DNA of 27,404 nt from a virus. The stretch lies in the IMG/VR virus record IMGVR_UViG_3300046314_000021, positions 1 to 27,404 of that record. The stretch is one strand, 5' to 3'. Within the stretch, counting starts at the first letter, position 1. Each line of letters starts with the position of its first letter. Below, in pieces: positions 1 through 27,404 of this stretch. A model generated the notes under the pieces. It saw only the letters and a list, made by a program, of their open reading frames with translations. It did not search any database and was not told the origin of the DNA. The position numbers were made by a program, and so were the translations under genes.

Positions 1-992
1 ATAGAACCAGCACCCCCCTGAACAAGCAAATCACTGGTGCCGCTTGTGGAAACAACACCTAGCATCAAAGTAATCCGCTTCGCCCATGAAGGGATGCCAG
101 TGAAGTCAATAGACGTACCTGATGTAGTGGCCTGAGCAGTATAAGAACGCATAATTGGCAAACCTACAAGCGCATTGCCACCCTGTCCTTGAACCGTACT
201 AGGTGCAGTGTCCCATGTTCCTGCCGTTGCTTGCGTGGATTCAACGTAACCAAGCACCCTATAAGCCACTGAGGTTCGTGCTGTTGTGCTGTATACCACG
301 CTGGCAGAGGTTGCCGATGCACTGATTGCTGTCGTGCTAATCAATCCCGTTTCTGTCAGGTCATTACCACCTGCGATGTTCACCACTGCCAGTTCAATCG
401 TCCCTGCATTGTTAAGTGCGAGAACGACAAGGCGCGATTGCTGCGCTGATACTGTGCCAAGCGTTGCAGAGGCAGGGACCACAAGATTGGACGGTGTTCC
501 TGATACCGTCGTGGCGGTTCCGGTTCCTAATGTCGTGCTTCTAAAATCTAGCGCCAAGGCAGAAGAGCTAATCGTTAGCGCATTAGCCGCAACTGATGCC
601 GTTATTGATTGTATTTTGCTAGATACACCGGCCGTTGAGCCTGTGCCACCTTGAGCCTGAGATAAAGGCGTAGTTAAGCCAGAAAGTGACGTAATATCGC
701 TGTTTGCACCGGATGCCGCAGCTCCTAAACTAGCTAGTGTCGGAGGCGTTGGTAATTGTTCAAACCTTAGAGCGTCGCCATTCGATGTCGCCGCCGCCAA
801 TCCAGTCAACTTAAACCCACCCATAGGAATATTGGCAGTTGGCACTGTTTGCCCATCTTTTGCAAGCGAACCAGTCAAAGCTGTGGCAATATCCGAAAGA
901 GTATTATTTGCCCAATTTGAACTTATAGTTGAACCACTGACGACTGGATTACCAGCCGGAAGTGAATATGTGCCTGAACCGTTACGTGACAT
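1..992 (-). CDS. Tail fibre-like protein, 3' end beyond window
   Basis: The frame is open from the ATG at 992 to the left edge, giving about 330 residues, so the C-terminus is missing. The start has a good ribosome site, AAGGA seven bases upstream. The protein begins MSRNGSGTYSLPAG, followed by SNWANNTLSDIATALT. This opening is common in phage tail fibre or structural proteins and probably anchors the fibre to the virion. Residues around 120-260 form a Ser/Thr/Ala-rich beta-type domain with VLALNNAGTIELAVVN and GYVESTQATAGTW, a module found repeatedly in phage tail proteins. The last visible part (IDFTGIPSWAKRITLML) resembles a C-terminal fibre module. It follows the ejection-protein genes, the usual place for a fibre. 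Receptor binding is inferred; the receptor-binding tip lies outside the window. Confidence 0.75.
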   Translation of the reverse strand, partial: MSRNGSGTYSLPAGNPVVSGSTISSNWANNTLSDIATALTGSLAKDGQTVPTANIPMGGFKLTGLAAATSNGDALRFEQLPTPPTLASLGAAASGANSDITSLSGLTTPLSQAQGGTGSTAGVSSKIQSITASVAANALTISSSALALDFRSTTLGTGTATTVSGTPSNLVVPASATLGTVSAQQSRLVVLALNNAGTIELAVVNIAGGNDLTETGLISTTAISASATSASVVYSTTARTSVAYRVLGYVESTQATAGTWDTAPSTVQGQGGNALVGLPIMRSYTAQATTSGTSIDFTGIPSWAKRITLMLGVVSTSGTSDLLVQGGAGS

Positions 993-1008
993 TTTTTAAT
1001 CCTTATCT

Positions 1009-1173
1009 ATGACAGAAAATACATCATTGATGATTGCAATTCTAATCAAGCCATTGGCAATAGCTTTGATACTTGCGTTTTTAGTTTGCATTCGTTTTGC
1101 AGTCATTCGGTATTTTCCTAATGGATACATTAAGAATCTACTTTTGCGAAACGTAAGCCGCAGGCAGAGATAA
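1009..1173 (+). CDS. Possible antisense small membrane protein (54 aa)
   Basis: This is the only plus-strand reading frame here that looks protein-like in its own right. It starts MTENTSLMIAILIKPLAIAL, has one hydrophobic segment at about residues 7-33, and then a basic tail (NGYIKNLLLRNVSRRQR). That matches the plan of many small single-span phage membrane proteins, with the positive end predicted in the cytoplasm. It overlaps the last 36 bases of the convergent gene ending at 1138. There is no Shine-Dalgarno sequence in front of the ATG, which weakens the case. On the minus strand the same interval holds a rival 36-codon frame (1106-996, starting MTAKRM, AGGA nine bases upstream) that ends inside the fibre gene's ribosome site and fits the overall gene direction better. 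One or neither may be real. Confidence 0.35.
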   Translation: MTENTSLMIAILIKPLAIALILAFLVCIRFAVIRYFPNGYIKNLLLRNVSRRQR

Positions 1174-2922
1174 AACCACGGACTGAGGCAGTGCGCGAAT
1201 AATCTTCTGTCTTTGCGATGGTTCTACTCGAGCGAGTTCTTTCTCGATTAACTTTGCGACCTGTTGCGGGTTGTTTGCCAGCATATCGTCAAGCTGGCCT
1301 AGCATTTGCGCTTTGACCTTATCGCCTACGACTGAACCCGCAAGAGATACGCCTTTTCCAACAAACCCAACGCCGGGTAAGTTACTGGCCAATTCCAATA
1401 TCTTGGATGTGAATGGGGCCTCTTGTGCGAAGTGCTGTGCCAGCATATCTCCCTGAGTAAATCTGCGATGCGTAGCGGAATTATTCCCGCTACCACGCTT
1501 CAAAGCTTCTGCAATACGGCTTGCGTCTGACGTAACGCCTTGCACGGTTCCCATTTGGTCAGGTGACAAAATAGAACCCATCTTTGCACCAGAGAAACCC
1601 GTAGCACGTTGGGCTATTTGGTCAGGGTTTCGCATGGCAGTTGCCAAGCTGGAATAGTTCAAACTTGCGGGAACATCGCCAGCGGTTGCGGGTATCAGCT
1701 TATTAGCCAGGGCTTTCCCGACTTCCATTTGATTGACTGGGCCGCTCATTTGTTGGAATGTCTTTCGGGCCGTGTCGTATGCGGGGCTTATTTCACCCAT
1801 GCCTGCAATCAAATCATCCTGCAATCCTTGATAGGCGCGCGCAATCTCTTTGTCGCCGGAAGTTACCGCCTGGCCAATCTTGCTATCAATGGATTTTTTC
1901 ACCCAATGCATGCCTTGGATAGCGGATTCGTTATCCATATTCACGCCGCTGATTTTTGCCAGCTCTTTTGCCCGGTTCAAAATGTCATCGGGTATGCGCT
2001 GTTGGAATGCTGCAATATTGGCTTGTGCCTCTGGGGCCAAAGATGCCACATCAACGCCTTGAGTCCGAGCAAGGTCGTAGAGTTTTTCAGCGGTATCACC
2101 ACGTGCGGTTTTTGCAGCGCCCAACGCTTCAGGGCTGCCAGCGATACCCCGCAAAGCATCAGCAAGTGCTGTGCGGTTTGTCTGCCCCATACGAGCCAAT
2201 TCACCCGAAGGCAAAGCGGATGTAATCGCGTCTTCAAGGGCTGATAGTCCCTCGCTTGTACCAACTTGCCCCGCTGACAATCTCACGCCGGGAGTTGCCG
2301 CGCCTTGGCTTCTAAGCGCCTTTGCAATCTCTGCCGCTTTATCGCCTGCACTGCGCTTCAATGCACCGCCAATAATGCGCTCTTGCCCTGCTAACGGGTC
2401 GTAGAGTGCTGCCTTGGCGGTTTTCACACCACCGACAATCGCAGGCAACACACCACCAGCCACGCCACCTAGGGCCATGTTTTGCAGTCTGCTTTCGTCT
2501 TTCAGCGTGGGTTGCAATGCTGCCATACCAGCACCGATAGCAGCGCCACCCAGAACCGTATTAACGCCTGGAATTGCCGCCGTAGGTAGTGCAGTGATTA
2601 CATTCCCGGCAATGTTGCCAGCCATGCCCGCGCCCGTATTCATTAGGGCTTCGTCACGCTTTCGAGATTCTGCAACGTCTTGATCTGAAACCAAACCAAG
2701 CATTTGACCTGCACCGCGCCCAATGTCGTACACAGCCTTACCCGCACCCGCTGCGAACTTGTCAAAACCACTCATGCCCTCGGTAGGGTCTGGGGCTTTT
2801 TCTGCTTGTTGATCCTTCCACTGGCTTTGAGCGTAGGACAGCACCTGCTCTTGCGTAGCGCCCTCGGGAGCGGTAATCTCGAAAGTCTTACCGTCAGGGG
2901 ATGTGATGCGGTACTTTGGCAT
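1138..2922 (-). CDS. Internal virion / DNA ejection-like protein (594 aa)
   Basis: The N-terminus (YRITSPDGKTFEITAPEGAT, then QEQVLSYAQ) is a short beta/alpha module that opens many podophage structural proteins. Residues about 95-170 are rich in Gly, Ala and hydrophobic residues (GAGMAGNIAG, VLGGAAIGAGMAAL, GGVAGGVLPAIVGG). Such segments could insert into a membrane, as expected for proteins ejected ahead of the DNA. The rest looks mainly helical, and another Gly/Val-rich patch lies near residue 525 (LPGVGFVGKGVSLAG). The start codon abuts the stop of the preceding gene (TAAATG), so the two are probably translated together. Its place between the tail genes and the fibre is where P22- and T7-like phages keep ejection proteins. 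The role is inferred from position and composition; no catalytic motif was recognised. Confidence 0.6.
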   Translation of the reverse strand: MPKYRITSPDGKTFEITAPEGATQEQVLSYAQSQWKDQQAEKAPDPTEGMSGFDKFAAGAGKAVYDIGRGAGQMLGLVSDQDVAESRKRDEALMNTGAGMAGNIAGNVITALPTAAIPGVNTVLGGAAIGAGMAALQPTLKDESRLQNMALGGVAGGVLPAIVGGVKTAKAALYDPLAGQERIIGGALKRSAGDKAAEIAKALRSQGAATPGVRLSAGQVGTSEGLSALEDAITSALPSGELARMGQTNRTALADALRGIAGSPEALGAAKTARGDTAEKLYDLARTQGVDVASLAPEAQANIAAFQQRIPDDILNRAKELAKISGVNMDNESAIQGMHWVKKSIDSKIGQAVTSGDKEIARAYQGLQDDLIAGMGEISPAYDTARKTFQQMSGPVNQMEVGKALANKLIPATAGDVPASLNYSSLATAMRNPDQIAQRATGFSGAKMGSILSPDQMGTVQGVTSDASRIAEALKRGSGNNSATHRRFTQGDMLAQHFAQEAPFTSKILELASNLPGVGFVGKGVSLAGSVVGDKVKAQMLGQLDDMLANNPQQVAKLIEKELARVEPSQRQKIIRALPQSVVLSLPAAYVSQK

Positions 2923-4140
2923 TTATTGGCCTACAGGTGCAATAGACCACCCACCTTGCGGGGAGGCTTTTCCAGCGAATGAGAGTTCAGGGGGTTGCAT
3001 CCCTGCATATCTTGACTGAATCTCTGCAATAGTCTTCATTGCTTCCTCTTTCAGCTTTGTCGGTACGCTCGGGTCGCCAATATTTCCAGCCATCTCTCGA
3101 TAGAGTTGCACGTCTTTGTCAGACTGAGGGCCGGACATTTTCGGCATTTTCGCCACCAACATGCCGGATATTGCTTTTAGCTGTGCGATGTTTTGTGCGC
3201 CCTTTGGAGCCGCACCTACAGCGCCAGCCATCCAATCCAATCCCGCGCCGATAGTGCTACCCGTTGCACCGCGAACCAATGGCGCAGCTTGTTCCAACAG
3301 GGTAAGAGCATCTTGTGCATCTTTCTGCTTTGTAACGTCAGCCGCAGCGCCTGTTTTTGTGCCTTGCACTGGCCTACCATCAGGCCCGGTAATCGGCACG
3401 GCTTTACCGCCGATAAGTTGCATTGGCCCATTTTCAGTTTGGATGATCTGAGCTTGTGCGGGTTGACGCAAAGACGAAACCAATCGAGCGTTATCACGCT
3501 GCGCCTGAATTTGCATCTCGCGCAATTCCTTTTGAGCCGCTAATCGCTCTGTCTGGCTTGCGCGTGCATCTTGTAGCCGCTGCTGCAATTCCTCTGCGCG
3601 TGCTGTGCGGGATGCCTCTGACTCTTGTTGACGGAATGTGCGTGCGTCGATGCGCTCTTGTTTCTGCGCTTCTAGTTGTGGCATTTGCGCCATACCCTGC
3701 ATACCAAACTGCCGCAATGTTGGATCTTCTGCTTGCAAGGCGCGTGCATATGCCGCTGCAATATCTGGGGCCTGTGCGCCTACGTTGATAGCAGGGTTTA
3801 CATTGCCTTCGTCATCGTTCGGCGTAAGGGGTTGCATAGTCTGCGCGGGTTTCCCGGTCAACATACCCGATACGCCCGCCCATTCTTCGCTCTGTTTGTT
3901 GCGGATTCGGTCAGCTAGTGCCTGTTGGTCTTTGGTCGCGCCTTCACTTTCTTCCTTACCCCACTTTGCGCGAAGCAAGTCAGCCAGTCCCGCTAATGGA
4001 TTCATGGGGACGTAATGTCCACTCACCATCTGCCCACCTTGCGCAGTTGGGGATTTAAGCGCCTCTGCAAATGCTAGGCGACGGCGGATAGCTTCCGACT
4101 CTGCATCGTAAGCACCGGGGGCCATGATCGGGGCTGCCAT
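2923..4140 (-). CDS. Internal virion-like structural protein (405 aa)
   Basis: No enzyme motif is visible. The N-terminal third contains GGQMVSGHYVPMNPLAGLAD, a phrase seen in uncharacterised podophage structural proteins. Residues about 140-225 are a Gln/Glu/Arg/Ala-rich stretch (QKQERIDARTFRQQESEASR) that should form a long helix or coiled coil. The C-terminal third is a helical domain (LLEQAAPLVRGATGSTIGAG). A GGGGA-like ribosome site precedes the ATG. The gene sits between two other putative ejection proteins, with one base separating it from the gene before and none from the gene after. In P22- and T7-like phages this slot encodes internal head proteins that leave with the DNA, and that role is inferred here. 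Confidence 0.55.
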   Translation of the reverse strand: MAAPIMAPGAYDAESEAIRRRLAFAEALKSPTAQGGQMVSGHYVPMNPLAGLADLLRAKWGKEESEGATKDQQALADRIRNKQSEEWAGVSGMLTGKPAQTMQPLTPNDDEGNVNPAINVGAQAPDIAAAYARALQAEDPTLRQFGMQGMAQMPQLEAQKQERIDARTFRQQESEASRTARAEELQQRLQDARASQTERLAAQKELREMQIQAQRDNARLVSSLRQPAQAQIIQTENGPMQLIGGKAVPITGPDGRPVQGTKTGAAADVTKQKDAQDALTLLEQAAPLVRGATGSTIGAGLDWMAGAVGAAPKGAQNIAQLKAISGMLVAKMPKMSGPQSDKDVQLYREMAGNIGDPSVPTKLKEEAMKTIAEIQSRYAGMQPPELSFAGKASPQGGWSIAPVGQ

Positions 4141-4141
4141 G

Positions 4142-4960
4142 TTATTTCATCCCCATGTAAGCGCCGCCAAGACCAAACAAGCCTTGCATGGCAGAGCTTC
4201 CGAATGCGTTGTTAGCGTTGGTCTGCCCTAGTTGCGCGTTATATCCTGCCTGAGTAGCTCCCATCATGTCAGCCCCTCCAGTCGTAGCCTGTTGGTTGTA
4301 GTTGCTGAATGTTGGGTTTGTCACCTGTGAACCGGTGCGCAGCGCGTTGAGGTTATTTAAGTCGCGGGAGTTGAAATATTGCTGCTCTTGAATGCCTTGC
4401 TGACGGGCTTGTTGGCCTAGTCCGATACCTTGTAATGCAGCTTGAGACGTTGCATCGTTGCGAGCGTTGTTTAGGTCTGTCATGCCGTTAGTCCACGCCT
4501 CTGTACCGCGAGCGATGCCTTGGTTTGCAAGTTGTGTTTCAAGTGCAGACTGGCGACGGTCAAACTGAGGATTTAGGCGCGACATAATCGCATCTTGAGC
4601 CGTTTGTCCGGGGTTGATTGCGCTGGGTGTCAGCGATGCGTCATCCCAGCCACGGCCCTGCTGACCTGCTACGCCTTGCATTGCGTTGCTTTGCAGTCCT
4701 GCTAAACCTAGTGCAGATTGGTTGTCTGCGTTTAGAAGTTGCTGCCCTGTGGATGACAGGTTCATGTTCTGGTCCCAAGTCCCATTCGGGTTTTCTTGGT
4801 ATGTCAGTGAACCGTAAGGCGTATATTGATTAACTCGATTAGCGCGGGTTGCCTGTTGTGCCGCCGCTAGATTCCCCGACGCTGTGGCTTGAGCAGCTCC
4901 AGTGTAGTCTGGTGCAGCGGGTGCGCTTTGAATGCCAAATATGTCTTTTATCGAGTTCAT
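4142..4960 (-). CDS. Internal virion / DNA transfer-like protein (272 aa)
   Basis: The protein is rich in Gln, Asn, Ala and Gly. Near residue 40 it carries NRVNQYTPYGSLTYQ, a sequence type recurrent in podophage DNA-transfer or internal virion proteins. The middle is predicted helical (DRRQSALETQLANQGIARGT). The C-terminus is Gly/Met-rich (GLFGLGGAYMGMK) and may be membrane-active. The ATG overlaps the upstream stop as ATGA, implying translational coupling to the 109-residue gene. It is the first of three consecutive ejection-like genes. No catalytic residues were seen, so the role rests on context and composition. Confidence 0.6.
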   Translation of the reverse strand: MNSIKDIFGIQSAPAAPDYTGAAQATASGNLAAAQQATRANRVNQYTPYGSLTYQENPNGTWDQNMNLSSTGQQLLNADNQSALGLAGLQSNAMQGVAGQQGRGWDDASLTPSAINPGQTAQDAIMSRLNPQFDRRQSALETQLANQGIARGTEAWTNGMTDLNNARNDATSQAALQGIGLGQQARQQGIQEQQYFNSRDLNNLNALRTGSQVTNPTFSNYNQQATTGGADMMGATQAGYNAQLGQTNANNAFGSSAMQGLFGLGGAYMGMK

Positions 4961-5286
4961 AGATTCTTTACTCCAACAGTTGCAACCTCTTTATAGCCGT
5001 GTGATTTAATCCAGCCTTTTCTACCGCAGTAGGCAATAAGCTCAAATCCGTTATTTCGGCCATAGTCTTCTGCCTGTTGAGCCAGAACGTCTATTTCCTC
5101 CATTATGCCAGCAGCTAGCCATATCTGTATGGATTTTTTACCAAACATAAAACTGCTATTTGCCACTAACACAGATTCTCCGCACTCAAACAAAATATAG
5201 TCTTGCTGCTTTACTTGTTCCCAAGGAATAGGGGCCATAGACTCATTTATTAGCGGCTCCAACAGATAGCGCCATTTGTCAATCAC
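4957..5286 (-). CDS. GNAT-fold-like small protein, T7 gp13-like position (109 aa)
   Basis: The start is GTG, overlapping the upstream TGA as GTGA. The protein has an N-terminal helical part (KWRYLLEPLINESM), a strand-rich middle (YILFECGESVLVANSS) and a C-terminal segment (ELIAYCGRKGWIKSHGYKEV). The last segment resembles the end of acetyltransferase (GNAT) folds, where G-x-x-G precedes a helix and a final strand. T7-like phages have a small GNAT-like protein (gp13) in the same place, between the tail tube genes and the internal virion proteins. I infer a structural or assembly role of that type. A clear acetyl-CoA binding signature (Q/R-x-x-G-x-G/A) is not evident, so enzyme activity is doubtful. 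Confidence 0.45.
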   Translation of the reverse strand: MIDKWRYLLEPLINESMAPIPWEQVKQQDYILFECGESVLVANSSFMFGKKSIQIWLAAGIMEEIDVLAQQAEDYGRNNGFELIAYCGRKGWIKSHGYKEVATVGVKNL

Positions 5287-6839
5287 AAAATAGACCCTGA
5301 CTCATAAACCACGTCCGTAGATACCCATCGAACATCAATTCCACTAGATGCGATTTTCATTTGAGGTGCGCCGTAATACCCAACACCAGATACACCCTGC
5401 CATGCTTGGTAGATGTTGAAGTCAGCGCCGAATACACCACTGTCCCATATAGACGAATCCCATGCCCCATAAACAACAGGAGAGAATGAAAGCGGCGAAG
5501 TATTGAACGTCATATCAAAGTCGACATTCATTGCACCGCTGATTACTGGACTTCCGCTCGCTCTCAATATTGGCCTAGTCATCGTCCAGCGTTTTAGATT
5601 GCCTGGGTTGCCATAGGTTGAAAATGCCTGTATGCACGTTCCGGTGATATTTGAAACGTCATCAACGAACCCGTTCCATGCGCGGCCTACAAAACCATCC
5701 CCGCCGAAGTATGGTTCGTCGTTAAATAAGTCCCAACAGTTCGCATTCCATCCGGTGAATTTAGCCCATGACCTACTTATGGTGTTCATTGCATATTGCT
5801 CTTGCAAATTACCTTCAGCAGTAGGCACATTGAGAATCAGCATATTCTCTTTTGCATAATAAACCAGCGCCCAACCGAAGTTCCCAGAATAACTAGAAAC
5901 TGCGCTTGATATTGCAAATTGAATTTTGTCTGTTATAGCTACCCTAGGGTTTACACGCGACGATTGCAATGCCCCGCCCATAGGGACTAATCCGTCCTGA
6001 GAGATATAAAAAAGGTCGCCTGAGAATTTATATAAACAACGCTCTCCAACCGGTGCGCCTAATGCCCATACGCCCTTAAGCGCCCATGTTGTAGCGCTTG
6101 ACGGGTCAGTCCCTTGATACACGATAACCTCACCATTACTGGTAACGATGACGTAGTAATCATCCACGCCTGTGCCTGCGTCAATCGTCCAAGTAGAGTG
6201 TGCGACGATATATCCGCCCTTTTGAGCCACCGATGAAACATCAATCGGATTGGCAGCGCCGCCCACGGATGAAACTGGCAAATACCATGTTTTTAAGGTG
6301 TTCTTACCAATAAACCAAGCGCGATTCTTAAACACTATCGGGCTTGTAAGTGTGGTCGTTGTCACGCCTGTGATTGACGGGGTAGAAGCGCCATCAATTA
6401 GCGTCCATGTAGTGCCGTCATACAGCATTGGTTTATCAACACCATTGGCAGTGTATAGAAAATTACCGCCAGCCGTTGCAATGTTGGTATATTGCCAGCG
6501 AGAGTTAGTCTTACCAGTTGCAACCGCTGCTCCCACTGCACCAGTGTTTGAAGCATCGTAGAAGCTACCACCAGCCACTGCAAATAGCTTTTCGCTAGTG
6601 CCAGCAGAATAGACCATTAAACTCTCTACTTGACCTACTATTCCGGTTGTTTCTTTGGTGTAACCCTTGCGCAGTTGGCATTCTGTCGTCAGCGGAAACC
6701 AATTTTCCATTACCACCGCATCTTCGGGCTTCATATTTGTCATTGTGTCGCGAGCATTCCACCCACCGACGGGAGACGGCAAAGAAACAGAGTTTGATAC
6801 TGCTATTCTTCGCCCTTTTGTTCTTGCAGCTTGTCGCAT
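5283..6839 (-). CDS. Tail nozzle/stabilisation-like protein (518 aa)
   Basis: The opening region, LPSPVGGWNARDTMTNMKP then ENWFPLTTECQLRKGY, is typical of a large family of podophage tail proteins that close the DNA channel below the adaptor. The body is almost entirely beta, with repeated blade-like segments (LFAVAGGSFYDA, FLYTANGVDKPMLYDG, DLFYISQDGLVPMGG, EPYFGGDGFVGRAWNG), which suggests a beta-propeller like that of T7 gp12 or P22 gp10. The start codon overlaps the adaptor stop as TAATG. The order adaptor then nozzle supports the call. The propeller fold is inferred from the repeated blade-like segments, not demonstrated. Confidence 0.7.
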   Translation of the reverse strand: MRQAARTKGRRIAVSNSVSLPSPVGGWNARDTMTNMKPEDAVVMENWFPLTTECQLRKGYTKETTGIVGQVESLMVYSAGTSEKLFAVAGGSFYDASNTGAVGAAVATGKTNSRWQYTNIATAGGNFLYTANGVDKPMLYDGTTWTLIDGASTPSITGVTTTTLTSPIVFKNRAWFIGKNTLKTWYLPVSSVGGAANPIDVSSVAQKGGYIVAHSTWTIDAGTGVDDYYVIVTSNGEVIVYQGTDPSSATTWALKGVWALGAPVGERCLYKFSGDLFYISQDGLVPMGGALQSSRVNPRVAITDKIQFAISSAVSSYSGNFGWALVYYAKENMLILNVPTAEGNLQEQYAMNTISRSWAKFTGWNANCWDLFNDEPYFGGDGFVGRAWNGFVDDVSNITGTCIQAFSTYGNPGNLKRWTMTRPILRASGSPVISGAMNVDFDMTFNTSPLSFSPVVYGAWDSSIWDSGVFGADFNIYQAWQGVSGVGYYGAPQMKIASSGIDVRWVSTDVVYESGSIL

Positions 6840-7549
6840 TAGATATTCCAGCTACCTGACGGAACGACGATGCCAGGGAAAATATCATACTTAGTGTTGG
6901 ACAGACTCAGCCAATCTTTAGAGCCATCCTTGCCCATCGCATCCATACATCGCCGCTCGTAGGTGTTGAAGTCCTCGGCGTACTCAAAGCCCTTTAGCTT
7001 CTTCCAGCGCCAGATTGTCCCCAATACCAATAGATTCCATTCAAGTCGCGGAATATCAGTATCAGCGGACCATTCTTCATAGCCAGTTACACCAGTGGAA
7101 TCACTGCACCAGTTGCGTGTCGTATATTCAAATACGCATGTTTGCCCTGCAACAGGGGTTGGGTACATGTAAAGACTGCCACCCTTTACACGGAAGTTTG
7201 ACCAAGGGCCATTGATTGCAAAGGCTTTGTTTTGTTGCCAGCCTTGGGCAGACTTCGGACCATACACAGGGCGACGCAGTGTGCGGTTCCAGATGGTGTC
7301 ATTGATGATGTAACCAAGACCGGGGGCTATTGTCTCCATTGCGCCCTGATTCTCAGCGGCCAAGGTGGTGAATGTTGCCTCAGTTTGCAGGCCAGTCCAT
7401 TCGTGGCGTGCTGCAAGCTCCTGCCCTTCTTCGTTACATAGCGCGAGAATAGTAGTTATTTGTTGATCAGTATTTCCTACGGCTTGCGTAGGCACTGTCA
7501 GCGACAATCTACCAGTTATTGCTTGAACTATCGAAAGGCAGGTCGCCAT
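6839..7549 (-). CDS. Head-tail adaptor protein, gp11/gp4-like (236 aa)
   Basis: The N-terminal helices (ITTILALCNEEGQELAARHE, then WTGLQTEATFTT) followed by a beta-rich centre (FRVKGGSLYMYPTPVAGQTC) and C-terminal helices (LEWNLLVLGTIWRWKKLKG) match the tail tube/adaptor proteins of short-tailed phages. These form a ring under the portal. A clear GGAG site lies six bases upstream of the ATG. Three bases separate it from the preceding 211-residue gene, and its stop overlaps the next start as TAATG. The order capsid, adaptor, nozzle is conserved in podophages and supports the function. Confidence 0.7.
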   Translation of the reverse strand: MATCLSIVQAITGRLSLTVPTQAVGNTDQQITTILALCNEEGQELAARHEWTGLQTEATFTTLAAENQGAMETIAPGLGYIINDTIWNRTLRRPVYGPKSAQGWQQNKAFAINGPWSNFRVKGGSLYMYPTPVAGQTCVFEYTTRNWCSDSTGVTGYEEWSADTDIPRLEWNLLVLGTIWRWKKLKGFEYAEDFNTYERRCMDAMGKDGSKDWLSLSNTKYDIFPGIVVPSGSWNI

Positions 7550-7552
7550 GTA

Positions 7553-8188
7553 TTACTCCACAGATTGACGCTCTGCCATATCTGGCAGTAATGATTTAGG
7601 CTTGCGCCCTCGCTTAACCTGTAGAGGTTCGTCTGTATTATCTGCGATTTGCTCCAATTGTGAAAGCCTTTGCGTTAGCTCTAACAATTGCTTTTTGAGA
7701 AACTCATTCTCAAGAGTTGCAGAATCTTTGCCTTTGCACCATTCTTGCGCCTTTTGCTTAAACTCACGGCCACCCATGCCATAAGAGCGCATAGCTTCCT
7801 CGGTCATAGCTGCAACGTCTTCAATTGTCAATATGCGCATTGAGATAAAGTTATCAGCTTGGGACGGTGACAATACTGGCCATTCTTTAACGGATGTGCC
7901 GTCCAATGGCGCATCTTGCCCATTTTTCCAAGAGTCAAACTTGCGGTGGAATCCATCAATCCATTCTTGCGGGTAAGCATCAGGAGACCCGTTCACAGAC
8001 TTGATTTTTAGCATGGCCAGCCAATCAACGGCAATACGCTCGACTTGATCTTTTGAGCCTGGTTGCATGATAAATGCCATGTCCAAGTCTTTGGTAACCC
8101 GACGACCTAGTTCTTCGGATCTAAGTTTGTCGTGAATTGCGACACGTTTGAATTCAACGAATGGGGGGCGTGCTTGATGTAATTCCAT
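7553..8188 (-). CDS. Conserved phage structural protein of unknown role (211 aa)
   Basis: Not assigned to a characterised family. The N-terminal half has FVEFKRVAIHDKLRSEELG and EWIDGFHRKFDSWKNG. The middle carries SPSQADNFISMRILTIEDVA followed by MTEEAMRSYGMGGREF, which looks like a helical repeat. Residues about 158-187 are a leucine-rich coiled coil (ENEFLKKQLLELTQRLSQLE). The tail is basic (KRGRKPKSLLP), resembling an AT-hook-type DNA-contacting patch. An AGGAAAGAG ribosome site precedes the ATG. The gene begins downstream of the terminator that follows the capsid block. Its position before the adaptor suggests a minor head or assembly protein. Confidence 0.6.
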   Translation of the reverse strand: MELHQARPPFVEFKRVAIHDKLRSEELGRRVTKDLDMAFIMQPGSKDQVERIAVDWLAMLKIKSVNGSPDAYPQEWIDGFHRKFDSWKNGQDAPLDGTSVKEWPVLSPSQADNFISMRILTIEDVAAMTEEAMRSYGMGGREFKQKAQEWCKGKDSATLENEFLKKQLLELTQRLSQLEQIADNTDEPLQVKRGRKPKSLLPDMAERQSVE

Positions 8189-8242
8189 TTTCTCTTTCCT
8201 GTTTAGGATTTATTGCAGAATGCACTGATTAGTACACTCTGG

Positions 8243-8266
8243 AATAAAAGGGGCCGAAGCCCCTTC
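8243..8266 (-). terminator. Intrinsic terminator after the capsid block
   Basis: Read on the minus strand, AAGGGGC and GCCCCTT form a seven-pair stem closed by the very stable TTCG tetraloop, followed by TTTTATT. It lies just after the stop of the 238-residue gene and before the 211-residue gene. It should lower, though not necessarily abolish, transcription from capsid genes into tail genes. Confidence 0.85.
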
Positions 8267-8277
8267 CAAGATTCTGA

Positions 8278-8994
8278 TTAGAGAATCTGGCCCTGTGCGC
8301 ATGGGTTGTTGATAACCCCAGCGCCGTAGCCAGTGTAAGTACCCGTGAGGGTAATAGAACCGGATGCAGTCGCGTTTTTATCGCCAGTGGTTCCGATAGC
8401 AGAGCCAGTGTAGATAGTGCGTCCATCGGGATCGAGAGCAGCTACCACGGTACTAGCGGGGATGCCAGTGCCGGACAATGCCATGCCGAGGAAGAAACCA
8501 TCGTAACCGGATGCACAGACAACCTTGCCAGAACCCAGCACAGTCGCAGCAGTAACGGTTTTTGTACCGGTTGCAGCGATGCGGTTGCGAGTGCCTAGCA
8601 GTTGTTTGCCAGCGGCTAAAGTTCCAGCGATACCAGCCGCTGCCACTGCTACGGCTGTATCAGCCGCAACGGTTGCATTGGTCTTGTACACTGCCAAACC
8701 TTCGGTTTGAACCCAGCCGTAAGAGCCAGAGGCAGTAGGAGCCATTGCCACGCCAAAGGCGAAACCTTGACCAGCGGTAGATGGCAACAGAGCGCCTTCA
8801 TAGAGTTCAGACCACATTACCAGCGAACCCTTGAGGATAGCTGCAGCTGATTTGATGTAGACAAACTTGCCCGTTCCCCAATAGGGATCCACGGCGGTAA
8901 CGGTCATGCCGAGGGGGTGACGTTGCACGGTGTCAGGGGCGAACCAGTCATTGAATGGTTGAGTGCCCAGAGTGGGGGAAATTGCTGAAAACAT
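8278..8994 (-). CDS. Putative capsid decoration/stabilising protein (238 aa)
   Basis: The protein opens FSAISPTLGTQPFNDWFAPD and GMTVTAVDPYWGTGKFVYIK, then shows a barrel-like part (ILKGSLVMWSELYEGALLP, GFAFGVAMAPTASGSYGWVQ). After that come Ala/Gly/Thr-rich strands, and it ends with a repetitive GTKTVTAATVLGSGKVVC-type region. Many phages encode a protein of this style, usually called decoration or head-stabilising, immediately after the major capsid gene. It is exactly placed for that role: capsid gene upstream with a 45-base gap, terminator downstream. The ribosome site AAAGGA is good. No known decoration motif is diagnostic, so the function is inferred from position. Confidence 0.55.
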   Translation of the reverse strand: MFSAISPTLGTQPFNDWFAPDTVQRHPLGMTVTAVDPYWGTGKFVYIKSAAAILKGSLVMWSELYEGALLPSTAGQGFAFGVAMAPTASGSYGWVQTEGLAVYKTNATVAADTAVAVAAAGIAGTLAAGKQLLGTRNRIAATGTKTVTAATVLGSGKVVCASGYDGFFLGMALSGTGIPASTVVAALDPDGRTIYTGSAIGTTGDKNATASGSITLTGTYTGYGAGVINNPCAQGQIL

Positions 8995-9013
8995 TTTGAT
9001 TCCTTTAAGTTAT

Positions 9014-9033
9014 GGGCCAGGTTCCCCCGGCCC
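9014..9033 (-). other. GC-rich RNA hairpin between capsid and decoration genes
   Basis: On the minus strand GGGCC pairs with GGCCC around a ten-base loop that can close by two further G-C pairs. No U-run follows, so it is not a standard intrinsic terminator. It may protect the 3' end of the capsid message or act as a processing site. It lies 20 bases upstream of the decoration gene start. Confidence 0.45.
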
Positions 9034-9039
9034 TATAAA

Positions 9040-10017
9040 TTACGCCTTACCAACGCCCTGGCGAGCGCGGTTAGAACATACCAAGTTACCTTGGAACAAC
9101 ACTGGAATAACCAATGCGTCTTGATTGACAGAACGCAGCTCTGGCATGATTTCCATATTTGCATCTTGATGAACAACCAACTCTAGGAAGTCGGAATTCA
9201 AGAAGTACATATGGTTAGCAGGGATGCCGGATGCGCTTGAATCAAAGAACACGTCAGCGGTCTTGTACTTCATGCTGATCATGCCGCCTTTACCTTCGTC
9301 AGCAGGAGCGTAACGCTTCAAAGACGATTGCGAGGCTTCATAGAAGCTGAAATAGTTCGAGTCCATAACGATCAAGTCAGGCGTATCGTTGCCACGGGTA
9401 CATTGCAGCCACAAAGGCAGCATGATGCCAGCTTCGATAGTTGCAGCGGAAACGGTGACAGCCTGAGTAGCAGCGCTGATTACTTGGTTTTGCCAGAATG
9501 GGAAGTTGGTGGAGTTGATACCACCCACAGTACCAGTGCCAAGGTCAGAAACCAATGCTTGAATGCCGTTCATCTGGTTAGATGCTGTACCGTCAGAGTA
9601 CAAGTCACCAGACAAGCCGTTAGCCATCGAACGCTGGGCATTTTTCAGCTTTGTTTTCACAAAGTTGATGATGCGATTGGAGCCGCTGTTAGTGCGAATT
9701 TCCAAACCGGAAGCGGCCACGTTAACAGCAACTTGTCGCCATGCATATTCAGCGGCAGAGATAACGTCAACAGCACCGACGTTCAAAACGTCAAAGCCGG
9801 AGTAACGTTGGTATGTGCTGTTAGCTGCGTAGTCCAAAGGCGTGACGATAGACAAGCCACCATCTTCCAAGCGGATACGACCTTTCTCTGTAATACGGCG
9901 ATACAGTGCATTGTGGTTGGAAACGTTATCGGCAACTTCTTTTTTGTGGTTGCGATAAGTAGTGCTCACCAGTTCGGTGAAGGTATTGAAAAGGGTGCTT
10001 TGACCGGGAGAGGCCAT
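9040..10017 (-). CDS. Major capsid protein (325 aa)
   Basis: The sequence has the features of an HK97-fold shell protein of moderate length. There is a helical N-terminal arm (LFNTFTELVSTTYRNHKKEV), a region of the E-loop type (GLSIVTPLDYAANSTYQRYS), and a long spine helix (NRIINFVKTKLKNAQRSMAN). Strand-rich P and A domains end with VIPVLFQGNLVCSNRARQGV, a common close for this family. It follows the scaffold gene by 17 bases and has a strong AGGAG site. No protease gene is seen next to it. The scaffold-capsid-decoration order supports the call strongly. Confidence 0.85.
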   Translation of the reverse strand: MASPGQSTLFNTFTELVSTTYRNHKKEVADNVSNHNALYRRITEKGRIRLEDGGLSIVTPLDYAANSTYQRYSGFDVLNVGAVDVISAAEYAWRQVAVNVAASGLEIRTNSGSNRIINFVKTKLKNAQRSMANGLSGDLYSDGTASNQMNGIQALVSDLGTGTVGGINSTNFPFWQNQVISAATQAVTVSAATIEAGIMLPLWLQCTRGNDTPDLIVMDSNYFSFYEASQSSLKRYAPADEGKGGMISMKYKTADVFFDSSASGIPANHMYFLNSDFLELVVHQDANMEIMPELRSVNQDALVIPVLFQGNLVCSNRARQGVGKA

Positions 10018-10034
10018 GATTAACTCCTAAAAGA

Positions 10035-11069
10035 TTAGATTAGACCCAGCTCGCGAGCTGTGTCCCTGATGGTGTCGTCGATGCTGCCAACGGCTCTTGC
10101 TGATGGCAAAGTACCCTTGCGAGATACATTAACCGCAGCCGCCTGCTTGGCAGATTGCGCTTTCTGAGTAGCAATCGCTTTCCTCTCAGTCTCTGCTTTG
10201 ACTTGCTGTTGGGCAAGCACTTGAGCGCGTACTGTCGGGTTAGCATAGATTGCCTTTTCATAGGCGTCTCGGAGGTCGGCAGCCATTCCAACCTGTATGA
10301 GGTCAGCCATGTCGTCCCGAACTGCCGCAAAATGCACGTTAGCGGGGTCGCTTGAGAATCTTTCTACTTCGCTGTTAAGCGTTGCGCTCTCTTGCTGCTG
10401 ACGTGCTTGGGTTTGTTGTGCAATCCAGCTTTCCATTTGGGTAAGCTTTTGTTGGAGTGCGTATGAGTTGCTATCAAATGGCGCGACTTGTGTTTGCGCC
10501 GCTTGGAGAATGTCAATTCCGTAGTCCGCTGCAATTTTGTGCAGCATTTGTACTTTCTGCTCTGAGCTTCCAGTGCGCAGCATAGAGTCAGCTTGTAATA
10601 AGCCTTGAACCGCCACATCGGGAGCCATGCCCGTAGCTTCAATGTTGCGCATGTATGGCGATAGCGCATTGCGCATCGTGTCACCGAATTGTGCTTTTTC
10701 GCGGTACTGCTCTAACCCACGGTGCATTTCATCCGAGCGACGGATAAACTCTTGCATCACTACGGGGTCTTTTGCAATAGCGCTGGCCGCTTCTTTGCGT
10801 AAACCCAATCGCTGCAATTCAGTGGGGATAGTTACTTGCTCTGGCTCAGTAGCGGCAATCTCTGGTGCGACTTCTTCGCTTGCCTCGGGCTCTGCGGGTT
10901 TGGGCTCTGTTGGCTCTGTTGGAGTTTCTTTTGATGTGAACCTGCCATTTTCGTCTCGATCATCGGCACGGGATTCGATATTCTCCAAAGTTTGCCGGAT
11001 GGTATCGTCCATCGAAAGCGCTTCGGGTTTTTCAATTTCCTCTGTTGAGAGGTCCGCATCATCTTGCAT
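10035..11069 (-). CDS. Scaffolding protein (344 aa)
   Basis: Composition is that of a phage scaffold: acidic, Gln/Ala/Glu-rich and largely helical. The N-terminus contains ENGRFTSK (the D-E-N-G-R-F motif frequent in such proteins) and a Pro/Glu-rich linker at about residues 48-70 (TEPTEPKPAEPEASEEV). The centre and C-terminal half are long helices (LTQMESWIAQQTQARQQQES, KAETERKAIATQKAQSAKQ), and a basic patch near the end (NVSRKG) may contact the capsid protein. It lies directly upstream of the capsid gene and has a GGAGTAAAA ribosome site. The C-terminal segment GSIDDTIRDTARELG echoes the N-terminal MDDTIRQTLENI, an internal similarity worth noting. Confidence 0.75.
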   Translation of the reverse strand: MQDDADLSTEEIEKPEALSMDDTIRQTLENIESRADDRDENGRFTSKETPTEPTEPKPAEPEASEEVAPEIAATEPEQVTIPTELQRLGLRKEAASAIAKDPVVMQEFIRRSDEMHRGLEQYREKAQFGDTMRNALSPYMRNIEATGMAPDVAVQGLLQADSMLRTGSSEQKVQMLHKIAADYGIDILQAAQTQVAPFDSNSYALQQKLTQMESWIAQQTQARQQQESATLNSEVERFSSDPANVHFAAVRDDMADLIQVGMAADLRDAYEKAIYANPTVRAQVLAQQQVKAETERKAIATQKAQSAKQAAAVNVSRKGTLPSARAVGSIDDTIRDTARELGLI

Positions 11070-11083
11070 TTTTACTCCAATTT

Positions 11084-11097
11084 CTGCTATATAGCAG
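11084..11097. repeat. Perfect 14-bp palindrome upstream of scaffold gene
   Basis: CTGCTAT followed at once by ATAGCAG forms a perfect palindrome in the 35-base gap between the 132-residue gene and the scaffold gene. With no loop it would make a poor RNA hairpin, so a protein binding site is the more natural reading. It may also be chance. Confidence 0.35.
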
Positions 11098-11104
11098 GGT
11101 TATA

Positions 11105-11503
11105 TCACAAAGCGTTAGATAATATTGATTTCTTATCATCGCTGAGTGAATGATAAGCGCCAACTACTGCGTTTTCAATGGCAGTATCTTTTTGCTTTTC
11201 CTCGATTTTAACTCGTTCGCTTGCAGCTTTGCGCTCTGATTCCATACCCTCCCAAGGGCGGGAGTTATTACGGGCCATATCGTCACGGCGCTGCGATGGT
11301 GTGTCAATCCATTTTCCACTAATAGGCGATTGATAAGACGGCATTACATAAACGGAAGCTGTGCGCGTTGGGTAAGCGTGCATTATTAGTTTGTCAATCC
11401 ATCCCTGCTCTGGGTCTTGGTAATACTTGCCGTTGTTTGCTATCCATGTAGCTTTATCAGATTCTGAAAATCCCAATTGCTCTTGTATCTTTGAATAGTT
11501 CAT
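11105..11503 (-). CDS. Conserved phage head-region protein (132 aa)
   Basis: The central segment YVMPSYQSPISGKWIDTPSQ, followed by RRDDMARNNSRPWEGMESE, is recognisable from a family of short phage proteins encoded between portal and capsid genes. They share a 'SPI.GK.I.s..qRr.dm....rPWEG' pattern. Their function is unknown. The C-terminal third is a charged helix (ERVKIEEKQKDTAIENAV). A GGGG-type site overlaps the upstream stop region, and two bases separate the genes. A morphogenesis role is likely from location only. Confidence 0.6.
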   Translation of the reverse strand: MNYSKIQEQLGFSESDKATWIANNGKYYQDPEQGWIDKLIMHAYPTRTASVYVMPSYQSPISGKWIDTPSQRRDDMARNNSRPWEGMESERKAASERVKIEEKQKDTAIENAVVGAYHSLSDDKKSILSNAL

Positions 11504-11505
11504 AT

Positions 11506-12489
11506 TTACCCCATTAAAAGCATCATTGCTTCTTCGTCGTCGTCTTCAATATCTCGCTCAATATTGCGGATAGATTGTATTTCAGCCGATAACCAATCAA
11601 TGAACTTGCGCTCTTGCGTGTAATCGATTCGAGGTATCTCGGCCTTTGCTTCGCGCTTAATCTCTGCCACCACGGCAGGCGCTGGCGCAAACCCCATCAA
11701 TTGTTGATAAGTGGCCTCGATGGTTGATTCAATAGCATCTTCGCGAAGCTGCTTTTTCTGCCACGTCTTTTTATTCCAGCCAGTATGCTTATTGTGGTGA
11801 AACGCATCATCGCCTCCCAATTTGGTAGGAGTTAAGACCGACGACGTGCGAGTGGCAATCGCGGATATTGAACCCAATTGTCCAACGATAGCGCCGCTAT
11901 ATGTGTGCAGTGATTGGTGGACTGCAACGCCTGCAATTGAGCCTATTTGACCAACAAGAGCGCCGCTAGTAGCATGACTTACGACTGCACCGGATCGAGT
12001 AGCAGAACCAGCAAGCAATGCGCTTTGGCCAATTAACGCGCCAGAAGACGATATTGCTCTAGTCCGATTCGATGCACCAGAGATTGATGCGCCAGGACCA
12101 ACGATAGCACCTGTTGTATCATGGCTCAAAACTGCACCAGAGCGAGCCGCAGAGCCTGCCAGCAATGAAGACTGCCCCGCCAATACGCCAGACGTTGCCA
12201 TCGAGCGGATTCTGTTAGCAGTTCCAGCCAAAGAACCGCCAGGGCCAATCAATGCACCAGTGGCAGAGAATGCGTGTATGCGTGTTGCAGTGCCTGATAC
12301 AGCACCAATCTGTCCAGATAAAGCACCAGACGTGCTGAAAGCATGAAGCCGCGCCGCAGAGCCAGATACAGACCCAATAACGCCAACGATCGCCCCGCTT
12401 GTATCGTGCGTAACCGTAGTTGGAGGGGTAGAAGCTCCCGAGCTAAGTGCCGATATAGGCTGCGAGCCTAGTGTATTTATACCTAGCAA
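11506..12489 (-). CDS. Eight-repeat structural protein with acidic helical tail (327 aa)
   Basis: After a short leader, about 190 residues consist of eight repeats of 23-26 residues with the pattern (S/T)GA(I/L)-x-G-(Q/P)-x(3)-(I/L)-(S/A)-G-x-A-x-R, which suggests a beta-solenoid or stacked-hairpin fold. The repeats are followed by a basic linker (HHNKHTGWNKKTWQKKQLR) and a helical region ending in a strongly acidic run (ERDIEDDDEEAMMLLMG). Start choice: a GTG at 12504 has no usable ribosome site, whereas a TTG at 12489 has GGGAG eight bases upstream. I chose the TTG, which overlaps the upstream stop by seven bases. The family was not recognised. Position among head genes suggests a capsid or neck-attached fibre or decoration. 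Confidence 0.6.
   Translation of the reverse strand: MLGINTLGSQPISALSSGASTPPTTVTHDTSGAIVGVIGSVSGSAARLHAFSTSGALSGQIGAVSGTATRIHAFSATGALIGPGGSLAGTANRIRSMATSGVLAGQSSLLAGSAARSGAVLSHDTTGAIVGPGASISGASNRTRAISSSGALIGQSALLAGSATRSGAVVSHATSGALVGQIGSIAGVAVHQSLHTYSGAIVGQLGSISAIATRTSSVLTPTKLGGDDAFHHNKHTGWNKKTWQKKQLREDAIESTIEATYQQLMGFAPAPAVVAEIKREAKAEIPRIDYTQERKFIDWLSAEIQSIRNIERDIEDDDEEAMMLLMG
11839..12408 (-). repeat. Eight tandem degenerate repeats of about 72 bases
   Basis: This is the part of the gene encoding repeated (S/T)GA(I/L) units, spaced 23, 23, 23, 25, 23, 26 and 23 residues apart. DNA copies are visibly related (variants of GGCGCTxxTTGG and GCxGGTTCTGC on the minus strand) but have diverged, so the array is old or held by protein structure, not recently expanded. 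Confidence 0.75.
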
Positions 12490-12665
12490 GGCAGTAACTC
12501 CCACCTACCAGCGGGACATTTTGCGGCTATTAGGATTGACTTACCCGCCAATGGGCAGTTACACAGTCCACATACGTCACTACCAAAGCGCACAACTTTT
12601 TCCGGACACTCTTTGCAAGTTTCCAGTCTCTTTTCGCGCTGCACTTTGGTAGTGATGATGTTCAT
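12483..12665 (-). CDS. Small Cys-rich putative zinc-binding protein (60 aa)
   Basis: It has six cysteines grouped as CKEC, CGLCNC and C-P-A-G-R-W, a pattern (C-x2-C ... C-x2-C-x-C ... C-P-x-G-x-W) seen in small phage proteins that probably bind zinc or stabilise a virion part. The ATG is only three bases from the T-run of the terminator at 12668-12696 and has no Shine-Dalgarno sequence. Translation therefore probably relies on read-through mRNA or on a different start. Its end overlaps the start of the eight-repeat gene. The function is unknown. Confidence 0.6.
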   Translation of the reverse strand: MNIITTKVQREKRLETCKECPEKVVRFGSDVCGLCNCPLAGKSILIAAKCPAGRWELLPC

Positions 12666-12667
12666 AG

Positions 12668-12696
12668 TAAAAGGGGCGGCGATTAAACCGCCCCAA
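12668..12696 (-). terminator. Intrinsic terminator after the coiled-coil gene
   Basis: On the minus strand GGGGCGG and CCGCCCC make a seven-pair G-C stem with an eight-base loop, followed by TTTT. It lies four bases after the stop of the 293-residue gene and directly before the start of the 60-residue gene. Confidence 0.75.
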
Positions 12697-12700
12697 TTGA

Positions 12701-13582
12701 TTAGCTCAGGTTCATTTTAGAACGCATCGCAGCACGGAATGCGCTACCGATAGCGGCGCAATCAATGTCTTTGATCTCGTTCTTATGGATGAAGCGACCA
12801 TGCTGTTCTTCGTTGCGGTCGTCCAGCTCACGGATGGCGGCAGCGTTAGCCGCAGCAGCGGCTGTAGCAGCGTCGGCCTTGACAGAAGCAGCGTCAGCTT
12901 TGACGGATGCGGCGGCAGCGGCCAAAGATGCAGCAGCGGCGGCGGCGGATGCAGCAGTGATGTCACCAGCCTTGACTTCCAGCGTTTGGATGCGTGATGT
13001 TAGGTCAGCAATGGCGGTAGCTTGAGCAGCATCGCTAGACTTGAGTGCAGTTACATCGCTAACAACGGCAGCGATAGCGGTATTGATTGCAGTGCAATCG
13101 CAAGAACCACCACCACCAGCGGCAACGGATGCCTCCAGTGTTGCAATGGTTGTTTGCAGAGTTGTAACGCTGGCAGCTACGGATGCAATAGCAGCAGCGT
13201 TGGCAGCATCGCCAGCAACACGGGCAGCGGCTTCAGCGGTGATAGCGTCTTGAATAGCAGCAACAGCAGCGGTCAGGTCAGCTACAGCGGTAGATGCCTC
13301 AAGCGAAGTGATGCGGCTTGACAGTGCCGTCAGTTGGCTGACGATAGCCTGTGCAGTAGCAGCATCAGATGCATTGTCAGACTGCATCAAAGCATTGAGG
13401 GTAGCGATCTGTGCCGTGACAGCAGCAATATCAACACCTTCGAGTTGCAATACAGCATTGATCTTTTCGTTTACCGCCAAGCCAACTTCGTCACCGAAGG
13501 TAGTAGCCAAGCAAGTGACCAAAGAGGTCAAGTTGTCGTTATAAGTACCCACTAATGGGTCGTGAAAATCATGAGATGACAT
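12701..13582 (-). CDS. Alanine-rich coiled-coil virion protein (293 aa)
   Basis: A globular N-terminus (HDFHDPLVGTYNDNLTSLVT) is followed by roughly 200 residues of Ala-rich heptad-like helix (SSRITSLEASTAVADLTAAV, ATIADL-type repeats). The helix is broken at about residue 155 by GGGGSCDC and again by an Ala-only stretch with two VKADAAS units. The C-terminus is charged (ELDDRNEEQHGRF). This resembles trimeric coiled-coil shafts of phage fibres and whiskers. AAGGG lies seven bases before the ATG. The gene is bracketed by intrinsic terminators on both sides. A fibre, whisker or neck role is inferred. Confidence 0.6.
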   Translation of the reverse strand: MSSHDFHDPLVGTYNDNLTSLVTCLATTFGDEVGLAVNEKINAVLQLEGVDIAAVTAQIATLNALMQSDNASDAATAQAIVSQLTALSSRITSLEASTAVADLTAAVAAIQDAITAEAAARVAGDAANAAAIASVAASVTTLQTTIATLEASVAAGGGGSCDCTAINTAIAAVVSDVTALKSSDAAQATAIADLTSRIQTLEVKAGDITAASAAAAAASLAAAAASVKADAASVKADAATAAAAANAAAIRELDDRNEEQHGRFIHKNEIKDIDCAAIGSAFRAAMRSKMNLS

Positions 13583-13593
13583 TAAAAAGCCCT

Positions 13594-13621
13594 TAAAAAA
13601 ACCGACGCTTACGTGGTCGGG
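13594..13621 (-). terminator. Intrinsic terminator overlapping the end of the 58-aa gene
   Basis: On the minus strand CCGAC and GTCGG form a five-pair stem with a nine-base loop, then seven T residues. The stop codon of the 58-residue gene lies inside the loop, so ribosomes finishing that gene would sit on the hairpin and could suppress termination. The T-run runs into the ribosome site of the next gene. Confidence 0.6.
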
Positions 13622-13785
13622 GTTACGTCACCACAGCAGTCCGTACCGTTAAGCACAGCTTGCAATTGTTGAATTTTTGAGAGTTGCGCGTTTACTTCCG
13701 CTTCAATAATGCAGCGCAGTAACTCGCCAATCTGAGCGCCTGCGTCAATCATGACGCATTGCAACTTTTCCTCTAATTCGTTCAT
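13609..13785 (-). CDS. Small Cys-containing helical protein (58 aa)
   Basis: The start is the ATG at 13785, which overlaps the upstream stop as ATGA and has GGAGG about nine bases before it. An in-frame upstream extension exists but lacks such support. The protein (MNELEEKLQCVMIDAGAQIG) is mostly one amphipathic helix and ends with a CCGD motif. Not recognised. Small coiled-coil proteins like this sometimes pair with fibre or decoration proteins. Its stop codon lies within the terminator that separates it from the 293-residue gene. Confidence 0.6.
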   Translation of the reverse strand: MNELEEKLQCVMIDAGAQIGELLRCIIEAEVNAQLSKIQQLQAVLNGTDCCGDVTPTT

Positions 13786-14237
13786 AGTTGGGTTTCCTCC
13801 ACCCACCGACCCCAGTTGTCGTAGTAGTAATGGCGCTCGAAACATATTCCAATAGGAGACACTTCGGTGATCTTGCGCAAACGACCAGCGTCATATTCAA
13901 GAATCTGATAAGTGCTTGAGCCGGGGTAGTCTATGCGTACTAATTGGCCTTTGTCGTCATACGTCATAGTGCGCAGCGGTGCGCCAAGAATGTCGGTGTA
14001 ATTAATTGGAGTCGCTACCACTTCGGGCGCAACTTCCACCGGTGCAACTACTTCAGGGATAACGATTGGGTCTGGTGGAATTGGAAACGCTGGAATTACC
14101 GTTCCCATGTTTTGCGAGCCAAGCAATGGAGGTGTGACCGTATTGCCAAGTTCGTCGCAATAGCGGATTACTTGACCAGCAAAGACCTCTTGTAGAAGTA
14201 ATGTGCCGTCTTCATAAAGGATGTTGAAATACTGCAT
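13782..14237 (-). CDS. YD-repeat-like phage protein (151 aa)
   Basis: The N-terminal part (MQYFNILYEDGTLLLQEVFA) leads into a Pro/Val-rich linker (IPPDPIVIPEVVAPVEVAPE). The C-terminal half has two or three units like YDDKGQLVRIDYP, YDAGRLRKITEV and YYDNWGRWVEET, which resemble YD (RHS-type) beta-hairpin repeats. The architecture suggests a small beta-rich attachment or decoration protein. No strong ribosome site is evident (only GG at the usual distance), and three bases separate it from the upstream stop. The family was not recognised with certainty. Confidence 0.55.
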   Translation of the reverse strand: MQYFNILYEDGTLLLQEVFAGQVIRYCDELGNTVTPPLLGSQNMGTVIPAFPIPPDPIVIPEVVAPVEVAPEVVATPINYTDILGAPLRTMTYDDKGQLVRIDYPGSSTYQILEYDAGRLRKITEVSPIGICFERHYYYDNWGRWVEETQL

Positions 14238-14240
14238 GGT

Positions 14241-15125
14241 TTACCATTGTGTGATGATGCAATTAGCAGTACCGCCAACGCCTATTCTGCCATCTAATTG
14301 ACCAGTGATTCTACCGCCGGAACCACCACCACCACACCCGACGGAACCATGACCACCGCCACCGGATGCACCAGTAGTTCCGCCACCAGAAGACCCGCCA
14401 CATCCCGGCGTTGGCAGGAAGATGTTGTTGTAATACTCAACACCAGAACCGCCATTGGTTCCCGCGCTTGATGCTCCACCCGATGTAGCAGCCGCACGGG
14501 TTAACCACACGCCAGTCGCTGTAAACGCCCCACCAGCCGTACCCACAGCAGCCGCAGCAGGAAGACCACCGCCGCCAGTACCTCCAGCTACGATCAATCC
14601 AGTAGTGGGAGCCGTCAAGGCAGCGGCGGCAACCGTGGTGCCTCCGATAATGCCAGCTTGACCTGCAAGTAAGTTGTAAAAGCCACCACCCGCCCGAGGC
14701 ATAGTTGCAATGGTTGCGATTGCACCAGCAGCACCAGCCGCGCCAGCCGTAGCGCCAGTAGCATTGCCGCCGTTTCCACCAGCGTTAGCAATGGCAAGTA
14801 CGCTTTGAGCCGTAGTTGTACGGTCAAACGAAACGTAAGACGCTACCGCAGCGCCGCCATAGGCCAAGCTGATGTATAACACATCCGGTAGCATGTAAGC
14901 AGGGATAAGCACCGAGGTCTGGCCACCAGAGCCACCACCACCGCCGCCAGCCGCTGTACTATTTGCACCCACCGCACCAGTGCCACCATTGCCACCAGCA
15001 CCCAGCAACAAGATATGCACCATTGATGCGGTCTTGCGCTTAGTCCATGTATGCCACGCCCCACCCGCAGTTATGCTGTTGCCGAAAAAGTCAGTTACTT
15101 CCGCGCCTTGGGGAGTGCCGAACAT
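14241..15125 (-). CDS. Glycine-rich adhesin-like structural protein (294 aa)
   Basis: The N-terminal 30 residues (VTDFFGNSITAGGAWHTWTK) are followed by a long region dominated by Gly, Ala, Thr and Ser, with Gly-only runs such as AAGGGGGGSGG and CGGGGSGG. The pattern resembles glycine-rich domains of phage tail-tip adhesins, which can pack as polyglycine-II helices, and of putative surface decoration proteins. It ends TANCIITQW. The start overlaps the upstream stop as TAATG. Here it lies between portal and capsid genes instead of at the tail end, so it may decorate the head or neck. Adhesion is a hypothesis. Confidence 0.55.
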   Translation of the reverse strand: MFGTPQGAEVTDFFGNSITAGGAWHTWTKRKTASMVHILLLGAGGNGGTGAVGANSTAAGGGGGGSGGQTSVLIPAYMLPDVLYISLAYGGAAVASYVSFDRTTTAQSVLAIANAGGNGGNATGATAGAAGAAGAIATIATMPRAGGGFYNLLAGQAGIIGGTTVAAAALTAPTTGLIVAGGTGGGGLPAAAAVGTAGGAFTATGVWLTRAAATSGGASSAGTNGGSGVEYYNNIFLPTPGCGGSSGGGTTGASGGGGHGSVGCGGGGSGGRITGQLDGRIGVGGTANCIITQW

Positions 15126-15574
15126 TAGTATTGCCCAGCGATTGGAGTGATCACCCAGCCAGCAGCCACAGCCGTGCCTAGGCCGACGTAAATTTTGAAC
15201 CCAGCCGGGATAGCCAGCGCACCGCCTGACATAACAAACTCAGGCGAAACAAGTGCAGCCGTTGCGCTTGCAGTCGTTGCGGGTAAGGTGATCTCACCAA
15301 TAAAAGTATTGTTGGCGGCAGTCGTGTTGACTGCGCCGTTATTGATAAAGATTCGCGCAACGGTTTGCACGTTCGTACCCGCAGGTGTGAACTTCAAACG
15401 CTCGATACGTGCGCCGTCCGCACCTGCGGTAAACACCAGCGAAGTATTTGCACTAATGCCAGTGTAGTCAGCAGCGGCGAGTGTAATGGCTTGGTTCATA
15501 CCAGTCGTGCCATCCTTGGACAGGTCGCCTTTTGCTATCCAGATTGGCTGTACGTTTCCAGTAGTCGTGCTCAT
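15125..15574 (-). CDS. Beta-rich phage structural protein (149 aa)
   Basis: This is a compact Thr/Ala/Gly-rich protein with alternating strands (TSLVFTAGADGARIERLKFT, TVARIFINNGAVNTTAANNT, FKIYVGLGTAVAAGWVITPI). The plan (small ligand-free beta-sandwich, 'RIERLKF..aGTN..tvaRiFiNNG') is common among uncharacterised phage structural proteins encoded near portal and capsid. AAGGG lies upstream of the ATG. The stop overlaps the Gly-rich gene's start. Probably a decoration or fibre-associated protein. Confidence 0.55.
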   Translation of the reverse strand: MSTTTGNVQPIWIAKGDLSKDGTTGMNQAITLAAADYTGISANTSLVFTAGADGARIERLKFTPAGTNVQTVARIFINNGAVNTTAANNTFIGEITLPATTASATAALVSPEFVMSGGALAIPAGFKIYVGLGTAVAAGWVITPIAGQY

Positions 15575-15577
15575 GTT

Positions 15578-15958
15578 TTACCCTTGATATTGCTTTAAAG
15601 AGATGGCAACTTGCCTGCCAATGCTCAGATTGTTGTCGCGTGTAAATGCTGACGCTGTGTTGGGAGAGATAAATACCCGCTTAGTCCCAGCACTGAATGA
15701 CACGGGAGTAGCTGCACTGCCTGCGTTTGGCCTTGACCTGACAAGCGTGTTAGATGCCGACAAGTATCCACGCCCCGTCTCCCATTCGCCTGTTGGCACG
15801 TTGGATGCATCAACCGCCTCTATGACGTAATCAGTCATTACATTGAGCGACATAGCAGGGCTAAATGCACGGAAACCCGTCACAGCACCAGCGAGCGTTA
15901 TATTGCCCGTACCTGTGCTAGTCGAGGTTTCTAGAACGCGGTCTGCGTAGGTTGCCAT
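15578..15958 (-). CDS. Phage structural module protein (126 aa)
   Basis: The opening DRVLETSTSTGTGNITLAGA, followed by VTGFRAFSP, belongs to a short beta-rich phage domain whose members typically read 'DRV.ETTTTTGTG..TL.GAV.GF..F', with a later 'EWE.G.G.yS..nTL.R..' segment. Here that segment is EWETGRGYLSASNTLVRSR. It ends with SFSAGTKRVFISPNTASAF, also characteristic. Such modules occur in virion proteins and fibres, with unknown function. Three bases separate it from each neighbour. No strong ribosome site is seen. Confidence 0.65.
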   Translation of the reverse strand: MATYADRVLETSTSTGTGNITLAGAVTGFRAFSPAMSLNVMTDYVIEAVDASNVPTGEWETGRGYLSASNTLVRSRPNAGSAATPVSFSAGTKRVFISPNTASAFTRDNNLSIGRQVAISLKQYQG

Positions 15959-15961
15959 TGT

Positions 15962-16351
15962 TTAGGCTGAAAGTGCAGTGTATGTCAGACTAGAACACGA
16001 CACAGTATCGCCCGCAGTCACTGTCAATCCGTTGGTCATGTTGATATCAGAGCCACTTGCAGCTACTGCGCAATGAATGACCACAGTTCCGCCGGATGTT
16101 TCTAGCGTAGCCGTAGCCACTGGGGAAGCATTGCCTGCGGCGTTGGTGTCGCTTGTAATCGCGTTAGCCGTAGCGGTTCCAGTAGCAGACGCGCCGAATG
16201 CCGTAGCACTCAGGGCCAAGTTAGCCACCGAAGTGCCAGGCGCTGCAACCGTGCCAGACAATCGGAAACGAAGCCTGCCAGAAGCTCCTATAAGCGCCGT
16301 TACTGCGTCCGTAGCAGCGTTACGTGCCGCTGTGCTGTGTGTCAGTGCCAT
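15962..16351 (-). CDS. Phage structural protein (129 aa)
   Basis: The N-terminus (THSTAARNAATDAVTALIGA) and following strand-rich part (SGRLRFRLSGTVAAPGTSVA) resemble a frequent phage family of the form 'M.lt...rN...da....id.G..g.lriy.G..P', often found in late operons. The C-terminus ends TVTAGDTVSCSSLTYTA. It starts inside the preceding 53-residue gene, 32 bases before its stop, with GAGG six bases upstream of the ATG. Function unknown; a virion protein is likely. Confidence 0.6.
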   Translation of the reverse strand: MALTHSTAARNAATDAVTALIGASGRLRFRLSGTVAAPGTSVANLALSATAFGASATGTATANAITSDTNAAGNASPVATATLETSGGTVVIHCAVAASGSDINMTNGLTVTAGDTVSCSSLTYTALSA

Positions 16352-16481
16352 TCAATGCCTCTTTCAATTTATCTTCGTCAATAAAACCAACTAGCTCGAC
16401 GGTATCAGTCTTGCCCGTTTCTTTTCTAACAATTTCAACCACTAAGCGTAATTCGCCAAGGTTTCCGCCAAGATTAGCCAT
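16320..16481 (-). CDS. Small protein downstream of portal (53 aa)
   Basis: The frame reads MANLGGNLGELRLVVEIVRK onwards and ends GTDTQHSGT. Its ATG overlaps the portal stop as TAATG, with GAGG ten bases upstream, and its end overlaps the next gene by 32 bases. The sequence looks like a small alpha/beta protein with a strand (LRLVVEIVRK), a second strand (DTVELVGFID) and a helix (EDKLKEALN). It is not recognised as a named family. Tight coupling to the portal gene suggests a head-assembly or chaperone role, but that is inference. Confidence 0.65.
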   Translation of the reverse strand: MANLGGNLGELRLVVEIVRKETGKTDTVELVGFIDEDKLKEALNGTDTQHSGT

Positions 16482-18778
16482 TATTCTGATACCTCAATCA
16501 TGCCAACTGCCTTGCCATCCGGCCCACGTTGCAGCATACGTTTTTTAGGCTTGTTCATTTGTTCGATTGTTTTTACCAGAGCCTGTGCAATCTGCCCAAA
16601 ATTCTGCATCGCTTGCATCATGCTTGCGTCGCTCTTTTCAGAGTGAGATTTTACTTGCTCAGTAAGTGCCCCGGTGTCTATATTTACGGCGGGTTTCTCA
16701 GCCGCTTGAGCATTCATTCCGGCAATCTGCAACTTGGTTTCGCTATCAATCTGGGCCTTCATTTGTGCGCGTTGCGTTTCTGCGTCTTGCTTCAATTGCT
16801 CCAACTGTAGCGCGAATTGCTGTTTAACCTGCTCCAACTGCAAAGCCTGCTCACCCTTGAATTGCTCGATCTGGGCAGACTGTTGTAGCTTGGCCTGCTC
16901 CAATTGAGACTTGCCCTGCTCCACTTGCTGGCTGTGTTGCAGTTCCATTTGCTTGACTTGCAAGCTGTTGTCCTGCGGTTGCTGCTCTTGTGGAGGCGGT
17001 GGGGGCTGCTTAATCTTGTCGATAGCATCTTCCACGGCATTGCCCATCTTTGCCCGGCGTGTCACGGTCAATAGCATCTCTTTCAATGCGTCAACAGGCA
17101 AAGCACCCATTTGCACCGCTGGCATGAAACCTTGAATGACTTGGTTTAGAGCGTTCATTGTGTCGCTCAATCCCTTCATGTCAGACTCAACCGATGCGGC
17201 AACAGTCGAATCAGTCTCAACGTCAACCTTGAATGTGCGCAACTTATCATCACGCATCACCTGGATGATCTCATCCCAGCTTGGTGGTAAGTCGGGCTGC
17301 GGTGGAGGCTGTTGGCCTTGCATCTGGGCTTGCTGTGACTGCATTTGCCATTGCATCATGGCTTGCTGCTTTTCCTCACCAGTGGGGAATTTAAGCCCCG
17401 TCATACTGGCCAATGTCTCAGGCTGAAAGCGCTCTCCAATGATCTCGGATTGCAAGCGAAGCAAGTCACGAATGAACAAAGCACAGTCGGTCTGCATGCG
17501 CTTCAATCGTGCGCTACCCCATTGGGCCTTAATCTGTTGAGCGCCAAGTGTTTCGTTGGCATTGGTTGAGCCGCGCAAAATGTCACTGATACCCGTAATC
17601 TCGTAGATCACCTGCTTAGATGATTCTCGCTGCACTTGCAATATCTGCAATACTTTGGCAGCCTGCTCGATAGGCATGAACCAGATGGCCTTTTCCAATC
17701 CGCCACGCTCTAACAATGCGGTGACGTTTGAAGCCGGAATCAGGTCGTTATCCTCGCCGCGCATCAATTCAGACAACTCGGACAGCGTGGAGTCATAGAT
17801 GCCGCGCATCTTCAATCCCTTGACCAAGATGTTAATGCGACGGGTTACAGTGTCGAGTTCGTCTGCCTGTTCTCGGTAGTATTCGAACAGCGGCGTAGGT
17901 ATCAGTGTGCCACTATCTTCGCAAGCGTATAAAGGGCGAGGGTTAGGATAGAAGCCAGTTAGTCCGAGCGGGTCTGGTAACGTCTTTAGTGGGCTATCTT
18001 TATAGGCAGGGGCGATAAAGATTACTTCGCGCTCTTCCTTGTCCCATATCTCCCATACCTCGGCAGTCTTGAACGCTTCAGCAACGTCCATGTCCTTTTC
18101 GCCTTCAACATCAGGGTCATCTGTCTTGTCCAATGGAACGGATGCGCCAATCTCTCCGAACTGTTCCTCAAGTTCGTCGCGTGTCAATCGGTGGCGAAAC
18201 GCTTCCCATGTCACAGACTCCCATGATTCACCTGCGGATATGCGGAAGTCTTTCCATTGAACGTGTTCAATAGGTGCCTGCTCCCAAGCAAGCTCCTCAA
18301 AGTCTCCATCTAACGCTTCTGTTGGCTCGGTGTCGGTTTCTTCCTGCACTTTGTTGATGGTTGGAACATAGCGCACGCGAGCCAATCCACGGCCAGGCAA
18401 TAGCATGTCAATCACGCAGAACCGAATCTGAGAATCAAACTGGGTCGTGTCCATGCCATATTCAAGGCAGCGGCCAATAACTTCGCTCACAGCCTTTCCC
18501 ACTGGGTCTTCATCTTTGAACCGACGGCGTACATCAGGTTTTGGCAAGCTGTTATAGATTGCCGGGCGCATGGTCTCGGTATTCGACCAAAGAATGTTAA
18601 AGCTGTGTTTCTTAATCTCTTTTTGCCGATAGCGTTTAAGAACCTTGTCACCCTTTTCGCGCCATTGAGATTCTCTTTTATCAGCGAGCTTTAGTTCCAA
18701 TAGCCAACGGCGAACTATGCCCGCTTGGTCTACTCCAACATCTTCCGGCTTTTCCAGTGCGCCTGATTCGTAGTCCAT
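16481..18778 (-). CDS. Portal protein, P22-like (765 aa)
   Basis: It has the length and sequence plan of P22-type portals. The N-terminal part has WREKGDKVLKRYRQ and the wing/stem segment FNILWSNTETMRPAIYNSLP, very typical of this family. Later come IDMLLPGRGLARVRYVP and QIKAQWGSARLKRMQTDCAL. Residues about 590-690 are a Pro then Gln-rich coiled-coil extension with repeated QLEQ/QLEQVKQ units, comparable in position to the P22 portal barrel that runs into the head. The dodecameric portal is the DNA gate and the seat for terminase and adaptor. Three bases separate it from the 82-residue gene, and its stop overlaps the next start. Confidence 0.85.
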   Translation of the reverse strand: MDYESGALEKPEDVGVDQAGIVRRWLLELKLADKRESQWREKGDKVLKRYRQKEIKKHSFNILWSNTETMRPAIYNSLPKPDVRRRFKDEDPVGKAVSEVIGRCLEYGMDTTQFDSQIRFCVIDMLLPGRGLARVRYVPTINKVQEETDTEPTEALDGDFEELAWEQAPIEHVQWKDFRISAGESWESVTWEAFRHRLTRDELEEQFGEIGASVPLDKTDDPDVEGEKDMDVAEAFKTAEVWEIWDKEEREVIFIAPAYKDSPLKTLPDPLGLTGFYPNPRPLYACEDSGTLIPTPLFEYYREQADELDTVTRRINILVKGLKMRGIYDSTLSELSELMRGEDNDLIPASNVTALLERGGLEKAIWFMPIEQAAKVLQILQVQRESSKQVIYEITGISDILRGSTNANETLGAQQIKAQWGSARLKRMQTDCALFIRDLLRLQSEIIGERFQPETLASMTGLKFPTGEEKQQAMMQWQMQSQQAQMQGQQPPPQPDLPPSWDEIIQVMRDDKLRTFKVDVETDSTVAASVESDMKGLSDTMNALNQVIQGFMPAVQMGALPVDALKEMLLTVTRRAKMGNAVEDAIDKIKQPPPPPQEQQPQDNSLQVKQMELQHSQQVEQGKSQLEQAKLQQSAQIEQFKGEQALQLEQVKQQFALQLEQLKQDAETQRAQMKAQIDSETKLQIAGMNAQAAEKPAVNIDTGALTEQVKSHSEKSDASMMQAMQNFGQIAQALVKTIEQMNKPKKRMLQRGPDGKAVGMIEVSE

Positions 18779-18781
18779 AAC

Positions 18782-19030
18782 TTAGGTGGGCTGAACGATG
18801 AATGTTACGTTCAATGTGCCGCCAATCACAGCGGATAAAGCACCTTGAAACCCGATTGGGTAAAAGTGCCATCCAACTGCGGGGGTAATCGTGCCACCAA
18901 TTGCGCCATTTGAATCTGCGAGTGCGATAGTCCCGACGGTTGTCGAGTTGACGTAAAAGCCTGATATTTTCCCTTGACGTGGGGAAATAGTGCCCGTAGC
19001 GGTAAGGGTGACTGGCTGGCCGTAAATCAT
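18782..19030 (-). CDS. Small beta-rich protein between terminase and portal (82 aa)
   Basis: The protein (IYGQPVTLTATGTISPRQGK, then GFYVNSTTVGTIAL) is almost all strands and ends TLNVTFIVQPT. It starts at an ATG overlapping the terminase stop as ATGA. Similar small beta proteins sit beside portal genes in several phages, without known function. A minor head or decoration protein is the most natural inference. Confidence 0.6.
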   Translation of the reverse strand: MIYGQPVTLTATGTISPRQGKISGFYVNSTTVGTIALADSNGAIGGTITPAVGWHFYPIGFQGALSAVIGGTLNVTFIVQPT

Positions 19031-20337
19031 TCGTAATCTCGCTTTCTCTTGGAATTCGCTCGTATTATCTCAGAAATGGTTTGCTGTTGGGAAAATTTAG
19101 GCGGCTCAGCAGGTTTTGGTTTCATTTCCTCTCGCCATACCAAACAAGCATATCTAAATGCATCACTGTAGTGGCTTGTCCAATCATGTCGCGGCTTATC
19201 TCTAAACGCTCTCTTATCCTCGTCATATTCACGTTGATATTGTTTCAGAGCGTCTATTCCGTCGGCGCATTTAGTGTCAATAAAGCAATCTGACAATGTT
19301 AAGCGCGATGCCTGTATACCGTCAATCAAGCCAAGCTGCGGAACGATGCGAGGCTTCCATCCAAGCCCCCTAAACTGCTCCTCGATACTTCTACCAGTTT
19401 GCAAGCTCTTAGCCCTTGCATCATGCGGCAACCATAGCCAATCACCATATGCGTACGGCTTTGCCTTCAACACTTCGTTGTAATGCGATATTGGCATGCC
19501 GTGCGTGCTGTAGCAGTCAATCAGTCGTAATTCTTTGCCAACTTGGAACCACCAAATAGCCGTATCGTCTGACCACCCCAAGTCAAGCACAGCGTGAACT
19601 TTAAGCGCAGGGTCATACAAATCGGCCTTGATTCGCCCTTGCTGGTCTGCAAGCCATATTTCCTTGCCATAGATAGCGCCTGGCAATGCAGCATCAAAGT
19701 CGCACTCCATCTCTTGCCGCCACGCATCTTCGGTTAGTTCAAGGCGCAGAGAATCAAGCTCTGACTCTGGCAACAGTCCTGACTCACTTGCCTTAATGCA
19801 AAGTGCCAGCCATTCATCATTGACCTTGGCGTGCTCGTATGTCTCCCAGAACTGATTACGCCCCTTGGGTGTGCCAATGATTACCGCCCATCCTTGTCTA
19901 TCAGCTAATGCAGGGCGAATAACGTAACCCCATACGCTCGGCTTCCAATCTCCATATTCGTCGGCCACTACGCCATCAAAGTACAAACCACGCAGAGCGT
20001 CAGCGTTATCAGCACCAAACAAGCGTATAGAACACCCGTTCGGATAAGTGATTCTCAGTTCTGATTCGTTGATGCTGATCCCAGGCACTGGTGCGCTGTA
20101 TCGCTTGAGATAGTCCCATGCTACCGCCTTGGCCTGCGAATAGAAAGGCGCAACATAGGCAAACCGCCCGTCATTGCCATTGAATGTCAGCGCTTCTTTG
20201 ATTAGCTGATTGACACACGCCACGGTCTTGCCAGCTCTTCGATGCGCAACAACAACTGCCCACCTTTGCCGCCGTGTGTGCAAAGGCATGAAAGCCTTGC
20301 GAGGCGTGTAAGGAATTACTATTGATCTAACTGCCAT
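19027..20337 (-). CDS. terL: Terminase large subunit (436 aa)
   Basis: This is the packaging motor ATPase plus headful nuclease. Walker A is HRRAGKT at residues 32-38. Walker B is GVVADEYGDW at 122-131, with E127 the likely catalytic glutamate. The coupling motif is GTPKGR at 155-160. The nuclease half shows the expected acidic residues: D252 in LDLGWSDD, D306 in LPHDAR and D392 in HYSDAFRY. It overlaps the small-subunit gene by 19 bases, and no good ribosome site precedes the ATG, so translation probably depends on coupling. All catalytic elements appear intact. Confidence 0.93.
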   Translation of the reverse strand: MAVRSIVIPYTPRKAFMPLHTRRQRWAVVVAHRRAGKTVACVNQLIKEALTFNGNDGRFAYVAPFYSQAKAVAWDYLKRYSAPVPGISINESELRITYPNGCSIRLFGADNADALRGLYFDGVVADEYGDWKPSVWGYVIRPALADRQGWAVIIGTPKGRNQFWETYEHAKVNDEWLALCIKASESGLLPESELDSLRLELTEDAWRQEMECDFDAALPGAIYGKEIWLADQQGRIKADLYDPALKVHAVLDLGWSDDTAIWWFQVGKELRLIDCYSTHGMPISHYNEVLKAKPYAYGDWLWLPHDARAKSLQTGRSIEEQFRGLGWKPRIVPQLGLIDGIQASRLTLSDCFIDTKCADGIDALKQYQREYDEDKRAFRDKPRHDWTSHYSDAFRYACLVWREEMKPKPAEPPKFSQQQTISEIIRANSKRKRDYE

Positions 20338-20636
20338 GAGATAACGATTGGAGCTTCTTTATCCCCCGCTAGTTCAGTGCGTGCTAGTTTAGGCGTTGCG
20401 TACTCAGCCAGCTTGCTGAGAATGTCCAGTGCGCCTTTTGGGTCTGGCTTCAATTGGTCGCCATCACCATAAGCAACGGCATTAAGCCACTCTGAGACGT
20501 TTTCAGCATTGCCCTCTAGCAAAGCATTAACCGTATCTCTAAATGCGCGTGTGGCCTTGTTTACTGCGCCCTTGGGCCTGCCCCTGCCACGGTTGGTTAA
20601 GTTAGCAGAATTTCCGCTCTCTACTTTATTTTTCAT
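20319..20636 (-). CDS. terS: Terminase small subunit-like protein (105 aa)
   Basis: The N-terminal RGRGRPKGAVNKATRAFRD is typical of small DNA-recognition proteins placed before large terminases (GRPKGA.NK pattern), followed by a helical oligomerisation part (NVSEWLNAVAYGDGDQLKPD, ALDILSKLAEYATPK). The ribosome site AGGG lies seven bases upstream of the ATG. A short inverted repeat (TGACG/CGTCA) lies in the 40-base gap before it. Role: recognises phage DNA (pac or cos) and regulates TerL. The call relies on the adjacent TerL and the motif. Confidence 0.7.
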   Translation of the reverse strand: MKNKVESGNSANLTNRGRGRPKGAVNKATRAFRDTVNALLEGNAENVSEWLNAVAYGDGDQLKPDPKGALDILSKLAEYATPKLARTELAGDKEAPIVISWQLDQ

Positions 20637-20653
20637 AACGATGCCCTACGTGT

Positions 20654-20668
20654 TGACGTAAAGCGTCA
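20654..20668. repeat. Short inverted repeat ahead of terS
   Basis: TGACG and CGTCA are separated by five bases (TAAAG on the plus strand) in the gap between the 71-residue gene and terS. It may be a small hairpin in the leader, or a recognition site for a packaging or regulatory protein. Five-base arms can arise by chance. Confidence 0.3.
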
Positions 20669-20676
20669 TTTTATAT

Positions 20677-20892
20677 CTAACGCAAAGTAAGGTTAGCGCG
20701 AATCAATGCTGCGGCTTGTGCGGCTGTGTTGGTCTGGGCTACTTGTGTCCAGCCTGCTTTTTCGCTTGTAGTGCTATTTAGGTTTTGCACGTAAACGTCA
20801 GTGCTTGTGCCTGCGTTTAAAAACTTTGTGATCTTTGCACCTGCGCCGTCATTAGCCAGCTCTGCCTGTAATTGTGTTTCAGTGAATGCCAT
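20677..20892 (-). CDS. Small phage protein (71 aa)
   Basis: The sequence (AFTETQLQAELANDGAGAKI, then TKFLNAGTSTDVYVQNLNST) has an N-terminal helix, two strands and a C-terminal helix (AAQAAALIRANLTLR). AAGGA seven bases upstream of the ATG is a good ribosome site. Not recognised. It lies between the small membrane genes and the terminase genes and is probably co-transcribed with them from the promoter near 21500. Confidence 0.6.
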   Translation of the reverse strand: MAFTETQLQAELANDGAGAKITKFLNAGTSTDVYVQNLNSTTSEKAGWTQVAQTNTAAQAAALIRANLTLR

Positions 20893-20927
20893 GATGTATC
20901 CTTTTCAATAGGTTTGATTATGCCGAA

Positions 20928-21143
20928 TTATGGCTTCCAAGACAAATAAAACACTGCGCCAATAAGAGCCGCTCCCAATATTGCGCTTACTGCGGTGTGT
21001 ATTGCATCCATAATCCAATCGTAAACAGTAATCCGCTCGCTTGGGTCGATTGTTTCATCTATTTCATTGCATGATGTATTGGTTGCACGGGCTGGGCAAT
21101 CTTTGCCTTGAATGCATTGCCCATTAGCGTCGCAGCAGTTCAT
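20928..21143 (-). CDS. Small membrane protein with CxQGxxCPAR motif (71 aa)
   Basis: The start is the ATG at 21143, which overlaps the stop of the 34-residue gene as ATGA; an upstream in-frame extension is not supported. The N-terminus has a Cys-rich segment (MNCCDANGQCIQGKDCPARA). The C-terminus has one transmembrane helix (IHTAVSAILGAALIGAVFYL). The C-x-Q-G-x-x-C-P-x-R motif occurs in a family of short phage membrane proteins of unknown role. The protein probably has a cytoplasmic Cys-rich head and a C-terminal anchor. It could modulate the host envelope; holin or superinfection functions are guesses. Confidence 0.65.
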   Translation of the reverse strand: MNCCDANGQCIQGKDCPARATNTSCNEIDETIDPSERITVYDWIMDAIHTAVSAILGAALIGAVFYLSWKP

Positions 21144-21244
21144 GGCTTCATATCCATAAAGTAAACGATAAACGGGCTGGCAAACAAGCAAGCTATGCCC
21201 ATTGCCTCCAGTAGTTCGCGAAAGTATTTTTTATAGGTGTTCAT
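21140..21244 (-). CDS. Single-span membrane microprotein (34 aa)
   Basis: It reads MNTYKKYFRELLEAMGIACL and continues with FASPFIVYFMDMKP. It has a basic N-terminus and one hydrophobic helix, so it probably sits in the inner membrane with the N-terminus inside. A very good ribosome site (AAGGAG, eight-base spacing) and the ATGA overlap with the next gene make it a convincing gene despite its size. It forms a coupled pair with the 71-residue membrane protein, which suggests joint function in the membrane. Not recognised further. Confidence 0.65.
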   Translation of the reverse strand: MNTYKKYFRELLEAMGIACLFASPFIVYFMDMKP

Positions 21245-21256
21245 GGTCTTTGCTCC

Positions 21257-21442
21257 TTACTTGGCGGATAAGTTGGCTTCTGTCCATCCTGCCATCCATG
21301 CCTTCATCTCTTTTGATGTGCGCTTGTCTCCAATCTCGCGGCCTGCAATCATTGCCATCATGTTGCTATCTAAGCAAGGTGCGCACTTGATGCCATTAGC
21401 AAAGGCGATTGCTCCGAATGTTTTTGCTGCTTGAGTGTTCAT
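21257..21442 (-). CDS. Small phage protein (61 aa)
   Basis: The sequence (NTQAAKTFGAIAFANGIKCA, then PCLDSNMMAMIAGREIGD and AWMAGWTEANLSAK) is of a type often found in phage accessory regions, with a C-x-x-C pair and a C-terminal helix. Function unknown. A good AAGGA site precedes the ATG. It is the first gene after the promoter/operator region at 21478-21518. Confidence 0.65.
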   Translation of the reverse strand: MNTQAAKTFGAIAFANGIKCAPCLDSNMMAMIAGREIGDKRTSKEMKAWMAGWTEANLSAK

Positions 21443-21477
21443 TTTGGTTTCCTTGGGTTTGTGTTGTTGATGTGTTT

Positions 21478-21518
21478 ATTATAAAGCAATTTACATCATT
21501 GTGTAAACTATTTTTACA
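21478..21518 (-). promoter_or_regulatory. Promoter A with overlapping TGTAAA/TTTACA operator
   Basis: On the minus strand TTTACA (21507-21502) and TATAAT (21483-21478) are separated by 18 bases, a near-consensus sigma-70 promoter for the 61-aa gene and those following through to terS. Three half-sites (TTTACA at 21490, TGTAAA at 21502, TTTACA at 21513 on the plus strand) form overlapping palindromes with 6- and 5-base spacers that cover the -35 and spacer. This suggests control by a dimeric repressor. Confidence 0.65.
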
Positions 21519-21539
21519 TTTATTTAGAAAATTTCTTGT

Positions 21540-21698
21540 TCAGGACTTGGTGGTCATCGACCGGATCAGATCGGCAGCGTCATACAAGCCCAGCTTGTTT
21601 GCGAAGGCATGCAGATCGCGCAATTGGTCGGTAGTACCGTCCTGGCGTTGCGGCTGTTGCGTCAGCTTGGCCAACTCGACTTTTAGGTTTTCAGGCAT
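21540..21698 (-). CDS. Small phage accessory protein (52 aa)
   Basis: It reads MPENLKVELAKLTQQPQRQD, with a helical second half (QLRDLHAFANKLGLYDAADL, then IRSMTTKS). The QLRDLHAFANKLGLYDAAD stretch is of a type found in small phage proteins near nin-like genes. No clear ribosome site is seen; a six-codon mini-frame (MKTPNA, ATG at 21711) overlaps the start and could feed it by reinitiation. It is expressed from the promoter near 21746-21775. GC content is visibly higher than in the AT-rich gaps flanking it. Function unknown. Confidence 0.6.
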   Translation of the reverse strand: MPENLKVELAKLTQQPQRQDGTTDQLRDLHAFANKLGLYDAADLIRSMTTKS

Positions 21699-21745
21699 TG
21701 GGTGTTTTCATTTTGAAGGTTTTCGTTGTTTGTTGCGTTGAATGA

Positions 21746-21775
21746 ATTGTAAACCAATTTACAGCACTACGCCAA
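21746..21775 (-). promoter_or_regulatory. Promoter B with TGTAAA-N4-TTTACA operator
   Basis: On the minus strand TTGGCG (21775-21770) and TACAAT (21751-21746) are 18 bases apart. A perfect 16-bp operator-like palindrome, TGTAAA-CCAA-TTTACA on the plus strand at 21748-21763, overlaps the -10 box and the spacer. It would control the 52-aa gene. An AT-rich segment lies just upstream. Confidence 0.6.
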
Positions 21776-21796
21776 CTATTTGCAAAATATTTTCAA

Positions 21797-22003
21797 TTAT
21801 TCTTTGCGTGCGCTGTTCTTTGCGTCCATCTCTTGCATCAGTCGCTTGAGATAGATTGACAGGTCTAGTGCTTCCTCAAAAGCGTGTTGCAACCATTGGC
21901 GCTCAGTTAGCGGGTTGCCTGCTACTGTGCGACCATATTTTTTAAGGCCCAATTGCTGGCGATCCAGAATGTTTTTGCAGACTTCCTGCTCTGTGTCTTT
22001 CAT
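21797..22003 (-). CDS. Small MazG-like helical phage protein (68 aa)
   Basis: The segment LGLKKYGRTVAGNPLTERQW, followed by LQHAFEEALDLSIYLKRLM, is a well-known phage pattern ('KYG.t...NPl....WL.HA.EE.LD...YL.R'). Its E-E-x-x-D spacing and helical plan recall one half of the MazG-type NTP pyrophosphohydrolase fold. Activity is unproven and the protein is short, so it may only bind nucleotides or act structurally. Its ATG overlaps the ninG stop as ATGA. Probably part of the NinB-NinG transcript from the promoter near 23190. Confidence 0.65.
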   Translation of the reverse strand: MKDTEQEVCKNILDRQQLGLKKYGRTVAGNPLTERQWLQHAFEEALDLSIYLKRLMQEMDAKNSARKE

Positions 22004-22530
22004 GCTTGTAGCTCCTTTAGCTTTCGTTTGTAGGTTTCTTTGATCTCTCTTAGGTCGTCAATACTGTAATGCTTTGCAGTGTGTGGGCCTTCTAGCCATT
22101 CGACGCGCTCTTGGCCTATCAGCTTCACCAAGTTGACGCGATATAAAGCCACGTTACCCGATAAGTGCGTGTTGCATGGTGCGCACTGTTTGTGGCAGTT
22201 ATCTGGCTCATATGCAAGCTCAGGACGTGCGCCACGGCTTAGATAATGCCCTGCATGCCATTGCCCCGTGTGGTGACGTTGGCAGCTTATGCACGGCTTG
22301 TCGGCGTCTCTAGCCCTTACCCATGCGTTAAATGCTGTCTGAGCCTCCCTGGCCCAGTCTGCGCGGCTCTTAATCGCCACCTTCCGCGCCTTTACGGTCT
22401 CGCGCTCTTGCTTCTTTGCAGCCTTCACCAGCCTACTAGCGCACATTGCCGAACACACGCGCTGCATTGGTCGCAGCGGGTAAAAGCTAATGCCGCATTG
22501 CTTGCAGTCTTTTGGGCGGGAAACTGTCAC
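22000..22530 (-). CDS. ninG: NinG/Rap-like recombination protein (176 aa)
   Basis: The start chosen is GTG at 22530. It overlaps the ninB stop as GTGA and has GGGAG eight bases upstream, and the resulting N-terminus (MTVSRPKDCKQCG) matches NinG proteins. An ATG-like extension inside ninB lacks this support. A zinc ribbon (C9, C12, C26, C30) is followed by a basic helix (KKQERETVKARKVAIKSRAD). A second, HNH-like metal site has C80, C83, H92, H95, C112, C116 and C119, with the core WHAGHYLSRG. NinG (Rap) of lambda resolves branched recombination intermediates, and the same role is expected here. It is coupled to ninB. Confidence 0.85.
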   Translation of the reverse strand: MTVSRPKDCKQCGISFYPLRPMQRVCSAMCASRLVKAAKKQERETVKARKVAIKSRADWAREAQTAFNAWVRARDADKPCISCQRHHTGQWHAGHYLSRGARPELAYEPDNCHKQCAPCNTHLSGNVALYRVNLVKLIGQERVEWLEGPHTAKHYSIDDLREIKETYKRKLKELQA

Positions 22531-22958
22531 AGGTCGCGCTCCCATGCTGCGAACTTTACGCCCTGCTCTGTTGACCATGCCAGTACAAATTCAATCAAGT
22601 CTGCACATTCTGCTCGGCTTAGCTTGCTTGTCTTGCGAAACACCACATCTATGCCATGCCCGTCGATTGCAGGAAGTATCTCCACTTGCTGGCCTGTAGC
22701 TCGTAACCAAGCCGCTGTCATTAGTCTTTTCCATGTTTCAGCGTCGCGCTTTTGGCCTGCCCATTCAATCTGATTGCTTATCTGAGTTAGCAGGGAGTGC
22801 AGTAGCGCGTTTTCCTTGAGGCTGCGTGTCTCTGGGCGCACTTCCAACGTAAATCGCTGATCTGCTTGCAACACGGCTGCAAGGAACGGGTATAGCTGCG
22901 ATTGCAATGCTGCTCTCGCTTGCTGGCGGTTACTTAGTTGGATTGTGAGCGATTGCAT
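22527..22958 (-). CDS. ninB: NinB-like recombination protein (143 aa)
   Basis: The arrangement is typical of lambda NinB: LEVRPETRSLKENALLHSLL near residue 40, then IEWAGQKRDAETWKRLMTAA with WLRATGQ, and near the end KLSRAECADLIEFVLAWSTE followed by QGVKFAAWE. NinB (Orf) binds single-stranded DNA and SSB and helps load recombinases. Length is close to that of lambda Orf. The upstream ribosome site is weak. It precedes ninG with a GTGA overlap, the same order as in the lambda nin region. Confidence 0.85.
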   Translation of the reverse strand: MQSLTIQLSNRQQARAALQSQLYPFLAAVLQADQRFTLEVRPETRSLKENALLHSLLTQISNQIEWAGQKRDAETWKRLMTAAWLRATGQQVEILPAIDGHGIDVVFRKTSKLSRAECADLIEFVLAWSTEQGVKFAAWERDL

Positions 22959-22963
22959 TGTTA

Positions 22964-23155
22964 TTAACCCAAGGCCGCAAGCAATTCATCATCGCTCAGT
23001 TGATTTTCACCAACAAATTTCTCTTCGCTTGAAACTTCTTTTTCGAGTTGCTTCACCCACACTGTGCGCAAGTCACGTTCAGATTGAGTTTGTGCATTAC
23101 CAAGGCGGATGCGCTCGTTTGACAGATTCATCAGCAGTGCGTTTAAGTGTGTCAT
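22964..23155 (-). CDS. Small helical protein upstream of ninB (63 aa)
   Basis: It reads THLNALLMNLSNERIRLGNA and continues with QTQSERDLRTVWVKQLEKEV, ending LSDDELLAALG. It is mostly helix with an acidic C-terminus. AAGGA lies seven bases before the ATG. It is the first gene after the promoter at 23182-23211, so it may be the first product of the nin-type operon. Similar short proteins accompany early phage genes, but no function is known. Confidence 0.65.
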   Translation of the reverse strand: MTHLNALLMNLSNERIRLGNAQTQSERDLRTVWVKQLEKEVSSEEKFVGENQLSDDELLAALG

Positions 23156-23181
23156 GTTGGTTTCCTTGTTTGGTGTGCTTG

Positions 23182-23211
23182 ATTGTAATCTATTTTACCA
23201 ACATTTTGCAA
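23182..23211 (-). promoter_or_regulatory. Promoter C with TGTAAT-N4-TTTACC operator
   Basis: On the minus strand TTGCAA (23211-23206) and TACAAT (23187-23182) are 18 bases apart. An imperfect copy of the palindrome found at promoters A and B (plus strand TGTAAT-CTAT-TTTACC, 23184-23199) overlaps the -10 and spacer. It would drive the 63-aa gene, ninB, ninG and the 68-aa gene. The upstream gene ends at 23212, so this gap is 56 bases in total. Confidence 0.55.
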
Positions 23212-23355
23212 TTATTTTTCAATCTTCCAGTTTATCCAATGCAGCGCCTCGCAGTATCGCTTGAATGCCCAAATTGCATATGCTCTGTCGTGCTTTGCCA
23301 TGTTTGCACAGTGGGCCACTATGCGAACTTTCAGGGCTTCGTCGGCTTCGGTCAT
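23212..23355 (-). CDS. Small protein at end of replication operon (47 aa)
   Basis: The ATG overlaps the stop of the winged-helix gene as ATGA. The protein reads MTEADEALKVRIVAHCANMA and ends YCEALHWINWKIEK. It is short and helical, with several Trp and aromatic residues at the C-terminus. Too short to assign. Its coupling to the operon makes it a credible gene. It is the last gene before promoter C. Confidence 0.55.
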   Translation of the reverse strand: MTEADEALKVRIVAHCANMAKHDRAYAIWAFKRYCEALHWINWKIEK

Positions 23356-23519
23356 AGGCTGTAACGTCCCCACCTTTGACGCTTGATTGCTCCAATATCC
23401 ACTAGCTCGGCTAACACCTTGTAAGTTGACTGGTACGGCCAGCCCGTTATTGCCACAAACTCAGCCAACATTAGCGGCCCATGCTCCAACAACTTCAATG
23501 CTGCGTATTGTCGGGTCAT
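23352..23519 (-). CDS. Small winged-helix DNA-binding protein (55 aa)
   Basis: The start is the ATG at 23519, overlapping the helicase loader stop as ATGA; a longer in-frame extension was not favoured. The sequence QYAALKLLEHGPLMLAEFVA followed by ITGWPYQSTYKVLAELVDIG and AIKRQRWGRY has the helix-turn-helix plus wing pattern of winged-helix regulators. The recognition helix is likely near STYKVLAELV. It is far smaller than most phage repressors. A role in replication control or in regulating this operon is possible. Confidence 0.65.
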   Translation of the reverse strand: MTRQYAALKLLEHGPLMLAEFVAITGWPYQSTYKVLAELVDIGAIKRQRWGRYSL

Positions 23520-24262
23520 TTTCTTTGACTCTCCCAATTGAACGAAACCATTTTCCCGCCGCCCTCACGCATTCGATCAAGAATACGATCACCGAAGTAT
23601 TCCTTCAATGCTCCCATGTCAAGGTTTGTGATAACGATGGTTGGATTCATGTTTTCATACCTACGGTTCAGCACTTCAAACATCAGTGTCTTATTGAACT
23701 CTGTCCCGTAATCCATCCCAGCCTCATCCAAAATCAACAGTTCAACGTGCGAAAAATTGTCGATCATTTCAGATTCTGTCTCTTTTGATTCTTTGGCAAA
23801 ACACTCCTTTATTCTTCGCAGCAAACCCGTGACCGTGTAAAACTTAGCATACGATCCTTGCTCAATCAGTTCGTTAGCGATTGCGCAGGCTAAATGGGTT
23901 TTCCCTGTCCCTGCTTTGCCTGAGAAAATTAAACAGCGCCCATCGGCGTTTGCTTGCGTCCAATCGGCTGTATAGGCCTTTGCAACTGTCAGCGCTTTCT
24001 CTTGACCTTCGTTTGTAATCCTGAAGTTGTCAAAAGAGCACTTGGCGAATCTTGGTGGAATTTTGCTATTTGCGCGTGCGCGTTCAATGGTTGTTTTTAA
24101 TTCCTCAGCTTTTCTAGCAGCACTTCTTTGTGCTTTCATGTCTTCAAAATCTTTAGTGCAACTTTGGCAACTACTGTAAAAAGTACGCCCAAGGGTGGAC
24201 GTGGCCATGGCTTGAAATTCTCCATGTATTTTGCAAATCTTAGTTTCAAAAACTTCCGTCAT
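23516..24262 (-). CDS. DnaC-like helicase loader, AAA+ ATPase (248 aa)
   Basis: Two ATG codons lie in tandem at 24265 and 24262. AAGGAG is three bases from the first and six from the second, so I chose the second. Positions below count from the first. A putative zinc site (C11, H14, C33, C36) is followed by a charged helix. The ATPase core has Walker A GKAGTGKT (116-123), Walker B LLILDEAG (176-183), sensor I VITN (211-214) and arginines near 227-231. It should load the replicative helicase at the phage origin, as DnaC and lambda P do. It follows the initiator gene, as in O-P pairs. Confidence 0.85.
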   Translation of the reverse strand: MTEVFETKICKIHGEFQAMATSTLGRTFYSSCQSCTKDFEDMKAQRSAARKAEELKTTIERARANSKIPPRFAKCSFDNFRITNEGQEKALTVAKAYTADWTQANADGRCLIFSGKAGTGKTHLACAIANELIEQGSYAKFYTVTGLLRRIKECFAKESKETESEMIDNFSHVELLILDEAGMDYGTEFNKTLMFEVLNRRYENMNPTIVITNLDMGALKEYFGDRILDRMREGGGKMVSFNWESQRK

Positions 24263-25055
24263 CATTAACTCCTTGTGTGTAGTTCATTGCTGAAATATCG
24301 TGATACGTGCGCTTCGCTTGGGTTTTGATATCGGTTCTGTAATTACTCCTGCACCAGTTGCGCCATGTTGCCTGCCAATCTAGCTTGACTCCTTTTTGTC
24401 CAGGCTGTGAATTCCAGTAATCACGAAACTTGCTTGCCTCTTCCAATGTGTTGGATATGCCTTGATCAATAGCAAATTGAAAGTCAGGTTCAAAGTCTTG
24501 AGGCAAGCGGGAACCGCGCGCTGTCTTTGTCTTCTCTATCTTTGGTAACGGTAACGGTAACGGTATTGGAGACGGAGACGGAGACGGAGACGGAGACGGG
24601 GCATCCGCCTCGCATCCGCCTCGCATGCGGTCCGTGTGCGGTTCGGATGCGCCTCGCATGCGGTCCGCATAATCTGGCATGCGGTTCGCAGCTTCATTGC
24701 GTCCATATCGCTTGCATAAAGCTGCAAATCGTGACGCTTCGGACCTATCCTTTGCACCAGCCGCCCACGGGTTATGCTCTGACCAATCGTGAATATAAAG
24801 CTGGTTTTCCTCGCCATCCAAAAAACCAACATCTACCATTGCAGAGACAAATGCACCATGTTCGCCAGTCCAATCGACGGAAAGTTCTATATCCTCGTTT
24901 GACAGTCCGGACAAGTCGCCGTCGCTTCGATTAGCCGCGGACCATATAAACAGGTAGATGCATGCCAATGGACCAGCATGCCCCAATCGCCTGAGTAGCT
25001 TCTTGGTCTTTGGGTGACCAGGTAGCCCGGTTGATATTCGAGCATCCTTGGTCAT
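24246..25055 (-). CDS. Phage replication initiator, O-like (269 aa)
   Basis: The ATG at 25055 overlaps the antirepressor stop as ATGA and gives the usual family opening, MTKDARISTGLPGHPKTKKL. An earlier ATG at 25109 would overlap the upstream gene by 58 bases and has no ribosome site. Residues 1-100 are a winged-helix-like domain of phage replication proteins (SNEDIELSVDWTGEHGAFVS). Residues about 125-175 form a low-complexity linker (repeated DRMRG, then Ser-Pro and Leu-Pro repeats). The C-terminal domain has FRDYWNSQPGQKGVKLDWQA and TWRNWCRSNY, typical of primosomal replication proteins. The linker DNA contains phased repeats. It pairs with the downstream helicase loader. Confidence 0.75.
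   Translation of the reverse strand: MTKDARISTGLPGHPKTKKLLRRLGHAGPLACIYLFIWSAANRSDGDLSGLSNEDIELSVDWTGEHGAFVSAMVDVGFLDGEENQLYIHDWSEHNPWAAGAKDRSEASRFAALCKRYGRNEAANRMPDYADRMRGASEPHTDRMRGGCEADAPSPSPSPSPSPIPLPLPLPKIEKTKTARGSRLPQDFEPDFQFAIDQGISNTLEEASKFRDYWNSQPGQKGVKLDWQATWRNWCRSNYRTDIKTQAKRTYHDISAMNYTQGVNDDGSF
24544..24597. repeat. Hexanucleotide tandem repeats in the initiator gene
   Basis: On the plus strand GGTAAC occurs three times in a row (24544-24561) with a fourth degenerate copy, followed by GGAGAC five times (24568-24597). They encode the Leu-Pro and Ser-Pro repeats of the linker. Because units are six bases long, gain or loss keeps the reading frame and changes linker length by two residues per unit. 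Confidence 0.9.
24618..24690. repeat. Phased direct repeats, candidate replication origin iterons
   Basis: A 17-base sequence GCCTCGCATGCGGTCCG occurs identically at 24618 and 24651, exactly 33 bases apart. Its core TGCGGT(C/T)CG occurs four times (core starts 24626, 24637, 24659, 24680), with spacings of 11, 22 and 21 bases, close to whole helical turns. They lie within the linker-encoding part of the initiator gene, as the lambda iterons lie within gene O. The origin role is inference. Confidence 0.5.
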
Positions 25056-25720
25056 TTTGCTGTCCACAGCTTCGTTATTTCTATTTGACCCAGCGGTGTA
25101 ATCAGACATTGATGGAATTCGTGCCCGTTTTTTACGTCAGAAACAACGTTAAACCACTCAGAATAGCCAGCTTTAGGCAAATCAGCATTAAGCCACTTCA
25201 CGCCGCTTTCACGCAAAAAATGATTTAGTTTGATGGCCGTAGTGCCTAGTTGTTTTGCAATGAGCGTAGTGCTTACGTCTTGTTTGCGGTCTGCCAATAT
25301 TTCATAGATGGCAACTTTAGGTGCTTGCTCAAGCAATAGCGCGTCTTTGGCTTCTATCTCTTCGATAAGCAATACGTTTTCTTTTGCTAGCTCTAAGCGT
25401 GTCTTTGGTATTGGCGCAATGGCTGGTGCTTGCTTGGCTTCTAGCTCTTGCCAGCGGTCTACCAGTCGTGCCGTGAACTCGGGTGAGAGTTGGGCAACAA
25501 CCACGTAACTGTCACGCTTGGAAAGTCGGTATACCATCACATCGCGAACCCGGCCCATACTGTCAGTTTCCGGTTCATTCCCCATTGGGGGTTGAACAAT
25601 CACGCCACGCTCTACCAATCGCTCAATCGACTGCTTTACCTTATCGTGACGCGATTCAACCAAATCTGCTATCTCACGGCTCGACATCTTTTGCGAGCTG
25701 TCCATTGTTGCTATCTGCAT
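25052..25720 (-). CDS. Rha/KilAC-domain antirepressor-like regulator (222 aa)
   Basis: The start chosen is the ATG at 25720, which has GGAG eight bases upstream. A TTG farther up lies inside a terminator and is rejected. Residues about 1-95 match the Rha-type phage regulatory domain (MSSREIADLVESRHDKVKQS, then IERLVERGV and VMVYRLSKRDSYVVVAQLSP). Residues about 125-222 match the KilAC (Ant) domain (APKVAIYEILADRKQDVSTT, IAKQLGT, LNHFLRESGVKWLN, ITPLGQIEITKLW). Such fusions act as antirepressors or early regulators, binding DNA or a repressor. It begins the coupled replication operon, directly after a strong terminator. Confidence 0.85.
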   Translation of the reverse strand: MQIATMDSSQKMSSREIADLVESRHDKVKQSIERLVERGVIVQPPMGNEPETDSMGRVRDVMVYRLSKRDSYVVVAQLSPEFTARLVDRWQELEAKQAPAIAPIPKTRLELAKENVLLIEEIEAKDALLLEQAPKVAIYEILADRKQDVSTTLIAKQLGTTAIKLNHFLRESGVKWLNADLPKAGYSEWFNVVSDVKNGHEFHQCLITPLGQIEITKLWTAK

Positions 25721-25732
25721 TTTCGTTACTCC

Positions 25733-25782
25733 AAAAAAAACCGCCTGCAACCCCGTGGAATCAGCACGGAACTACAGGCGGT
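25733..25782 (-). terminator. Strong intrinsic terminator before the antirepressor
   Basis: On the minus strand ACCGCCTG pairs with CAGGCGGT, and inner CCGTG pairs with CACGG, giving a long two-part stem followed by eight T residues. GGAG of the next gene begins right after the T-run. Transcripts from the dUTPase gene should largely stop here unless antiterminated. Confidence 0.9.
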
Positions 25783-25881
25783 AGGCCTTGAGAGCTTTGA
25801 CTTTTTAACCCTCTGATTCAGGGAATGTCGAAACTCTCAGCGCATATTCTACCCCCAATCTCTCAGGGGTAGTGCTATTTT
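25783..25881 (-). ncRNA. Structured non-coding leader or small RNA candidate
   Basis: No gene lies between the dUTPase stop and the terminator. On the minus strand two further hairpins can form. CTACCCC (25872-25866) pairs with GGGGTAG (25855-25849). The 12-base arms GAGAGTTTCGAC (25838-25827) and GTCAAAGCTCTC (25801-25790) pair with one wobble and one mismatch. Together with the terminator stem this makes a three-hairpin RNA of about 140 bases. It could be a small RNA, a regulatory leader or an antitermination element. No known family was recognised and no convincing promoter was identified. Confidence 0.4.
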
Positions 25882-26370
25882 TTACAACAAAGGCGACTGA
25901 TTGTCCGTACTACCGAAGCCTTTATCACCGCGCTCGGTTTCTTTTAGCTCGCTAGTTTCTTCGATAGCCCATTGGTCAACCGGTATCAGCATGGCCTGTG
26001 CTATTCGGTCTCCAGGGCGTACAAAGAACGGCACATGGCCTAGGTCTTCATCACGCTCGTCACTTACCAATTGCACCATTACTTGACCTGTAAAATCATT
26101 GTCCACCACGCCCACAGCATTGGACAATCTCACCTGATGCTTGAAGCCATGCCCTGATCGGCTGTAAACCAGCATCACGTAGCCTTCGGGTATCTCAAAG
26201 GCTAAACCAGTCCCGCAGGTGATAGGGTGGCCTGGGTGTAGGTTTGAGCCGATATGGGCCATTCCGGCCACCGTGGCAGCGTGCAAATCGAAGCAACACG
26301 CGCCTTCGGTTTGGTACTTTGGAATAATGGCGTTGTCGTGAACGCGCTTTACTTTTAGGGTTTTGGACAT
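25882..26370 (-). CDS. dut: dUTP diphosphatase (162 aa)
   Basis: This enzyme hydrolyses dUTP to dUMP, keeping uracil out of DNA and supplying thymidylate synthesis. All five trimeric dUTPase motifs are visible: GACCFDLHA (23-31), YSRSGHGFKH (69-78), GVVDNDFTGQV (87-97, with the catalytic aspartate D90), GDRIAQ (120-125) and RGDKGFGST (147-155). Length is normal for the family, and the C-terminal motif 5 arm is present, so it should be active. AGGAG lies six bases before the ATG. It sits 14 bases after the methyltransferase-like gene and ends before the structured RNA region. Confidence 0.95.
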   Translation of the reverse strand: MSKTLKVKRVHDNAIIPKYQTEGACCFDLHAATVAGMAHIGSNLHPGHPITCGTGLAFEIPEGYVMLVYSRSGHGFKHQVRLSNAVGVVDNDFTGQVMVQLVSDERDEDLGHVPFFVRPGDRIAQAMLIPVDQWAIEETSELKETERGDKGFGSTDNQSPLL

Positions 26371-26384
26371 AGTGTCTCCTGTTG

Positions 26385-27395
26385 TTAAATAGATTTCTTG
26401 GTTGCCTTAAGCATCACCACGTTTACGCCTGTGCCTGCAAACTCATTCTCATAAATTGTTGACCATTCGCACTGCACTCCGTCAAAGTCTTTACCCTTGT
26501 TGGACGCTGGCAGGATGGCTACAACCACGCCACCGGGCTTTAATAGGCCTATGGCGTACTCGGTATGCAGTCGCGCCCTACCGCCTTCAAATGGAGGATT
26601 TAAAATGATCTTTGAGTACCTGCCAGCCGTAATAGCCCACGGTAGAAAGTCAGCGTTGACTACGTTAAACCCTTTGGCCTTCAAGATGGTGCAATGCAGT
26701 TCGGATATTTCCACACATGTAGTTCTATCCTGTGGCATGAATTGAGCAATGCCGCCTTGTCCTGCGCTGGGTTCTAAGCATTGATCATCGTCACCAATGT
26801 CAGCCCACTCAACCGCGATGCGTGCCAGATTTTCAGGGGTTGCGTAATATTGGTGCGATTGTTTGTCAGGAATACACCCAGAGGCAACAATATCATCCAA
26901 CACTTCGGTCGGGTCGTAGTCAAATTGAAAGTATGGATTAGACCCACGCTCCATCAGTACCGCGCCGATTGACTCAAGTACCTTGGTTGCTTCCTCTACT
27001 CCACCAACGTGTCTGCCGCTGTCAAACTTCCGAGCGTTTTCGATGTTGACGTACTTTGTAGGGTAGCCGTTTCCTACGATACGTGTAGCGATTCTCATAC
27101 CACCCAACAAGGCCAACACGTTAAATGGTAGCGGTCTGCCGATAAGTTCAAACTCTTTGATCTGCTTTTTAGGCTTTTGGCGAAACTGTGCCGGGATTGC
27201 TCTGGGGTGCATGCTTGCAAGAATTGCATTCAAGCGCCACGACATATCCGGGTGGATCTCCATGTGGGCGGTTCCCTTCTTGAATAACTTGATCTTCATA
27301 GACCCACCGTCCAACGTCACCCACTGGCCCCACCTACGCCTAAGAATCGGGATTAGGTCAGACGTTGCATGCCAGCCTGGTTCTTTGCGTCCCAT
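26385..27395 (-). CDS. DUF4942-like N6-adenine methyltransferase, probably 5'-incomplete (336 aa visible)
   Basis: Residues about 30-170 resemble the DUF4942 region of phage proteins (KIKLFKKGTAHMEIHPDMSW then RLNAILA). A class I methyltransferase domain follows: YYATPENLA (183-191), the SAM-binding loop LEPSAGQGG (207-215), an acidic residue at E229, NADF (247-250) and the catalytic motif NPPF (266-269), as in N6-adenine DNA methyltransferases. The ATG at 27395 has no ribosome site and the frame stays open to the right edge, so the true start may lie beyond the window. Probable role: methylation of phage DNA, for example against host restriction. No partner restriction gene is seen. Confidence 0.8.
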   Translation of the reverse strand: MGRKEPGWHATSDLIPILRRRWGQWVTLDGGSMKIKLFKKGTAHMEIHPDMSWRLNAILASMHPRAIPAQFRQKPKKQIKEFELIGRPLPFNVLALLGGMRIATRIVGNGYPTKYVNIENARKFDSGRHVGGVEEATKVLESIGAVLMERGSNPYFQFDYDPTEVLDDIVASGCIPDKQSHQYYATPENLARIAVEWADIGDDDQCLEPSAGQGGIAQFMPQDRTTCVEISELHCTILKAKGFNVVNADFLPWAITAGRYSKIILNPPFEGGRARLHTEYAIGLLKPGGVVVAILPASNKGKDFDGVQCEWSTIYENEFAGTGVNVVMLKATKKSI

Positions 27396-27404
27396 GAATT
27401 TAGC

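Follow-up and report, generated by a model that had tools for sequence, protein, structure and literature searches.

Promoters and palindromic sites in the window

The window, as we call the whole stretch of DNA analysed here, corresponds to a 27,404-base virus record of IMG/VR, the main genes of which lie on the minus strand, as do all genes, promoters and sites of the window whose coordinates are written with two dots below. Read from its right end, it carries genes for a methylase, a dUTPase, a Rha/KilAC antirepressor (25052..25750), a replication initiator, a DnaC-like loader and small proteins, followed by NinB, NinG, further small genes and then the terminase large subunit and the portal. 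A winged-helix-like protein of 61 aa (55 aa from the first ATG) is encoded at 23352..23537. A strong terminator-like hairpin (18 pairs and a T run, 25740-25782, minus strand) straddles the end of the intergenic region that separates the dUTPase gene from that of Rha. Also, the replication-initiator gene (24246-25109) contains iteron-like repeats with a spacing of about 11 bp (24599-24690), comparable to the lambda origin within gene O.

Three sigma-70-like promoters with 18-base spacers are found at the coordinates at which a first-pass annotation had placed them, all on the minus strand; they are presumed to be early promoters, as they had been labelled there. Promoter C (TTGCAA-18-TACAAT, 23182..23211) is followed by a 63-aa gene (22964..23155) that is replaced or absent in most relatives, and then by the genes for the NinB/Orf recombination mediator (22527..22958) and the NinG/Rap endonuclease (22000..22578). 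Promoter B (TTGGCG-18-TACAAT, 21746..21775) precedes a 52-aa gene (21540..21698), and promoter A (TTTACA-18-TATAAT, 21478..21507) a 61-aa gene of family phrog_19203 (21257..21442). With 11 of 12 consensus bases, promoter A is the best consensus match and also the last operator-bearing promoter before the terminase genes.

All three promoters carry the palindromic motif TGTAAA-N4/5-TTTACA. The putative operator at C, GGTAAAATAGATTACA (23184..23199), has two mismatches, in agreement with its earlier description as degenerate, and covers the spacer and the -10. That at B, TGTAAATTGGTTTACA (21748..21763), had been called a perfect palindrome, which holds for its half-sites and fails for its N4 centre, TTGG. 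Region A, for which three alternating half-sites had been proposed, contains instead two operators overlapping the promoter: a proximal N4 site, TGTAAATTGCTTTATA (21480..21495; one mismatch), over the spacer and the -10, and a distal N5 site with perfect half-sites, TGTAAAAATAGTTTACA (21502..21518), over the -35. The latter starts 23 bp upstream of the start of the former.

The enrichment of the motif was evaluated in the 961 bp between the genes of a curated list, against 5000 shuffles. Exact copies number two in the window gaps (shuffle mean 0.0014), a count that none of the 5000 shuffles reaches; with up to one mismatch there are three (mean 0.023; again 0 of 5000), and with up to two there are four (mean 0.28), a number attained in a single shuffle. 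The sharing of one motif by the three promoters is therefore borne out. Site C taken alone is non-significant, since each shuffle of the whole window yields about one site that scores equally; it is convincing because relatives retain it at the corresponding promoter and in the fixed register to the -10. Promoter-like matches as such are not enriched (10 found, 10.4 expected from shuffles), so that the promoter calls rest on position and conservation.

The motif had been described as lying variously on the -10, the -35 or the spacer; the A-proximal, B and C sites in fact share a single phase relative to the -10. In the direction of transcription an N4 site reads xGTAAA-NNNN-xTTAYA followed by xT, and the right half-site therefore contributes to the -10 hexamer, which is TATAAT at A and otherwise TACAAT, while the left half-site occupies the promoter spacer at every N4 site. 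Sites in this phase number three in the window, against 0.15 in shuffled sequence. As in lambdoid CI/Cro operators, a palindrome of about 16-17 bp lies across a sigma-70 promoter at this locus.

Distribution of the sites in related phages

Close relatives of the window were retrieved by a NinG search of IMG/VR; a nucleotide search of isolated phages recovered short stretches only, e.g. in the NinG, DnaC-like, dUTPase and antirepressor genes. The relative G004, with a length of 37.9 kb, shares about 92% identity with the window over 21 kb; when it is aligned with G001 its two ends meet within about 26 bp, and it reads as a circular permutation of a whole genome. G004 is near-complete and two other relatives are partial.

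The sites are conserved in these phages, and in the same phase. Promoters C and B keep their phased site in G001, G003 and G004 (promoter C also in L009 and L108, promoter B also in L009), and promoter A in G001 and G003, being absent from G004. In addition, all three relatives have phased sites at four further promoters: a rightward one before a 67-aa Cro-like gene and leftward ones before a gene of 137-139 aa, a Sak4-like annealing gene and a small gene adjoining a Gam-like gene. Phased sites thus amount to eight in G001, seven in G003 and seven in G004 (0.1-0.55 in shuffles), distributed over seven, seven and six operator-bearing promoters, respectively, since one leftward promoter in G001 and G004 has two. 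At several promoters of the relatives a weaker second copy starts further upstream, at a distance of 23 bp or 33-34 bp. The suggestion that one dimeric factor governs a small regulon of the phage is well supported, and in the relatives it extends to six to seven promoters.

The small genes that follow the C, B and A promoter-operator units differ among the window, G001, G003, G004 and L118, as if small-gene cassettes had been exchanged behind fixed regulated promoters. The start codon of ninB or cro lies about 8 nt past the operator/-10 in several records (ninB/cro in G004 at 5023, L009 at 324, L108 at 6340, L110 at 9869 and L116 at 6579), and the same is seen for cro in L011 and in Comamonas-type prophages, which suggests that the mRNAs are leaderless or nearly so. 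An exact IMG/VR search with TGTAAATTGGTTTACAAT returned, besides close relatives, the low-GC contigs L084, L086 and L088 (GC 31-34%), which probably match by chance and were left out of the analysis.

The operator occurs at the divergent promoters adjoining cro in G001, G003, G004, L107-L115 and the temperate relatives described below. The window does not include that region, its cut right end lying about 2 kb short of the position of cro in G001. No integrase was found in G001, G003, G004 or G013, and searches with CI queries gave no match in the window's clade. In place of a CI, this clade encodes between OL and OR a protein of 137-139 aa that falls into no known family. This protein (G001 8636-9049, in the reversed-orientation locus, and its homologues), which has no PHROG family, fills the place that cI has in temperate relatives. 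In L117 and L118, a 165-aa gene judged by eye to be HNH homing endonuclease-like is divergent to cro and adjoins a weak operator-like site.

A search with the Cro-like protein recovered 53 loci in IMG/VR and three in bacterial genomes, those of Comamonas testosteroni, Variovorax and another Comamonas. In the Comamonas-type phages, TGTAAACATGTTTACAAT lies over the -10 upstream of cro and is preceded, at a distance of 24 bp, by a weaker copy. Two further copies, 34 bp apart, are located on the far side of a divergent gene for a 134-aa CI-like protein. From their position, these flanking pairs correspond to OR and OL. The CI-like protein of the temperate relatives has no match in Pfam, and its putative assignment as CI is based on its position and its similarity to a longer CI-like protein. 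Five whole temperate records (33-57 kb) carry phased sites only at PL and PR around cI, and an integrase is encoded in three of them (G014, G017 and G020). When whole records are counted at up to one mismatch, both the window's clade and the temperate group have two to three sites, a count that would hide the difference between them; the comparison was therefore run at up to two mismatches and in phase with the -10.

The Cro-like protein and other candidate binders

The likely regulator is the P22-Cro-like protein, which in the phage of the window would be encoded beyond the cut end. Of the candidate regulators, Cro is the only one present together with the sites in every record that covers the cro region. 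Also, its recognition helix and the operator appear to vary together. An upstream site with up to two mismatches precedes 32 of the 33 cro genes that encode a Tyr at position -2 relative to the conserved Trp and none of the 11 that do not, counts that express a strong association rather than independent trials, since the sequences are related. In several of these 11 loci the corresponding position is taken by a different palindrome, either TGAACTATGGTTCA or TGAATTATGATTCA.

The family profile of the Cro-like protein matches P22 Cro (1rzs) at E=3e-6, and single sequences score 14.8 bits against the Pfam P22_Cro family (PF14549), below the cut-off of 30.2. Its AlphaFold model (pLDDT 85.6) is a small all-helical HTH fold, for which Foldseek ranks P22 Cro and N15 Cro first, although even the best E-value, 0.015, is weak. 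Against isolated phages the protein had no match at E<=0.01. In phiKO2, Cro binds one of five similar operators (PMC4997575), and therefore Cro need not bind every site here.

The most serious alternative, though an unlikely one, is that the main binder is another phage regulator, with Cro playing a minor part. This could be a 72-aa HTH protein of the leftward operon, an unrecognised CI-type protein or a CI supplied by a resident prophage. The 72-aa protein is present in most of the clade and has a weak HTH_3 match (E=0.007), yet the search did not recover it from L109, in which the sites are kept. Given its placement between OL and OR, the CI of the temperate relatives very probably recognises this operator as well, but a CI is what the searches of the window's clade did not recover, and the covariation described above follows the helix of Cro, a comparison made for Cro alone.

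Considerably less probable is that the motif is a mere duplicated sigma-70 promoter cassette and its palindrome no operator. The right half-site does double as the -10, and promoter cassettes do shift between small genes in the relatives. However, over seven promoter types the left half-site matches the -10 in its degree of conservation, even though it lies in the spacer, for which sigma-70 requires no fixed sequence; this equality is partly built in, the sites having been picked by the motif. The presence of the palindrome at OL/OR of the temperate relatives also speaks against a simple cassette.

Binding by a host regulator, through which the phage would borrow a host signal akin to TyrR boxes or BirA half-sites, is more improbable still. 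TGTAAA...TTTACA half-sites do resemble those of TyrR and BirA. TyrR boxes have N6 spacing and BirA sites a much longer spacer, whereas the spacing here is N4 and sometimes N5; TyrR- or BirA-like host boxes were rejected on this account. Moreover, the operator switches with the phage's own Cro class and adjoins cro and cI.

The least credible binders are the two candidates named in the first-pass annotation, the winged-helix and Rha/KilAC proteins, which both look DNA-binding or regulatory. They were rejected because all sites are kept in G003, which lacks Rha, and sites are kept in L012, L110 and L118, which lack the winged-helix protein.

Comparison with known systems and a proposed model of Cro control

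We therefore favour, as the probable explanation from sequence comparison, that the palindromes are operators of the P22-Cro-like repressor and form a co-ordinated early shut-off regulon in a lineage without detectable CI or integrase. Host sigma-70 polymerase would fire the operator-bearing promoters on phage entry; the Cro dimer would then build up and occlude the -10 at the cro promoter and at the remaining ones. Where a second operator lies 23 or 33-34 bp further upstream, two dimers may be seated side by side. In this way, early and delayed-early genes, among them those for recombination, nin-type genes and small genes, would be turned off together. If promoter A also drives the late genes, simple Cro shut-off would not fit, and something like dilution of Cro over a rising genome copy number would be needed.

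The elements of this layout resemble OL/OR of the lambda/P22 type in having 16-17 bp palindromes over PL and PR adjoining cro, paired copies about 24 bp apart and a P22-Cro-like protein. The temperate relatives have exactly this layout. The window's clade differs in that the operator occurs at six to seven promoters instead of two and that neither CI nor integrase was found. In phiKO2 and N15, 16-bp operators are located at OR and OL and are served by CB and Cro, the latter of the P22/N15 fold class (PMC4997575). The operators at OR and OL and the fold class of Cro are thus in common with the phages studied here, in which, unlike phiKO2/N15, the operators are spread and CI was not found. Also, phiKO2 Cro binds OR3 only, and CB is present (PMC4997575).

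One phage regulator with many sites throughout the genome is likewise a property of the stoperators of L5-type mycobacteriophages, which are asymmetric, number 20-30 per genome, lie mostly off promoters and are bound by the lysogeny repressor (PMC6550527). The present sites, in contrast, are palindromic, promoter-located and probably bound by Cro, and a stoperator system of the L5 type was rejected on the grounds that they are palindromic and occur at six to seven promoters in phase with the -10.

Distributed regulator sites are also known in temperate phages such as P1 and phiC31, in which operators at many phage promoters are bound by lysogeny repressors, C1 in the case of P1. The resemblance, which was drawn by description, lies in the many promoters concerned; the difference lies in the binder, which here is probably Cro, with no CI found. 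What appears to be new is the putatively Cro-only, promoter-bound variant occurring beside temperate relatives with two operator-bearing promoters. In the literature searched we found no example of Cro-only, promoter-bound palindromes at six to seven promoters beside such relatives, and the open-access literature held no direct precedent for Cro-only virulent phages with dispersed operators, although one may exist.

As to origin, a scenario that we hold slightly more probable than its negation is that a lineage of temperate descent lost CI and integrase while Cro operators spread from two to six or seven promoters, the result being a genome-wide timer based on Cro only. Cro has usually been studied as one half of a two-promoter switch, and the finding raises the question of why apparently virulent phages retain it. 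Together, the two-promoter temperate relatives and the CI-less lineage with six to seven promoters form a natural series for the growth of a regulon after loss of the switch. Also, as the temperate CI should use the same operator, lysogens of the temperate relatives are predicted to be able to silence phages of the window's clade.
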